NCBI GenBank assembly: GCA_002304445.1
Contig: NEVA01000002.1
Span: forward strand, 124,001-188,000
Origin: Opitutia bacterium Tous-C4FEB
GTDB taxonomy: Bacteria; Verrucomicrobiota; Verrucomicrobiia; Opitutales; Opitutaceae
Reading direction: 5' to 3'
Length of the DNA: 64,000 nucleotides
In this document: positions 1 to 64,000 of the stretch, in pieces
How positions within the stretch are numbered: position 1 is the stretch's first letter
Layout of the letters: every line of letters begins with the position of its first letter
The notes under the pieces: model-generated
What the model saw: only the letters and a program-made list of their open reading frames with translations
What the model was told of the DNA's origin: nothing
The model's database searches: none
Position numbers and translations under genes: made by a program

Positions 1-1
1 T

Positions 2-1267
2 CTCGAGGATGATTTGCGCGAGACGCAGGGGCTTTCGGATCTGCTATTGCCGACCTATTTCGAGCAAACGCGGACGTTTCCGATTCTGCTCCAAGAGGCG
101 ACGCTGCGCGGCACGACGGCTAAGATCGACCTGCTGTTTTTGGAGGAATACTACCACGCCCGACAGGCGGTGCCGGTGCCGTTGGAGGTGGCGCCTTTCG
201 ACGGAGGATTCACGAAGAGCTATCAGGAAGGCGTGTTTAAGAACGTGCTGCACTTCGACGTGGCGTCGCTCTACCCAAGCCTGCTGCTGAGCATCGCCCG
301 GAATCCGCGCAACGACTCGCTCGGTGTTTTCATCCCGCTGCTGAAATCGCTGCGGGAGTATCGTTTGAAATTCAAGTTGCTCGCGCGCACGGCGGCGACG
401 GCGGACGAACGCGCGGAGGCGCAGGCGCGGCAGGCGTCGTTCAAGATTTTGATCAATTCGTTCTACGGCTATTTGGGGTTTTCCGGCGCGCGGTTCGGCG
501 ACGGTGAGCTGGCGGCGGAAGTGACGCGGCGGGGGCGCGAATTGTTGCAGGCGTTGATCGAGGAGTTTGCGCGGCAGGGCTGCACGATTCTGGAGGCGGA
601 CACGGACGGAATCTATCTGGCGTCGGAGAAGGATTTTGCCGCGCCGGAGAAACTGCTGGCGCGCGTGGCGCCAACGTTGCCGCCGGGCATTGAGCTCGAA
701 TACGACGGCAGCTACATGGCGATGTTCTGCTACAAGGCGAAGAACTACGCGCTCTATGACGGGAAAAAAATGACGCTGCGCGGCAGCGCGCTGCGCTCGC
801 GGGGCATCGAGCCGTTCTTGAAGAAACTTTCACGGCAGCTCCTGAGGTATTTGGTCGGAGCGTCGGAGGAGTCGCCGCTGGGGCTGCTCGGGGAATTGCG
901 GACGCAGCTGGAGGCGAGGTCGCTGCCGGTGGCTGAGGTCGCGAAGAGCGAATCGCTGGGTATGAACCCGGATGCCTACGAGCGCTTCATCGCGGAGGGC
1001 GGGAAACCGCGGCGGGCTTCGGCGGAGGCGGCGTTGAAGATGAATCCGCGGCCGCGGATGGGAGAGCGGATCGCGTATTTTATCGCGCCCAAACAGAAAG
1101 GGCAGACGAGCGATTGGCAGCGGGCCCAGCCGGTGGAGTTGTTTAATCCGGCGACGGCGCCCTACGACGCGGGCTACTACACGGACAAGCTGGACGACTG
1201 GAGCGAGCGCTACGGAAGGTTTATCGGCGTGAGACCGCCGGGCGGAGTGCAGGGCGAGCTGCTGTAG
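2..1267 (+). CDS. Family B DNA polymerase, C-terminal polymerase part (5' end outside window)
   Basis: Template-directed DNA synthesis enzyme of family B (E. coli Pol II / archaeal PolB type). The reading frame is open to the window edge, so the N-terminal and 3'-5' exonuclease regions lie upstream. Visible motifs in order: motif A DVASLYPS (about nt 257-280), motif B KILINSFYGYLGF (about 443-481), and motif C with DTDG (about 599-610), whose two Asp together with the motif A Asp bind the catalytic metals. A KAKNYAL segment follows, matching the KxY-type motif. The C-terminal 150 residues look like the thumb. The next gene is convergent and a hairpin repeat lies between them. Family assignment is secure; whether it acts in repair or replication restart cannot be read here. 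Confidence 0.9.
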   Translation, partial: LEDDLRETQGLSDLLLPTYFEQTRTFPILLQEATLRGTTAKIDLLFLEEYYHARQAVPVPLEVAPFDGGFTKSYQEGVFKNVLHFDVASLYPSLLLSIARNPRNDSLGVFIPLLKSLREYRLKFKLLARTAATADERAEAQARQASFKILINSFYGYLGFSGARFGDGELAAEVTRRGRELLQALIEEFARQGCTILEADTDGIYLASEKDFAAPEKLLARVAPTLPPGIELEYDGSYMAMFCYKAKNYALYDGKKMTLRGSALRSRGIEPFLKKLSRQLLRYLVGASEESPLGLLGELRTQLEARSLPVAEVAKSESLGMNPDAYERFIAEGGKPRRASAEAALKMNPRPRMGERIAYFIAPKQKGQTSDWQRAQPVELFNPATAPYDAGYYTDKLDDWSERYGRFIGVRPPGGVQGELL

Positions 1268-1290
1268 TGAGGCAGCGGCGGGCGGGGGCG

Positions 1291-1320
1291 AGGGAGGGCG
1301 GGTCGGAGACCCTGCCCTGC
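1291..1320. repeat. REP-like hairpin repeat, copy 1
   Basis: Imperfect palindrome: AGGGC GGGTC, loop GGA, GACCC T GCCCT (1295-1318). The same unit recurs near 11460-11483 and as a half copy at 15663-15682, each time just beyond the stop of a minus-strand gene. Here it lies in the convergent gap between the polymerase and the MoeB-like gene. Confidence 0.75.
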
Positions 1321-1332
1321 GATGGCCGCAAT

Positions 1333-2505
1333 TTAGTAGCGGCGGAGCGTGGGGTCGATTTGCTCGGCCCAGGCCTCGATGCCGCCGGCGACGTTGCTCA
1401 CGCGAGGGAAACCTTGGGCGCGCAAATACTCGGTCACCCGCAGACTCCGGCCGCCGTGATGGCAGTGGATGAGCAGGTGTTTCTCGCGCGGCAGGTCGCC
1501 GAGTTGCTCGGGGATCTGGCGCATCGGAATCGGCTCGGCGCCGGGGATGGCGCAGATTTCGAATTCGAAGGGCTCGCGCACGTCGATCAGGTGCGTGTCT
1601 GATGCGGCCGTGTTAAGGAGGCGGTGCGATTCCTCGACGGTGAGTTCGAGTGGGACTGAGTCGGGTGTCATGAGGAGTGGAGCGGGAGCGCAGGTAAAAT
1701 CATAGCGGGCGGGATCGAGTGTGGTGATGACCGCTTCGGCGCCGCAAAGGCGGCAAGCGGGGTCGCGGAAGATTTTGAGCGTCGAGAAATTCTGCCCGAG
1801 CGCGTCGTAGGTGAGGAGGCGGCCGCGCAACGGTTCGCCGATGCCGGTGACGAGCTTGACCGCTTCGAGCGCCTGAAGACTGCCGATCACGCCGCAGAGC
1901 GCGCCGAGGACGCCGGCCTCGCCGCAGTTGGGGACGGTGCCGGCCGCGGGTGGCTCGGGGAAAAGGCAGCGGTGGCAAGGGCCGCCTTGGGCGGGGTCGA
2001 AGACGCTGACCTGGCCCTCGAAGCGATAAATGCTGCCGTAGACGAGCGGACGGCGGGTGAGGGCGGCGGCGTCGTTGTTGAGGTAACGGGTGGAAAAATT
2101 GTCGGTTCCGTCGATGATGATGTCGTAGGCGGCGAAGAGTGTGAGGGCGTTGGCGACGGTGACGCCCCCGGGGTGTTCGATGACTTTGGTGAACGGATTG
2201 GTGGCGCGGAGGCGGCGCGCAGCGGATGTGACTTTGAGTTCGCCGACGGTGGAGTCGTCGTGGAGGAGCTGGCGCTGGAGATTGTGGTTTTCGACGCGGT
2301 CGAAGTCGGCAATGCCGAGGGTGCCGACGCCGGCGGCCGCGAGGTAGAGGGCGGCGGGACTGCCGAGGCCGCCGGCGCCGATGACGAGGACGCGGGCGGC
2401 GGCGAGCTCTTGTTGGCCGGCGACGCCGAGTTCATCGAGCAGAATGTGCCGGCTGTAGCGCGCGAGTTCGGCGGGGGAAAGCGGCGGAGGCGGCACGGCG
2501 GGCAT
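1333..2505 (-). CDS. moeB: MoeB/ThiF-type adenylyltransferase with C-terminal rhodanese domain
   Basis: E1-like enzyme that adenylates the C-terminal Gly-Gly of a ubiquitin-like sulfur carrier (MoaD or ThiS type); the attached rhodanese then supplies sulfur for molybdopterin, thiamine or thiolation pathways. Residues 1-260 are the ThiF fold: GAGGLGSP nucleotide loop at 43-50, DFDRVENHNLQRQ at 67-79, catalytic-type Cys194 in PNCGEAG, and zinc ligands Cys177/Cys180 and Cys251/Cys254. Residues about 285-390 are the rhodanese domain with active-site Cys348 in HCHHGGRS. At 390 residues it has the usual length for MoeZ-type fusions. No carrier protein gene lies in the window, so the exact pathway is open. 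It is divergent from ruvX with a 76-base gap. Confidence 0.88.
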   Translation of the reverse strand: MPAVPPPPLSPAELARYSRHILLDELGVAGQQELAAARVLVIGAGGLGSPAALYLAAAGVGTLGIADFDRVENHNLQRQLLHDDSTVGELKVTSAARRLRATNPFTKVIEHPGGVTVANALTLFAAYDIIIDGTDNFSTRYLNNDAAALTRRPLVYGSIYRFEGQVSVFDPAQGGPCHRCLFPEPPAAGTVPNCGEAGVLGALCGVIGSLQALEAVKLVTGIGEPLRGRLLTYDALGQNFSTLKIFRDPACRLCGAEAVITTLDPARYDFTCAPAPLLMTPDSVPLELTVEESHRLLNTAASDTHLIDVREPFEFEICAIPGAEPIPMRQIPEQLGDLPREKHLLIHCHHGGRSLRVTEYLRAQGFPRVSNVAGGIEAWAEQIDPTLRRY

Positions 2506-2581
2506 TTGGGAAAAGAGAGCGCGGGCAGGACGGGTCGCAAATGAAATTGCACCGCACGGACGGGGCCGGCGGAATCGGGCG

Positions 2582-3016
2582 ATGCGCTTTATCGGGATCG
2601 ACTATGGCACGCGCCGGCTGGGCCTCGCCTACGGGGACGAGATCGGCGTGGCGACGCCGTTGCCGGCGCAAGTGGAAGCCGAGGTTGAACGGCGGTGGGC
2701 CGGAATGGTGGCGCTGGTGAAGGCGAGGCGGGCCACGGATCTCGTCCTCGGCTATCCGCTCAACATGGATGGCACGGCGGGATTTAAAGCGAAGGAAGTG
2801 GATGCATTTGCCGCGCGGTTGAAGGCGGAGCTCGGGCTGCCGGTGCACTTGGTTGACGAAACGCTCACGAGCCATGAGGCGGAGTCCACCATCTCGAAAC
2901 ATCGACGCCGCGAGGTGCGGGCGAGCGGGATTGTAGATTCTCGGGCGGCGACGCTGATTCTACAGGATTTCCTTGATCAAAAGTTTCCGCAGATTCCGCC
3001 GGATGAATCGCGCTGA
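2582..3016 (+). CDS. ruvX: RuvX/YqgF-type RNase H-fold nuclease (pre-16S rRNA processing)
   Basis: 144-residue RNase H-fold protein of the YqgF/RuvX family, implicated in 16S rRNA 5'-end maturation and proposed as a Holliday junction resolvase. It opens with the family signature GIDYGTRRLGLAYGD (first acidic residue Asp7). VLGYPLNMDGT, VDETLTSHEAE and a C-terminal DSRAATLILQDFL follow, carrying the other acidic residues. Length is typical. The ATG at 2582 has no clear Shine-Dalgarno motif. It precedes truA, and the intervening gap contains a dispersed repeat. Confidence 0.92.
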   Translation: MRFIGIDYGTRRLGLAYGDEIGVATPLPAQVEAEVERRWAGMVALVKARRATDLVLGYPLNMDGTAGFKAKEVDAFAARLKAELGLPVHLVDETLTSHEAESTISKHRRREVRASGIVDSRAATLILQDFLDQKFPQIPPDESR

Positions 3017-3068
3017 GGTTTATTTGGAGATGGCGGTTGGCGTCGGAAGCGCGTCGGGCGGCGAGATG

Positions 3069-3112
3069 GATTGCCACGTCGTCCTGCGGAAGCGGGACTG
3101 CTCGCAATGACG
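3069..3112. repeat. Dispersed 'cgcaatgac'-type repeat overlapping the truA start
   Basis: The sequence reading attgccacgtcgtc, then cctgcggaagcgggactgc, then tcgcaatgac resembles the widespread dispersed bacterial element whose other strand reads gtcattgcgag. Its ATG (3107) is the most plausible truA start codon, so the repeat appears to provide the start of the gene. A related piece ending in ggctcggaatgac lies at 11409-11441. Confidence 0.55.
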
Positions 3113-3874
3113 GAATCGGAAAAAAGCGGGACGGGAGCGCCGCGGTGGAAGTGCGTGTGTGCGTATGACGGCGCGCCGTTCTCCGGGTGGCAGAGCCAGG
3201 CGGGAGGAAACAGCATTCAGGATGTGCTCGAGGCGCGGTTGACGCAGATTTTTGGCACACCGCGGCGGATTCACGGCAGCGGGCGAACGGACGCGGGGGT
3301 GCATGCGCGGGCGCAGGTGTTTCACTTTGAGGCGGAGTGGCGGCATGGCCCGGAACGGCTGTTGGCGGCGATGCGGTCCGAACTGGTGCCGGCGATTCAG
3401 ATCATCTCGGTGCGGCAGGTGTCCCCGGAGTTTCATGCGCGGTTCTCGGCGACGGGGAAGATCTACACGTATTACCTGCACATCGGGGATGCGGATCCGT
3501 TTACCCGGCCGTATTGCTGGCCGGTGTTTCGCGAGCTCGATTTTGTCGCGATGGAAGCGGCGGCGGCGGAGTTGCGCGGCACGCATGATTTTAAGGCCTT
3601 CTCGGCGTTCAACGGCACGGAGCGCGAAGATACCGTGAGGGATTTACGGCGGCTCGAGATCGCGCGGCGGGGGGCGAAGGTGCGGATCACGGCGGAGGCC
3701 AACGGATTTCTCTACAAGATGGTGCGGAGCCTCGCCGGCGCGCTGGTGGCGGCGGGCGAAGGGCGGATGCCAGCGGAGGCGGTGCGGGCGATCTTGGCGG
3801 CTAAAGTGCGGACGAACGCCGTGCGGACGGCGCCGCCCGAGGGATTGTTCTTGGAGAAGGTGCTCTACCGGTGA
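3107..3874 (+). CDS. truA: tRNA pseudouridine(38-40) synthase TruA
   Basis: Isomerises uridines 38-40 in the tRNA anticodon arm. The catalytic Asp62 sits in the family motif GRTDAGVHA. The early AYDGAPFSGWQSQ and the later YTYYLHIGDADPF and NGFLYKMVRSLAGAL segments are all typical. I start at the ATG at 3107, giving 255 residues. An in-frame TTG at 3071 would add 12 residues encoded by a dispersed repeat and is unlikely. The gene overlaps comF by the GTGA at 3871-3874, implying translational coupling. Confidence 0.94.
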   Translation: MTESEKSGTGAPRWKCVCAYDGAPFSGWQSQAGGNSIQDVLEARLTQIFGTPRRIHGSGRTDAGVHARAQVFHFEAEWRHGPERLLAAMRSELVPAIQIISVRQVSPEFHARFSATGKIYTYYLHIGDADPFTRPYCWPVFRELDFVAMEAAAAELRGTHDFKAFSAFNGTEREDTVRDLRRLEIARRGAKVRITAEANGFLYKMVRSLAGALVAAGEGRMPAEAVRAILAAKVRTNAVRTAPPEGLFLEKVLYR

Positions 3875-4596
3875 GCGCGCTCGGCGAACTGTGGCGGGGG
3901 TTGGGCGACGTGGTGTTTCCGCCGTCGTGTGTGGGGTGTAGGGGCGTGGTCGAAAGGAGCGGATTCAACCACGTCTGCGTAAAGTGCGCGGGGCAACTCG
4001 ACTTTGTGGCGGCGCCGCACTGCTCGACGTGCGGTTCGCCGTTCTACGGCGTCGTCGACGGCGAGCGGTCGTGTCCGCATTGCGTGGGGTTGAACCCGGC
4101 GTTTGGGTCGGGTTGCACGGCGGTGCTGTTCAAAGGACCGGCGCGCGCCCTCGTGATCGAGCTCAAGTATCATCGTGGGCGGCATGTCGTCGCGGACATG
4201 GCGGAAATCTTTCGGCGGTCGCCCGAGATTCTGGCGGTGGTGAAGGGGGCGGTGCTGGTGCCGGTGCCGCTGCATCCGCGGAAGGCGCGGGAGCGGGGAT
4301 TCAACCAAAGCGCGTTGCTGGCGGCGAGTTTGGCGCGGCTCGCAGGCGGGCGGGTCGAGGAGGTGTTGCGGCGGGAGGTGGACACGCCGACGCAGACGGC
4401 GTTCGACCGGAAAACGCGGCAGGCAAACCTCAAAAATGCCTTTGCACTGGCTCGGGGCGTAACGCTTACTCCGGGCCAACAATATGTGCTCGTTGATGAT
4501 GTCTTCACCACCGGTTCCACGCTCAACAGTTGCGCGCGGGTCCTGCGTCGCGCCGGGGCTTTGAAACTCGACGTCGTCACCTTCGCCCACGGCTGA
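3871..4596 (+). CDS. comF: ComF-family phosphoribosyltransferase-like protein
   Basis: ComF/GntX family protein, linked to DNA uptake or DNA metabolism in several bacteria; biochemical role unsettled. The N-terminal third carries zinc-binding Cys pairs: Cys20/23, Cys36/39, Cys51/54 and Cys68/71. The C-terminal part is a PRTase fold with [19 protein letters not shown] and a PRPP loop [12 protein letters not shown] near residue 208. The GTG start overlaps the truA stop. Length of 241 residues is normal. No other competence genes are visible nearby. Confidence 0.88.
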
Positions 4597-4616
4597 TTTC
4601 CGTTCCTCTTTTCGCC

Positions 4617-5486
4617 ATGCATTTCGACAAACCGACTTACAAAGTCCGCAAAACCGCCAAGAAAGAGATTCCCAAGGGACTCTACACGAAAGACCCGCTG
4701 ACGGGGGAAATCCTCTTCAATAAGGAGATTGAGGACAACCAGATGGTGGTACCGCGTAGCGGGCATCACTTCCCGATCGGGGCGCGGGCGCGGATCGAGT
4801 CGCTGTTCGACGGCGGCACGTTTGTGGAAACCGACGCCGGCGTGACCTCGGGCGATCCTCTGAAGTTTGTCGATTCACAGGCGTATCCGGACCGGATCAA
4901 ACGCTATAAGAAAGAGAGCGGCCTGCCCGAGGCGGTGATCTGCGGGATGGGAAAGATCCTTGGGATCAAAGTTTCGGTGGCGGTGATGGACTTCCGTTTC
5001 TGCGGCGGCGCGATGGGTGCGGCGGCGGGCGAAAAAATCACGCGGGCGATCGAGGCGGCCCTGGAGAAGAAAGTGCCGTGCATCATCTTTAGCGCTTCGG
5101 GCGGCGCGCGCATGCAGGAAGGAATTTTCTCGCTGATGCAGATGGCCAAGACGAGCGCGGCGCTCGGTCGGCTGGCGGAGGCGAAGTTGCCGTTTATTTC
5201 GGTGCTGACGTCGCCCACGATGGGCGGAGTGACGGCGAGCTTTGCGACATTGGGCGACGTGATCATCGCGGAGCCGGCGGCGTTGATCGGCTTTGCCGGA
5301 GCGCGCGTCATCAAGGACACCACGAAGCAATCGCTGCCGCCGGGGTTTCAGACGGCGGAGTTTTTGCTCAAGCACGGCCTGATCGACCAGATTGTCCCGC
5401 GCTTGGAGATGCGGGAACGGTTGCGCGATCTGCTCGCGGCGCTCCACACGAAGAAGCGGCCGGCGACGGTCGCGGGGAAGAACTGA
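4617..5486 (+). CDS. accD: Acetyl-CoA carboxylase carboxyltransferase subunit beta, without zinc finger
   Basis: Beta subunit of the carboxyltransferase that moves the carboxyl group from carboxybiotin to acetyl-CoA, the committed step of fatty acid synthesis. The crotonase-like core is well conserved: [37 protein letters not shown] and [11 protein letters not shown]. The N-terminal Cys4 zinc ribbon of E. coli AccD (Cys27, 30, 46, 49) aligns here with Asp26, Thr29, Val45 and Ser48, so every ligand is lost although the flanks ([11 protein letters not shown]) are kept. I start at the ATG at 4617 (289 residues); an upstream in-frame start at 4530 lies inside comF. accA is not in the window. folC follows, as in many bacteria. 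Confidence 0.95.
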
Positions 5487-5532
5487 GGCTGTCCGCTGCG
5501 GAAGGCCGGGCGCAGTGGTTTCTATTTGAGCC

Positions 5533-6867
5533 ATGGGTGACGAACCGAAACTCGCCGATTACGCGGCGGTGCAGGACTATCTCTTCAGCCTGAAGGCGCA
5601 GGGCCTGAAGTTTGGCATCGACCGGATGCGGCTGCTCGCGGCGGCGATCGGGCACCCGGAGCGCGCGGTGCCCTGCGTGCACATTGCGGGGACCAACGGC
5701 AAGGGCTCGGTGGCGGCGATGCTCGACGCGATCTTGAAAGAGACGGGATTGAGGCGCGGGCTCTACACCTCGCCGCATCTGGTGCGGCTGGGCGAACGCG
5801 TGCAGGTGGATCGGTTGTTGCTGGGCGAGGGCGAGATCATGGCTTATGCGCAGGAGTTGCGGCCGGTGGCGGCGCGGCTGGCGGCGGAGGGCGGCGCGGA
5901 CGACCATCCGAGTTTTTTCGAGTTCATGACGGCGATGGCGTTTTTGCAGTTCGCCCGGAAAAAGTGCGACGTGAACGTGATCGAGGTGGGACTGGGCGGC
6001 CGGCTCGACGCCACGAATGTCGTGACGCCGGCGGTGAGTGTGATCGCGTCCATCGGGCTCGATCATTGCGAGATGCTGGGCAACACGGTCGAGCTGATCG
6101 CCGCCGAGAAGGCCGGCATCATCAAGCCGGGGGTGCCGGTCGTGATGGGCCGGGTTGTGCCCGGGGTGGAGCGGGTGATCCGCGCGCGGGCGGCCGAGTG
6201 CGGGTCGAGGGTCGTAAGTGTCGCCGAGGAGTTCGGGGAGGATTTTTCGAAGTATCCGGCGACCAATTTGGAGGGAGATTACCAACGCTGGAATGCGGCG
6301 ACGGCGACTTTAGCCGCGCGGGAGTTGGCGGCGCGGGAGCCGAAAGTGGGCGCAGTTTTGACGGACGAGTTGATCGCGCGCGGCTTGATGCGGGTGGATT
6401 GGCCCGGGCGTTGGCAACGGGTGCGGCTTGGCGGGCGCCTCGTGGTGCTCGATGCTTCGCACAACCCGGACGGCGCGCAGGTGCTGGAGACGAGCTTGGC
6501 GCGGTTGGTGGCGGAGACGGGACGGGCGCCGTTGGTCGTCACCGGGGTGCTGGGAGCGGCGCGGGCGCGGCCGCTCTTGGAGACGATCTGCCACTACGCG
6601 CGGGAGATTCATTTCGTCGTGCCGCAGCAAGGCCGGGCCTGCGGCTATGAGGAACTGGAGGCGTTATTACCGGCGAGTTTTGCTGCTCGAGGCGGACGCG
6701 TGGTGCGGTCGAGCGTGGAGACGATTTTCCCGCGCCGGGACGCGTGCACGGCGGGCGGGCCCGACGATGTCGTCGTCGTGACGGGATCGATTTATCTGCT
6801 CGGAGAAGTGATGGCGCGGCTCGCCCCGCAACGCGGGCCGGGCGAGGGGCGGTTGCAGGATTTTTGA
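5533..6867 (+). CDS. folC: Dihydrofolate synthase / folylpolyglutamate synthase
   Basis: Mur-ligase-like ATP-dependent enzyme that adds glutamate to dihydropteroate and tetrahydrofolates. The P-loop GTNGKGSVA is at residues 53-61, followed by LYTSPHLVRLGERVQVD, VEVGLGGRLDATNVV-type sequence, the metal-site region GLDHCEMLGNTVELIAAEKAGIIKPGVP, and a C-terminal LDASHNPDGAQ. Length of 444 residues is typical. It lies 46 bases after accD and probably shares its transcript. The sequence after its stop contains a palindromic repeat facing the convergent purA. Confidence 0.93.
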   Translation: MGDEPKLADYAAVQDYLFSLKAQGLKFGIDRMRLLAAAIGHPERAVPCVHIAGTNGKGSVAAMLDAILKETGLRRGLYTSPHLVRLGERVQVDRLLLGEGEIMAYAQELRPVAARLAAEGGADDHPSFFEFMTAMAFLQFARKKCDVNVIEVGLGGRLDATNVVTPAVSVIASIGLDHCEMLGNTVELIAAEKAGIIKPGVPVVMGRVVPGVERVIRARAAECGSRVVSVAEEFGEDFSKYPATNLEGDYQRWNAATATLAARELAAREPKVGAVLTDELIARGLMRVDWPGRWQRVRLGGRLVVLDASHNPDGAQVLETSLARLVAETGRAPLVVTGVLGAARARPLLETICHYAREIHFVVPQQGRACGYEELEALLPASFAARGGRVVRSSVETIFPRRDACTAGGPDDVVVVTGSIYLLGEVMARLAPQRGPGEGRLQDF

Positions 6868-6886
6868 GGCAGCGGCTTGGGCGCGA

Positions 6887-6924
6887 GCGGGGTGGGGTCA
6901 CCCCGCCTACACGGCGGAAGGACC
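6887..6924. repeat. REP-like hairpin with conserved ctac/ggcggaa flank
   Basis: Perfect 8-bp stem GCGGGGTG, loop GGGT, CACCCCGC (6887-6906), followed by ctacacggcggaagg. The hairpin at 15577-15596 has a different stem but nearly the same right flank (ctacaggcggaaagg), suggesting one dispersed family. It lies between the convergent folC and purA. Confidence 0.65.
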
Positions 6925-6942
6925 GCCTCGGAGCGGACAGTC

Positions 6943-8487
6943 TCAGGCGAGCTTTACGAGATCGATGGTGGCGGGGACGTCTTTGATGATCTGGGACGGC
7001 TCGGGGCCGACGCCGAGGTAGCGGAGATTTGGGAGCTTTTCGGCGGCGGGCCACGGTTCGCCGGCGTAGGCGACGTCGAGCTTGCTTTTCATCATCGCGG
7101 CGACGTAGCGCTGGGCGTTTTTCGGGAGCTCGGTGAAGCGGCGGATCTTGGAAATATCCTCCGTCCAACCGGGGTGGCGCGTGTAGACGGGTTTGAGCGT
7201 TTTGCGGACGGCCTCGTTGCGCGGGACGTGGTGGTAGATTTTCCCGGAGGCGTCTTGGTAGGAGGTGCAGATGAGGAGTTCGCCTTTCCACGCGCCGTCG
7301 TGCGTGAGGGCGTCGGACTTGTTGATCATCACGTCTTGGAAGCCGCCGTAGCGGAGGGCGTCGCCTTTTTCCACGGCGTCGAACCAGCCGACCATGCGCT
7401 GGCGACCGGTGCTGGTGCCGAATTCGATCTGCTTGAGTTTGATGGCGAGCGGGTGGGCGTCGTCCATCTGCGTGAGGAAGGTGTGGGTGCCGACCTTGGT
7501 GTCGTAGGCCTTGGCGACGCCGAAGGTGTGGATGCGCTGCACGGGAATGCCGGCGCTCTCGAAGAACTCGGGCGTGTAGGTGTGCGACGCGGTGACGTTG
7601 GGCGAGAAGCCGTGGCGCTTGTCGAGCCAGTAGGCCTGCCCGAACTCGCCGATGATGGTGCGGCCGGCGTGCAGCTCGCGGAGGATGAGTTCGCGGACCT
7701 CGCCGATGTTGGGCGCGAGGGCAACGCCGGCGGCCCAGGTGACGGTGGTGAGCGTCTCAAGATTGAGCGTGAAGGGCTCGGTGCCGCGGAAGCGCGTGAA
7801 GTCGAATTCCTCCTTGGGGAAGATGCCGAGTTCGATGGCCTCGGCGTTGGCGCGGAGTTCGGCGGTGGTGAGTTTGTCGAAGAAGCCGGCGAAGGTTTCG
7901 GGGCTGACGCGGCAGACGTGTTGGATGACGCGCAGGGCGCGGTCGGCGCGTTGGGCGAGTTTGCGGGCGAAGAAATTGGGCCCGGCGTGGAAGTCGGAAA
8001 ACGTCATCTGCCACTGGCCGATTTCGTCGGCGTAGGCGGGGGTGATGCCGCGGCCGGTGGAGCCGCGGGGTTCCTCGGCGAGGATTTTTTCGCGGTAGTC
8101 TTCCCACGCGAGATCGAGGAGGCGGTGGGTGAGATCGGTGACCATCGTGCGCTCGTCGATGAGGAGGCGTGAAACGATGGCGTGGCCCTTGGCCTCGAGG
8201 GGTTTGGTTTCCCACCAGATTTTGCGGGGATCGGCGACGACGCCGGAGCCGATGCAGAGGTGTTTCGCGTCGCGGACGACGACGCCGGCGGGGAGGAGGT
8301 TGAGCTTGATGCCGCCGGCGGTGTGGCCGGAGTTGGCGCCGCCGTTGACCTTGAGGACGACGGAGACGGCGTGGGGGGTGCCGCGAAGTTCGTCGGCGAC
8401 CTCGGGGATGAGGCGGCCTTTGCCTTCGTCTCCGAGGGAGATACCGACGTCGGCGATCAGTTGGCTGGAAAAAGGGAGGAGTGACAT
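6943..8487 (-). CDS. purA: Adenylosuccinate synthetase, long divergent form
   Basis: Condenses IMP with aspartate using GTP, the first step from IMP to AMP. Conserved residues: GDEGKG with catalytic-type Asp20, NGGANSGHT with His55 (E. coli His41), [27 protein letters not shown], and an NKSD guanine-contact region. The ATG at 8487 gives 514 residues, about 80 more than E. coli PurA; extra sequence is spread through the middle. Segments around the E. coli EGAQG and DHGTYPYVTSSNT regions are strongly altered ([14 protein letters not shown], then [12 protein letters not shown]). An upstream in-frame start at 8577 would add 30 unlikely residues. Family secure; substrate specificity is inferred. 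Confidence 0.85.
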
Positions 8488-8708
8488 GGGTTGCGGTGCA
8501 ACCGAGTCAGGCCCGCGGGCGGAACGTCCCCTGTTGCCGAAAAGGAAAAACGTAGGAGGCGGGGGGAGGGCAAACAAAAATCAGGGTGGCGAGGTGGGCT
8601 TTTGTGCCGGCTGAGCGAGGAGCGCTGGCCGGGGTCTCTCTTTGCGTAACTCCGTAAACAAGTTTTGCGCAAGAGGCTGGTGCGGCCGAGGTTGTCCGGA
8701 CCCTTGGT

Positions 8709-8735
8709 CGCGGTTAAGTTGCGGATTTAATCGCG
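8709..8735. promoter_or_regulatory. Inverted repeat upstream of the Ntn hydrolase gene
   Basis: The arms cgcggttaa (8709-8717) and ttaatcgcg (8727-8735) are inverted copies with one mismatch, 33 bases upstream of the start at 8768. This could be an operator or a small hairpin. No convincing -35/-10 pair was found nearby. Weakly supported. Confidence 0.3.
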
Positions 8736-8767
8736 GACAAACAAAGCACTTAACGATATGCTTTCAC

Positions 8768-9904
8768 ATGAAGATAAAACTAAAAAACCTCATGATCATG
8801 GTCCCGCATCCGTCCGGGCTTTTTGCTTGGTTAGGAGTGATGCTGGGCCTCGCGTTGCCGGTGGTCGCGTGCACGGGAATCTCCCTCAGGTCCGCCGACG
8901 GCGGCGTGGTGGTGGCTCGCACGGTGGAATGGGCGCTCGGCGATGCGCAGCATGACCGGCTGGCGCTGTTCCCCCGCCGCAAGGCCTTCACGGGTTTGAC
9001 CCCGGGTGGCAGCAACGGGTTGAAGTGGGAGTCCCGCTACGGTTTTGTTTCCCTCACGGCCTATGGTCAAAATTACGGGCCCGATGGGATGAATGAGGCG
9101 GGGCTTTACGTGGGGATGTATTATTTCCCCGGCTTCGCTGATTTCAGTCCGTATGAACCGGCGCAAGCGGGGCGCTCGCTGAGCGTGGGGGATTTTATGC
9201 AGTGGATGCTGTCGTCCTTCCAGACGGTGGCTGAAGTGCGGGCGCACCTGGACAAAGTGCGGGTGGTGAATGTCGAGGATCCGCGATTTGGCGGCGCGGC
9301 GCTGCCGTTCCACTGGAAGATCGCCGATGCCAGTGGGGCGTGCGTCGTGGTGGAGATCGTCGAGGGCGGGAAAGTAAAGGTTTACGAGGCGGTCATGGGC
9401 GTTGTCACCAACTCGCCGGAGTATAGCTGGCACCTCACGAATTTGCGGAACTATCTGGGGCTCACGCCGGCGCCCCGCACGCCGCTGACGCTTGGCGGGG
9501 TGAAGCTCTCGCCGTTGGGCAGTGGCTCGGGGTTGGTGGGCTTGCCGGGTGATTTCACGCCGCCGTCGCGCTTTGTGCGGGCCGCAGCGTTGACGGCCTC
9601 GGCCCGGCCGCTCGCCACGGCGGACGATGCGGTGTTTGAGGCATTTCGGATCCTCGATAACTTCAGCATTCCGGTGGGAGCGTCGGCGACGCCCGATAAG
9701 CTGGCGAAGGACATCACGAGCGCGACCCAGATCACGACGGTATCGGATTTGAAGAATCGGGTGCTGTATTTTCACGCAATGGACAATCGCCAGGTGCGTA
9801 AGATCGATTTGAGCAAAATCGATTTTTCAAAGATCGAGCAGCAGGTCTTGGAGGAAGGGGCGGATCGGAAACAGCAGGTGAAAGAGCTCACCGTGCGGAG
9901 ATAG
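8768..9904 (+). CDS. Secreted linear amide C-N hydrolase (choloylglycine hydrolase family)
   Basis: Ntn hydrolase of the bile salt hydrolase / penicillin V acylase family, which cleaves linear amide bonds. A signal peptide (basic MKIKLK start, hydrophobic stretch about residues 17-33) ends in VVA just before Cys35, which would become the N-terminal nucleophile. Downstream are ARTVEW (family Arg), [16 protein letters not shown] (family Asn) and [18 protein letters not shown] (second Asn and Arg). I use the ATG at 8768 (378 residues) because the signal peptide follows directly. The natural substrate is unknown; N-acyl amides are possible. It stands alone, divergent from purA. Confidence 0.85.
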
Positions 9905-10051
9905 TTCCCGAGGCGAGCCACCATCATCGGGAACGCCCAGACCCGCGCCGGGGCTTTTGACGCTGCGGTGCGGGTGTCGGTCGCCCAGCAGGCGCGCGTT
10001 TAGATCAACTCGGTTTTTTGGGGCGAAGACCAACGGTCCACGAAGAATAAA

Positions 10052-11239
10052 TCAGGGCGCGGGCACGAAGACGGCGCTGACGGGGGCAGGGACGGCGACG
10101 AGAGGGCCGGAGGGCGTGAGGCGGCCAGTTTTTGGGTCGACGCGGAAGACGGCGACGGTGCTGGAGTCTTGGTTTTCGGCGAGGAGCCACGTGCCGGTGG
10201 GGTCGAGGGCGAAGTGGCGCGGGGTTTTGCCTAGGGTTGAGACGTTTTCGATATGGGTGAGCAGGCCGGTCTTTTCGTCGATGGCGTAAACGACGAGGGT
10301 GTTGGCGCCGCGGTTGGAGCCGTAGAGGAAGCGGCCGTTGGGGTGAACTTGGACTTCGGCGGTGCTGGTGCCTTTGGGGATGGATTCGCCGGGCGGGAGG
10401 GTGGAGATCGTTTGGAGCGAGGTGAGGGTGCCGGCGGTGGAGTCGTAGGCGAAGGCGGTCATCGTGCAGAGCAGCTCGTTGATGACGTAGACGAACTTGC
10501 CCGTGGGATGAAAGGTGAGGTGGCGGGGGCCGGAGCCGGGTGGGAGGACGGTGCCGGCCGTGACGGAGGTGGGCGGCGAGCTGGGGGAGCTGGGGTGCAG
10601 GGTGAGTTGGGCGGTAGGGGGGGTGATGCGGTAAGCAATGACGCGGTCGATACCGAGGTCGGGGGCGAAGGCGAAACGGTTGTCGGGGGCGAAGTAGATG
10701 CCGTGGGCGTGCGGGGCCTTTTGGCGGCCGGGGTTTACGCTGGAGCCGGTGTGCTTGACGATCGAGCCGAGGGCGCCGAGGCGGCCGTCGGGTTGAAGAG
10801 AAATGGCCGAGACGCTGCCGCCGCTGTAGTTGGCGACGAGCAAGGTTTGGCCGGTGGCGTCGACGGCGAGGTGGCAAGGGCCGGGGCCGCCGGGGGATTG
10901 TTGGTTGAGGAGGGTGAGCGCGCCGGTGGTCGGGTCGATGGCGTAGGCGGAGAGGCCGGTGGTGGGCGTGCGCTTGGGGTCGCTGCTTTCGTCAAGGGCG
11001 TAGAGGAATTTGCCGTTGGGATGGAGGGCGAGAAACGCGGGGTCTTTGGCGGGGGCGGCAAGCTCGGCGGGCGAGAGGCGGCCCGTAGCGACATCGAGGC
11101 GCGAGCGGTAGATGCCTTGGCTTTCGGTTTTCGCGTTGGTGTAGGTGCCGAAGTAGACGTGGTAGGCTTGGGGCGCGGCGGCGAGCGGGGTGAACATGGC
11201 GAAGAGGAGGGCGAGGGGGGATGCGAGGCGGTGGGACAT
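10052..11239 (-). CDS. Secreted seven-bladed beta-propeller lactonase (YbhE/Pgl type)
   Basis: Lactonase family protein related to YbhE-type 6-phosphogluconolactonase. A signal peptide ends near PLAAAPQ. The body carries repeated blades such as LALHPNGKFLYAL, LAVDATGQTLLVANY, HGIYFAPDNRFAF, LTFHPTGKFVYV, VQVHPNGRFLYGSN and FALDPTGTWLLAEN. The exported location argues against cytosolic 6-phosphogluconolactone as substrate; a sugar lactone formed by periplasmic oxidation is more plausible. The neighbouring cytochrome c-sugar dehydrogenase fits that idea. Start at the ATG at 11239 (395 residues). Confidence 0.85.
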   Translation of the reverse strand: MSHRLASPLALLFAMFTPLAAAPQAYHVYFGTYTNAKTESQGIYRSRLDVATGRLSPAELAAPAKDPAFLALHPNGKFLYALDESSDPKRTPTTGLSAYAIDPTTGALTLLNQQSPGGPGPCHLAVDATGQTLLVANYSGGSVSAISLQPDGRLGALGSIVKHTGSSVNPGRQKAPHAHGIYFAPDNRFAFAPDLGIDRVIAYRITPPTAQLTLHPSSPSSPPTSVTAGTVLPPGSGPRHLTFHPTGKFVYVINELLCTMTAFAYDSTAGTLTSLQTISTLPPGESIPKGTSTAEVQVHPNGRFLYGSNRGANTLVVYAIDEKTGLLTHIENVSTLGKTPRHFALDPTGTWLLAENQDSSTVAVFRVDPKTGRLTPSGPLVAVPAPVSAVFVPAP

Positions 11240-11266
11240 GGAAATTATTGGTGACCGGAGATGTTT

Positions 11267-11360
11267 AGCCACGAAACACACGAAAAACACGAAAGTCGGA
11301 TGGGGAATTTAGGAGGGGTGGCCCACGGAACACACGGAAGACACGGAACACACGGAAGGG
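11267..11360. repeat. cacgaaa / cacggaa direct-repeat clusters
   Basis: Two runs of short direct repeats, ccacgaaacacacgaaaaac (from 11269) and ccacggaacacacggaagac (from 11323, continuing in the same pattern), each with a core of cacgRaa spaced by short A/C linkers. This degenerate type is a familiar dispersed intergenic repeat in Verrucomicrobiota, Planctomycetota and others. It lies upstream of the lactonase and downstream of the dehydrogenase. Confidence 0.65.
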
Positions 11361-11408
11361 CGAGGGCCGGGAGGGGTGGGAGCGCTTCGCGGGTGGAGGA
11401 TTTGAGTT

Positions 11409-11441
11409 GGATCGCCGCGCCGCTGCGCGGCTCGGAATGAC
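11409..11441. repeat. Dispersed 'ggaatgac' repeat fragment
   Basis: The sequence ggatcgccgcgcc followed by gctgcgcggctcggaatgac is the reverse complement of the common gtcattccgagccg type element. It contains the inner palindrome gccgcg/cgcggc and relates to the repeat at 3069-3112. Confidence 0.5.
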
Positions 11442-11456
11442 AAATGGGCGCGGCGT

Positions 11457-11485
11457 GGGAGGGCGAGTCGGAGACCCTGCCCTGC
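11457..11485. repeat. REP-like hairpin repeat, copy 2
   Basis: AGGGC GAGTC, loop GGA, GACCC T GCCCT (11460-11483), with one stem mismatch relative to copy 1 at 1295-1318. It ends 7 bases from the stop of the minus-strand dehydrogenase. Read on the + strand it is followed by six T. Confidence 0.72.
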
Positions 11486-11489
11486 TTTT

Positions 11490-13112
11490 TTACCAGCTGA
11501 GTTCGAGGATGCGGCCGGGGGTGAGGGGGCGGCCGCTCTTCGTGCCGTGGTGGCGGGTGAAGTCGAGGATGTAGAGTTTTTTGCCGACTTGCAGAAAGTC
11601 GATGGGGCGGGAGAGCGGGTAGAGGAACGTTTCCATGCGGGCTTCGAAGACACCGGCGGCGTTGCGGCGGAGGTCCACGGCGAGGAGGTCGTAGCCGAAA
11701 TCGCCTTGGCCGATGAAATTGCCGAAGCGACCCATGATGAATTTCCCGCGCAGTGCGGCGGGCCAATCGGGGCCGCAGAAAATCATGCCGGCGGGTGAAG
11801 AGTGCGGGTTGAACGAGGCGATGGGTTTTTCGGGCGAGCCGCCGGCGGCGGGGCCGAAGTTGCGGATCGCGGGGGTGATCACGAGGCCGGGGGGCGCGGG
11901 CGGGGTGTAGGGGTAGGGGCGGTCGGTGGCGGGCGCTTCGCCGTATTGGTAGGGAAAGCCGTAGTGTTTGCCGCGCTCGACGAAATCGAGTTCTTCCGGG
12001 ACGTGGGCATCGGGGCCGTTGCTGGCGCTGAAGAGTTCGCCGCGATCGTTCCAGGCAAAACTCCAGGCGTTGCGGATGCCGCGGGCGAAGACGTCGATGG
12101 TCGGATTCTCCGACCGTGGATCTACGCGCCAAATCGCGGCGGTGATATCGGTCTCGGCGCCTTTCCAGTATATCGAGGATTTGCCGGCGACGCCGCCGTC
12201 GGTCTCGCCGCCGTCGGTGCGGGAGCCGCTGGAGATGTAAAGGAAACCATCGGGGCCCTCGGCGATGTGGCTGACGCCGTGGTTGTAGTAGTTATTGCCC
12301 CAAGGATAGGAGGTTTGGAACCAAGGTTTCGGCAGAGGAATCGGGCCGGCGGTGGCGTCGAGCGGGGCGGTGCGGTAAATGATGACGCGGTTGAGGTGGT
12401 AGGGTTTGGCGGGGGTCTGGCGGTTGGTGGCGATGTAGAGACGGCGGGCGGAATCGATGGTGAGACCGAGGGCGGCGACTTTGCCGGTGGTGGTGTCGGT
12501 GTAGGCTTCCGAGGCGAGGAGCTTGGTCACGACGCCGGTTGAAAGCGTGACTCGGTAGAGATCGCCGCGCTCGTGAAGGACGATGAGCCAGTCGGCGCCG
12601 GGCAGGGTGGCGAGGCGGAGGCCGTTGGCGGGGAGACGGGCGATCTCGCGCAAAGCGAAGCCGGCGGGCGCAGGCGGGAGCGCGGCATATGGGTCGTCTC
12701 GCTCGGGCTTGGCGGCAACTTTGGCGCGCTCGGCGGCGACCTCGGCGGGGGTGACGGGTTCGCCTTGGTTACCCCAGGAGTTGCGGACGTAGGTGAGGAT
12801 GGCGGCGACCTGGTCGTCGTTGAGAGTGAGCTGACCGGGCATGACATTGTTGTAGTCGACGCCGTTGACCTTGATCGGGCCGGAAAGGCCTTGGAGAACG
12901 ATGCGGATGCTGCGCTCTTTGTCCGCCATGAGGTAGTCGGCTTTCGCGAGCGGCGGGAATATGCCGGCGATACCCTCGCCGGCGGCGTTGTGGCAGACGG
13001 CGCAGTTGAGTTGGTAGAGGGCGGCGCCATCGGGCGGGGTGGCGGGAGCCGCGGCGGTGAGAAGCGTTGGCAGGGAAAAGACAAACGCGGCGAAGAATAC
13101 GGGGAAACGCAT
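11490..13112 (-). CDS. Cytochrome c fused to a glucose/sorbosone dehydrogenase-like beta-propeller
   Basis: Predicted periplasmic sugar dehydrogenase with its own electron carrier. A signal peptide occupies about residues 1-22. A cytochrome c domain follows, with haem motif CAVCH (Cys37, Cys40, His41), sequence around NNVMPGQ offering the axial Met, and NDDQVAAILTYVRNSWGN near its end. From about residue 150 to 540 is a soluble-GDH-like propeller with VSHIAEGPDGFLYISSGSR, GIRNAWSFAWNDRGELF and GPDAHVPEELDFVERGKHYGFP. Such propellers often use PQQ. The start is the ATG at 13112 (540 residues). The adjacent secreted lactonase runs the same way and could hydrolyse its product. Confidence 0.85.
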   Translation of the reverse strand: MRFPVFFAAFVFSLPTLLTAAAPATPPDGAALYQLNCAVCHNAAGEGIAGIFPPLAKADYLMADKERSIRIVLQGLSGPIKVNGVDYNNVMPGQLTLNDDQVAAILTYVRNSWGNQGEPVTPAEVAAERAKVAAKPERDDPYAALPPAPAGFALREIARLPANGLRLATLPGADWLIVLHERGDLYRVTLSTGVVTKLLASEAYTDTTTGKVAALGLTIDSARRLYIATNRQTPAKPYHLNRVIIYRTAPLDATAGPIPLPKPWFQTSYPWGNNYYNHGVSHIAEGPDGFLYISSGSRTDGGETDGGVAGKSSIYWKGAETDITAAIWRVDPRSENPTIDVFARGIRNAWSFAWNDRGELFSASNGPDAHVPEELDFVERGKHYGFPYQYGEAPATDRPYPYTPPAPPGLVITPAIRNFGPAAGGSPEKPIASFNPHSSPAGMIFCGPDWPAALRGKFIMGRFGNFIGQGDFGYDLLAVDLRRNAAGVFEARMETFLYPLSRPIDFLQVGKKLYILDFTRHHGTKSGRPLTPGRILELSW

Positions 13113-15493
<2,381 letters not shown>

Positions 15494-15570
15494 GAGGGTG
15501 GCCCGCGAAAGACGTGAATGGACGCAAAAGGGTGATTAGGGCGGCGAGCTTGCTTGCGCCGGATCGGTCT

Positions 15571-15649
15571 CGGGGCGGCGCGACTGAGGTCGCGCCCTAC
15601 AGGCGGAAAGGGATGTTTTCGGAGCGGCGGTGACTAAGGTCGCGCCCGA
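15571..15649. repeat. REP-like hairpin pair (gaggtcgcgcc units)
   Basis: The first unit is a perfect palindrome ggcgcgac-tgag-gtcgcgcc (15577-15596) followed by ctacaggcggaaagg. A second degenerate unit, gcggtgactaaggtcgcgcc, follows at 15628-15647. They share flank and layout with the hairpin at 6887-6924 and lie between the convergent tgt and guaB. Confidence 0.65.
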
Positions 15650-15662
15650 AAGCGAATCTCGG

Positions 15663-15682
15663 AGGGCGGGTCGGAGACCTAC
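15663..15682. repeat. REP-like repeat, half copy 3
   Basis: AGGGC GGGTC GGA GACC then tac: the left arm and loop of the hairpin at 1295-1318, with the right arm lost. It lies 9 bases beyond the guaB stop, the same relative position as copies 1 and 2. Confidence 0.6.
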
Positions 15683-15690
15683 TTTTCGGA

Positions 15691-17301
15691 TCAGTTTTTG
15701 CGGGTCGAGACCTCGATCACGTCGTGGGGGGCGGCTTCTTTTTGGCCGGCGGGGCCCACGCGGATGTAGCGGGCTTTTTCGCGGAGCGCGGGGAGCGTCG
15801 CGGCGCCGAGGTAACCCATGCCGCTTTGGACGCCACCGATGAGGTTGTCGATCGTGTCGTCGAGGGAGCCGCTGACTTCTTTGAGCGCTTCGATGCCTTC
15901 GGCGGCGGCTTTGCGGGCGGTGTCGTTTTTGTCGTGGCCGTAGCGCGCGGCGCTGCCGGCTTTCATCGCGGCGAGGCTGCCCATGCCGCGGTATTGTTTA
16001 TAGAGTTTGCCGCTGATCTCCATGATCTCTCCGGGCGCTTCGCGGCAACCGGCCAAGATGCCGCCGCAGATGACAGCGTCGGCGAGGGTGAGGGCTTTGA
16101 CGATGTCGCCGGATTTTGTGATGCCGCCGTCGGCTAGGAGTTTGACGTTTTTCTTTTTCGCGGCGGTGCGGGCAACGTAGAGCGCGGTGAGTTGGGGGAT
16201 GCCGACGCCGGCGACGATGCGCGTGGTGCAGATGGAGCCGGGGCCCTGGCCGATCTTGATGGCGTTGGCGCCGCAGTCGGCGAGGAACTCGGTGCCGGAG
16301 GCGCTGGTAACGTTGCCAGCGATGATGGTGAGATCGGGGAAGGCGGTGCGGACGAGTTTGACCATGTCGCCGACCCCGGCGGTGTGGCCGTGGGCGGTGG
16401 AGACGGCGACGGCGTCGATGGATTCTTCGACGAGGGCGCCGACGTGGGAGAGAATTTTTTCGCGGTCGAGCGTGCCGTCGGGGAGGCGAACGGGTGAGAG
16501 GGCGGCGCCGACGACGAGGCGGAAGCTGGAGTCGCGGGCGGGCTTGCGGCGGGCTTTGGCCTCGGTGGTGATGCGCTCGACATCGGAGGCGGTGATGAGG
16601 CCCTTGAGGCGGTCGTCGGGGCTGACGACGAGCATCTTGTTAATACCGATGTTGGCGGTGAAGAAGCGGTCGGCGGCGGCGATGGGGTCTTTGGCGGCGG
16701 CGGCGACCGTTTCCGTGATGAGGGCGGAGCGGGGCGTCATGACCTCGGAGACACGTTTGGTGCGGTAGCGGTCCTTGACGACGTTACTCGAGAGCAGGCC
16801 GGCGAGGCGGCCGGCGGCGTCGACGACGGGAAAGGTGGAGAAGGAAAAATTCTTGGCCTCGATCATGGCGAGGATGTCGCCGATGAGCAGTTCGGGGGTG
16901 ACGGTGATGGGGTCTTGGATGAGGCCGTGGATGTGGCGCTTCACGCGGGCGACTTCCTTCACCTGCTCCTTGGCCGGCATGTTGTAGTGGATGAGGCCGA
17001 GACCGCCGTTGAGGGCCATGGCGATGGCCATGCGGGACTCGGTGACGGTGTCCATATCCGAGGAGATGATCGGAATATGGAGCCGGAGGGAGTCGGAGAG
17101 GGTGGTGGCGGTGTCGGCGGCGCGGGGGAGAATCTCGGAGTGAAGCGTCGCGAGGGAGACGTCGTCGAAGGTGAGCGCGGTGGGGAGATTGGCGCGGAAG
17201 AAAGCGTCGGCGGGGAGGTAGAACTCGGCGTCGGCGGCGGAGGCGACGGCGCGGGCGGCGCGCGTGGGACGAGGCGAAGAGCTTTGGGCAACCTTGGTCA
17301 T
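15691..17301 (-). CDS. guaB: IMP dehydrogenase
   Basis: NAD-dependent oxidation of IMP to XMP, the rate-limiting step of GMP synthesis. The catalytic loop GPGSICTTR holds Cys358. A CBS-domain pair occupies roughly residues 120-250 ([27 protein letters not shown]). The N-terminal barrel start TFDDVSL and [12 protein letters not shown] are typical, as is the flap [18 protein letters not shown]. The ATG at 17301 gives 536 residues, with a roughly 40-residue N-terminal extension beyond the usual start. It is divergent from menC over 120 bases, probably a shared promoter region. Confidence 0.95.
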
Positions 17302-17421
17302 GATTGCCGTGAACGGAGTAGGAGGGCGCGGGGCGAGGGCAACGGAAAAGTCGGGGGCCGGGCGAGGTTGAGGCGGAGCGTTGCGTTGGCGGGGGAGGTG
17401 AGTTTGGTGGTCGCTCTTTAT

Positions 17422-18462
17422 ATGCGGGTGAGATTTCAGTATCGGCGGTATCGGTTGGCGTTTCGCGCGGCAGTGCGGACGGCGCATGGCGTGTGGAGTG
17501 AGCGCGAGGGAATCCTGGTGCGGGTGAGCGACGAGGGCGGGCTCGCCGGGCTGGGGGAGGCGGCATGTTTGCCGTGGTTTGGGACGGAGACGGCGGACGC
17601 GGCCGAGGCGGCGTGCGCGAAATTTGGCGAATGGGTGGGGGCGGAGGAGTTGGACGAGGTGCCGGTTAGCTTGGTGTGTTTAAGGAATGCGGTGGCGGCG
17701 GCGCGGGGGGAGTTGGAGGAGCGGGTGCAGATCGCGGACGGAGGGGAGCGGCGGGTTAGGGATTACGCGCCGTACCTCGGAGTAGCGGCATTGTTGCCGG
17801 CGGGTCGTGCGGTGCTCGCGGCGTTGGGGCCGAAGGCAGAGGCCGGGTTTCGGGTGTTTAAGTGGAAGGTGGGGGTGGGCGAGGTCGCGGATGAGTTGGG
17901 GCTTTTGGACGAGGTGTGTGCGGCGCTGCCGAGTGGCGCGAAGCTGCGGCTGGATGCCAATGGCGCGTGGGACCGGCGAAAGGCGGAGCGTTGGCTCGAA
18001 CGGTGCGCGGACCGGCCGGTGGAGTTTGTGGAGCAGCCGGTGGCGGCGGACGCGAGAGGCGCGGAGGATGTTTTGCGGGGGCTGGCCGAGGATTGGCCGA
18101 CGCCGATCGCGCTCGATGAGTCGCTCGCCGGCGACGGGGACGTGGAGCGCTGGATCGGGGCCGGGTGGCGCGGGGTGTGGGTCGTGAAACCGAGTTTGCT
18201 GGGGGACGTGGCGCGGACGCTGGCGCGGTTGGAGCGGGCAAAGGCAACGGTGGTGTTTTCCTCGTCGCTGGAGACGGCGGTGGGAGCGCGGGCGGCGTTG
18301 CAGTGGGCTTTTGGCTGGAAGGGCGAGGCGCGCGCGTTGGGGTTTGGCGTGTGGCCGCTGTTTCAGGACGCGCGGTGCGACGGGCCGTATGCGGCGCCGT
18401 TTATCCGGGTGGCGGATTTGGACCGCATCGATGCGGAGGCCGTATGGAACGCGACCAACTGA
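17422..18462 (+). CDS. menC: o-Succinylbenzoate synthase
   Basis: Enolase-superfamily dehydratase that converts SHCHC to o-succinylbenzoate in menaquinone synthesis. The catalytic elements appear in order: FKWKVG (KxK pair), RLDANGAWD (metal Asp), VEFVEQPV (metal Glu), ALDES (metal Asp), and VVKPSLLGD (second catalytic Lys). I use the ATG at 17422 (347 residues), which leads into the capping domain; the open frame further upstream overlaps guaB. It overlaps menE by 19 bases, so the two are co-translated. Confidence 0.88.
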
Positions 18463-19610
18463 AGGCGCTCGTGCGGGCGACGGGTGTGGCGGTGGAGCGA
18501 AATGGCGTGCTGCTGTTGGGTGAGGCGACGGTGTTGAGGAAGTGGGAGGAAACGTTGAAGGCGGAGCGACCAACGCCGAACGCGGAAGATTTGGAATTGG
18601 GGTGGTTGGCGATCGCGACGGGTGGATCGAGCGGCGTGGCGAAATTTGCGCGGCATGATGAACGCACGTTGACCGCGGCGGTGGGGGGATTTTGTGCGCA
18701 TTTCGAGATCGAGCGCGTGAATGCGATCGATGTGTTGCCGGCGTATCATGTGAGCGGGCTGATGGCGCGGGTGCGGTGTTCGGTGACGGGTGGGACGCAC
18801 CTGGCTTGTGACTGGAAGCGAATCGAAGCCGGCGAACGGCCGGCATTGGCGGTAGGCGGGGGCGATTGGGTGATCTCGCTCGTGCCCACGCAGCTGCAGA
18901 GATTACTCCGATCAGAAGGGGCGGTGGCGTGGTTGCGGGGGTTTAGGGCGATCTTCGTCGGGGGCGGGCCGGTGTGGCCGGAGTTGGCCGACGCAGCGGA
19001 GCGGGCGGGCTTGCCGGTGGCGTTGACCTACGGGATGACAGAAACGGCGGCGATGGTGGCGGCTTTGAAGCCGGCGGAGTTTCTAGCGGGGGAGAGAAGC
19101 AGCGGGGCGGCGTTACCCCATGCCAAGATTTCGATCGGGCCCGGCGGGTTCGTGCGGATTGCGGGCGAATCGGTGTTTCGCGGGTATTGGCCGGAGAGGG
19201 TCGAGGCGCGTGAATTGGAGACGGATGATGTGGGATGCTTTGATGAACGTGGACGGCTGCGGATTCTTGGTCGGCGCGACGCGGTCATCATCACCGGTGG
19301 GAAAAAGGTGCAACCGGCGGACGTCGAACTGGCGTTGCGGGCGACCGGCGAGTTTGACGAAGTGGTGGTGATCGGCGTGCCCGATGCAGAGTGGGGCGAG
19401 GCGGTCGTGGCGTGTTATCCGGCGGAAGGCCGGCAACCGGTTTTGCGGCGCGTGACAGAGGGGGTGGGGAACTTGCCCGGGTCGCTGCGACCAAAGCGCT
19501 ATGTGAAAGTGAATCAGTGGCCGAGGAACGAGCTCGGGAAGGTCAATCGGGCTGCGGTTTTGGCAGCGGCCACGGCGGTGATCGCGGTGCCGAGACGTTC
19601 ACCGCTCTAG
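18444..19610 (+). CDS. menE: o-Succinylbenzoate-CoA ligase
   Basis: ANL-family adenylating enzyme that makes OSB-CoA for menaquinone synthesis. It carries the phosphate-binding ATGGSSGVAKFAR, the TYGMTETAAM motif, the hinge GRRDAVIITGGKKVQP, and the catalytic Lys in PRNELGKVNR near the C terminus. At 388 residues it is shorter than general acyl-CoA ligases (about 500) but normal for compact MenE. The ATG at 18444 lies inside menC and is preceded by ggagg. Together with menC it supplies two consecutive pathway steps; other men genes are outside the window. Confidence 0.88.
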   Translation: MERDQLKALVRATGVAVERNGVLLLGEATVLRKWEETLKAERPTPNAEDLELGWLAIATGGSSGVAKFARHDERTLTAAVGGFCAHFEIERVNAIDVLPAYHVSGLMARVRCSVTGGTHLACDWKRIEAGERPALAVGGGDWVISLVPTQLQRLLRSEGAVAWLRGFRAIFVGGGPVWPELADAAERAGLPVALTYGMTETAAMVAALKPAEFLAGERSSGAALPHAKISIGPGGFVRIAGESVFRGYWPERVEARELETDDVGCFDERGRLRILGRRDAVIITGGKKVQPADVELALRATGEFDEVVVIGVPDAEWGEAVVACYPAEGRQPVLRRVTEGVGNLPGSLRPKRYVKVNQWPRNELGKVNRAAVLAAATAVIAVPRRSPL

Positions 19611-19691
19611 GGCGAATTGGGTGCGGAAAGAAGAGTGGGCGCGGGAGAATTTTCGGTTTGGGAATTTTCGGGTGCGGCTTAGCGTGGATCG

Positions 19692-21449
19692 ATGACCAAG
19701 AACGAAATTATCGACGTGTTGGAAGAGATCGGGGTGTTGCTGGAATTGAAGGGCGAGAATCCGTTCAAGATTCGGGCGTATCAGAGCGGGGCGCGGGCGC
19801 TGGCGGCGATCGAGGAAGCGGAATTGGCGCGACTCATCGCGGCGGAGGAACTGGGAACGTTGAAAGGATTCGGCGAGGCGCTGGTGCAGAAAGTGACCGA
19901 GCTGCATCAAACGGGACGGCTGGAGTTTTTCGAGAAACTGAAGGCAACGGTGGCGCCGGGACTGATCGAAATGTTGGAGATTCCGGGGCTTGGTCCGAAG
20001 AAAATCAAAATCCTAAACGAGCGGCTGGGGATCGCGAGTATCGCCGCGCTGGCTGAGGCGTGCGGTGCCGGCAGCGTCGCGGAACTCGACGGATTCGGTG
20101 CGAGGACGCAGGAAAAAATTTTGGCGGGGATCAAAAACCGCGAAGCCTATGGCCGGCGTCACTTGTGGTGGGAGGCCAATGAGATCGCGGAACCGATCGC
20201 AAAGGGCCTGCGGGCGCTACGCGGCGTGAGCCGAGCGGAAGCGGCGGGAAGCCTGCGCAGGGGAATGGAGACGGTGGGCGACCTAGACTTTATCGTAGCC
20301 GGGACGGATGTTGCGGGCGTGGTGGCGTGGTTTACTTCGATGACGGGGGTGGTCGAGGTGACGGCGCGAGGCGAAACGAAGGCGAGTGTGCGTTTCGGCA
20401 GCGGGCTTCAGGCGGACCTGCGCATTGTGCCCGAGGACCAGTATATTTTTGCGCTGCATCACTTCACCGGTTCCAAGGATCACAATGTGCAGATGCGCAA
20501 AAGAGCACTGGCGAGAGGCCTTAGCTTGAGCGAATGGGGATTGGTGCCGGCGGCGGGAGAAGGCACGGCCAAGGAAAAGGCGGCGCTGGTGGGCAATCGA
20601 GTTGCAGCGAAAGATGAAACCGAGTTGTTCGGCGCACTGGGTCTCGCCTACGTGACCCCGGAATTGCGAGAGGGCTTGGGCGAAATCGAAGCGGCGGAAA
20701 TAAACCAATTGCCGCGCCTCGTTGAACTTCAGGACATCCGCGGCGCCTTTCACAATCACACCACCGCGTCGGACGGAAAGGCTACGTTGGTCGAGATGGC
20801 GGCTGCGGCTCAAGCCCTTGGCTGGGAGTATCTCGGTATCGCTGATCACTCAAAATCTAGCGTCCAAGCCAACGGGCTCGCGCCCGAACGTTTACTTAAG
20901 CAAATCGCCGAGATTCGAGCGCTCAACAACTCGAAGCAATTTACGACACACGTTTTCGCAGGGACGGAATGCGACATTCTCCCGGACGGAAGTCTTGATT
21001 TTGATGATAGTTTGTTGGCGCAGCTCGACTACGTTGTGGTTTCGGTGCACAGCGCCTTTTCCCAAAGCGAGAGCGTGATGACCGCGCGGTTAGTGCGAGC
21101 AATCGAGCACCCCAGAACAACCATGCTTGGGCATCTCACCGGCCGATTGTTGTTAAGGCGTGAAGCTTACGCAGTGGACCATGAAAAGGTAATCGATGCG
21201 GCCATCGCAAACGGCGTCTTGATCGAGCTCAACGCGAGCCCGTGGAGATTGGATATGGACTGGCGTCTTTGGCGGCGCGCCGTTGAAAAGGGGTTACGGT
21301 GCGTGATAAATCCCGACGCTCACGACGTCGACGGACTGACTCACTTGCGGGCCGGTGTAAGTGCTGCGCGCAAGGGATGGCTTAGCCCCCACCACGTGGT
21401 TAACTGCTTGCCGCTTGCTGAAATGGAGCGATTTCTGGGTCTCGAGTAG
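19692..21449 (+). CDS. polX: DNA polymerase/3'-5' exonuclease PolX
   Basis: Family X repair polymerase with a PHP nuclease domain, used in gap filling during base excision repair. The N terminus is the HhH 8-kDa-type region ([28 protein letters not shown]). The palm follows with [15 protein letters not shown] (metal Asp pair) and LQADLRIV (third Asp). From about residue 345 comes the PHP domain: [37 protein letters not shown] and NPDAHD, all metal-ligand motifs. Length of 585 residues is typical. Base composition and codon use change sharply near the junction of the two halves (about 20.65-20.75 kb). Confidence 0.93.
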
Positions 21450-21953
21450 CCTTTGCGGTCCCACTGAAGCCGACCGCGGGCAAAAGAAGTAGATTCGAAA
21501 TGGAACGAGAATCTAGACGGATGCCGAGTCGCTGCGGAAAAATTACTGTTCGGAAAAATGGGCACCCAACGCGCCTGAGTTTCGATGGAAAACTTAGCAG
21601 ACGATTCCACCAAAATATCTCGTGAAAGCGCGTACCCCTCGAAAAGTCGGATGGAACAAAAGTCGATTTCGTATCGCTTCGGCTCGATTTTTTTAAGTCA
21701 GATCGAAAGTTGGTTGACACGAAACTTTTCATGCGGCCACTTACGCTTTCTTTGTGTTATTTCCCAGCTGCACCCCGTAACCGCCGCCGATAAACCACTG
21801 CACTTGTTCCGAGCCTTTTTATCGGCATGATTCCTGCGAAACGGGCCAATTTGTGTTCCTAAATCTAAAATTGAAATTCCGACCCGCTTGTTGATTCAAA
21901 AAACTGAACTGTCTCAAACGTAAAAAGTTTTTCACCACCATCCACACACTCAT
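21450..21953. other. AT-richer intergenic region before the exbB operon
   Basis: About 500 bases with no gene I can support. Just after polX there is a weak hairpin, gcggtc...gaccgc (about 21456-21478), without a T-run. A TTGACA hexamer lies at 21714-21719 but lacks a convincing -10 at 16-18 bases. The last 100 bases are A/T-rich, as expected for a promoter region of the following operon. Confidence 0.4.
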
Positions 21954-22616
21954 ATGATTACCAGCCTACCGCTCGCGTTCCTCCTCAACATGACCACAAT
22001 GGAGCTCTTCAAACATGGAGGCCCAATCATGTGGCCCATTTTGTTGATCTCCTTGCTTGGTATCACCGTGATCGTCGAGCGCCTGCTCTTCATCATTAAG
22101 GAAAATGGACGGCGTGAACCCGAGGTTGTGGAAAAGATGCTTGAATGCGTAGAAAAAGGTGATGTCGCCGGCGCTTTGGCGCTGGGCAAAAAGAGCAATG
22201 ATTCTGTGGCCCGGATTCTTGTCTACAGCTTAAATAACAAACAGTACTCACTCGGAAACGCATTCGTCCGCGCTTCTGGTCAAGAGCTCTCTCGTTATTC
22301 GCAGGGCATGGCTACGCTCGACACCGTAATCACTTCAGCACCCCTTTTGGGACTTCTTGGAACAGTCACTGGCATGATGAAAACCTTCGGAAGCATGTCG
22401 GGCGATATCAGCGCGGCAGCAGGTGCGATCACTGGCGGTGTTGCTGAAGCTCTCATCGCGACCGCAGCCGGTTTGGCCATTGCGATCGCAGGTTTGCTTC
22501 CCTACAACTACATGAACGCCCGCACCGAGCAGGCGAAACAAGAAATTTCCGACGCTTCCCATGCGCTGGAGATCTTCCTGAAGAAGTCAGACACGCACGC
22601 AGCGACGAACCGTTGA
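21954..22616 (+). CDS. exbB: ExbB/TolQ-family proton channel subunit
   Basis: Inner-membrane stator that uses the proton gradient to drive TonB- or TolA-type partners. Three membrane segments are visible: about residues 24-45 (MWPILLISLLGITVIVERLLF), 117-140 (TVITSAPLLGLLGTVTGMM) and 158-185 (AEALIATAAGLAIAIAGLLPYNY). The conserved LLGLLGTVTGM and EALIATAAGLAIAI motifs are diagnostic. First of seven tandem genes ending at the terminator at 26817. No Shine-Dalgarno motif precedes the ATG at 21954; an internal ATG 12 codons later is an alternative. Confidence 0.93.
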   Translation: MITSLPLAFLLNMTTMELFKHGGPIMWPILLISLLGITVIVERLLFIIKENGRREPEVVEKMLECVEKGDVAGALALGKKSNDSVARILVYSLNNKQYSLGNAFVRASGQELSRYSQGMATLDTVITSAPLLGLLGTVTGMMKTFGSMSGDISAAAGAITGGVAEALIATAAGLAIAIAGLLPYNYMNARTEQAKQEISDASHALEIFLKKSDTHAATNR

Positions 22617-22671
22617 TATAGACGGTTAATCAACAGAAAAGAGATAGCCGAATTTAAAAACACATCTCAAT

Positions 22672-23106
22672 ATGGCTGGAACAAGCTCTGCCTCGCACGG
22701 TGATGGCCCAAAGAAGGCGCGTATTGAGATTATTCCTCTGATCGACGTTGTTTTCTTTTTGTTGGCTACGTTCGTTTTGTTCACCCTTTCGTTGAATAAG
22801 TCACAAGGTTTGAACGTAACTTTGCCGCAGTCTGAGACCGGCGAGGTTCGCGATCCAAGCGGCACGGCGACGATCACCGTAACGTCGGAGGGCACGATTG
22901 CTTGGGATAAGGACCCGGTTACATTGGACGAGTTTCTCACCCGTCTGAAATCCTTTAAGAACACACACGCGGACGAGGCGAAGATTTTGATCAACGGAGA
23001 TGAGAATGCTCCGTTTAACCAAGCGATCTACGTTTTCGACGAGGTCCGTAAGTCGGGAATTCAAAAGGTGTTGATTGAAACACGGGTTAAACCGCCTTCC
23101 ACATAA
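22672..23106 (+). CDS. exbD: ExbD/TolR-family protein, first paralogue
   Basis: Single-pass partner of ExbB. The membrane helix starts with the proton-carrying Asp in IPLIDVVFFLLATFV at about residues 22-36. The periplasmic domain (about 45-144) is TolR-like, ending in DEVRKSGIQKVLIETR. Its membrane block from KKARIE to SLNK is residue-for-residue the same as in the next gene, while the periplasmic part differs. A 15-residue Ser/Gly-rich N-terminal extension precedes the basic KKARIE. It lies 55 bases after exbB. Confidence 0.93.
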   Translation: MAGTSSASHGDGPKKARIEIIPLIDVVFFLLATFVLFTLSLNKSQGLNVTLPQSETGEVRDPSGTATITVTSEGTIAWDKDPVTLDEFLTRLKSFKNTHADEAKILINGDENAPFNQAIYVFDEVRKSGIQKVLIETRVKPPST

Positions 23107-23162
23107 ACTAAGCGTATAGTCCGGAAAATTGGGCGACCAAAACTTTAGCGACTCACCATAGT

Positions 23163-23561
23163 ATGAAAAAAGCTCGTATTGAAATCATTCCATTGATCGA
23201 CGTCGTTTTCTTCCTTTTGGCGACCTTTGTTTTGTTCACACTCTCGTTGAACAAGATCCAAGCCGTTCCTTTGAATCTTCCGGTGGCCAATCCAAATCCA
23301 ACCTCGAAGCCGGATGAAGATAGCGTGACGCTACAAGTCTCTGATCAAGGCACGTGCTACTGGAACAAAGAGCTGATCACTATTCAGGAAATTCGTCCCC
23401 GTTTGAATCAATATAAAACCCAAGTACCCACTCCACGGGTTCTCATCGCCGGTGACGACAAAGCGCGCTTCGGGACCGCCGTTCTAGCACTGGATGAAGT
23501 ACGAAAAGCTGGAATTGAACAAGTCTCCGTCGAAACCGTCGTGCGCGGCACGGGAAAGTAA
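23163..23561 (+). CDS. exbD: ExbD/TolR-family protein, second paralogue
   Basis: Second single-pass ExbD of the operon (132 residues). It begins directly with MKKARIEIIPLID and has the same membrane helix as its upstream neighbour. The periplasmic part diverges, with PLNLPVANPNPTSKPDEDSV and a C-terminal LDEVRKAGIEQVSVETV. The two probably form a heterodimer inside one ExbB pentamer, or alternate stators. No Shine-Dalgarno motif. tonB follows after 18 bases. Confidence 0.93.
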   Translation: MKKARIEIIPLIDVVFFLLATFVLFTLSLNKIQAVPLNLPVANPNPTSKPDEDSVTLQVSDQGTCYWNKELITIQEIRPRLNQYKTQVPTPRVLIAGDDKARFGTAVLALDEVRKAGIEQVSVETVVRGTGK

Positions 23562-23579
23562 ATTCAACCTCCTCGAAAA

Positions 23580-24236
23580 ATGCGCCGCGACCTCATAATT
23601 GGTATATTGGTTTCCTTCGCTCTTCACGGAGGGTTGGCTTGGATCGGTGAGTATAAACCCGCCTCTGATGTCAAGAAGGTGGTTGATGATGCTCCAACCA
23701 TCCAGTTGATGGAAATGCCGAAAGTAGAACCAGACGAACCCGAGCCGGTTGAGACCAACGAAGCGCCACCAAAACCAGCTGATTTTGCGCCGCCGATGCA
23801 GACGGATGTTCCGCAGATCATTACAGATACCTCTTTCGTTCAGAAACTACAACCCCCTCCTCCAGAGGGACTCACTATCAACCGTGGCGCCATTACGATT
23901 CCGCAAGGACAAGTAGGCGGTTTGGGTAAAGGTATTGAGGTGTTCGATATATCGAAACTCGATCAGCAGCCGGTTGCTCGTTTTCAAGCACGTCCCCAAT
24001 ATCCATTCGAAATGCGTCGCGCTGGGATTGCGGGTGAGGTTTTGGTCGATTTCATCGTAGATTCCAATGGTGACGTTCGAAATGCTTATGCGGTGCGCTC
24101 CTCGCAACGGGAATTCGAGGCTGCTGCCGTACAAGCGGTTTCAAAATGGAAGTTCAGGCCTGGCAAGAAAGGTGGTCGGAATGTAAACACGCACATGCAG
24201 GTCCCGATTGTTTTCACGCTCAACGAAGAATCCTGA
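23580..24236 (+). CDS. tonB: TonB-family energy transducer
   Basis: Couples the ExbB/ExbD proton motor to outer-membrane receptors. One N-terminal membrane helix (residues about 5-22, LIIGILVSFALHGGLAWI with the conserved-type His). A Pro/Glu-rich spacer (about 40-90: PKVEPDEPEPVETNEAPPKP) follows, then the C-terminal TonB domain (about 130-218) with PQYPFEMRRAGIAGEVLVDF, FEAAAVQAVSKWKFRPG and QVPIVFTL. Length of 218 residues is normal. No TonB-dependent receptor gene lies in the window. Confidence 0.93.
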   Translation: MRRDLIIGILVSFALHGGLAWIGEYKPASDVKKVVDDAPTIQLMEMPKVEPDEPEPVETNEAPPKPADFAPPMQTDVPQIITDTSFVQKLQPPPPEGLTINRGAITIPQGQVGGLGKGIEVFDISKLDQQPVARFQARPQYPFEMRRAGIAGEVLVDFIVDSNGDVRNAYAVRSSQREFEAAAVQAVSKWKFRPGKKGGRNVNTHMQVPIVFTLNEES

Positions 24237-24251
24237 TAGGAGAATTATACA

Positions 24252-25664
24252 GTGATTTTTAATCTTACCCAATTACGCCTTCGCCCCAGAGCACTCTTCC
24301 TTTTCGTTGCGTTGCTAACTTCGGTCACGATTCTCCCTAACCGGTCCGGCGCGGCCGAGGAACAAGGGCCCCCTGGGTTGAATGAAAAGGTGAGCGAAGC
24401 TCTGCAGCAAAAGATGAAACCTTTGCTGGATGCTAAGAATTGGGATGGAGCCATGGCAGTAATCGATAGTGTGTTGGTTGGTCTTGATCCCAATGGTTAC
24501 GATACCGCCTTCCTATCTGATATTAAGGCCAAGATATTCCTCCAGAAAAACGATTACGCCTCGGCGATTGGACCCATGGAAACTACTCTTCGCTTGGCCG
24601 ATGCGAACAAGAATTTCTTCGATAAAAAAACTATTTTAGATGTGGTCTATTTTCTGGCCCAGATTTACTACCAAGAGGGAACTTCGAGTAAGGATCCGAC
24701 AGTTCAAAAGAACTATTTCAACAAGTCTTCGGCATATATAAAGCGTTGGCTCCAAACGACCCCTAAGAAGAATCAAGAAGCCTCACTTTTCTACGCTTCG
24801 ATTCTGTACAATCAGGCCGTCGTTAATCCAGACAAGGTAGATCTCGAATTGATCAAGCGAGTTCAAACCGAAGTTCAGGAGGGACTGTTGACCTCGTTGA
24901 AGCCAAAAGAGGGGTTTTATGTCCTCCTGTTGGCCTCGCTTCAACAGATCGGCGATCTCGCAGGTTCCGCCGAGGTTTTGGAACAAATGGTGAAGGTTAA
25001 ACCCGACAACAGGACTTATTGGTTACAGTTGCTCGCCACCTACCTCAATTTGGGTGGTGGGACCGAGAAAGATGAGCAGAAGAGCCGAGAGAGCTTTGCT
25101 CGTGCGATTAACACGATGGAAAGGGCTCAGGCCTTGGGGCTAATGCAGACCCCCAAGGATAACTACAATCTAGTTACAATGTATTACAATGCGGGTCAGT
25201 TCGGGAGAGCCACCGATCTGCTTTATTCTGGGCTTAAATCGGGAGCGATTGAGTCGGATCTGAAAAATTGGCAACTTCTGGCCTATTCCTATCAACAAAT
25301 CGGGCGCGATGCCCAGGCTATTGCGGTGTTGAAAGAAGCGGGCACAGCCTTTCCGAGCGGCCAAATAGAGTTTCAGATCGGGCAGATTTATTCCCAGATG
25401 GATAATAGGACAGCTGAAGCGTATGCATACTATTCGAAGGCCGTAGAAAAAGGTGGGCTAGAAAAGCCGCACTCCGCCTACATGTTCCTCGCCTACACCG
25501 CTTTTGAACTTGAAAAATTTGACGAGGCTCTAGCTGCAATCAACAAGACCATTGGGTCTCCCGATGGGCAAAAAGATGCTCAAGCTCCTCGTCTCAAACA
25601 AGCGATCGAGGATGCCGTCAAAGAGCGCGAAGCGATGAAACAGACAGCCGAAATCAAGAAATAA
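24252..25664 (+). CDS. Exported TPR-repeat protein of the exb-tonB operon
   Basis: 470-residue protein with an N-terminal export signal (LRPRALFLFVALLTSV, likely cleavage near GAAEE), so periplasmic. Helical repeats fill the rest; recognisable TPR-like units include AKNWDGAMAVIDSVLVGLDP, NDYASAIGPMETTLRLA, AYSYQQIGRDAQAIAVLKEA and AYTAFELEKFDEALAAINK. The GTG start at 24252 is one of few here with an upstream aggaga. Its position after tonB suggests a scaffold for the motor complex, loosely comparable to CpoB/YbgF beside Tol genes; that is inference from context. Confidence 0.85.
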   Translation: MIFNLTQLRLRPRALFLFVALLTSVTILPNRSGAAEEQGPPGLNEKVSEALQQKMKPLLDAKNWDGAMAVIDSVLVGLDPNGYDTAFLSDIKAKIFLQKNDYASAIGPMETTLRLADANKNFFDKKTILDVVYFLAQIYYQEGTSSKDPTVQKNYFNKSSAYIKRWLQTTPKKNQEASLFYASILYNQAVVNPDKVDLELIKRVQTEVQEGLLTSLKPKEGFYVLLLASLQQIGDLAGSAEVLEQMVKVKPDNRTYWLQLLATYLNLGGGTEKDEQKSRESFARAINTMERAQALGLMQTPKDNYNLVTMYYNAGQFGRATDLLYSGLKSGAIESDLKNWQLLAYSYQQIGRDAQAIAVLKEAGTAFPSGQIEFQIGQIYSQMDNRTAEAYAYYSKAVEKGGLEKPHSAYMFLAYTAFELEKFDEALAAINKTIGSPDGQKDAQAPRLKQAIEDAVKEREAMKQTAEIKK

Positions 25665-25681
25665 CCTAAATCTATTTTCCC

Positions 25682-26236
25682 ATGAAAAAAGCCCAAGCCT
25701 ATTTTCTCGTTCCACTTATTGGCATGATCGTGTTTGGTGCCATCTATTGGAATTTTAACGCCGGTGATGAACAGCGCCAAGCTGCAAAAGCTGCTGAATT
25801 CAAGAAGATGCGTAACGACAAGTTGCTTGAAGATGCTCGTTTGAGAGAAAAGGCGGTAAAGGATGCTATATCTTCACAGGAAAAACGGAGAGCAGAAAAA
25901 GAGGTTAAAGACGCCCGTGATCGGAAAGACAAAGAAGAGCGTGAGAATGCAAACCAAGCTAGAACCAAAGCTTTCCGCGACTCCGAGAAGCTACAAAAGC
26001 AGGTTGAACGTTTAACTAAAGAGGTGGCTACCACCAAAGAGGAGATTTCGAAGATTGAAGATGATAAAAAGCGGTTAGTCGATGAGGTTACTTTTATCAA
26101 AGGCTTTGTTAAAAAAGTAGAGGGTAACGCGAAAGGTCTAACTGACGTTATCGAGCGAATTAATGCAGCGGATGCCGCTGCCGAGGCAGCGGCGAGAGTG
26201 GCAGCAGCGGCGGCCGCTGCAGCAGCGAAGAAGTAA
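25682..26236 (+). CDS. Membrane-anchored coiled-coil protein 1 (TolA-like layout)
   Basis: 184 residues: a short basic start, one membrane helix (residues about 6-26, YFLVPLIGMIVFGAIYWNF), then a charged Lys/Glu/Ala-rich helix to the end with heptad-like spacing (KLQKQVERLTKEVATTKEEI, SKIEDDKKRLVDEV). It ends in an Ala-rich tract. This layout resembles domains I and II of TolA without the globular domain III. No family name can be assigned. It lies 17 bases after the TPR gene and is followed by a similar gene. Confidence 0.75.
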   Translation: MKKAQAYFLVPLIGMIVFGAIYWNFNAGDEQRQAAKAAEFKKMRNDKLLEDARLREKAVKDAISSQEKRRAEKEVKDARDRKDKEERENANQARTKAFRDSEKLQKQVERLTKEVATTKEEISKIEDDKKRLVDEVTFIKGFVKKVEGNAKGLTDVIERINAADAAAEAAARVAAAAAAAAAKK

Positions 26237-26256
26237 TTTAAAATTTCTACAATATC

Positions 26257-26793
26257 ATGAAAAAGTGGATGTATGTAATCTTCCCGGGGATCATGTTGGC
26301 GGTCTTCTTGGTTATTTATTCTTCAGCGATGAAGGATGTTGAACTGGCGACGCAAAAAAAAGCGGAAGAAGTTGCCAAGATGAAGGCGGCGGACGAAGCG
26401 AAAAAGAAGGTGGCCGAGGAGAAGGCTCGCGAAGATTCCGCGCGCCGCTCAGCTGAGCGCGCAGCTGAAGACGCAAAACGTGAGGCGGATCGGATCGCCA
26501 AGTGGCAAAATGAGAGCAAGAAAATTCAGGACGACACCGACAAGGCGCAAGCTGATGCTGATCGTTACAACAAGGAGGTTGCCGCTCTCGAGTTAACGCT
26601 TGATTCCCTAAAAAAATCGAAGGACAAAGCGAGCAGGGAAGCCTTTGATTTGGTCAAACAAGTGGAGCGCGCAAAGGTCGACCGACGCAATGCAGAGATA
26701 GAGATCCAGCGATTGACGGAGATGGTATCTCGGCGAGCAGCGGAAAGCTCGCTTACGCGTCCGCCAGCTATACCGACCGCGCCTAAATCCTAA
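26257..26793 (+). CDS. Membrane-anchored coiled-coil protein 2 (TolA-like layout)
   Basis: 178 residues with the same plan as its upstream neighbour: MKKWMY start, one membrane helix (about 5-24, VIFPGIMLAVFLVIYSSA), a long Ala/Lys/Glu helix (VAKMKAADEAKKKVAEEKAR, ERAAEDAKREADRIAKW), and a second coiled-coil stretch (ALELTLDSLKKSKDKASREA). The end is Pro-rich (RPPAIPTAPKS). Last gene before the terminator at 26817. The two may pair with each other; similarity beyond composition is weak. Function is not known. Confidence 0.75.
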   Translation: MKKWMYVIFPGIMLAVFLVIYSSAMKDVELATQKKAEEVAKMKAADEAKKKVAEEKAREDSARRSAERAAEDAKREADRIAKWQNESKKIQDDTDKAQADADRYNKEVAALELTLDSLKKSKDKASREAFDLVKQVERAKVDRRNAEIEIQRLTEMVSRRAAESSLTRPPAIPTAPKS

Positions 26794-26816
26794 GGTAAAT
26801 TTAAGATATTTTTTTC

Positions 26817-26858
26817 AAAAATCGCCGTCTCCGGAAACTGAGACGGCGATTTTTTTGT
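26817..26858 (+). terminator. Rho-independent terminator of the exb-tonB operon
   Basis: Perfect 11-bp stem atcgccgtctc (26821-26831) and gagacggcgat (26840-26850) with loop cggaaact, flanked by A's on the left and seven T's on the right. It closes the seven-gene operon 28 bases after the last stop codon. Confidence 0.93.
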
Positions 26859-26949
26859 TGGTACTCTCGGAAGACCCAATTTCTCGTTCAGGATTTGTTT
26901 TTAAACTCTGAACTTTTGCGAGTTAAGGAAAGAGTTCGTCAAAAACCTA

Positions 26950-28659
26950 ATGGCCACCATTTCCGTAAAGTCGAAGAAGCAAAATACTTTTGATGCGATT
27001 GTTATTGGATCGGGTATTAGCGGCGGTTGGGCGGCGAAGGAACTTGCCGAGAAAGGTTTGAAGACACTCGTTCTCGAGCGTGGTCGAGATGTTAAGCATG
27101 GGGATTACCCTACTGCATTAACAGATAGTTGGGAATTTGAAGGTCGGAACCGGATACTTCCTGAGGCGGTTAACCGACAGGCAAAACAACATCGAACCGG
27201 CTATACCACAAGTCCAGCGTCGGCCCATTGGTTCGCTGATGATATCGATAGTCCGTATTCGGAAGATAAACGCTTCGACTGGATGCGCGGTTATCACGTC
27301 GGGGGACGATCGCTCACTTGGGGGCGCCAATCCTATCGTTTTAGCGAGCAGGATTTTGAAGCTAATGCAAAAGAGGGCATCGCGATCGATTGGCCAATTC
27401 GTTATGGGGATTTGGCGCCTTGGTATGACTATGTTGAACGATTTTCAGGTATTAGTGGCACTATAGACGGTCTCCCTCAGTTGCCCGATGGGCAGTTTTT
27501 GCCACCAATGGAGATGAACTGCCTTGAACGAGACGTGAAGCGACGCGTTGCGGTCTCGTTTGGTGGGCGGCCAATAATAATCGGTCGGGTCGCCAATCTC
27601 ACCCAATCTCACAATGGACGGGCCACTTGCCAGTATCGGAATCGCTGTATCCGCGGCTGTCCGTATGGGGCCTATTTCAGTAGTAACGCCGCGACTTTGC
27701 CCGCTGGTTACGCTTCGGGTAACCTAACGCTCAGACCTTTCTCGATTGTAAATTCAATTAGCTACGATGAGGAAAAAAAACGTGCAATTGGGGTCAAGGT
27801 CATCGACGCGGAGACGAGTGAGGTCATCGAGTATTATGCAAAGGTCATTTTCTCGTGTGCCTCTGCGGTTGCTTCGACGTTCATTTTAATGAACTCGGTA
27901 TCTGATCGTTTTCCGCGCGGACTGGGCAATGATAGCGGCGAGCTGGGGCACAACTTGATGGACCATCATTTCAAAGTTGGAGCTGCTGGTATTTCCGAAG
28001 AATTCGGCGACATGTATTTCCGCGGGCAGCGGCCAAACGGCATTTATATCCCCCGATTCCGCAATATTGATCGGCAATCAATGCGAAAGGACTATGTGCG
28101 GGGCTTTGGCTATCAGGGAAGCGCGAGTCGCACGGACTGGGCGCGTGGAATCAAGGAATTGACCGCTTTCGGCTCAAAGTTTAAGGCCGACATGATCGCT
28201 CCTGGACCGTGGCGTTTCGGCATCGGGGCGTGGGGTGAGTGCTTGCCCTATCATGAAAACCGGCTATTTCTCAACCCGAAGTTGCGCGATAAATGGGGTC
28301 AACCGACGGTCACGTTTGATTGTGAGTGGAAGGCCAACGAATATGCGATGCGCAAAGACATGAAGGTGTCGGCGGTGGAAATGTTAGAGGCTGCCGGATT
28401 AAAGGATGTAACGCCTTTTGATGACGTCAGTGCTCCTGGTATGTGTATTCACGAGATGGGAACCGCGCGGATGGGGCGTGATCCAAAAACTTCGGTCCTC
28501 AACCAGTGGAACCAAGTACACGCCGTGCCCAATGTTTTTGTGACGGACGGGGCGTGTATGACCTCAAACTCGTGCGTGAATCCCTCGCTTACTTATATGG
28601 CACTGACTGCTCGGGCGTGTGATCACGCGGTGAGTGAGCTCAAAAAGCAAAACCTCTAA
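26950..28659 (+). CDS. GMC-family FAD oxidoreductase (sugar dehydrogenase large subunit)
   Basis: 569-residue GMC flavoprotein. An FAD-binding GSGISGGWAAKEL segment near the N terminus, an early LVLERGRD, the GYHVGGRSLTWGRQSYRF loop, and the C-terminal MCIHEMGTARMG and SNSCVNPSLTYMALTARACD bearing the His/Asn active-site pair. A Cys-rich insert CQYRNRCIRGCPYGA is also typical of gluconate 2-dehydrogenase or glucoside 3-dehydrogenase large subunits. It has no signal peptide; the next gene carries a Tat signal and would export it as a complex. Likely oxidises a sugar hydroxyl; C3 oxidation is inferred from the DUF1080 gene downstream. Confidence 0.88.
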   Translation: MATISVKSKKQNTFDAIVIGSGISGGWAAKELAEKGLKTLVLERGRDVKHGDYPTALTDSWEFEGRNRILPEAVNRQAKQHRTGYTTSPASAHWFADDIDSPYSEDKRFDWMRGYHVGGRSLTWGRQSYRFSEQDFEANAKEGIAIDWPIRYGDLAPWYDYVERFSGISGTIDGLPQLPDGQFLPPMEMNCLERDVKRRVAVSFGGRPIIIGRVANLTQSHNGRATCQYRNRCIRGCPYGAYFSSNAATLPAGYASGNLTLRPFSIVNSISYDEEKKRAIGVKVIDAETSEVIEYYAKVIFSCASAVASTFILMNSVSDRFPRGLGNDSGELGHNLMDHHFKVGAAGISEEFGDMYFRGQRPNGIYIPRFRNIDRQSMRKDYVRGFGYQGSASRTDWARGIKELTAFGSKFKADMIAPGPWRFGIGAWGECLPYHENRLFLNPKLRDKWGQPTVTFDCEWKANEYAMRKDMKVSAVEMLEAAGLKDVTPFDDVSAPGMCIHEMGTARMGRDPKTSVLNQWNQVHAVPNVFVTDGACMTSNSCVNPSLTYMALTARACDHAVSELKKQNL

Positions 28660-28677
28660 TTTGAGAAGGTTTTCCCG

Positions 28678-29289
28678 ATGATTTTTTCAAATCCTAGCCT
28701 TTGCTCCGAAGATGACGATGGGGCGCTCAAGATTTCGCGACGGGAAGCTCTCCGGCGCGCAGCGCTGATGCTTGGAGTCGCCCTGACGCCCTCACTACTC
28801 TCGACCGCACTTCAGGCGCAAAGCGGGGCAACTGCTAAGGTCCTAGGCCTCCAGTATCTAAATGAAAATCAGCGGCTAACGGTTGCCATTATCGCGGAGC
28901 GAATTCTGCCTAAGTCTGACACCCCCGGTGCGGTCGATGCGGGGGTTCCTGAGTTCATTGATATCATTTATGGCAAGTATCTTAATGAGGACGACAAGAT
29001 CATGTTTTCCGCCGGGTTGGACGGGGTTGCAGAACGGGCGCTGAAACTCTACGGGAAAAGCATTTCTCAGCTTTCGTCAGAGGAGCAGGACCTCTTACTT
29101 CGGGATATCGCCCGCGCATCCCAATCCTTGCCCAAATCTTTTTTTCTTCAAATCAAAGAGCTCACGGTCGTCGGATATTTTACCTCCGAGCTCGTGGGCA
29201 AAACGGTCCTCAAGTATGATCCAATTCCAGGGCGTTACGATCCCTGCATTCCTTTGTCCGAGGTAGGTAATGCACAGTGGACTAGGTAA
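28678..29289 (+). CDS. Gluconate 2-dehydrogenase subunit 3-like protein with Tat signal
   Basis: 203-residue small subunit that accompanies GMC dehydrogenases. A twin-arginine signal is visible at about residues 20-50: SRREALRRAALMLG, then a hydrophobic stretch ending in LQAQS. The mature part has NENQRLTVAIIAERILPKSDTPGAVDAGV, the common opening of this family. It starts 18 bases after the GMC gene. No cytochrome c third subunit follows, so the electron acceptor is unclear. Confidence 0.85.
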   Translation: MIFSNPSLCSEDDDGALKISRREALRRAALMLGVALTPSLLSTALQAQSGATAKVLGLQYLNENQRLTVAIIAERILPKSDTPGAVDAGVPEFIDIIYGKYLNEDDKIMFSAGLDGVAERALKLYGKSISQLSSEEQDLLLRDIARASQSLPKSFFLQIKELTVVGYFTSELVGKTVLKYDPIPGRYDPCIPLSEVGNAQWTR

Positions 29290-29366
29290 GATCTTTTTTA
29301 AGCGATGATTCGACCCAGCTGAGTTGCCACTTAGCGCGCCGTTCACTGATTCCCTCGTATTATATT

Positions 29367-30173
29367 ATGAAAACCCCTGCACTTGCTCTGCTTCTTATCG
29401 CCGCCTCATCCGTACTTTTCTCGGCCGAGGAAAACAAACCTTTCCCTTTGGGCTATACAGATACGCCGATTATTCCCGGCACGAAGTGGAAGGTTCATGA
29501 TATAGATCGTCCAGCGCCTCCCGTTGTCGTCCCTGGGGCCAAACCCGGCGATGCACCTGCGGACGCGACCATTTTGTTCAATGGCAAAGATACCTCTCAG
29601 TTTTACAGCAAGAAGAAGGACACGCCCGGCAAATTCCCGAGTCCTTGGGTGATCGAGAATGGCGAGTTGATCGTCAATGGCGGTGATTGTTGGACCCACT
29701 TGGAGTTTGCGAGCTGCCAGCTCCATGTTGAATGGCGTAGTGACGCGAAGATTCAGAAGGGCAACTCGCAGAAGAAGGGTAACGGAGGGGTGTTTTTCAT
29801 GGACCGCTACGAGAGCCAGATGCTCGATACCGACAATAATCCCACTTACTCCGACGGTATGCCGGGCGGAATCTACGGGCAGACGCCGCCGCTCGTGAAC
29901 GCCGTTCGCAAGGCCGGCGAGTGGCAGGTATATGATATCATTTTCACGGCTCCCAAGCTGGAGAAAGGCAAGGTGGTCGAAGCGGCTCGGATCACAACGT
30001 TCCTCAACGGCGTGCTGGTCCAAAACAATACTGCGATCATGGGGCCCACCTTGCACAAGAAGACCACCGACTATAGCGGTATATTTCCGGAAAAGGCGCC
30101 GTTTCGATTTCAGGATCATAAAAACGAACCGCCGATTCGGATGCGGAACATCTGGGTGCGCCCCTTGCCCTGA
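29367..30173 (+). CDS. Secreted DUF1080 (3-keto-disaccharide hydrolase-like) protein
   Basis: 268 residues with a signal peptide (residues about 1-20, ending near LFSAEE). The DUF1080 lectin-like fold is recognisable by ATILFNGKDTSQF, WVIENGELIVNGG, QLHVEWRSDAK, NGGVFFMDRYESQMLD and the C-terminal PPIRMRNIWVRPLP. Characterised members hydrolyse or hydrate 3-keto-glycosides. Co-location with a GMC dehydrogenase and its small subunit suggests stepwise periplasmic breakdown of glycosides through 3-keto intermediates. Confidence 0.85.
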   Translation: MKTPALALLLIAASSVLFSAEENKPFPLGYTDTPIIPGTKWKVHDIDRPAPPVVVPGAKPGDAPADATILFNGKDTSQFYSKKKDTPGKFPSPWVIENGELIVNGGDCWTHLEFASCQLHVEWRSDAKIQKGNSQKKGNGGVFFMDRYESQMLDTDNNPTYSDGMPGGIYGQTPPLVNAVRKAGEWQVYDIIFTAPKLEKGKVVEAARITTFLNGVLVQNNTAIMGPTLHKKTTDYSGIFPEKAPFRFQDHKNEPPIRMRNIWVRPLP

Positions 30174-30249
30174 CCTTAGCGCACGTCTTCAAAATCGAGG
30201 AGAGTAGGGGGGGCCTTCGACTCGCAGAAAAAATCTTAGAGACTCCTGC

Positions 30250-30678
30250 ATGTTATCGCGCCTAAAAAAGTTCCTGGGGTTGCCTTCCGCAGCCGAAGAG
30301 AATTCCGGGGCCCGGGGCGAAGCCGCAGCGGCGGAGTTTTTGCAACGTGAACAGGCGTTTTCCATCGTTGCGCGGAACTGGCGCAACCCGAGGGATCTGC
30401 GCGAGGAGATTGATCTGGTCGCGCGTGATGGCGAAGTGTTGGTTTTCGTGGAGGTAAAGACCCGTGCTGCCGCCGCGTTGGTCTCTGGGTTCCATTCGGT
30501 GAATGCCCGTAAAAAAGCGGTGCTCCGTCGCGCCGCGACCGCTTACCTCCGCACGTTGCAGCATCCTCCAGTCACCTTCCGGCTCGATGTTGTGGAGGTC
30601 GTTTTTGCACCGGGTGGCGCCGCGGACGTGCGACATTTTGCGAACGTGCGTCTTTTCCCGAAATACTTCCAACCCTGA
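30250..30678 (+). CDS. YraN/UPF0102 family nuclease-fold protein
   Basis: 142 residues of the UPF0102 (YraN) family, which has a restriction endonuclease-like fold. Core motif EIDLVARDGEVLVFVEVKTR contains the Glu/Asp...Glu-x-Lys residues of that fold. GARGEAAAAEFL, ARNWR and the C-terminal FRLDVVEVVF are also typical. Precise function is unknown. The start ATG at 30250 gives a slightly long N terminus. zwf begins 85 bases downstream. Confidence 0.88.
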   Translation: MLSRLKKFLGLPSAAEENSGARGEAAAAEFLQREQAFSIVARNWRNPRDLREEIDLVARDGEVLVFVEVKTRAAAALVSGFHSVNARKKAVLRRAATAYLRTLQHPPVTFRLDVVEVVFAPGGAADVRHFANVRLFPKYFQP

Positions 30679-30763
30679 GTGGTGCGTTCCGGCGGCATGT
30701 CGGCAGGGGGCGCCGCCGCCATTTCCCTTGCTCAATTCCGGGCGTTGCAGAGAAATTCCCTCT

Positions 30764-32302
30764 ATGGCCGAATCTGCGCGTCATCCATTTCTCCAAGGTC
30801 TGAGCAAACACCGGGGGGCGCCTCCGACGGTTGTGGTCATTTTCGGTGCGTCCGGCGATTTGACGGCCCGCAAGCTCATCCCGGCGGTTTACAATCTTGG
30901 TCACGACAACCTGTTGCCTGCCGATTTCTTTCTCGTGGGCTACGGCCGGAAGGCGATTCCGGATGAAGAATTTCGCGCGCTGGCCACGGATGCGATCAAG
31001 GAATTCTCCCGGCGCGAACTGAATGCTGATGTCTGGGCGCGCGTCGCCGCCAATACCTCTTACGTCGCCGGCGGCTATGATGAAAAATCCGCATTCGACC
31101 GGCTCGCCGCCCACATCGCGGCGCTGGAAAAGAAGATCGGGCGCGAAGTGCAGACGCTTTTTTATATTTCAACCCCGCCTTCGGTGTTTGCTCCGATTTT
31201 GGAAAATCTGGGTGCCAGCGGTCTGGCGGCCAAGTATCTCGGTCAGGCTCATCACACGAAGGTCATTATCGAAAAACCTTTCGGCAAAGACCTCGAGTCG
31301 GCCCGTGCGCTCAATGTCACGATCCGCTCGGTGCTGGCCGAGCATCAAGTCTACCGGATCGACCATTACCTCGGCAAGGAGACGGTGCAGGATTTGCTCG
31401 TGCAGCGCTTCAGCAACGCGATCTTCGAGCCCCTTTGGAACCGTAACTTTATCGACAGTGTTCAAATCACCGTCGCGGAGGAAGTGGGTGTCGGCACCCG
31501 CGGCGGTTATTACGAGCAGAGCGGTGCGTTGCGCGACATGATCCAGAATCACACGATGCAATTACTCGCGCTCACCGCGATGGAGCCGCCTGTTTCCATG
31601 GATGCCGAGGCTGTGCGGGATGAGAAAGTCAAAGTGCTCAGGGCGATCCAGCCGCTCAATCTGGGCGCGGATGGAGACGTCGCCCGAGCGCAATACGCCG
31701 CGGGCATGATGGGCGGCAAGGCTGTCCCCGGTTATCTCCAAGAAGGCGGCATCGCGCCGGAATCGGCCACCGAGACCTACGCCGGCATCCGGCTCTCGAT
31801 CAACAATTGGCGATGGCAGGGCGTCCCGTTTTATCTGCGCTCCGGCAAGCGCATGGCGCGCCGCGTGTCCGAGATCGCGATCAACTTCAAGCGCCCGCCC
31901 GGCACGTTGTTCTCCAAAGACGGCGGCTTCGACCTCGCGGCCAACACGCTCGCCTTTCAGATTCAGCCCGACGAAGGCCTGAGCCTGATCATGAACACCA
32001 AGATTCCCGGTCTCGAGACCCGCACCCAGCCGGTGAAAATGAGCTTCCGTTACGCGACCACGTTCGGTTCCAACACCCCGGAGGCTTACGAGCGGCTGGT
32101 GCTCGATGCCATGATCGGTGATGGCACGCTTTTTATCCGCGGCGACGAAGCCGAGACCTCGTGGAAACTCTACACTCCGGTGCTGGAACATTGGAAACTC
32201 GCCGGACGCAAAGGCATGGACAGCTATCCGGCCGGCTCGTGGGGCCCGGCCACGGGCGAAGCGCTGGTTGCCGCAAACCAGCACGTTTGGCGTCAGCCCT
32301 AA
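30764..32302 (+). CDS. zwf: Glucose-6-phosphate 1-dehydrogenase
   Basis: NADP-dependent entry enzyme of the oxidative pentose phosphate pathway. The nucleotide loop FGASGDLTARKL is near residue 30, the active-site RIDHYLGKE near residue 205, and IEKPFGKDL precedes it. C-terminal RSGKRMARR, PDEGLSLIMNTKIPG and YERLVLDAM are family hallmarks. I start at the ATG at 30764 (512 residues); the longer frame upstream overlaps the preceding gene. opcA starts 6 bases after the stop. Confidence 0.95.
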   Translation: MAESARHPFLQGLSKHRGAPPTVVVIFGASGDLTARKLIPAVYNLGHDNLLPADFFLVGYGRKAIPDEEFRALATDAIKEFSRRELNADVWARVAANTSYVAGGYDEKSAFDRLAAHIAALEKKIGREVQTLFYISTPPSVFAPILENLGASGLAAKYLGQAHHTKVIIEKPFGKDLESARALNVTIRSVLAEHQVYRIDHYLGKETVQDLLVQRFSNAIFEPLWNRNFIDSVQITVAEEVGVGTRGGYYEQSGALRDMIQNHTMQLLALTAMEPPVSMDAEAVRDEKVKVLRAIQPLNLGADGDVARAQYAAGMMGGKAVPGYLQEGGIAPESATETYAGIRLSINNWRWQGVPFYLRSGKRMARRVSEIAINFKRPPGTLFSKDGGFDLAANTLAFQIQPDEGLSLIMNTKIPGLETRTQPVKMSFRYATTFGSNTPEAYERLVLDAMIGDGTLFIRGDEAETSWKLYTPVLEHWKLAGRKGMDSYPAGSWGPATGEALVAANQHVWRQP

Positions 32303-32308
32303 GCCGCC

Positions 32309-33292
32309 GTGCCCGCGATTTTCAACGCGCTTCCTGGTATCGAAGTGCCTGTGGGTTCGATCTCCTCGAGCCTGGCGAAGATGTGGGCCGATACTGCCGC
32401 CAGCGGCGGCCCGGCGCCGGTCAAGGGCGAGACCAAGGCGACCCAAGTTAACTTCGTGTTGCATCTCGGGTTTAATTCCACGGCCGCCGATGCGGTCGAG
32501 CAGTTCGAGACCGCCGTCCGTTTTTCGCGCCGCTATCCCTGCCGGGTGGTCGTGCTGTGCCCTTCATCGGATGATGCAAGCGCGGCGGAGATACGGGCGA
32601 AAATTTACGGTGAATGCTTTCTCGGGAAATCAAAAGGAGACACGCGCTGCTGCGAGTTTGTCCTTTTGAGTTATCCGAGTTCCGCCCGGAAATTTCTGGA
32701 GAATCAGGTGTCGATCTGCCTGTCGACCGATCTCCCTCTTTACTACTGGGCCCATCGTTTCAGCGCGAGCGGGCGTTTGGCGGATTATCGTTACCTGCTT
32801 ACCCGCGCCCATCGTGTGTTGCTCGACAGCGCGATCGCCCCGGCGGACGCGCTCACTTACGCGTGGCCGCGGCCGGAAAAAGTGCGGGATTTGGCCTATG
32901 CCCGATTGCTGCCCGTGCGGCAGTCGCTTGGGCAGTTTCTCAGCCGCTATCCGATGTCCGCCCTTTGTGGCGGGCTGAATGCGGTCACGCTGGGCTATGG
33001 GATCCACCTCGCCGCCGAGGCCCGGGTGTTGCTCGCTTGGGTGCAGGATCGTATGGGCCAAGGCGGAGAAAACCGCGCGACGTTTGAACTTGTCTCATCG
33101 ACGGAAGCGGCGCCGCAGGCCCTCGCGCTCGCGTTCACTTACGCCGACAACAAGTATTTTTCTTGGCGGGGCGATGCGGGGACGGGGGCGGCCCTTTTTT
33201 TGGCCGACTTCGGCACCGGCCGCACGGAACTGCCCGCCGCCGTGAGCCTGCTCACGCCTGAGAATGCGCTGAGCGAGGCGATGTTCTTTTGA
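32309..33292 (+). CDS. opcA: Glucose-6-phosphate dehydrogenase assembly protein OpcA
   Basis: 327-residue protein of the OpcA family, which binds and activates Zwf and is best known from cyanobacteria and actinobacteria. Recognisable points: N-terminal SLAKMWAD, NFVLHLGFNS, CRVVVLCPSSDD, a central CCEFVLLSYPSSARKFLENQVS and DLPLYYWAHRF. Initiation at GTG (32309) keeps a 6-base gap to zwf, so the pair is one operon and probably a functional couple. Similar length to cyanobacterial OpcA is limited evidence; context adds weight. Confidence 0.82.
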   Translation: MPAIFNALPGIEVPVGSISSSLAKMWADTAASGGPAPVKGETKATQVNFVLHLGFNSTAADAVEQFETAVRFSRRYPCRVVVLCPSSDDASAAEIRAKIYGECFLGKSKGDTRCCEFVLLSYPSSARKFLENQVSICLSTDLPLYYWAHRFSASGRLADYRYLLTRAHRVLLDSAIAPADALTYAWPRPEKVRDLAYARLLPVRQSLGQFLSRYPMSALCGGLNAVTLGYGIHLAAEARVLLAWVQDRMGQGGENRATFELVSSTEAAPQALALAFTYADNKYFSWRGDAGTGAALFLADFGTGRTELPAAVSLLTPENALSEAMFF

Positions 33293-33347
33293 GTCGAAGC
33301 GGACGTTTGAGCCGTCCCTTGCGGTTGAGTCCGACTGACCTTCCCGG

Positions 33348-34178
33348 CTATTTCGCTGCGGGCTTCGAAAAGTTGGCGTAGAAAAACGTGCTGGCTTCGG
33401 TGGCGAGGCGATTGGGGTCTTCCGAGAAGGTTTTGCTATCGGTCTCAAGGGCGAGCACGCCCTGCCAGCCGGACTTCTTCACTTCGGCGAACAGGCCCGC
33501 GTAGTTTGCGTCGCCCTTGCCGATTTCCGTGTCAACGGCGACGGTCTTGCCATCGACCACCTCAACTTTTTTGTCCTTCAAGTGCATGTCAAAAACTCGG
33601 TCGCCGTAATCGCGAAACACCTTGGCCGCATCGAAGCCGGCGGCGGTGATCCAGCCGATGTCGAGGCACACCCCGATGCGGCGGTCGCGGGCGTCGAGGA
33701 TTTTCTGCACGGTGGCGGGATCGCCGTAGACCGAGCCTTTGCCGTGATTGTGGATCGCGAGCTTGATGTCGTATTCCTTAACGAGGGCTTCGAGATTGTC
33801 CCATTCGGCCAAGTTCCGAGGTTCGACGACGATGATTTTGATGCCCATCAATTTCGCGAATTCGAAGAGCTTTCGGTTCGCCTCTTTGTCCATTGAGGTG
33901 CCGTTGACGCCAAACGTGTAGGCGGTGAGTCCGTTTTGCTCGAGCACGGCCTTCTTACGGAGGCTCTCGGCAGCAGGCGCCGTGGGATCGAGGTGGGATT
34001 TGATGAACTGGATGTTCTTGATGCCATGCTTGGTCGCAAAGGCCACGACTTGGTCGAAGGTCATGTTGCGGCACGTCCAAGTTTGGAGGCCAAGTTGCGG
34101 AGCAATCTGCGCGGTAGCGGCGTTCCACGAGAGCGCTAATGAACAGGCCAGCAGGGCGAGGAGGCGGAGTGTTTTCAT
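33348..34178 (-). CDS. Secreted sugar phosphate isomerase/epimerase-like TIM-barrel protein
   Basis: 276 residues of the xylose isomerase-like TIM-barrel (AP endonuclease family 2) superfamily. A signal peptide at residues about 1-23 ends near ATAQ, so it acts outside the cytoplasm. Barrel motifs: LGLQTWTCRNMTFDQVV, KIIVVEPRN, LAIHNHGKGS, VCLDIGWITAAG, RVFDMHLKDKK and VLALETDS, which supply the usual Glu/His/Asp metal ligands. Substrate unknown; exported members are common in Verrucomicrobiota beside keto-sugar enzymes. It is convergent to opcA. Confidence 0.82.
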   Translation of the reverse strand: MKTLRLLALLACSLALSWNAATAQIAPQLGLQTWTCRNMTFDQVVAFATKHGIKNIQFIKSHLDPTAPAAESLRKKAVLEQNGLTAYTFGVNGTSMDKEANRKLFEFAKLMGIKIIVVEPRNLAEWDNLEALVKEYDIKLAIHNHGKGSVYGDPATVQKILDARDRRIGVCLDIGWITAAGFDAAKVFRDYGDRVFDMHLKDKKVEVVDGKTVAVDTEIGKGDANYAGLFAEVKKSGWQGVLALETDSKTFSEDPNRLATEASTFFYANFSKPAAK

Positions 34179-34192
34179 GGGATAATGGCGGA

Positions 34193-35476
34193 TTAGACGA
34201 GAGAAAGGACCGAATAGGTGCGCTTGCCTTTGCGCAGGAGGACAAATTTTCCGAAGAGCAGATCAGCTTGGCCGAGGGTCCGAGCGAAGTCGGCGACCTT
34301 GATGTTGTTAACGTAAACGCCGCCGCCCTCGATGTCCTTGCGGGCTTGCCCTTTCGAGGGGGCAAGTTGCGCGAGCACCAAGGCCTCGGTCAGTGGCAAC
34401 GTCTTGCCCGAAAGCCAATCGGCGTGAGCGGGCAGGCTGACGGTCGGGACCTCGCCGACGACGTCACCAAAGGTGGCTTCACTGGTGTCGCCGATCTCGG
34501 CTCCAAATAGAATCGCGCTCGCTTTGAGTGCGGCATCGAGAGCGCCTTGGCCATGAACGGTGCGCGTAATTTCGGTGGCGAGGGCTTTGTGGGCCTCGCG
34601 AGCACCGGGGTTGGCGGCGTGTTTGGCTTCGAGCGCTTCGATTTCGGGGCGGGAGAGGAACGTAAACTTGCGGAGGTATTCGCCGACCTTGGCATCCTCG
34701 GTGTTTACGAAGAATTGGTAGAACTTATAGGGGCTCGTTTTTTCCGGATCGAGCCAGACGGCGCCACCCTCGGTTTTGCCGAACTTTGTGCCGTCGGCTT
34801 TGGTGATGAGAGGAAAGGTGAGTCCCCAGGCGGAGAGTCCCGTTTTTTTGCGGATGAGATCGGTGCCCGCCGTGATGTTGCCCCATTGCTCGGTGCCACC
34901 GATTTGGAGTTCGCAGTTTAGGTCCTGCCTCAGATGGCAAAAATCGTTGGCCTGCAGCAATTGGTAGCTGAACTCCGTGAAGCTGATGCCGGCCTCGCTG
35001 CCGAGGCGGTTTTTTACACTGTCCTTGGCGATCATGCTGCCGAGCGAGAAGTGCTTGCCGACTTCGCGCAGAAAATCGAGGAAGCTGATCGGCGCGGTCC
35101 AATCGGCGTTGTTGACGATCCTCGCCGGATTGCCGGCGGCGGAAAAATCGAGGAGGCGCCCGAGCTGGATGCAGATTCGGCCGTAATTGTAGGCGAGTTG
35201 CTCGCGGCTGAGCAGATTGCGCTCGGCGGACTTGCCGCCCGGGTCTCCGATCATGCCGGTAGCGCCGCCGGCGAGGCTGATGGCGTGATGACCCGCCAGT
35301 TGAAAGCGTCGCAAAGTCAACTGCGGCACCAAATGGCCGACGTGGAGCGAGTCCCCGGTCGGATCGAAGCCGCAATAAAGCGTGATCGGCCCCGTGCTCA
35401 GGCGCTGGGTGAGCGCAGCAAGGTCGGTGCAATCGGCGATGAGGCCGCGCCATTGGAGGTCTTCGATCAGGTTCAT
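34193..35476 (-). CDS. tyrS: Tyrosyl-tRNA synthetase
   Basis: Class I synthetase that charges tRNA-Tyr. It has YCGFDPTGDSLHVGH (HIGH signature as HVGH), the tyrosine pocket sequence SYQLLQANDF, GGTEQWGNI, and KFGKTEGG as the KMSKS equivalent. The C-terminal S4-type RNA-binding region (ARKDIEGGGVYVNNIKV) is intact. The ATG at 35476 gives 427 residues, the normal length; a 14-residue upstream extension is unlikely. The leader is pyrimidine-rich with no Shine-Dalgarno motif. Confidence 0.95.
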   Translation of the reverse strand: MNLIEDLQWRGLIADCTDLAALTQRLSTGPITLYCGFDPTGDSLHVGHLVPQLTLRRFQLAGHHAISLAGGATGMIGDPGGKSAERNLLSREQLAYNYGRICIQLGRLLDFSAAGNPARIVNNADWTAPISFLDFLREVGKHFSLGSMIAKDSVKNRLGSEAGISFTEFSYQLLQANDFCHLRQDLNCELQIGGTEQWGNITAGTDLIRKKTGLSAWGLTFPLITKADGTKFGKTEGGAVWLDPEKTSPYKFYQFFVNTEDAKVGEYLRKFTFLSRPEIEALEAKHAANPGAREAHKALATEITRTVHGQGALDAALKASAILFGAEIGDTSEATFGDVVGEVPTVSLPAHADWLSGKTLPLTEALVLAQLAPSKGQARKDIEGGGVYVNNIKVADFARTLGQADLLFGKFVLLRKGKRTYSVLSLV

Positions 35477-35653
35477 CAGGGGAAAGAAAGTTAACGGCCC
35501 GCCGCGCCGGCCGCGCAAGAGCGTTTCTAATGCCGCACCGCCTTAAAGTAGAAAAACGTCTGCTATCGGGAAAAACGGTTTGCGGCGACGTTGCGCGGGA
35601 GTCTAGCTCGTCCCTTTCATTTCGTTCCCACCCAACCCTCATCCATCATTACC

Positions 35654-36127
35654 ATGCCTATCTCCGTCGGCTCAAAAGCCCCTGATTTTACGCTCAAGTC
35701 CAAAACCGCCGACGGTCTCGTCGACGTGAAACTTAGCGCCAACTTTGGCGTTAAGCAGACCGTGATTTTGTTCTTCCCGCTCGCTTACACGGGCGTTTGC
35801 ACGCAGGAGCTGTGCGACCAGACGAGCGGCCTTGGTGACTACGAGAAACTCGGGGCCACGGTTTACGCGATCAGCGTGGACAGCCCGTTTGCTCAGGAGG
35901 CTTGGGCCAAGGCCAACAAGATCGGCATCACGCTGCTCTCGGACTTGAACAAAGAAACGACCAAGGCGTACGGCGTTCTTTTCCCGATGCTCGCGGGCAT
36001 CGGCGATACCTCGGCTCGGGCAGCATTCGTCGTCGGCAAGGATGGCGTCGTAACCTACGCCGAGCAGACCGCCACGCCGAAGGATCTGCCGAACTTCGAC
36101 GCCATCAAGGCCGTCCTCGCCAAATAA
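35654..36127 (+). CDS. Peroxiredoxin (AhpC/TSA family)
   Basis: Thiol peroxidase of 157 residues. The peroxidatic motif is [13 protein letters not shown], where the first Cys follows the conserved P-x-x-x-T. N-terminal [14 protein letters not shown] is the usual opening of the thioredoxin-like fold, and [12 protein letters not shown] is near the end. The second Cys lies four residues on, so the resolving arrangement is not clear. ATG at 35654 chosen. Its own short transcript is likely, with acnA 58 bases downstream. Confidence 0.92.
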
Positions 36128-36185
36128 ACCGGGCTACGTTCGCGGCCCGCGCTCCCCTTTAATCGAGTATCGAAAATCCAACTTC

Positions 36186-38870
36186 ATGAGCCTTCCCAAT
36201 CCGTTTAACACGCTCCAGACGTTCTCCGCCAACGGTGAATCTCACTCGTTCTACTCGTTGCCCGCCCTCGAAAAGGCCGGTTACAATGTGAGCAAGCTGC
36301 CGGTCTCGATTCGGATTGTGCTGGAATCGCTGCTGCGCAATTGCGACGGCAAGCGGGTCGCCGAGCCCGCCATCAAAGCGCTCGCAACGTGGGCGGCGAA
36401 GGCTGACCGCACGGACGAAATCCCCTTCGTCGTTGCGCGCATCGTGTTGCAGGATTTCACCGGCGTGCCGCTCTTGGTGGACCTCGCGGCGATGCGCTCG
36501 GCCGTCACGAAGCTGGGCAAAAACCCGAAGATCATCGAGCCCCTCGTACCGGTGGATCTCGTCGTTGACCACTCGGTGCAGGTCGATTTTGCGGGCAGTG
36601 CCGATGCGTTGGCGAAGAATCTCGAATTGGAGTTTTCGCGCAACCGCGAGCGCTACCAATTTCTGAAGTGGGGCATGCAGGCGTTCGACACCTTCAAGGT
36701 CGTCCCTCCCGGCATCGGCATCGTGCACCAAGTGAACTTGGAGTATCTCGCGAAAGGCGTGCTCAACGCCGGCCCCGTTTACTATCCCGACACGCTCGTC
36801 GGCACCGATTCGCACACGACGATGATCAACGGTCTCGGCATCGTGGGCTGGGGCGTCGGCGGCATTGAGGCCGAGGCCGGCATGTTGGGCCAACCGGTTT
36901 ATTTCCTCACGCCGGACGTCGTCGGCGTCTATCTCACCGGCGCTCTGCGTGAAGGCGTCACCGCCACCGATCTCGCGCTCACGCTCACCCAGCAGCTTCG
37001 CAAAGCCAAAGTCGTCGGCAAGTTCGTCGAGTTTTACGGTCCCGGCGCCGCCGCGCTGCCCGTCGTGGACCGCGCCACGATCGCCAATATGGCGCCCGAA
37101 TACGGCGCGACGATGGGCTTCTTCCCGATTGACGCCGAGTGCGTCAATTACCTCCGGGCCACCGGTCGCGATCCCAAGCAGCTCGCGCTCTACGAGGCTT
37201 ACTACCGTGCGCAGAATCTCTGGGGCATTCCCGAGAAAGGTCAGATCGAGTATTCGACCGATCTTTCTCTCGACCTCTCGACGGTCGGGCCGAGCGTCGC
37301 CGGTCCAAAGCGTCCGCAGGACCGGATCGAGCTCTCGAAGATGAAGCAGGAATTCCTCACGGCGTTCTCAAAGCCCGTCACCGAAAACGGCTTTGGCAAG
37401 AAGGCCGAAGAATTCTCGACTGTGACCGCCGACATCGGTGGCACGAAGCTCGGCCATGGCTCCGTGTTGATTGCTGCGATCACGAGCTGCACCAACACCT
37501 CCAACCCGAGCGTCATGCTCGCCGCCGGTCTCCTCGCCAAAAAGGCCGTCGCCAAAGGACTCAAGGTGAACCCGCTCGTGAAATCGTCGCTCGCGCCCGG
37601 TTCACGCGTTGTGACCGACTATCTCGATAAGACCGGTCTCACGCCGTACCTGGACCAACTCGGCTTTCAGACGGTCGGCTACGGTTGCACGACCTGTATC
37701 GGAAACTCCGGCCCGCTCTCGGCGCCGGTCGAGGAGGCAGTGGTGAAAAACGATCTCGTTGCCGCCTCCGTGCTTTCGGGTAACCGCAATTTCGAGGCGC
37801 GCGTCCATCAGAACATCAAGTCTAACTTCCTGATGTCGCCGCCGCTGGTCGTCGCATTCGCCCTCGCGGGCCGCGTCGATATCGACCTCTCGACCGAGCC
37901 GCTCGGCCACGATCAAGCCGGCGCCCCCGTGTTCTTGAAAGACATCTGGCCTACGCTGCAAGAGGTGCGCGACCAGATGCAGTCCGCCCTCAAGCCCGAG
38001 GTGTTCCGCCGTCTCTACATCAACTTCGCCGAGCAGAATCCGAAGTGGAACGAGATCCCTTCAACGACGGGCAATGTTTACGCCTTCGAGGCGAAATCGA
38101 CCTACATCCAAGAACCGCCGTTTTTCACGAATTTCTCGATGACGCCCGGCGCGATCAAGCCGATCACCGGGGCGCGCGCTCTGGGCCTGTTCGGTGACTC
38201 GGTCACGACCGACCACATTTCGCCGGCCGGCGCGATCAAGAAGAGCTCGCCCGCGGGCAAGTTCCTCCTCGAAAGCGGTGTGACCTATGAAGACTTCAAT
38301 TCCTACGGCTCGCGCCGCGGCAATGATCGCATCATGACGCGCGGTACCTTTGCCAACGTCCGCATCAAGAATCTGATGCTCGGCGGCGAAGAGGGCGGCA
38401 ACACGCTTGGCGCGGATGGGGTCAAGACCTCGATCTACGAGGCTTCGATGGCTTATCAAAAGGCCGGCATACCGTTGATCATCTTGGCCGGTCAGGAATA
38501 TGGCACAGGTTCGTCCCGCGACTGGGCCGCAAAAGGCACCAATCTTCTGGGCGTCAAAGTCGTCGTCGCCCAAAGCTTCGAGCGCATTCATCGGTCCAAT
38601 CTCGTGGGCATGGGCGTGCTGCCGCTGCAATTCAAAGACGGCACCACGGCGCAGACGCTGCAGCTTGATGGCACCGAGTCTTACGACGTCGTGGGTCTCG
38701 ATGAATCGATCAAGCCCCAGCAGGACCTCACGTTGAAAATCACGCGCAAGAGCGGTGCGGTCGAGAACGTGGTCGTGCGTTGTCGCATCGATACCCCGAT
38801 CGAGATCGACTACTACCAACACGGCGGGATTCTGCCCTATGTGTTGCGGCAGATTGTCGCCCAAAGTTGA
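36186..38870 (+). CDS. acnA: Aconitate hydratase A
   Basis: TCA-cycle enzyme converting citrate to isocitrate with a [4Fe-4S] cluster. Cluster ligands are Cys435 ([12 protein letters not shown]), Cys501 and Cys504 ([12 protein letters not shown]). Other family blocks: [27 protein letters not shown], and in the swivel domain [21 protein letters not shown] and [16 protein letters not shown]. Length of 894 residues matches AcnA/IRP-type enzymes. No Shine-Dalgarno sequence. Confidence 0.96.
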
Positions 38871-38993
38871 TTTTTAACTTCGCGCGCGCCGCCGTTGAGC
38901 TACCGTTGGTCGGTGACTCTTCGGCGATGCTGGCGACGGTTCAAGTATCTGGGAATTATGCCGTTCTAGCAGGTTGTTTCGTTTTTCTTCTCC

Positions 38994-39503
38994 ATGCCCG
39001 ATTCGACTCCTTACGTTTATCTCGTAGATGCTTATTCCGATCCTGTGGTCGTGCGCATCGAGGGCCGGGCATGTTTTCAGAACAGCACCGGACTGAGAGA
39101 TTTCGTCGGCGAAATGCTGCGCCAAGGGCGCCAGCGCTTCGTGGTGGATTTTCAGAACTGCACGAGCATGGACAGCACGTTTCTTGGCGTGCTGGCGGGT
39201 GTGGCGCTGGAGCTAAAGAAGACCAATCCCCCCGGTAGCATTGTGCTTGCCCGGGTGGGAGTTCGGAATCTTGAGCTGATCCGTAACTTGGGTTTGCACC
39301 GTCTTCTCACCGTTGACGCCGGAGATATGCCGATGAGCTTCGGCAAGTGTGAGACGGCTCTGGCGGCGTCCAATCCGGGAGAACTGGATCGCGCGAAGTT
39401 GGCGCTCGAATCCCACGAGCACTTGGTGGCCGCCGATGAAAGCAATCGGGCGAAGTTTCAGGATGTATTGTCGTTTCTTAAAAATCGCGTTGAGCAAAGC
39501 TGA
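38994..39503 (+). CDS. STAS-domain protein (anti-sigma factor antagonist type)
   Basis: 169 residues. A STAS domain occupies about residues 10-115: VVVRIEGRACFQNSTGLRDF, then RFVVDFQNCTSMDSTFLGVL, in which the Ser of MDSTFLG is at the site phosphorylated in SpoIIAA/RsbV. The last 50 residues are an additional helical tail (RAKLALESHEHLVAADES). The following gene encodes a PP2C phosphatase, which would dephosphorylate such a STAS protein. No kinase gene is beside them. Confidence 0.85.
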   Translation: MPDSTPYVYLVDAYSDPVVVRIEGRACFQNSTGLRDFVGEMLRQGRQRFVVDFQNCTSMDSTFLGVLAGVALELKKTNPPGSIVLARVGVRNLELIRNLGLHRLLTVDAGDMPMSFGKCETALAASNPGELDRAKLALESHEHLVAADESNRAKFQDVLSFLKNRVEQS

Positions 39504-39608
39504 CCCGGAGAGGACCGACGCCGCCGGTGATGGCCCTGGGCGCTTTTTCTCTTTTTTGTAGTCTTCACGATTGCCCGTCTCGGCCGCTTTGGAACACAGT
39601 TTTGGCCC

Positions 39609-41051
39609 ATGGTTTTTGCCGTCGTCATTGCGTTTGTGGTGGGGGTTGCGGTCGTAGCGGTGCCCTTTTGGCGCGCGCGCGCCGCAGCCGATGCCAGTGA
39701 AACGGCCCGGCAGCAGGCAACGCAGGACCGGCAGCGGGTGGTTGAGTTCATGCACCTCATGGCTGAAGCGCTGGGAGAAGGCCTGACGCGGGCCGAGTTG
39801 CACCAGCGGATCGTGCACGCGTCGATTCTTTGCACGGGAGCGCTGAGCGCCTGTTTGTTTCAGCGAACCGAACGCGGCACCATGCGCGGGACGGCGGTAG
39901 AAGGATTGTTTCCACCCCATCGGCCGCTCAGCGATGAGGCCAAGTCCAAGCTGACAACCCGAGCCAAGTTTATCGAGCAGGTGCTGCAGGCCGAAGAGTT
40001 TCCCGACAGCGAGGGAATCGTGGGCCGCGTGGCGACGACCGGCCGGGGGGAACTTTTGGCCGACGCGACCGGAGATCGGCGCGTGGTTCGGCACGATGAT
40101 CCGGCCCTCGTCGTGCGCTCGGTGATCGCGGTGCCACTCTTCTTTCGCGATCGTTCGTTTGGGATCTTGGCGGTAGCGAATCCAGCCGGCGGGCGGGCGT
40201 TCACCGAGATGGAGTTTTCGCTGATGGAGTCTTTGGCGGAGCAAGCGGCTCTGGCCCTGCACAACGCCGAGTTTTTGCACCTTCAGATGGAGAAGCAGCA
40301 ACTCGATTTGGATATCACGGTCGCGAGTGGAATTCAGCGGATGCTTTTGCCGCGCAAGACCGACACCATCGAGGGCATTGATTTGGATGCGCGTTACAAA
40401 CCGGCGCAAAAGATCGGAGGCGATCTTTACGACGTCATCCAGCTGTCGCGGACGCGTCTCGCGATCGTGGTGGCCGATGTTGCCGGCAAAGGTATCCCGG
40501 CCTCGCTGCTGATGGCGATTTGTCGGACGAATTTGCTGCAAATAGCCCCGCGCCACGATTCCCCTGGCCGGGTGCTCATCGAGTTGAACCGCGCGTTGGC
40601 GGCGGACATCGATCAAGGTCACTACATCACGATGCTTTACGCGGTGATCGACACGGTCGCACGGAGCGTGACCTTTGCCCGGGCTGGCCATGAACTGCCG
40701 CTGTTCGCGCGACTCGATGCCAAGAGCGGCGCATTTTTGCCTGTTTTTGTCGGTTCCGAAGGTATGCCGCTCGGGATGGTGCCGGACGCGCTTTTTTCGG
40801 CGGTAATTGCCGATCATACGGAGCCCTTCGGCCTCGGAGATGTGCTCGTGCTTTATACGGACGGCGTCAGCGAAGCCCCGAACGAAGACGGCAAAGAGTT
40901 CTCCGGGCATCGCCTTGCCGATGTGGTCCGGACCTTGCACCAACGCTCCGCGCAGGAAATGAACGACGGGATTCTGAGCGCAGTGGGGCGTTTTTCGGGC
41001 GAAACCCCGCAGCGTGATGACCTGACTCTGGTGACGGTAAAACGAGTTTAG
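39609..41051 (+). CDS. Membrane-anchored GAF-PP2C (SpoIIE/RsbU-type) phosphatase
   Basis: 480 residues: an N-terminal membrane helix (about 3-20, [19 protein letters not shown]), a short coiled coil, a GAF sensor domain (about 60-225, with [13 protein letters not shown] and [20 protein letters not shown]), and a PP2C/SpoIIE phosphatase (about 245-480). Metal-binding residues of the phosphatase are in [29 protein letters not shown] and RDDLTLV. Likely acts on the upstream STAS protein in a partner-switching circuit. The signal sensed by GAF is unknown. Confidence 0.92.
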
Positions 41052-41100
41052 TTCGTCCGCTTGCCTCCTCATCTTTGTCTCGCATCGTCCGAATTCATCC

Positions 41101-42336
41101 ATGATCGCATCCTCCACTTTTGACACCGCTGCCACGCCGGACCGGCATTCGCTTCCGGACGCGGGTGGCCACTTCGGCCGCTATGGCGGAGTTTTTGTCC
41201 CCGAGACCTTGATGACGGCGCTTGAAGAGCTGGGCGCAGTCTACTCGGAGGCCCGAGACGATCCGGCGTTTCAAGCGAAGTTAAAGGAGCACCTGAAGGA
41301 ATTCGCCGGGCGGCCGACGGAGCTTTATTTCGCCGAGCGACTCACGGCGCACTGCGGGGGCGCCAAGATTTATCTCAAGCGCGAGGATCTGCTGCACACG
41401 GGTGCGCACAAGATCAACAACGCCTTGGGCCAGGCCATGCTCGCGTTGCGCATGGGGAAAAAACGGGTCATCGCGGAAACCGGTGCCGGTCAACACGGGG
41501 TGGCGACTGCGGCCGTGTGCGCGAAGTTTGGCCTCGAATGCGTCGTGTATATGGGAGCCGTCGATATGGAGCGGCAGGCGCTGAATGTGTTTCGTATGCG
41601 ATTGATGGGCGCTGAAGTGCGGGCCGTCACATCCGGTCAGAAGACGCTCAAAGACGCAGTAAACGAGGCGATGCGGGACTGGGTGACCAATGTCCGTGGC
41701 ACCCACTACATCCTCGGCTCGGCTCTTGGCTCGCACCCGTATCCCATGATGGTCCGGGATTTTCACCGGGTGATTGGCCAAGAGACGAAGACGCAGTTGC
41801 TGGCCCGCGAGGGGCGTCTGCCCGACGAGATGATTGCGTGCGTGGGTGGCGGTTCGAATGCGATCGGATTTTTCTTTGATTTTCTCGGGGAGAAATCGGT
41901 GCGGCTGATCGGGGTCGAAGCGGGCGGACGGGGGATCCGCCGCGGCGAACATGCGGCGCGATTTGAGGGCGGAAAGCTCGGTGTCCTACAAGGCGCCAAG
42001 ACCTACATCCTCCAAGATCCCGACGGGCAGATTGAACTCACGCACTCGGTGAGTGCCGGACTCGACTATGCCGCGATCGGGCCGGAACACGCCTTCTACC
42101 GCGATCAAAAGCGGATCGACTTTGCATACGCTTGCGACGACGAGGTCATGGAGACGTTTCAGCTGTTGTCGCGATTGGAGGGAATCATCCCCGCGTTGGA
42201 AAGCACCCACGCGGTGGTGCACGCGATCAAGCGGGCGAAGCTCATGCGGAAAGATGAGATCCTTGTGGTGAATCTTTCGGGCCGCGGGGACAAGGATGTG
42301 AACCAAGTGGCCAAAATCCTCGGCGTCGCTTTATGA
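41101..42336 (+). CDS. trpB: Tryptophan synthase beta chain
   Basis: PLP enzyme joining indole and serine. The Schiff-base Lys104 lies in [26 protein letters not shown], the phosphate-binding [10 protein letters not shown], and GRGDKDV near the end are diagnostic. Length of 411 residues is normal for TrpB1. trpA is not adjacent; instead yicC overlaps its stop by the ATGA at 42333-42336. Confidence 0.96.
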
Positions 42337-43205
42337 AGTCCATGACCGGTTATGGACGGGCGTCGGTGGGGTTCGGGTCGGATACGATTACGATTCAAGT
42401 GAGCTCGGTTAACCGGAAGACGCTCGATCTGACGGTGAAATTGCCGGAGGAGTGGGCGGCGCTGGAGCCTGCGATTAACGAGAAAAGCCGGCGCCATGCG
42501 TCACGTGGTAAGGTCCATGTGCAGGTTGAACTGACCGGTGCGGCCGGCAGTCGGCAGGAGGTTTGGGATGAGGCGGCCGCGGTTGAGACGCTCGACCGAC
42601 TGGCTGCGTTCGCGTCAAGACAGGGAGTCGTGTTTGGGCCGACACCCGAGCTGTTGTGGGACATCGCCCGGTCGCAGCGAAAAGCGAGCAATTTTCCATC
42701 GATGGAAGAGGCTCAGGAAGTCGTACTGACCGCGCTGGAATCGGCTTTGCGGGCGTTTGTGGCGATGCGCGCCAAGGAAGGCGAAGCGCTCCTCGTTGAT
42801 TTCATTGGCCGCCTCGAGCTGCTGCGCCGGCAAGTGGATCTCATCGCCGCGCGAGCACCGCTCGTGCCGCCGATCTACCGGGATCAACTCTTGCTTCGCC
42901 TGCGGACGGCGGAATTGGAGTTAAAGGTGGACGACGAGCGAGTGCTGAAGGAACTCGCGCTCTTTGCCGACCGTTGCGATGTGACGGAGGAGCTGACTCG
43001 TCTGCGCAGTCATCTCGAGCAATTCACCGCCTTGCTGAAGTCGGATGGCGAGATTGGCCGCAAATCGGAGTTCATTTTGCAGGAGATAGGCCGCGAGGTT
43101 AACACGATCGGCAGCAAGGCCAACGACCTCACGATCTCTCGCGCGGTGATCGAGTTGAAAAATGAGCTGGAGCGAATCCGCGAGCAGATCGCCAACGTCG
43201 AGTAA
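42333..43205 (+). CDS. yicC: YicC/YloC family endoribonuclease-like protein
   Basis: 290-residue member of the YicC/YloC family, linked to stationary-phase growth and to RNA cleavage. Conserved N terminus [22 protein letters not shown], and the C-terminal [20 protein letters not shown] with [17 protein letters not shown]. The start overlaps the trpB stop, so translation is probably coupled. It is convergent to lspA with only 10 bases between them. Confidence 0.93.
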
Positions 43206-43215
43206 CCAGTTTGGT

Positions 43216-43755
43216 CTACTTCGGCTCGCGGAGTGAGTGCCAAAGGTAGAAACCGACGCCCACGCAAATGCCGGAGTCGGCGACGTTGAAGGTCGGGTAG
43301 ACGTAACTGCCAAAGTGTAGGTCGACAAAATCGACCACATGGCCGTAAGCCAAGCGGTCGATGACATTTCCTACGATACCGCCGCACAGGAGACCAAAAA
43401 ATAGCTGGGAGCGGCGCTCCCGCAGACCTAGGGCGTGACGCCAGATGACTATGGCAGCGAGCGTGACCAGAGCGAAAATTGCGAGCAGGACGCTCTGCCC
43501 TGAGAACATGCTCCATGCCGCCCCGGTGTTACCGACGTGGACGATGTAGAAAAAATCTCTGATTACGGTGATCGCGCCGTGGCCTTCGCCGTAGGTCGGG
43601 AACGGAAGATGGGCGACGATCGCCAATTTCGTCAGCTGATCGGCGATCAGCACGATAGCGGCGATGACGAGCAGTCTGCGGTAAGCCAGCAACCGACTTA
43701 GCCAAGGCGCGGGCGCCGAGACACTCGAAGCGATGGGCTTGCTGGGATCGGGCAT
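43216..43755 (-). CDS. lspA: Lipoprotein signal peptidase (signal peptidase II)
   Basis: Aspartyl membrane protease that removes signal peptides from prolipoproteins. Four hydrophobic segments; the catalytic Asp pair lies in GNVIDRLAYGHVVDFVDL and FNVADSGICVG. DQLTKLAIV in the first helix is the family opening. ATG at 43755 (179 residues) preferred over a GTG two codons upstream. It follows the DksA-like gene and ileS, a variant of the common ileS-lspA order. Confidence 0.95.
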   Translation of the reverse strand: MPDPSKPIASSVSAPAPWLSRLLAYRRLLVIAAIVLIADQLTKLAIVAHLPFPTYGEGHGAITVIRDFFYIVHVGNTGAAWSMFSGQSVLLAIFALVTLAAIVIWRHALGLRERRSQLFFGLLCGGIVGNVIDRLAYGHVVDFVDLHFGSYVYPTFNVADSGICVGVGFYLWHSLREPK

Positions 43756-43804
43756 CGTCACCGGCTAGTTCGCGTTCGGAGTGGTGAGCCCTCGGGCGAG
43801 AGAA

Positions 43805-44791
43805 TCACTCGCCGTTGTCGTCGCCGCTCGTGCCGCTGGGAGCACCGTCTTCGCCCAGTTCGCCGAGAATGCCGGCTTGGGTGCGGGAACGGTGGCGGTT
43901 CCGCTCAAGTTCCTTCTGAGCGCTGGCTGAATAGCGGGTAAAGGGCACGGCCAGCAGACGATCTCTTGCGATTGGCTCTTGGGTAACCTCGCAGATGCCG
44001 TACGTGCCGTCTTTGATACGCTTGATGGCAGCCTCGATTTCGCCAAGGGCCTCCTGCTCGCTGGAGACGAGGCTGAGTGCGAAATCGCGGTCGAAGGTGT
44101 CGGTGCCCGAGTCGGCTTGGTGCTGGCCGTAGGACGACAAGTCTCCCGAGTCGTCTTTGGAGGAGCGCTTGAGCGTCTCTTCGGAGTGAAGTTCGATGCC
44201 CGCGGTCAGGTGGCGGCGGAGATCAAGCAAGAGCTTGTAATAGCGTTTATATTTCTCCGGGACTTCAACCTCGAGGACCGCTTCGATCGATTTTACCTTC
44301 TTCGGATTGAAGCCGAGGATGTCGGCGAGAGAAGCCGCCTTCACGTGGCTGGGTTTCACGGCCTTCCCGAGCACAAGCGCCTGTTTCGTCGGGCTCACCT
44401 TTACGGCGGCTTTAGACGATTTTTCGCTTTCGGGCTTCTCGACGGTGGTCTGCGCGATGGCGCGGACTTCATCAAGGCTGAACGCGATGGGTTTGGCGGT
44501 GGCTCTGCGCTTCAGTATGCTGTCGCGCAAGGCGTTTTTCTTAGAGGGCTTTTCCATGGTGGTAGAAATTTCGGCAGGCGCGGAAGGCTGCACCGGTTTG
44601 GCGGCGGGCTTGGGCGCACGTTTCTCCGAAACGGGATGCTTGCTGCGCTTAACCGGGACGGACTTGGGCGGACTTTTGACGGGTTTCTTTGCGACAGCCT
44701 TTGGGGTGGGCTTGGCCTTGGGCTTAGCTTTCAGTTTCGGCTTGGCAGTTTTCGCAGCAGGCTTGGCGGGCTTTTTTGTTTTCTTAGCCAT
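43805..44791 (-). CDS. DksA/TraR-like protein with histone H1-like tail and degraded zinc finger
   Basis: 328 residues. Residues 1-75 are Lys/Ala/Pro-rich (KPAKPAAKTAKPK and similar repeats), as in histone H1 C-terminal tails. Residues about 170-300 are DksA/TraR-like: KYKRYYKLLLDLRRHLT, DRDFALSLVSSEQEALGEI, then GTYGICEVTQEPI and RLLAVPFTRYSASAQKELE. The zinc positions equivalent to E. coli DksA Cys114/117/135/138 are Cys267, Thr270, Ser288 and Ala291, so the zinc finger is lost. DksA binds RNA polymerase with ppGpp; here DNA or RNA contact by the tail is inferred. Between ileS and lspA. Confidence 0.85.
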   Translation of the reverse strand: MAKKTKKPAKPAAKTAKPKLKAKPKAKPTPKAVAKKPVKSPPKSVPVKRSKHPVSEKRAPKPAAKPVQPSAPAEISTTMEKPSKKNALRDSILKRRATAKPIAFSLDEVRAIAQTTVEKPESEKSSKAAVKVSPTKQALVLGKAVKPSHVKAASLADILGFNPKKVKSIEAVLEVEVPEKYKRYYKLLLDLRRHLTAGIELHSEETLKRSSKDDSGDLSSYGQHQADSGTDTFDRDFALSLVSSEQEALGEIEAAIKRIKDGTYGICEVTQEPIARDRLLAVPFTRYSASAQKELERNRHRSRTQAGILGELGEDGAPSGTSGDDNGE

Positions 44792-44816
44792 GGGGATTTA
44801 GGGGGAAGCGTAGAGT

Positions 44817-47654
44817 TTAGGAAACAAGCGACTGAATGCAACGTGGGCAAAGGTCGCCGTCGGGCGTGCTTTGCACCGCGGGAACCCAGCGCCAGCAGCG
44901 TGGGCAACGAACGTAGCCGAGATCCGCGCACGGGCGGACAGAAACGGATAGAGGGGATCCGGCAGCGGTAGTCTCTATGGTCACGAGCGAAACGATGAAG
45001 AGTTCAGGGAGAAACTCGCGATGCCGATTGAGCACGGCGAGGGTGGTGTCGTCGCCGGCCGTCAGAGTCACGGCGGCGTCTAGCGACTTACCCAAGTGGC
45101 CGGCTGCCCGAAGTGGTTCGATGGCTTCGGTGACTTGAGCTCGAACTCGAAGTAGCGCGGCAAAATCCGATTCGAGGGTGGGGTCGCTCCACTCGGACGG
45201 CGCCACGGGCCAGTCTTGAAGATGAACTGAGTCCTGAGTGTATTCCACGTTGGCCGTGGCGTAAGACCAGGCTTCGTCGGCTGTAAAAGTGAGGACGGGC
45301 GAAAGAACCTTTATCAGAATGCGGAAGATATGATGGATCGCAGTCTGTGAGGAGCGCCGCAGAGGCGCGTGGGTGCCGAGGGTGTAGAGGCGGTCCTTCA
45401 GGACATCATGGTAAACAGCCGAGAGCGTGACGGCGCAGAATTGGTTGCAGAGTTGGTAAACGCGATGGAACTCATAGGCGTCGTAGGCCGCGGTGCATTC
45501 GCGCAGGAGGATAGCCGTCTGGTGCAGGGCCCAGCGGTCGAGGAAGTCGAGTTGCGCGTAGGGGACAGCATCCCGAGCGAACTGGTAATCGAAGAGGTTG
45601 GAAAGCTGGTAGCGAAAGGTGTTGCGGAGGAGCCGATACGACTCGGAGACATTCTTCAGAATCTCATCATCGACCGGGATGTCGTCGCGGAAATCTTGAG
45701 AGGCTATCCAGAGGCGAATCACATCAGCTCCGTGGATTGCGATGTAGGCGTCGCTCGTCTGGGGTTTTTGGTAGGTGCTGCTTTTGGAGATTTTTTGACG
45801 GGCTTTATCAACGATGAACCCGTGGGTCAGGACGGCCCGGTAAGGCGCGCCGTTGGCGATGACGCCGGTCCACAGCGAGGACTGGAACCAGCCGCGATGT
45901 TGGTCGCTGCCCTCGAGGTACAGGTCGGCCGGCCAAGAGGTGCCGCCCTGAGCGTTGCCCAGAACCGCGGCATGGGAGGAGCCCGAGTCGATCCAAACAT
46001 CGAGTGTGTCACGGCCGCAGGTCAGAGCCGTCGGCGCGGGCCAGTGCGCAGGCAACGCGATGCCGGCGAGGATATCGGCGGCGTTGGCATTATACCAAAA
46101 ATTGGTGCCTTCGGTGGCGATCTTACCGGCAACGGCGCGAGCAACACCGGCGTCGAGATAAGCGTTCTTGTTTTCGTCGAAGAATGCCGGAATCGGCACG
46201 CCCCACGATCGTTGACGGCTGATGCACCAATCGGGGCGGGATTCGACCGCGCCGCGGATGCGGGCCTCGCCCCAGCCCGGAATCCATTGGACCGTTTTGA
46301 TCGCTGCGAGTGCGGTTGCACGGGTATCGGCTTTGTCGAGCGACACAAACCACTGGTCGACGGCGCGGAAAATGATCGGAGTCTTGGAGCGCCAGCAATG
46401 CGGGTAGCTGTGAGGATACTTGGCTTTGGCAAACAGTGCGCCGGCTTCGGCGAGTTTCTTCAGGACAGCGAGGTTGGCCGGCGAGGGCTTTTTGGCGGCC
46501 AAGTCTTCAACGGTCTCCAAGGTCGTGATGCCGACGAGATCCGCTGGCACCTGACCATCGTTGAGATACCGCCCGTCATCGCCAACGGGGCAATAAATCG
46601 CCAATTTGTATTTCAGACCGGTAAGATAATCTTCGGCGCCATGGCCGGGTGCGGTGTGTACCGCGCCAGTGCCGCTGTCGGTGGTGACGTAATCCGCGAG
46701 CACGATGGGGGACGCGCGGTCGATAAAAGGATGACGGGCCGCGAGGTGTTCGAGCGTGGATCCCTTGCGCGTTGCCGTGATGGTCGGCGCGGTCTCGATT
46801 TTGGCCGAGGCGAGAACAGATCCGAGCAAAGCAGCTGCGACGACGATGCGCTCGGTCCCGGTGTCAGCGACAGCGTAATCGATATCGGGATGCAGGGCGA
46901 TCGCGAGATTGGCGGGAATCGTCCAAGGAGTCGTGGTCCAGATGACGACGTAGAGCGGTTTGTCCGTCGGCAGGCCGAATTTTTGGGCCTCCCCGGTCGG
47001 GACAAGAAACTTCACCCAGATGGCGATGGAGGTGTGGTCCTTGTATTCGATCTCAGCCTCGGCGAGGGCGGTCTCGAAAGGAATACTCCAGTAAACAGGC
47101 TTCTTGCTGCGGTACACCAAGCCCTTTTCAACGAACGCAGCGAAGGTGCGGAGAATGTCGGCTTCGAAAGTCGGTGCCTTGGTCTTATACTCGTGGGCCC
47201 AGTCGGCGACGATACCCAGTCGTTTGAACTGGGTCGTCTGCTTGGCGATCCAGGATTCGGAAAATGCATCACAGCGGGCGCGAAGTTCACCAGTGGAGAC
47301 GATCTCGTTTTTCTCGCGAAGCTCCCGGGTGACTTTCTGCTCGATAGGCAGGCCGTGGCAGTCCCAGCCCGGAACGTAGGGCGTGCGATAGCCACGGAGG
47401 GTTTTATACCGAATAGTGATATCCTTGAGGGTCTTGTTCAGCGCGGTGCCGATGTGCACATCACCGTTGGTGAAGGGCGGTCCATCATGGAGGACGAAGG
47501 TTTTTTCAGCCGCGGCGCGGTTGGCCTGAAGCCGAGCGTAAAGCCCGATCTGTTCCCAGTGGGCGACCCGACCAGGCTCCCGCTGGGCAAGGCCGGCGCG
47601 CATTGAGAAGTCCGTTTTTGGAAGCTGGAGAGTGTCTTTCAGGTCTTGCGCCAT
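44817..47654 (-). CDS. ileS: Isoleucyl-tRNA synthetase
   Basis: Class I synthetase for tRNA-Ile, 945 residues. GWDCHGLPIE, ESRPDWCISRQRSWGVPIP and the KMSKS equivalent KISKS are present. The HIGH signature is at 67-70 and reads HIGT (NGDVHIGTALNK). The CP1 editing region with TTTPWTIPANLAI and GTGAVHTAPGHGAEDY is intact. The C-terminal zinc finger has CPRCWRW and CPRC. Tandem with the DksA-like gene (25 bases) and lspA. Confidence 0.96.
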   Translation of the reverse strand: MAQDLKDTLQLPKTDFSMRAGLAQREPGRVAHWEQIGLYARLQANRAAAEKTFVLHDGPPFTNGDVHIGTALNKTLKDITIRYKTLRGYRTPYVPGWDCHGLPIEQKVTRELREKNEIVSTGELRARCDAFSESWIAKQTTQFKRLGIVADWAHEYKTKAPTFEADILRTFAAFVEKGLVYRSKKPVYWSIPFETALAEAEIEYKDHTSIAIWVKFLVPTGEAQKFGLPTDKPLYVVIWTTTPWTIPANLAIALHPDIDYAVADTGTERIVVAAALLGSVLASAKIETAPTITATRKGSTLEHLAARHPFIDRASPIVLADYVTTDSGTGAVHTAPGHGAEDYLTGLKYKLAIYCPVGDDGRYLNDGQVPADLVGITTLETVEDLAAKKPSPANLAVLKKLAEAGALFAKAKYPHSYPHCWRSKTPIIFRAVDQWFVSLDKADTRATALAAIKTVQWIPGWGEARIRGAVESRPDWCISRQRSWGVPIPAFFDENKNAYLDAGVARAVAGKIATEGTNFWYNANAADILAGIALPAHWPAPTALTCGRDTLDVWIDSGSSHAAVLGNAQGGTSWPADLYLEGSDQHRGWFQSSLWTGVIANGAPYRAVLTHGFIVDKARQKISKSSTYQKPQTSDAYIAIHGADVIRLWIASQDFRDDIPVDDEILKNVSESYRLLRNTFRYQLSNLFDYQFARDAVPYAQLDFLDRWALHQTAILLRECTAAYDAYEFHRVYQLCNQFCAVTLSAVYHDVLKDRLYTLGTHAPLRRSSQTAIHHIFRILIKVLSPVLTFTADEAWSYATANVEYTQDSVHLQDWPVAPSEWSDPTLESDFAALLRVRAQVTEAIEPLRAAGHLGKSLDAAVTLTAGDDTTLAVLNRHREFLPELFIVSLVTIETTAAGSPLSVSVRPCADLGYVRCPRCWRWVPAVQSTPDGDLCPRCIQSLVS

Positions 47655-47835
47655 GCCGAAGAAAAGTGGCGGAGGCTAGGTCGGCTCAGAGGGGAGTCAA
47701 GGAGTGATCCGGTAGGGAAATGTGCTTTGTCTCCGATGGTCGAGAGAGGTTGGGCCTTTGGAAAAATGGCATGGGTTTCAAGCGACCTTGAATAAACGAC
47801 AGGTTTGATCTCATGCCGAATTAGGGTGCAAAAGA

Positions 47836-47861
47836 AAGGCCGACGCCCGTGCGCCGGCCTT
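47836..47861 (-). terminator. Rho-independent terminator after the sigma factor gene
   Basis: On the minus strand: aaggccggcgc, loop acgg, gcgtcggcctt, then tcttttg. Stem of 11 bp with one G-T pair. It lies 28 bases beyond the sigma factor stop codon and upstream of ileS, so the two are separate transcripts. Confidence 0.85.
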
Positions 47862-47888
47862 GTGGCCAAAAATTGGTCTGAAAGGAGG

Positions 47889-48959
47889 TTAGTTGAGCTC
47901 GGACTTTGAGGATTTGCTCTCGATGAATTCGCGGATGATGTCCATCCGCTGCCGGTTACGCTCTTCCTCGTCGATTTCCTCGGTGGTGCGGATGGCTTCG
48001 TGTTTCGCCATCGCGCGCCGCATTTTGGAGAGCGCCAAGTATTCGAGCTGACGGATGCGCTCGCGGGTGACGTTGAAGCGACGGCCGACTTCCTCCAACG
48101 TGAGCTCATCGCGGCCGTCGAGACCAAAGCGCAGTTTAATGATCTCCGCTTCGCGTTTCTCAAGCGAGTTGACCATCTCATTGAGGTCGGAATTGCGGTT
48201 TCGATCCCGCAGGCCCTCGTAGGGACTCACGGCGTTTTCATCGCCAACGATTTCGCCAAAGGTTCCAGAGTCACCCGATTCGCCGATCGGGGCGTCAAGC
48301 GAGGCTGGACGAACACTGACCGACTTGAGATGGGCGACCTTCGAGGTCGGGATTTGGAGTTCGATCGCCAATTCTTCGTCTGTCGGCTCGCGACCGAGTT
48401 GCTCGGAAAGCTTCATGGCCATTTTGCGCATCTTCGAGATTTTATCCACGAGATGGACAGGCAGGCGGATGGTCTTGGACTGGTTGGCGAGAGCACGTTT
48501 GATTGACTGCTTTATCCACCAAGCGGCGTAGGTGGATAGCTTTCCGCCTTTTCGAGGATCGAAGCGCTCCACGGCCTTGATTAGGCCGATGTTGCCCTCG
48601 CTGATGAGATCGAGCAGCGGCAGGCCGAAGTCCTTGTAGTCCATCGCGATCTTCACGACGAGGCGCAAGTTGGCTGAGATCATGTGGTCGCGGGCGGCTT
48701 TGTCACCGCGACGGATCCGGCGAGCCAAAGTGACCTCTTCTGCAATGGTGAGCAGTGGGGTTTTTCCAATCTCTTGGAGATAAAGCTGAAGATTGCTCCG
48801 TTCGCCGTGGGGGATCGGAGCTTCAATGCTGCGGTCCGATTTTTCGAGGAATGAAGGTGCAGAGTCCAGTTGGGGGTTAAGGGCACTCGTAGGGAGAACT
48901 TCGGAGGTGGAAGCGTCATCTTGTTGCGAAGTGCGGGGCAACTTTGCTTTAGAGGGCAT
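47889..48959 (-). CDS. RNA polymerase sigma-70 factor, group 2-like
   Basis: 356-residue sigma-70 protein. Regions in order: 1.2 (SNLQLYLQEIGKTPLLT), 2 (DLISEGNIGLIKAVERFDPRKGGKLSTYAAWWIKQSIKRAL), 3 (KISKMRKMAMKLSEQLGREP), and 4 with helix-turn-helix (LTLEEVGRRFNVTRERIRQLE). It lacks the long region 1.1 and the non-conserved insert of RpoD, matching RpoS/SigB-like group 2 factors. The first 45 residues are Ser/Pro-rich and non-conserved. Which promoters it serves cannot be read. Confidence 0.9.
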   Translation of the reverse strand: MPSKAKLPRTSQQDDASTSEVLPTSALNPQLDSAPSFLEKSDRSIEAPIPHGERSNLQLYLQEIGKTPLLTIAEEVTLARRIRRGDKAARDHMISANLRLVVKIAMDYKDFGLPLLDLISEGNIGLIKAVERFDPRKGGKLSTYAAWWIKQSIKRALANQSKTIRLPVHLVDKISKMRKMAMKLSEQLGREPTDEELAIELQIPTSKVAHLKSVSVRPASLDAPIGESGDSGTFGEIVGDENAVSPYEGLRDRNRNSDLNEMVNSLEKREAEIIKLRFGLDGRDELTLEEVGRRFNVTRERIRQLEYLALSKMRRAMAKHEAIRTTEEIDEEERNRQRMDIIREFIESKSSKSELN

Positions 48960-49167
48960 AGTGAGGTGCGTTTGTTATGAGAGGTTCAAAGGACTGCGTT
49001 GTTCCTAACCTTAGCGGAAACTGTTCTAAATTCCTCTACGAGTGAGCGCGAACGCTGGTTGCATGCCGCCGGGACAAATTTTGGGTATTTTTGGCGCAAG
49101 CTGTGAGCGACTTGGCCCGAATGCAGGCTCACGACCGTCTCGAACGGGCAACGACGTGCCCTTCCCG

Positions 49168-50649
49168 TCAGAATTCGGAGGCGATGGCGGCGGCTTTCAG
49201 CAAAGCGGTCGCCTTGCTGATCGTCTCTTGATACTCTGAGGCGGGGACCGAGTCGGCGACGACACCGGCGCCTGACTGGATGTGTAGCTGGCCGCCCTTG
49301 AGCAGGGCGGTTCGAAGCATGATGCAGGTGTCGGAATTGCCGTCGTAACCAAAGTAGCCGAGGGCGCCGGCATAGAATCCGCGCTGCGACGGCTCGCTTT
49401 GAGCGATGATTTGCATGGCGCGGATTTTGGGGGCTCCGCTCACGGTGCCGGCAGGGAACGTAGCGCGCATAAGATCGTATGCATTATGGCCCTCGGCGAT
49501 TATGCCTTCCACTTGGGAGACAATATGCATCACGTGCGAGTAGCGCTCAACGACCATGAACTCGGGGACGGTGGTTGAACCGTAGCGACAGACCCGACCG
49601 ATGTCGTTGCGAGCGAGGTCAACGAGCATGAGGTGTTCGGCGCGCTCTTTTTCGTCGGCGAGCAGGTCTTTCTCCAAGGCGAGATCTTCGGCCGGAGTGG
49701 CGCCGCGTTTGCGGGTGCCGGCGATTGGACGGATTTCGACGCGGCCGTCGGTCAGCCGAACGTGAACCTCAGGCGAAGCCCCGACGATCGCGAAGTCGCC
49801 AGTATCGAGAACAAACATGTAGGGTGACGGGTTGACGGTGCGCAGCGCCCGATAGAGATCGAGCGGCGTGCCGGCAAACGGACGGGTGAACCGTTGGGAA
49901 GGGACAAATTGAATGATGTCGCCGGAGCGGATGAATTCCTGCCCAGCTGTGACCGTGTTCTCGAATTGGGCCGGGCTGAAGTTGCCGGGTGGAATTGTGA
50001 GCGGGCCGGGGTCGATCAACGGGGCTGGCGCCAGCTCGCGCGGTTGTTTGAGTAACTCATAAAGCGCTCGCAGTTCGGCGACCGCCGAGGCGTAAGCGGC
50101 GGCGAGGTCGGACGTGATGTGGGCGTTGACGCAGAGTCGGAGGGTTTGTTTCGCGCGATCAAAGATCAGCAGCGAATCGGAAAACATGAAATAAAGCAGA
50201 GGCAGCTTGAGTTCGTCGTGCGCGGCGACTGGCACGCTCGGTTCAATGCGCGTGACGTACTCGTAGCCGACGAATCCCACCGCTCCGCCCGTGAAAGGAG
50301 GCAGGCCGGGAATCTTTACGGGGCGGTAACCCTTCATTTCGGTTTCAACGAGAGTGAGGGGATCGCTCGGCGTCGCGACGGTTTGAGTCGGCTGACCGGG
50401 GATGCGGATCTCGGTGGTCGTCGGGCCGCAAACGAGCACCTGGCGCGGACGGCAGCCGATGAAACTGTAACGCGAAAGACGTTCGCCGCCCTCGATGGAC
50501 TCGAGCAAATAGGAGGGACCGGCTTCCTTGAGTTTGGCGTAAGCCGAGACCGGGGTTTCGAAATCCGCCATGAGGTCCGTGTAAACGGGAACGACGTTAC
50601 CTTGGGCAGCGAGACGGGCAAAAACTTCAGGGCTCGGGTGGATGTTCAT
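49168..50649 (-). CDS. trpE: Anthranilate synthase component I
   Basis: Converts chorismate to anthranilate with ammonia from TrpG. The feedback site sequence LLESIEGGERLSRYSFIG is intact. The catalytic half carries PSPYMFVLDTGDFAIVGASPE, IRPIAGTRKRG, DLARNDIGRV, VMHIVSQVEG, TFPAGTVSGAPKIRAM and QSGAGVVADS. I use the ATG at 50649 (493 residues). The region up to glmS (about 120 bases) was examined for a Trp-rich leader peptide and none was seen. trpG is not in the window. Confidence 0.95.
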   Translation of the reverse strand: MNIHPSPEVFARLAAQGNVVPVYTDLMADFETPVSAYAKLKEAGPSYLLESIEGGERLSRYSFIGCRPRQVLVCGPTTTEIRIPGQPTQTVATPSDPLTLVETEMKGYRPVKIPGLPPFTGGAVGFVGYEYVTRIEPSVPVAAHDELKLPLLYFMFSDSLLIFDRAKQTLRLCVNAHITSDLAAAYASAVAELRALYELLKQPRELAPAPLIDPGPLTIPPGNFSPAQFENTVTAGQEFIRSGDIIQFVPSQRFTRPFAGTPLDLYRALRTVNPSPYMFVLDTGDFAIVGASPEVHVRLTDGRVEIRPIAGTRKRGATPAEDLALEKDLLADEKERAEHLMLVDLARNDIGRVCRYGSTTVPEFMVVERYSHVMHIVSQVEGIIAEGHNAYDLMRATFPAGTVSGAPKIRAMQIIAQSEPSQRGFYAGALGYFGYDGNSDTCIMLRTALLKGGQLHIQSGAGVVADSVPASEYQETISKATALLKAAAIASEF

Positions 50650-50770
50650 CGGCGAGAACTTGGGCTTATGCGTAGCAGGCTGGGTGCGAGCAAGGCGGAT
50701 TCCGCATTGCGCAGATTGTTCTGCCCGGCGGGCGATCCGTTTCGACGTCGCGGTCGGCGACGGATGAGGG

Positions 50771-52621
50771 TCACTCCACGGTGACGGATTTTGCGAGGTT
50801 GCGCGGTTTGTCGACGTCGCAGCCTCGATCAACCGCGATGTAGTAACTGAGCAACTGCACGGGAATCGCCGCGACGATGGGCAAGACCGCCTCGTGGCAG
50901 TCGGGGATGGTGATGACTTCGTCGGCGAGGCCGGGCGGGAGTTCGCAGCCTTCGGTGATGATCGCGATCACGGGGCCTTTACGCGCCTTAATTTCCTGCA
51001 TGGACGACACGACCTTGTTAAAAATTTCTCCCTTCGGAGCGAAGAAGACGCTCGGGCATTTTTCGCTGATCAGCGCGATCGGACCATGCTTCATCTCGGC
51101 CGCCGGGTAGCCCTCGGCGTGAATGTAGGAGATTTCCTTGAGTTTAAGAGCGCCCTCTAGGGCCAATGGGAAAAGCGAAAGGCGGCCTAGAAAAAGAAAA
51201 TCCGAATGGTGGGCGAAGCGCTTCGCGATGGCCTTGATGTGAGGTGCTTGCTTGAGCGCCTCACGCACGAGGTCCGGTGCCCCTTTTAAAGCGTTCACGT
51301 AAGTTACTCCGTCGCTGAAGCTCATGTCGCGCAGACGGGCAATGTAGAGAGCGAGCATGGCTCCGAGCAGGATCTGGGAAGTAAACGCCTTGGTCGAAGC
51401 TACGCCGATCTCGGGGCCTACATGCTGATAGATGCCGCCGTTGGCTTCGCGGGCGATGGTGGATCCGACGACGTTGTTGATTGCGAGCACGCGGTAACCT
51501 TTTCGTTGGGCTTCGCGCAGCGCGGCCAAGGTGTCGATCGTCTCGCCGGACTGGCTCATGACAAAAAAGAGCGTGTTGCGATCGAGCGGCGAGTTGCGGT
51601 AGCGGAACTCCGAAGCGTAATCTACCTCGACGGGAAGGCGGGCAAAGCGCTCGATCAGATGCTCGGTCACGAGGCAGGCGTGCCAAGCGGTGCCGCAGGC
51701 GCAAAACATGAACCGATCTACTTGGCGCAGCTCGGACGCAGTCAGATTTAAGCCGCCGAAGTTGGCGGTGCTGCTGTCCTCCGAAAAACGACCGCGCATG
51801 GAATTCTCGAGCGCGAGCGGTTGCTCGAAGATTTCCTTCTCCATGAAATGCGCGTGAGCCCCCAGCTCCGCATCGGCGATGCTCCAGGTGACTTTGTCGA
51901 CAAACGGCGACACTGCTTCTTGGTCGAGCGTGGTGATCTGAAATTCCTTGGGAGTGAGGCGGACGATTTCCCCGTCCTTCAAGTACACCACGTTTTGGGT
52001 GCGCGCGACGATCGCGGACACATCGCTCGCCACGATGTTTTCGCCGTCGCCCAAGCCGAGGATCAGCGGCGAGCCCTTGCGGGCGGCAACCATTTCGCCC
52101 GGGAGATCGACGCACATGGTCACGATCCCGTAGGTGCCCTCGGCGTGGAGCAGTGTTTTGCGGACGCTGGCGAAGAAGCGGTTTTCACCCACGACCTCGG
52201 GCTCCTTGGCGTAGTGATAGGCGATCAGATTGCAGAGAACCTCGGTGTCGGTTTCGGAGGAGAAGGTGTACCCCTTTGAAACCAAAAACTTTTTCATCGA
52301 AGAGTAGTTCTCGATCACGCCGTTGTGGATGAGGGCGATTTTTCCGTCGCTGCTCACATGGGGGTGGGCGTTTGCATCCGTCACGCCGCCATGGGTTGCC
52401 CACCGGGTGTGGCCGATTCCGAAGGTGCCGTTGAGGTTGAACTTAGCCACTTCGCGTTCCAAGTTCGCCACTCGGCCCGTCTTCTTGACGAGGCTAAACG
52501 CCCCGCCTTGGAGGATCGCGACACCCGTGGAGTCATAGCCCCGGTATTCAAGGCGCTTAAGGCCTTCTAAAATAAACGGGGATGCTTTTTGTTTTCCAAC
52601 GTAGCCGACGATTCCACACAT
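50771..52621 (-). CDS. glmS: Glutamine-fructose-6-phosphate aminotransferase (isomerizing)
   Basis: Makes glucosamine-6-phosphate for peptidoglycan and LPS. The start MCGIVGYVG exposes the catalytic Cys2; glutaminase motifs GIGHTRWATHG and NGVIENY follow. Two SIS isomerase domains (FVMSQSGETIDTLAAL; FLGRLSLFPLALEGALKLKE) and the C-terminal KPRNLAKSVTVE are intact. 616 residues from the ATG at 52621. Divergent from glgC over 75 bases. No glmS ribozyme-like structure was recognised upstream. Confidence 0.96.
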   Translation of the reverse strand: MCGIVGYVGKQKASPFILEGLKRLEYRGYDSTGVAILQGGAFSLVKKTGRVANLEREVAKFNLNGTFGIGHTRWATHGGVTDANAHPHVSSDGKIALIHNGVIENYSSMKKFLVSKGYTFSSETDTEVLCNLIAYHYAKEPEVVGENRFFASVRKTLLHAEGTYGIVTMCVDLPGEMVAARKGSPLILGLGDGENIVASDVSAIVARTQNVVYLKDGEIVRLTPKEFQITTLDQEAVSPFVDKVTWSIADAELGAHAHFMEKEIFEQPLALENSMRGRFSEDSSTANFGGLNLTASELRQVDRFMFCACGTAWHACLVTEHLIERFARLPVEVDYASEFRYRNSPLDRNTLFFVMSQSGETIDTLAALREAQRKGYRVLAINNVVGSTIAREANGGIYQHVGPEIGVASTKAFTSQILLGAMLALYIARLRDMSFSDGVTYVNALKGAPDLVREALKQAPHIKAIAKRFAHHSDFLFLGRLSLFPLALEGALKLKEISYIHAEGYPAAEMKHGPIALISEKCPSVFFAPKGEIFNKVVSSMQEIKARKGPVIAIITEGCELPPGLADEVITIPDCHEAVLPIVAAIPVQLLSYYIAVDRGCDVDKPRNLAKSVTVE

Positions 52622-52696
52622 AGATTTGATTATTGAATTGCGACTCTGTTTAGGCGCCGAATTCTCGCAAGCGTTTCCCAAAAATCACTTTGAACT

Positions 52697-53989
52697 ATGA
52701 CCGAACGACGTAAACAAACCTTGGCTGTGGTCATGGGTGGAGGCCGGGGCACCCGGTTGTCGCCGCTAACGCTGGAGCGTTGCAAACCCGCGGTTCCGTT
52801 GGCCGGCAAGTACCGGCTCGTCGATATCCCGATCTCCAACTGCATCAATTCCGAGATCAACCGGATCTTTTTGCTCACCCAGTTTCAAACGGCGTCGCTG
52901 CATCGCCACGTGCAGGGCACTTACCATTTTGATCCGTTCGGCGGTGGCTTCGTTGACATCATGTCGGCCGAGCAGACGGAAAAGAACGTGGATTGGTATC
53001 AAGGCACCGCCGATGCCGTGCGGCGAAATCTCGTCCATTTCCGCTCCTTTGAGCACGATCTCGTGTTGATTCTGTCGGGGGACCAACTTTACCGGATGGA
53101 TTTCCGGGAGATCATCGATCAGCACGTCAAAACGAAGGCTGACGTTACTATTGCCGTGATTCCGTTTCCGGTCAGCAAGGTCGAAGGTTTGGGGCTCACC
53201 CAAGTCAACGATGACCTTACGATCCAACGTTTTGTCGAGAAGCCCAAAGACCCGGCGGTGATCGCCAGTCTGACCCTCAGCCCGGCTCTGGAGAAATCAC
53301 TGAAGACTCCTTCGGCCGAGCCGCGCTGCCTGGCTTCGATGGGTATTTACGTCTTCAACCGTGAAGCGTTGGCCGAGGCGCTCGACAATCCGATGACCGA
53401 CTTTGGTAAGGAAGTGATTCCCAGCCTGCTTGGGCGGAAGAAACTCTGCGCCCATATTTTTGAGGGTTATTGGGAAGACATTGGCACGGTCAGGGCCTTC
53501 TTTGAGGCCAACCTGGCGCTCGCACAGCCCTTGCCGCCGTTTAATTTCTTCGATCCTTCGGCCCCGATTTACACTCAGGACCGCTACTTGCCGGCGTCGA
53601 AGTTGAACAACTGCCGCATCAATCACGCCGTCATTGGTGACGGTTCGATTCTCGCCGACTCCGTGATCAAGCGTTGCGTGTTTGGCATCCGGTCGTTCGT
53701 CGACGAAGGATGCGTGCTCGAAGACTCGATTGTGATGGGTTCAGATATTTACGAGACCGAGGCGCAATTGGCCCTCAACATCGCGAAGGGTCGGCCGCAT
53801 CTTGGTCTCGGAAAGAACTGCCGCATCAAGGGTGCGATTATCGATAAGAATGCCCGAATCGGTGATGGCTGCGTGCTGGATGCCACCGGTAAGCGGGATG
53901 GCAACTATGTCGGCGGCTCGGTCGTGATTCGCGATGGCGTGCTGGTCGTGCCGAAGGGCATAGCTTTGCCACCGGGCACGGTGGTTTAG
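52697..53989 (+). CDS. glgC: Glucose-1-phosphate adenylyltransferase
   Basis: Makes ADP-glucose for glycogen. N-terminal VMGGGRGTRLSPLTLERCKPAVPLAGKYRLVDIP contains the nucleotide and allosteric elements; LSGDQLYRMDF and FVEKPKDP are the catalytic and substrate sites. A C-terminal left-handed helix region follows (IGDGSILADSVIKRCVFGIRS). 430 residues, typical. No Shine-Dalgarno. Other glg genes are outside the window. Confidence 0.95.
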   Translation: MTERRKQTLAVVMGGGRGTRLSPLTLERCKPAVPLAGKYRLVDIPISNCINSEINRIFLLTQFQTASLHRHVQGTYHFDPFGGGFVDIMSAEQTEKNVDWYQGTADAVRRNLVHFRSFEHDLVLILSGDQLYRMDFREIIDQHVKTKADVTIAVIPFPVSKVEGLGLTQVNDDLTIQRFVEKPKDPAVIASLTLSPALEKSLKTPSAEPRCLASMGIYVFNREALAEALDNPMTDFGKEVIPSLLGRKKLCAHIFEGYWEDIGTVRAFFEANLALAQPLPPFNFFDPSAPIYTQDRYLPASKLNNCRINHAVIGDGSILADSVIKRCVFGIRSFVDEGCVLEDSIVMGSDIYETEAQLALNIAKGRPHLGLGKNCRIKGAIIDKNARIGDGCVLDATGKRDGNYVGGSVVIRDGVLVVPKGIALPPGTVV

Positions 53990-54179
53990 CTTCAGGGCCG
54001 CCCCAACGAGCGTAGAGGTAATCCGCGACTTTAAGGCGGCTGGCTTCCTTTACCTCCTCAGCCGGTCAGGGGCGACGTCGGCGTTCCAAAGGGAGAAACG
54101 GGTACCAGGCCCTTGACGACTTTGATAGGGTTCTCGTTCGACACCGCCGCACGACCCGTGCTGGCTGTCCTTTCCGCTC

Positions 54180-54911
54180 ATGCAATCTCCCGTTCTTACG
54201 ACCATCGCGATCACCGGTTTTTCGGTGGCATTTTTCCATGCGGCGATTCCCACGCACTGGTTGCCGTTTGTGCTCGTGTCGCGTGCGCGAGGCTGGAGCC
54301 GCGCGAAGACGCTGGCGGTGACGGTCTTTGCCGGAATGGGCCATGTGGCGCTGACGAGTTTGCTGGGCTTGGCGATCGCGTGGTTCGGTTTCCAGCTCGA
54401 TGAACATGCCGGTGAGATGTTCACTTGGATCGTAGGAGGACTGTTGATCGCGATCGGAACCTACTATTTTTGGCAACAAGTGCGGGGGGGTGGCGTGCGG
54501 CACCACCACTTTATCGGCGGCCAACATCGGCCGAGCGCGACGTGCGGTCATGATCATGCGGAGGCGAACAGTCATTGGGACACCGAGCTGAAGGAGAGCC
54601 CGTTGGCGTCACGCAAGTCGGGCGATTGGGCTGCGATCAGCGGCTTGTTTGTGATGCTGACGCTCTCGCCCTGCGAAGGATTCCTGCCGGTTTATCTATC
54701 GGGAGTGCAGTTTGGTTGGACCGGATTTTTCGTGCTCAGCGGGATTCTGGCGGTCGCGACGCTGTTCGGAATGCTGCTCTTCACCTGGCTGACCTTGTTG
54801 GGCTTCGAGCGGTTCTCCGTGAAACAATTCGAACGCTACGAAGCCGCTTTGCTCGGGGTCATATTCACCGTGCTCGGCGTGCTGATGCTCGTTTTGAAGC
54901 ACGAGCATTGA
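54180..54911 (+). CDS. Polytopic membrane protein with His-rich loop (putative metal transporter)
   Basis: 243 residues, about six hydrophobic segments. A His-rich cytoplasmic or periplasmic loop at about residues 100-135 (VRHHHFIGGQH, TCGHDHAEANSH) and HAAIPTHWLPF in the first helix suggest metal binding. LSPCEGFLPVYL opens the second half. The plan recalls the NicO/RcnA nickel-cobalt and UreH-like families, but identity is too weak to be sure. It stands alone between glgC and a convergent carboxypeptidase gene. Confidence 0.55.
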   Translation: MQSPVLTTIAITGFSVAFFHAAIPTHWLPFVLVSRARGWSRAKTLAVTVFAGMGHVALTSLLGLAIAWFGFQLDEHAGEMFTWIVGGLLIAIGTYYFWQQVRGGGVRHHHFIGGQHRPSATCGHDHAEANSHWDTELKESPLASRKSGDWAAISGLFVMLTLSPCEGFLPVYLSGVQFGWTGFFVLSGILAVATLFGMLLFTWLTLLGFERFSVKQFERYEAALLGVIFTVLGVLMLVLKHEH

Positions 54912-54920
54912 GCCGGGCGG

Positions 54921-55961
54921 TTACTTTTTCTTGGCTGCCGGCAGGCTGAATTTGATCATCGGTTCGGCGGCGGCAGCGGAGCTTTTCTCCGCGGTCGTGA
55001 GGGGCGCGGCGCTGAGATTCGAAGCGGGCGAGGGTTTGGCGGTCGTCGCGACCGACCGGGAAAAGGGCGGGGAACCGGCCGGCAGAGCGGCAAAGCCTTT
55101 TTCGATGAGGTCGGCGGTCCTGAGGTCGCGGGTCCGGCCCTTGTCGACTTCGCCGTTTTTTCCGAATGAACCCATAATGACGACAATTACCCGCCGGCCG
55201 TTGCGCTGGGCGGTCGCACTCAGGCAGTAGCCGGCGCCGGCGGTGTAACCGGTTTTTAGCCCGTCGACGCCTTCAACTTTTCCGAGGAGTTTATTGTGAT
55301 TCTCCATGCGCTGGGCGCCGTTGGGTCGGCTGGTCCCAAATTCGCGGACGCGGGCGGACGTGTAAGTGAGGACATCGGTTTCTCGAAGGAGGTGGCGGCA
55401 GAGGACGGCAAAGTCCCGCGGTGAGGCGAGATCGCCTTCGGCGAGGCGGCGACTGGCGGGCGGCAGTCCGTGCGGCGAACGGAAAGTGGTGTTGTTCATG
55501 CCGAGCGCGCGGGCTTTGGCGTTCATCAGCTCGACGAAGGCCTGAGTGGAGCCGGCGGCGGCGATGGCCAGCGCGTGGGCGGCGTCGTTGGCCGATTGAA
55601 TCATGAGAGCATAAACCAGCTCCTCGACCGTAAAAACCTCCTTTTCCTTGAGGTAAACTTGAGTGCCGCCGATGCGGGAATCGGCCGCTGACACCGTTAC
55701 CGGAGTGCCGAGGGTGAGAGCGCCGGCGGCGAGTTTGTCGTGGAGCACGGCGTAGGTCATGAGCTTGGTCATGCTCGCGGGCGGCGTGACGACGTCGGGG
55801 TTGCTTTCGAACAGCACTGCGCCGGTGGCGGCGTCGGTGACGATGGCTCCTTTGTAGGTGCCGAGGTCGCTGGTGTCGGGGCGCGTAGGCTTGCTGCGAG
55901 TGGAGGCGGCGAGCGGGACGAGCAGCGAGAGAAACAAAAACGCGAAACGCGGGAGAATCAT
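54921..55961 (-). CDS. D-alanyl-D-alanine carboxypeptidase (PBP5/6 type, peptidase S11)
   Basis: Trims the terminal D-Ala of peptidoglycan stem peptides. A signal peptide (about 1-20) precedes the active-site triad: SMTK, SAN (SANDAAHALAI) and KTG (GLKTGYTAGAGYC). Region SPHGLPPASRRLAEGD is typical of S11 enzymes. The 60-residue C-terminal tail is Ala/Ser/Pro-rich and unlike the PBP5 membrane-anchor domain. The ATG at 55961 is used (346 residues). Confidence 0.93.
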   Translation of the reverse strand: MILPRFAFLFLSLLVPLAASTRSKPTRPDTSDLGTYKGAIVTDAATGAVLFESNPDVVTPPASMTKLMTYAVLHDKLAAGALTLGTPVTVSAADSRIGGTQVYLKEKEVFTVEELVYALMIQSANDAAHALAIAAAGSTQAFVELMNAKARALGMNNTTFRSPHGLPPASRRLAEGDLASPRDFAVLCRHLLRETDVLTYTSARVREFGTSRPNGAQRMENHNKLLGKVEGVDGLKTGYTAGAGYCLSATAQRNGRRVIVVIMGSFGKNGEVDKGRTRDLRTADLIEKGFAALPAGSPPFSRSVATTAKPSPASNLSAAPLTTAEKSSAAAAEPMIKFSLPAAKKK

Positions 55962-56024
55962 CCGCCAAAGCGAGAAAGATTCGCCGGTCGGCGCGAGCGA
56001 AAAGGAGCTTCTGGTGCGGAAGAA

Positions 56025-57005
56025 TTAGGGTGCGAACGGGGCGCCGCCATGGACTTTATCGCCGTCGCGTTGCCAGCGGTAGATCAGGGGACCGCGGGCG
56101 CGGTCGAGCTGTTTGTAAAGCGCGGGGTCGGAGCGCTTCATGAGCTCCAACGCGGTGAGACCTTGGGCGTCGCAGTTCAGGAACCGGGCGTAGGGTTTAA
56201 AGTGTTCAGGTCGGCCGATGATTCGGGAAAGGTCGGCCGGAGCGGAGACCGCGGGCGGACGATCGAGCGCGAAGAAGGCGTAGGGCAAGCTGCGCAAATC
56301 GATGCCGGCGCGTTGGCCGAATTTCACCCAATCGGGCATGGCAAAAATCTCGGAGGGCGGGGCGGCGAAGAAGTGGCACCAATCGCGCGTGTGCTCGGGT
56401 AGAAACATGCCGCAAGGGCCGGTATGAGTGCAGGGTGCGATTGTGGTAAAGGAGGCGCGGAGGGGTTCTCGGATGGTGCCAAGTTGGCGGCTGACTTCGT
56501 GGGTGCCGGGCTCGACCCAGATGACGGCGGCGGCACGGGCGACGAGCGCGTCCAGCTCGGCCCGAGCGGTGGGATTGAGTTCGTTAAGCACGTGGCTGAC
56601 GATGAGCAGTTCTACGGCGCCATCGGGTGGAAGCGTGCCAGAGACGTTGAGCGCAGGGAACTCGCGACGGGCGGCTTCGGCGGCGAAGTCGATGGCGAGA
56701 GGCGAGTGATCCCAAACGTGGAGGGAGTCGAAGTTTTCCGCACCGAAGTGGGCGAGAACGCGCCGACCCGCGACGCCGCTGCCGCAGCCCCAGTCGAGCA
56801 CCGTGCGCGTTGCCGGGCGCCAGCCACGGAGGCGGAGTTCGGCAAGGACGGCGTCCCACTTCCAACCGATGCGAGCGCCATAGGTAAAGTCGTAGCTGGC
56901 GAGAGCGGAGCGCGTTTGCCAGTAGGGGCCAGCCGCGGCGGTGCCGGAAAGGAAGCCGGTGCGGAGGCGGTCGAGGGCGGGCCAGTCGAGTTCGGTCCAG
57001 GTCAT
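56025..57005 (-). CDS. Rsm22-like SAM-dependent methyltransferase
   Basis: 326 residues related to mitochondrial Rsm22/METTL17, ribosomal small-subunit assembly methyltransferases. The SAM motif LDWGCGSGVAGRRVL is near residue 75. The family signature WVEPGTHEVSRQLGTIREPL is followed by APCTHTGPCGMF and DWCHFF, whose Cys residues correspond to the metal/Fe-S site region of the family. ATG at 57005 chosen over a TTG three codons upstream. It follows the PDZ gene by 16 bases. Confidence 0.8.
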   Translation of the reverse strand: MTWTELDWPALDRLRTGFLSGTAAAGPYWQTRSALASYDFTYGARIGWKWDAVLAELRLRGWRPATRTVLDWGCGSGVAGRRVLAHFGAENFDSLHVWDHSPLAIDFAAEAARREFPALNVSGTLPPDGAVELLIVSHVLNELNPTARAELDALVARAAAVIWVEPGTHEVSRQLGTIREPLRASFTTIAPCTHTGPCGMFLPEHTRDWCHFFAAPPSEIFAMPDWVKFGQRAGIDLRSLPYAFFALDRPPAVSAPADLSRIIGRPEHFKPYARFLNCDAQGLTALELMKRSDPALYKQLDRARGPLIYRWQRDGDKVHGGAPFAP

Positions 57006-57021
57006 GATTTGCAACGGAGAG

Positions 57022-57894
57022 TTACCACCAACGAAATCCGCCGGTCGGTTGGGCGCTTTCGATGGTCACGCGGCGCGGGGCGGAGTCCCCGGGCGAAAGG
57101 ATCTCCAGCGTCAGGCGCGTGCCGGGAGGCCGGTCGATGAGCACCGAACCCAGCTCGCTGCGCCGGCCGACACCTTGGGCGAAGGATCGGACAGCCCGAG
57201 CATCCAGCGAGAGGATTTCGTCACCGACTTTCACGCCGGCTCTTTCGGTCAAAGAATCGGCCGGGATTTCTGTCACCAGAATCCGGGCGATCCGGTCATT
57301 GTTTGAGTCGGCGATGACTTTCAGGCTGAGCGGAAAACTGGTGATCGGTTCGGCTTTGACGCGGAACGGCGCGACGGTGACGGCCCCGGCGGCTACCGGT
57401 TTTGCGGCGACCAGAGAGGCAAACGCGGAGGGGAGGGCGGTCAGTTCCTCGCGAATGATCTGCACGATCCCCCATCGCTCCGCGCCGGTGGCGAACGCGA
57501 AGATTTCACAGCGGTAGACTCCGTCGGTCGCCCCGACTTCGAAGCGGGTGAGTTGTCCAGGGTAGCCAAGACGCTCGGCGGCGTGGGTCTCCAGAGAGGT
57601 GACGGGCACCGAAAGAACGATTGCGATGACTTGTTCGACCAACGCCGGCAGCGGCCCGGGATCTGAATCGGAGGCGGATCGATTGAAAATGAGCGCACGG
57701 GCCGGGGCGGCCGCTCGAGGCGTGAGCACAGCGACGAGTTTAAGACCGTCGTCGAAGGTACGCTCGCGGGGGAGCAGGCGCCATGGGCCGTCGGGATTTT
57801 CGAGCGCGAGGGGAAGCGGCGGGTGGTCTCCTCGGCCAACTGCGCTGAACAAAACGAACAGGATAAGTCGAAGTAGAGGCGTCTGAATCGACAC
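57022..57894 (-). CDS. Exported PDZ-domain protein
   Basis: A GTG at 57894 gives a 290-residue protein beginning VSIQTPLLRLILFVLFSAVG, a likely signal peptide. A PDZ domain covers about residues 185-275: RIARILVTEIPADSLTERAGVKVGDEILSLDARAV. No protease domain is present. The middle part has no recognised family. The longer frame upstream (to 58182) overlaps the next gene and looks non-coding. Same strand as its neighbours. Confidence 0.65.
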   Translation of the reverse strand: MSIQTPLLRLILFVLFSAVGRGDHPPLPLALENPDGPWRLLPRERTFDDGLKLVAVLTPRAAAPARALIFNRSASDSDPGPLPALVEQVIAIVLSVPVTSLETHAAERLGYPGQLTRFEVGATDGVYRCEIFAFATGAERWGIVQIIREELTALPSAFASLVAAKPVAAGAVTVAPFRVKAEPITSFPLSLKVIADSNNDRIARILVTEIPADSLTERAGVKVGDEILSLDARAVRSFAQGVGRRSELGSVLIDRPPGTRLTLEILSPGDSAPRRVTIESAQPTGGFRWW

Positions 57895-57961
57895 GTGGAA
57901 AAGGCAAAACGAGGGCGTGGGGTGACTCAACCTCGTTTGCGTGTCGGGCGTACTCGCCGTT

Positions 57962-59203
57962 TTAAAGCGCAAAACCGAGATGGGTGGCCAGGCGTTGGTG
58001 CCTAATGCCGTAGAAGCGGGCGAAGTCGCGTATCCGCTCGGCGATGGGGTCGTCGGCCGCGGCGGCAGGACGGGTGCGTTGGGCGACGATGAGGAGATTT
58101 TTGGCGGTGTGCTCGGTGGAGATAAATTCGAAAACCTTGGTTTTGTAGCCGGCCCATTCGAGGAGCAGGGAGCGGAGAGCATCGGTCACGAATTCGGCCT
58201 GACGTTCTTGAAAGATTCCGTGGCGAAGAGCGTCGGCGAGCACGGGGGGAGCAAGTAGTTGGGGACGAATTTCCTTTTGGCAGCAGGGAGAAACGATCAG
58301 CAAGCGGGCACTGGCGTTGAGGCCGAAAGCGAGTGCGTCATCGGTGGCGGTATCACAGGCGTGCAGGGCGATGAGTACGTGGGTAGATTCCTCGATCTCC
58401 GTTTTTTCATTTTCGATCGAAGGCGCGGGAATCGGACCGGCCGTGAAAATGAGGTTGGTGACGCCGGTTTCCCGGGCGACGCGGTTGCAGAGATCGACGA
58501 GTTCGGTCCGGACTTCGCGGCCGGAGACAGTCGCACGTGAACCGAGCAGCGTGGCCACCGCAAAGGTGAGGTAACCTTTGCCGGAACCCATGTCGGCGAT
58601 GCGGAGCGGCGTTTCAGACGGACCAAACGTCTCGGCGACCAACGGCTCGATCAGCTCGGCGAATTTCTGGATCTGGCGAAACTTGGCGGCCTGCTCAGCC
58701 CGGGGTTGGCCTTGGTCGTTGGTGACACCGAGTGCGCGTAGCCAAGGAGTGTTGGCCGCGATCGCGTAGTGCTTGGCGTGATCATGGGAGCCGGGAACGG
58801 GGGCAGCGGTGGGCGCAGTGGTTTTCGAACGGACGCGTGCGGAGCCATCGGGTTTGGTTTCGAGCTGGATCGAGTGGGTGGCGGTGAAAAGGTGGGCGTC
58901 GAGAAATTCGCGGCCGAGAAGATAGGTGACGAGGTTGAGTCCCTCGGCCGGAACCAAGTTTTTGGTGATGTCGCGTTGGGCGTGTCGCCAGACGAAGGTA
59001 AGGTGCGGTCCGGTTTTGAGGGCGACCGGACGGATGAAAATATTTTGCAGGGTGGGGTCCGCGGGCGGCGAGGCGGGTTTGCCGAGGGTGAGTTTGATGA
59101 GCGTTCCCTCGGTCAGGGCGGCGGACAGCAGCTCAAAAAAGCGGGCGCGAGCGGGAATGATGGGCATCCCGCAACGCTGCGGACTGCGGGGCGGCTTGGC
59201 CAT
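57962..59203 (-). CDS. SAM-dependent methyltransferase (GSTCD/Methyltransf_32 type)
   Basis: 413 residues. The methyltransferase core is at about residues 195-300: IADMGSGKGYLTFAVATLL (SAM loop) and HVLIALHACDTATDDALAFGL. A linking segment HDHAKHYAI and AEQAAKFRQIQKFAELIEPL precedes it, as in Methyltransf_32 proteins. SPCCQKEIRP and GYKTKVFEFISTEHTAKNLLIVA follow. The substrate is unknown; RNA is a fair guess for this family. ATG at 59203. Confidence 0.82.
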   Translation of the reverse strand: MAKPPRSPQRCGMPIIPARARFFELLSAALTEGTLIKLTLGKPASPPADPTLQNIFIRPVALKTGPHLTFVWRHAQRDITKNLVPAEGLNLVTYLLGREFLDAHLFTATHSIQLETKPDGSARVRSKTTAPTAAPVPGSHDHAKHYAIAANTPWLRALGVTNDQGQPRAEQAAKFRQIQKFAELIEPLVAETFGPSETPLRIADMGSGKGYLTFAVATLLGSRATVSGREVRTELVDLCNRVARETGVTNLIFTAGPIPAPSIENEKTEIEESTHVLIALHACDTATDDALAFGLNASARLLIVSPCCQKEIRPQLLAPPVLADALRHGIFQERQAEFVTDALRSLLLEWAGYKTKVFEFISTEHTAKNLLIVAQRTRPAAAADDPIAERIRDFARFYGIRHQRLATHLGFAL

Positions 59204-59332
59204 CTAAAGCAAAGAAGATCGAACGTTACCCCGCGAGTTGGCCTGCGGACTTGCGCCGGGGTGTTTTTCCGGAGTCGTCGACACCGAAGAAAGGCTCGGT
59301 GAGGGGTTAAGAAACGCGCTCAGCGTTTGAGC

Positions 59333-60208
59333 TTACAGTTTGGCGAGGGCGTCGGCGGCGGGTTTCAAATTTGGGTCGAGTTTCAATGCGGCCTCGAAGG
59401 AGGTGCGGGCCGCGGCTTTGTCGCCCTTTTTTTCCAAGATGACGCCGATGCGAAAATGGGTGCCGGCGTGACCGGGTTGATTGGGTGGCGGGGTCAGGTC
59501 GAGGCAGCGCCGCAGGGTCTCGAGGCCACGGTCGAGGTTGACCCCGGTCGTCGAGGCGATTCGGCCGATTTGATAGAGGGCGAGGTAGTTGTCGGGTTTT
59601 TCCTGCAGAGCTGCTTCACACAGCTCGGTCGCTTCGGCGAATTTTTTTTCACCGGACTTGAGTGAAATCAGCGCGGTCAGGCCGCGCGCCGGGTCGCGCT
59701 TTCGGATCTCCTCGGCCTGTGCGTAGGCCTTGCTGCTGCTGCCGCCGGCGATCCAGGGGGCTTGGGCGTAATACTGCATGAGACCTTCGCGGGCATCGAG
59801 ATAGTCGGGGTTGAGTTCCACGGCGCGGATCATGGCTTCGCGGCCCCGGGTGGCGGCGGAGAGCGAGCGGGTTTTGCCGGCGAGTTGGAGGGAGCTGCCA
59901 CCGAAATCGCCCAGATAAGTGGCGTTGGTGGGCTCGAGTTCGGCGGCTTTGGCCAGCCAAGGCACTGCCTCGTCGAGGGCGGTGGTGTCGCCGCGTCGGC
60001 GGATGGTCATGCCGTAGTAGTAGGCTGCGGCCGCGTTCTTCGGCTCGGCGGCGGTGATTTTTTCAAGGGCGAGCCGGGCCTCGGGGTATTTTTTCGCTGC
60101 GTAAAACGCGATTGCTTCGCTCAACGAAGTCGCTCGGGCGGCTGAAACGACGAGGCTGAAAACTAGCGCAAATCTGAGCAAGTCAGAGCTAAAGGAACGC
60201 GAGTGCAT
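59333..60208 (-). CDS. Exported TPR-repeat protein
   Basis: 291 residues with a signal peptide (about 1-26, ending near ARA). TPR-like units: YAAKKYPEARLALEKITAAEP, AAAYYYGMTIRRRGDTTALDE, KFAEATELCEAALQEKPDNYLAL and GDKAAARTSFEAALKLDPNLKPA. Resembles periplasmic or outer-membrane-associated scaffolds. It is last in the minus-strand run after the ABC permease (87 bases), and may be co-transcribed with the efflux genes. Confidence 0.8.
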   Translation of the reverse strand: MHSRSFSSDLLRFALVFSLVVSAARATSLSEAIAFYAAKKYPEARLALEKITAAEPKNAAAAYYYGMTIRRRGDTTALDEAVPWLAKAAELEPTNATYLGDFGGSSLQLAGKTRSLSAATRGREAMIRAVELNPDYLDAREGLMQYYAQAPWIAGGSSSKAYAQAEEIRKRDPARGLTALISLKSGEKKFAEATELCEAALQEKPDNYLALYQIGRIASTTGVNLDRGLETLRRCLDLTPPPNQPGHAGTHFRIGVILEKKGDKAAARTSFEAALKLDPNLKPAADALAKL

Positions 60209-60295
60209 CGGCTCTCTACGACTGCGGAGGAGCGGAAAAGTTTCAAGCCCGCGGTGAAGCGCGCGGGGCGACGGAAGCGCCAGCCAAGGCCGAGG

Positions 60296-61504
60296 CTACT
60301 CGTAGCGGAGGGCGTCGATCGGGTCGAGTTGAGCGGCTTTGTAGGCGGGGTAGAAGCCAGAGATAATCCCCACGAACGCGCTGCCTACGACCGAGATCAC
60401 AATCCACATCGTGGGCACTACCACCGGCCAGCCGTTGTAGGCCGAGAGAAGTTGAGAGCCTCCGATTCCTATGCCGACGCCGATGAGGCCGCCGAGCGAG
60501 CTCAGGAGAATAGCTTCGATCAGAAACTGCGTGAGGACGTCTCGGCCATGGGCACCGATGGCGAGGCGGATACCGATTTCGCGGGTGCGCTCGGTGACGG
60601 AAACAAGCATGATGTTCATGATACCGATGCCTCCGACGATGAGGGAGACTCCGGCGATGCCCGCGAGCAATCCCGTCATGGTTTTCGCCGTAGCGGTGGC
60701 GGCGGTCGCGAGTTCTTCTTGGGTGCGGACGGCGAAGTCGGGTTCGCGACCGCGGCGGCGTTGAGTGAGGAGGTCTTCGACGGCGAGCTTAACGCTCGCG
60801 ATGTTTTCAGGGAGATCGGCCTGGATGCGGATCATGCTGATATTGGTGCGTCGGGAGACTCGCTTCATGTGCGAGGTGTAGGGGATGAGGACGACATCGT
60901 CTTCATCGGAGCCAAAGATACTGAATCCCTTGGGCGTCATGACGCCGAGGATGCGAAAGGGGAGATTGCGAATTCGGAGCGTTTGGCCGACGGGGTCTTC
61001 GTTGGGGAAAACTTGGTCGGCAACGGTTTTTCCGATGACGCAGACCTTGGCGAGGGACTTGACGTCTTGGTCGGTAAACATGGACCCGGAGGCCATCGGC
61101 CAGTTGCGGACGTAGCCGTAATCGGGACCGACGCCGTTGACGTTGGTGTTCCAATTAAGACCGTTGGCGAGGATTTGGTTACGGTCGCGAATCTCGGGGC
61201 TGAGGCCGTCGATATCCTTCACATCGGCGAGAATGGCATCGGCGTCCTCCGGGGTGAGGGAAGTGGAGCTGCCCCAGCCGCCGCGGCTGCCGCCGCTTGA
61301 AGAGCTGCCGGGCATGACGGTGATGAGGTTCTGGCCGAGGGAGGCAACTTGGGCCTCAACCTGGGCCTTGGCGCCGTTGCCGATGCTGACCATGGTGATG
61401 ACGGCTGCGACACCGATGATCATGCCGAGGGCGGTGAGCATGGACCGCATGGTATTGCGCCGGAGGGCGCGGAGGGCGACGCGGAGAGTGTTGGTAAAGC
61501 GCAT
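60296..61504 (-). CDS. MacB-type ABC transporter permease
   Basis: 402 residues of the MacB/FtsX permease family. First membrane helix at about residues 20-42 (MLTALGMIIGVAAVITMV), a large periplasmic domain with a Gly/Ser-rich stretch (SSSSGGSRGGWGSS), then three C-terminal helices near GIAGVSLIVGGIGIMNIMLV, FLIEAILLSSLGGLIGVGIG and IVISVVGSAFVGIISG. The hallmark VSVTERTREIGIRLAIGA is intact. It partners the ATPase 12 bases upstream and the MacA-like protein beyond. Confidence 0.92.
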   Translation of the reverse strand: MRFTNTLRVALRALRRNTMRSMLTALGMIIGVAAVITMVSIGNGAKAQVEAQVASLGQNLITVMPGSSSSGGSRGGWGSSTSLTPEDADAILADVKDIDGLSPEIRDRNQILANGLNWNTNVNGVGPDYGYVRNWPMASGSMFTDQDVKSLAKVCVIGKTVADQVFPNEDPVGQTLRIRNLPFRILGVMTPKGFSIFGSDEDDVVLIPYTSHMKRVSRRTNISMIRIQADLPENIASVKLAVEDLLTQRRRGREPDFAVRTQEELATAATATAKTMTGLLAGIAGVSLIVGGIGIMNIMLVSVTERTREIGIRLAIGAHGRDVLTQFLIEAILLSSLGGLIGVGIGIGGSQLLSAYNGWPVVVPTMWIVISVVGSAFVGIISGFYPAYKAAQLDPIDALRYE

Positions 61505-61516
61505 GGCGGAGTCGTC

Positions 61517-62293
61517 TCAGGCGGCGGGGTTAGCGGTGAGTTTGGCGGCGGTCTCGGCGGCTTGGATCCGCTGCATCTCGGCGGCGGCGATGGAGCGATC
61601 CTCGACGGGAGCGTCGCGGACGACGACGCCATCGCGGAGGATGAGGTTGCGCTTGCAGTAGCGGGCAACGTCGAGCTCGTGGGTGACCATCACAATCGTG
61701 ATGCCCTGGTCATTGAGTTTCTGAAAGACACCCATGACCTCGATGGACGTTTTTGAGTCGAGGTTGCCGGTGGGTTCGTCGGCGAGGAGGACTTGGGGCT
61801 GATTGACGAGACCGCGGGCGATGGCGACGCGTTGCTGTTGGCCACCGGAGAGCTGGTTGGGCATGTGGTCGGCGCGGTTGGCGAGACCGACGATCTCAAG
61901 GCAGTGCATGGCGCGCTCGCGAATCTCGTCAGCAGAGGCTTTGCGGTGGCGACCGTAGAGCATGGGAAGCTCGACGTTCTCGAGCGCGGTGGTGCGGGCG
62001 AGGAGATTGAACCCTTGGAAGACGAAGCCGAGCTTCTGGTTGCGCAGATCGGCGAGCTCGTTGCGGTCGAGTTTGTCGATATCGATCCCGTCGAGAAGGT
62101 AGGAACCCTTGGTCTGCCGATCGAGGCAGCCGAGCATATTCATCAGGGTGGATTTGCCGGAGCCGCTGGCACCCATCAAGGCGATGAACTCGCCGCGCTG
62201 GATATCGAGGCTGACGCCACGGACAGCGTGGACGGGAACTTCCCCGGACTCGTAGATTTTGTGGATGTCCTTGATTTGGACGACAGGGGGCAT
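61517..62293 (-). CDS. MacB/LolD-type ABC transporter ATPase
   Basis: 258 residues. Walker [11 protein letters not shown]-loop FVFQGFNLL, signature [15 protein letters not shown], Walker [13 protein letters not shown] and switch MVTHELD are all present. Sequence is closest to MacB and LolD ATPases. The ATPase is separate from the permease, unlike E. coli MacB where they are fused. It lies between the MacA-like protein and the permease. Confidence 0.95.
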
Positions 62294-62344
62294 GAGCGAG
62301 AATCGGAGGTCGAATTTCGGAGCGTTGAGCGCGTTGGCGGTGGA

Positions 62345-63898
62345 TTAGCGGCCACCGCGCGAGCTACCGGGGCTGCTGCCGCCGAAAGTGCTGCGGCCGC
62401 TGAAGGGATTAGCGGAGCCTCCTTGGGCGCCAGGGGCCCCTGGGGCGGCAGTTGCCCCGGGCATAATGACGGCGGTGATCACGTCGTCGCCTTCGGTGAG
62501 GCCTTCGAGGACTTCGGTGGTGAAACCGTCGGAGACGCCGAGCTTCACCGAGATCGCCTGAAGTTTCTTGTCTTTATCCGCAGCATTCGGCTCGACGAAT
62601 TTATAAAGCGTGCGCTGCACCACGGTGTTGTTGAAGCCTTGGTCGCCGCTAGAGCTGGGGCCTCCACCGCTACGGCGGCCGCCGCCGGAATCGCCACCGC
62701 CCTTGGAGCCTTTGGGACGACCGCCAGGGGTGGCGAAGCGGGCGGCAATAAGTTCGGGATCCAGGCCCTTGGCCTTGGCGAGGACCTTGGCCTTGGCGAT
62801 TTGGTCGGGAGAGGCAGGGGTGCCGCGCTCGAAGCCGATCTCGCGCATGATGGCCATAGTGGCTGCTATGCGTTCGTCGTCAGTCATGTTGGTTGCGGCG
62901 CCGGCAGGGGCGGCTGTTTTCTCTGTGGATTTGGCGACGGCTGGGTTTGCGGGGGTGGCGGCGAGGACCTCGGCGGGGATGCGAACGCGGAGGGCACCGT
63001 TGGCGACTCGGAGGACGCCGCTGCGTTGTTGAACGATGATGGAAACGTTGGCGGTCATGCCGGGCTTGAGTCGGCCGTCCTCATTGGCGACGTCGATGAT
63101 CGTGGCGTAGGAGACGACGCTCTGACTGATACTGGCGGCGTTGCGCACCATCCGGACCTTGCCGGTGAAAGTCCGGCTGGGGAAGGCGTCGACGGTGAAC
63201 TTGACGTCTTGGCCTTCCGCGATCGTGCCGATATCGGCCTCGGCGACAGCGGCGTTGATCTGCATGCGCGTGAGGTCGTTCACGAGGGTGAAGAGCACCG
63301 GGGCGTTCATGCTGGCGTTTACGGTGCGGCCCTTGTCGGTTTTTCGGTCGAGGACCATGCCGTCGATGGGCGAGACGATCGTGCAGCGCGAGAGGTCGAG
63401 CTTTGCGTTTTCGACCGCGGCCGTGCGGGTGAGCATGGTGGCGTTGGACTGCGCGAGTTGGGCCTCGGAATTGTCGAGCTCCGATTGGGAGACGAGGTTC
63501 TTCTCTCTGAGGCCGCGAACGCGCTCGGTGTTGAGACTGAGCAGGCGGTTATTCGCCTTGGCCGATTCGTAGTCGGCTTCAGCCTGTTTGAGGCGCTGGG
63601 TCGGGGTGGCTTCGTCGATGCGGGCAAGGAGGTCGCCGGCTTTCACCTTGGAGTTAAAGTCGACAAAGACCTCCTTGATTTGACCGGAAACTTGCGCGCC
63701 CACATCGACGGTGACCACGGGCTGAAGATCGCCGGTTGCGGTGACGGATTGGGTGATATCTCCGCGGGCTGCTTTGGTCGTCTGGAACTCGGGGGCCTTG
63801 TCGGTTTTTACCTCATAAAAACGCCAAGTTAATCCGCCGCCGACCGCGAGGATAAGGATCAAAATGATGAGACCGCCGTAGCTTTTGGATTTGGCCAT
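62345..63898 (-). CDS. MacA-like periplasmic adaptor with a Gly/Ser-rich insertion
   Basis: 517-residue membrane-fusion protein that bridges the permease and an outer-membrane channel. N-terminal membrane helix (about 8-26). Lipoyl/barrel halves: VGAQVSGQIKEVFVDFNSKVKAGDLLARID and CTIVSPIDGMVLDRKTDKG; hairpin QRLKQAEADYESAKANN; beta barrel to about residue 305. Residues about 310-425 are an insertion, first helical, then low-complexity (GGGDSGGGRRSGGGPSSSG), before the membrane-proximal domain VSDGFTTEVLEGLTEGDDVI. C-terminal tail Gly/Ser/Arg-rich. ATG at 63898; no TolC-like gene is in the window. Confidence 0.9.
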   Translation of the reverse strand: MAKSKSYGGLIILILILAVGGGLTWRFYEVKTDKAPEFQTTKAARGDITQSVTATGDLQPVVTVDVGAQVSGQIKEVFVDFNSKVKAGDLLARIDEATPTQRLKQAEADYESAKANNRLLSLNTERVRGLREKNLVSQSELDNSEAQLAQSNATMLTRTAAVENAKLDLSRCTIVSPIDGMVLDRKTDKGRTVNASMNAPVLFTLVNDLTRMQINAAVAEADIGTIAEGQDVKFTVDAFPSRTFTGKVRMVRNAASISQSVVSYATIIDVANEDGRLKPGMTANVSIIVQQRSGVLRVANGALRVRIPAEVLAATPANPAVAKSTEKTAAPAGAATNMTDDERIAATMAIMREIGFERGTPASPDQIAKAKVLAKAKGLDPELIAARFATPGGRPKGSKGGGDSGGGRRSGGGPSSSGDQGFNNTVVQRTLYKFVEPNAADKDKKLQAISVKLGVSDGFTTEVLEGLTEGDDVITAVIMPGATAAPGAPGAQGGSANPFSGRSTFGGSSPGSSRGGR

Positions 63899-64000
63899 GA
63901 TGAAAGGAGGGAAAGGGGGAATGGGTGACGTTGGAAAATATAATCTGGCTGGGTTATGCCGTTTGCGGGAGTTAACCAAACAGGCCCGGCGGTCCGGTAG

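Follow-up and report, generated by a model that had tools for sequence, protein, structure and literature searches.

Among the closest described systems are the TonB2 and TonB3 systems of Vibrio, which are encoded in the order TtpB-TtpC-ExbB-ExbD-TonB-TtpD (PMC6957404). TtpB of the TonB2 system is reported to be a DUF3450 protein with a leucine-zipper motif, and uptake driven by TonB2 in V. vulnificus reportedly needs TtpB2, TtpC2 and TtpD2, each of which is described as essential. A second point of comparison is provided by the operons of vWA force transducers in the PVC group, in which a TolQ-like gene and a TPR gene reportedly occur together with two TolR-like genes that differ from each other (PMC12204202). 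The third is the Tol-Pal system (TolQ-TolR-TolA-TolB-Pal-CpoB), in which domain II of TolA is described as helical in many Proteobacteria.

Here we analyse a seven-gene operon in a window of 64,000 nucleotides from Opitutia bacterium Tous-C4FEB (contig NEVA01000002.1). It encodes, in this order, ExbB, two ExbDs, TonB, an exported TPR protein and two helical proteins, CC1 and CC2. As in the Vibrio TonB2/TonB3 systems, ExbB, ExbD and TonB are followed by a TPR protein and accompanied by accessory proteins. However, the operon contains two ExbDs and neither TtpB nor TtpC, and its accessory proteins are two membrane-anchored rods encoded at the 3' end. No DUF3450 match over the cut-off is found in the seven proteins, nor in the genome of the window at E 1e-15, and no second, long ExbB-like protein of the TtpC type is encoded in the operon, where the only ExbB gene product has 220 aa. 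The difference from the PVC operons lies in the extra protein, which is a vWA transducer there, whereas here TonB is accompanied by two rods without a transducer motif. A preliminary interpretation of the locus (the sequence-only reading) had assumed that TonB systems normally lack coiled coils; this needs correcting, given the reported dependence of Vibrio TonB2 on TtpB, with its leucine zipper, and on TtpC.

Operon organization and conservation

All seven ORFs lie on the plus strand between positions 21954 and 26793, and the intergenic gaps in gene order are 55, 56, 18, 15, 17 and 20 bases. The sequence-only reading had proposed a seven-gene operon with one ExbB, two ExbDs, a TonB and a TPR protein, gaps of 15 to 56 bases and a strong terminator. 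The data agree with it throughout: the ORFs are where it had placed them, all five genes with a named product have Pfam matches, the gaps span exactly this range and the locus is a conserved unit in relatives. The Rho-independent terminator (26817-26854, +) has a 15-pair stem, an 8-base loop and a T run; the terminator scan as a whole is at chance level (11 sites versus 10.5 expected), and among the terminator sites listed all others have at most 7 pairs. That the operon is more than a chance arrangement follows from the recurrence of its gene order in many relatives and from the low dN/dS of the rod genes. Upstream of exbB, the 9-mer GGTTGACAC (21712..21720, +) contains the perfect -35 hexamer TTGACA (21714-21719, +) and is found as an exact copy in 12 of 64 upstream regions, including that of the window. 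Comparison of the 64 regions revealed no good -10 element downstream of the TTGACA block, which is a putative part of a promoter.

CC1 and CC2 are located directly 3' of the TPR gene in 40 of the 41 TPR-anchored loci, the one in the window included; the sole exception is an operon resembling Vibrio TonB2. Among the TPR loci mapped, both helical genes are present wherever this ExbBD-TonB-TPR operon is found, and the variability beside exbBD-tonB that would have spoken against a unit is not seen. When loci are retrieved through CC2 (80 loci), genes of the TonB operon are found upstream in 69, while the contig end is reached first in the other 11. The records retrieved in this way include strains of Cephaloticoccus, a cultivated relative.

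Motor, transducer and TPR protein

The first gene encodes an ExbB/TolQ-type proton-channel subunit (220 aa; 21954..22616, +; Pfam MotA_ExbB, 6e-26). It is followed by ExbD 1 (144 aa; 22672..23106, +; Pfam ExbD, 2e-27) and ExbD 2 (132 aa; 23163..23561, +; Pfam ExbD, 8e-25), with the channel aspartates D25, present in 66/66 sequences, and D13, present in 99% of 68. TonB (218 aa; 23580..24236, +) consists of an N-terminal membrane helix with Ser12 and His16, a proline-rich linker and the TonB C-terminal domain (Pfam TonB_C, 8e-21). Ser12 and His16 are conserved in 88% and 91% of 69 relatives, respectively, and 61 of the 69 have Ser-x3-His within the first 30 residues; judged by these features, it is an ordinary TonB. 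Searching the genome of the window with PF03544 yields this protein and one other, which is TolA-like. A separate ExbB-ExbD-TolA-like locus is located on contig C39. TonB-dependent receptors are represented in the genome of the window by at least 18 Plug matches (18 of 85 candidates scored). The features of a TonB system, namely ExbB, two ExbDs with the aspartate, TonB with motif and C-terminal domain, and receptors in the genome, are thus present, and the best reading of the locus is a TonB energy-transduction operon of Opitutaceae (Verrucomicrobiota), probably serving nutrient uptake.

The fifth gene (24252..25664, +), which starts with GTG, encodes a protein of 470 aa with matches to Pfam TPR families and a putative Sec signal. 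It resembles the product of ttpD, the last gene of Vibrio TonB2-type operons, in position and in weak full-length similarity: 94 of 438 aligned columns (21%) are identical to the TPR protein of locus L035 (E 2e-19), keeping in mind that TPR repeats match easily. The TonB-ExbB-ExbD system of E. coli shares with the operon the motor, a transducer with the Ser-His motif and the TonB C-terminal domain. It has a single ExbD and, to our knowledge, neither a TPR protein nor rods. Tol-Pal has a motor from the same superfamily, but CC1 and CC2 lack the TolA C-terminal domain and are helix only, without the Ser-His motif. TolB, Pal and CpoB are not found among the seven proteins (Pfam, NCBIfam) or the three flanking genes (Pfam). 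The earlier description of the locus as a hybrid Tol-Ton machine is therefore mostly unsupported: TonB is ordinary, and the rods have neither Ser-His, nor a TolA/TonB C-terminal domain, nor a conserved membrane aspartate.

CC1 and CC2 are paralogous helical proteins

CC1 (184 aa; 25682..26236, +) and CC2 (178 aa; 26257..26793, +) are predicted single-pass inner-membrane proteins. AlphaFold2 models each as one unbroken helix, spanning residues 3-182 in CC1 (mean pLDDT 90.5), where it would form a periplasmic rod, and residues 5-163 in CC2 (mean pLDDT 90.0). Profile alignment with hhalign (99.1%, CC2 to CC1) indicates that the two are paralogues. Comparison of the window with locus L146 gives dN/dS of 0.032 for CC1 (95% identity) and 0.070 for CC2 (91% identity), values which indicate purifying selection on both. 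As the sequence-only reading had noted, the pair matches no family that can be named: neither protein of the window reaches an NCBIfam or Pfam cut-off, and the same is true of 14 CC1 and 13 CC2 members searched against Pfam. DUF3450 in particular stays below the cut-off, with best values of 0.0012 in one of 14 CC1 members and 0.066 for CC2 of the window, and is matched at 0.01 by none of the 13 CC2 members. Searches of Pfam, NCBIfam and solved structures returned weak, helix-like matches at most, to TssO (8e-5, 2/14 CC1), DUF2205 (3e-5, 1/14 CC1), ATG16 (1e-4, 1/13 CC2), keratin, rootletin and RevCC, all of which were treated as compositional. By these searches, CC1 and CC2 represent two families that neither Pfam nor NCBIfam has named.

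The label of coiled coil, given to both proteins at the outset, holds for one part of the pair. In CC1, the distal half (residues 96-165) has a clear heptad signal, with a period of 3.48 equalled by 0/500 shuffles (VILMFYW set, as for all periods here). Elsewhere, the peak period is 3.80 in the membrane-near half of CC1 (2/500 shuffles) and 3.40 in that of CC2 (17/500), and in the distal half of CC2 the heptad signal is within chance (157/500). Both membrane-near halves are enriched in i,i+4 pairs of opposite charge (15.8 versus 9.2 after shuffling in CC1, 18.3 versus 9.5 in CC2) and look more like charged single helices. Since the heptad signal of CC2 is weak, CC1 and CC2 may not form a coiled coil together.

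Conserved residues are found in the membrane helix of both rods, where they lie on the same face with matching spacing, one Tyr-Pro-Phe-Tyr face in each protein. The ExbD-type conserved membrane aspartate is absent from alignments of CC1 and CC2 relatives, and the transducer motif Ser-x3-His is found in 1/77 CC1 and 0/77 CC2 sequences. Pfam searches of the window proteins and family members detect neither a TolA/TonB C-terminal domain nor a peptidoglycan-binding domain. The distal tip of CC2 carries the motif R144-x-A-E-I/L-E-I-Q-R-x3-M156 (26686..26724, +). The 80 CC2-derived loci had been chosen by a tip-motif pattern, making tip conservation there partly a matter of construction, and residues were recounted in loci found through TPR; in these 39 rows, A146, E147 and R152 are each conserved in 38, Q151 in 36 and E149 in 34.

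The length of both rods is nearly invariant

Rod length was measured from the membrane phenylalanine to a distal anchor residue. Of 118 distinct CC1 sequences, 114 have a distance of 131 residues from F18 to N149 (25733..26128, +), corresponding to ~19.7 nm of helix; of 118 distinct CC2 sequences, 115 have a distance of 134 residues from F17 to Q151 (26305..26709, +), corresponding to ~20.1 nm. Within the TPR-anchored loci, the CC2 distance is 134 in 39/39 rows and the CC1 distance 131 in 40/42, the other two being pieces of a split gene in L050. Across 61 complete operons, each rod has undergone one length change per ~2,800 estimated substitutions. The TonB linker shows 23 changes in 2,146, TPR 20 in 6,558 and ExbB 9 in 1,260. 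Per substitution, the rods change length ~8 to 40 times less often than TPR, ExbB, ExbD1, ExbD2 and the TonB linker; the short TonB C-terminal domain is also without length change (0 in 458 substitutions). Net lengths are compared here, so compensating insertions and deletions would stay invisible. At the same time, the rods have the lowest sequence conservation, with mean identities of 0.41-0.42 versus 0.45-0.71 for other parts: two helix lengths seem to have been kept constant almost to the residue, even though pairwise comparison of members shows differences at over half of the positions on average. Both rods are one residue longer in loci L212 and L224, which belong to the same clade and would represent at most one evolutionary event of coordinated change. 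In L203, by contrast, CC2 measures 138 while CC1 is unchanged at 131, leaving an odd rod without a match.

Possible function of the rods

We consider that the operon encodes a TonB system in which a matched pair of passive rods of ~20 nm gauges the periplasm and keeps either the TPR protein or TonB close to the outer membrane (probability about 0.5). ExbB and the two different ExbDs would form the proton-driven motor, TonB would be the energised transducer working the outer-membrane receptors and the TtpD-like TPR protein would be exported into the periplasm. CC1 and CC2 would be anchored in the inner membrane as a passive pair of matched, fixed length, reaching ~19-20 nm from the membrane to the conserved tip. 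Their membrane helices, which carry the Tyr-Pro-Phe-Tyr face, might dock either with the motor or with one another, and the tips might position the TPR protein, or TonB, at a fixed distance in the vicinity of the outer membrane. More tentatively, the rods could be a built-in periplasmic ruler tied to the ExbB motor that fixes the distance between the TonB machine and the outer membrane, a new kind of TonB accessory made up of two new families. A rod may be unnecessary for reach as such, since the TonB linker could itself span the periplasm.

Alternatively, CC1 and CC2 might take the place of TtpB and TtpC of the Vibrio-type TonB2 system in assembly or stabilization, their length being fixed because they pack around TonB or ExbB as an ordered bundle and not because they gauge the periplasm. 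The essential role reported for the Ttp proteins in V. vulnificus is consistent with this, and TtpB-TtpC-ExbB-ExbD-TonB-TPR operons are found in the same phylum and family. Moreover, among 37 family genomes, all four without CC2 have 3-4 DUF3450 matches, while only six of the 33 with CC2 have one (C(10,4)/C(37,4) = 0.003, but three of the four CC2-less genomes belong to one genus). However, the rods are unrelated to DUF3450 over the cut-off, and the six CC2 genomes with a DUF3450 gene also carry a TtpC-type locus, showing that the two are not mutually exclusive; we regard replacement as rather unlikely. Less probable still is a general envelope spacer whose only tie to the TonB genes is a shared transcript. 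Lpp of E. coli is reported to set the distance between the membranes by its length, and the rods are likewise of fixed length with no enzymatic domain found, but they also lack a recognizable peptidoglycan-binding domain, CC2 is missing from many family genomes, and the TonB-operon genes upstream of CC2 in every locus where the contig extends far enough tie it to TonB.

The two remaining explanations are both very improbable in our estimation. In the earlier hybrid reading, CC1 and CC2 would transmit force in the manner of TolA and draw their energy from the same motor. An Ala/Lys/Glu-rich helix behind a single N-terminal membrane helix does recall domain II of proteobacterial TolA, and the membrane helix has a conserved face; yet the near-complete absence of Ser-x3-His and the lack of the membrane aspartate, of any TolA/TonB or vWA C-terminal domain match and of a Tol-Pal partner among the seven proteins all argue against transduction. 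The operon might, finally, be an ordinary TonB operon in which the two helices are low-complexity tethers and their constant length is without functional significance. Charged helical stalks are common, genes 1-5 are ordinary, and the length comparison used the proteins of the operon itself. Against this stand the rarity of rod length changes despite the lowest sequence identity, the conserved tip of CC2 and the rod dN/dS of 0.03-0.07. The proposed gauge bears on the question of how contact between TonB and the outer membrane is maintained and whether this needs a periplasm of fixed width. If the rods are rulers, insertions or deletions of helix turns would directly test the distance dependence of TonB energy transfer. 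The locus represents a TonB subtype of Opitutaceae, next to the TtpBCD type of Vibrio, and defines two protein families unnamed in Pfam and NCBIfam.

Distribution in Opitutaceae

Both TPR and CC2 are found in 179 of 250 genomes of the family, TPR alone in two, CC2 alone in eight and neither in 61; both cases of TPR alone are at contig ends. In the genus of the window itself, the TPR gene and CC2 are absent from 6 of 13 genomes. Being absent from part of the family, the operon is not essential to TonB transport there. Lack of TonB-dependent receptors in operon-less genomes is ruled out, since Plug is found in 250/250 family genomes. TonB was searched for in 16 family genomes, 12 with neither TPR nor CC2 and four with one of them, and was matched in 15, the exception being G137. 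Matches to the CC2 profile are confined to Opitutaceae and a neighbouring family except for one in G672 (E 3e-6). The latter was rejected as a CC2 carrier, as the match is to a 571-aa ORF and the other six profiles are unmatched in the surrounding 7.9 kb (L144). With the ExbB/ExbD signal removed, distance matrices are modestly correlated (0.42 for CC1-CC2, 0.41 for TPR-CC1 and 0.27-0.38 for the other four pairs). Copy numbers of the two genes TPR and CC2 run in parallel: of 16 genomes in which TPR is matched more than once, 14 also have multiple CC2 matches, versus 5 of the 165 with a single TPR match.

Organization and distribution of the operon

The genes for ExbB, two ExbDs, TonB, an exported TPR protein, CC1 and CC2 (21954-26793) lie on the plus strand with gaps of 15-56 bases and a strong terminator, as the sequence-only reading had described. 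The first five products were identified by Pfam and NCBIfam. CC1 (184 aa) and CC2 (178 aa) indeed lack a named family, neither reaching the Pfam or NCBIfam cut-off. A PolX-type polymerase gene is located upstream, and genes for a GMC oxidoreductase and gluconate 2-dehydrogenase subunit 3, followed by a third, putatively DUF1080-like ORF (29367-30173), occupy positions 26950-30173 downstream. The polymerase, oxidoreductase and dehydrogenase subunit genes have no match in the 13 other mapped TPR loci (10-14 kb each), and the unit therefore consists of the seven genes.

A TPR search matched 13 of the 132 genomes of the order, 10 of them from Opitutaceae. The expectation that gene order is kept across relatives held in 12 of the 13 TPR loci mapped outside the window, one of which (L033) has an additional CC1 copy. 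The operon of genome G028 (L035) differs, reading DUF3450, a 470-aa ExbB, ExbB, ExbD, ExbD, TonB and TPR, which is the gene order of the Vibrio TonB2 system plus one extra ExbD. Among 41 TPR-anchored loci (14 from the order search, including that of the window, and 27 from the family search), which are the best-scoring ones and thus biased to closer relatives, TPR is directly followed by CC1 and CC2 on the same strand in 40, the exception being L014 of G028. Profile searches detected TPR in 181 and CC2 in 187 of 250 Opitutaceae genomes: 179 have both, eight CC2 alone and two TPR alone (G357 and G362, with loci cut by contig ends). Neither marker was detected in the remaining 61, and the operon is thus patchy. 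In the genus of the window's own genome, both are missing from 6 of 13 genomes, which are 68-93% complete (G184, G231, G265, G307, G319 and G337). A TonB gene is present in G231, and the 16 kb mapped around it gave no match to ExbB or ExbD.

A scan of 84,980 species, each represented by a single genome, for the CC2 tip motif yielded 111 CC2 relatives, of which 80 were kept. All seven genes are found in order with clean calls in 58 of these loci and with split or cut calls in seven; in the other 15, the contig stops short of the genes not seen. The record titles are Opitutaceae, Opitutia and Verrucomicrobia, including Opitutus, Cephaloticoccus, Lacunisphaera and Didemnitutus, plus two bins labelled Acidobacteria (L154 and L214). 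L214 is 98.9% identical over 3.1 kb to L212 of Opitutia bacterium fen_1438, so its label looks wrong. Across the phylum, the CC2 profile matched 35 of 387 genomes, namely 33 of the 37 sampled Opitutaceae, G020 from a neighbouring family and G672, the last of which was rejected. At least three operon copies are present on one chromosome of G134 (L138, L139 and L140; three of four TPR matches were mapped).

Relation to Tol and TonB systems

The proposal of a hybrid Tol-Ton machine found little support on closer analysis. In excerpts of PMC12204202, the part of TolA and TonB that binds the motor is identified as the SHLS motif; Ser-x3-His is found in 61 of 69 TonBs, versus 1 of 77 CC1 and 0 of 77 CC2 sequences. 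The two rods have no globular end, and no Tol partner was found among the seven operon proteins. Elsewhere in the genome, contig C39 carries an ExbB-ExbD-TolA-like locus (L037:5766-7922), where neither TolB nor Pal is among the three genes scanned downstream; two genes with an OmpA domain are located on separate stretches. According to the excerpts of PMC12204202, TPR genes of the PVC group adjoin a TolQ-like gene and a TolR-like pair, with vWA proteins in place of the rods. No description of such rods was found in the available portions of the open-licence literature on Opitutaceae/Verrucomicrobia TonB-ExbBD, TPR or coiled-coil accessory proteins, nor are they treated in the excerpts of PMC13274419 or PMC12505986.

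TtpBC-type operons are common in the phylum, with DUF3450 in 80 of 387 genomes (E 1e-15). In 16 chosen, mapped loci, long ExbB is universal (463-718 aa as called), TPR matches occur in 14 and TonB matches in 12, and none has a CC1 or CC2 match. Of the 37 sampled Opitutaceae genomes, all four without CC2 have 3-4 DUF3450 matches, versus one match in 6 of the 33 with CC2. Replacement of one operon type by the other is only a suggestion, since three of the four belong to one genus, of which another member, G289, has a diverged CC-type operon. In G171 (L254-L257) and G140 (L258-L259), the CC2 search was negative and DUF3450 matched four times each; their six mapped loci resemble TtpC-type operons.

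A PF03544 search of the window's genome returned the operon's TonB and one other protein, the TolA-like one of C39. Plug matches number at least 18, so the operon probably energises the TonB-dependent receptors. According to the partial text of PMC6957404, TtpB2, TtpC2 and TtpD2 are each required for TonB2 transport in V. vulnificus; accessory proteins can thus be essential to a TonB system, and by this analogy we place CC1 and CC2 as putative accessory parts. Carbohydrate use, which TonB genes serve in the excerpts of PMC10734418, is a possible role in Opitutaceae.

Structure and length of the rods

CC1 and CC2 are paralogous (hhalign 99.1% over 142 columns) and under strong purifying selection, with dN/dS between the window and locus L146 of 0.032 and 0.070, respectively (0 to 0.036 for the other five genes). 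AlphaFold2 predicts one unbroken helix for each, spanning residues 3-182 of CC1 (mean pLDDT 90.5) and 5-163 of CC2 (90.0). The first 25 residues form a membrane helix with a common pattern, K3-Y7-P11-F18-Y22 in CC1 and K3-Y6-P10-F17-Y21 in CC2 (83-100% conserved), in which the last four positions fall within 60 degrees of the helix; the alignments show no conserved His or Asp there. The distal end of CC2 bears a motif, counted here in the TPR-anchored loci (39 rows; E137 39, A146, E147 and R152 38 each, Q151 36, E149 34); in 42 rows of CC1, the corresponding counts are 38 for E135, 36 for F138 and 38 for N149. Five of these CC2 residues are invariant in a set of 77 sequences, which are not independent evidence because they were fetched by that motif.

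The unexpected feature of the rods is their constant length. Excluding the duplicate window row and rows with E > 1e-15 or model start > 8, the span from F18 to N149 in CC1 is 131 residues for 114 of the 118 distinct sequences (132 in two; two lack an anchor), and that from F17 to Q151 in CC2 is 134 for 115 of the 118 (135 in two, 138 in one). In TPR-anchored loci alone, the spans hold in 40 of 42 CC1 rows and 39 of 39 CC2 rows; the two other CC1 rows are halves of the L050 gene (G174), split over two overlapping frames, apparently by a frameshift that lies in the sequence itself or arose in its assembly. They also hold in diverged G185 (L130) and in a member of family f21 (L013), whose CC1 and CC2, also contained in L034, share 20% and 22% identity with those of the window. 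For the 61 loci in which all seven proteins are present, length changes were counted by parsimony on FastTree trees, and substitutions were estimated as the product of tree length and segment length. CC1 and CC2 each changed length once (per 2,795 and 2,793 substitutions), versus 23 changes per 2,146 in the TonB linker, 20 per 6,558 in TPR, 9 per 1,260 in ExbB (60 rows), 7 per 892 in ExbD1, 20 per 1,325 in ExbD2 and 0 per 458 in the TonB C-terminal domain. Sequence conservation is lowest in the rods (mean identity 0.41 and 0.42). The sole change is one added residue in both rods of L212 and L224, which are about 58% identical to each other; it is one event at most, yet present in both rods. 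Outside the 61 loci, CC2 of L203 is lengthened to 138 with CC1 unchanged.

With a helix rise of 1.5 Å per residue, the spans correspond to 19.7 nm (CC1) and 20.1 nm (CC2). The fixed rod length would act as a gauge; in E. coli, membrane distance matters for envelope signalling (PMC5736177, in excerpt). Alternatively, the length could reflect bundle geometry rather than distance. Residual distance correlations among the operon proteins are modest. One locus of G091 (L033:7568-8678) encodes three rods, with a tandem CC1 duplicate ahead of CC2.
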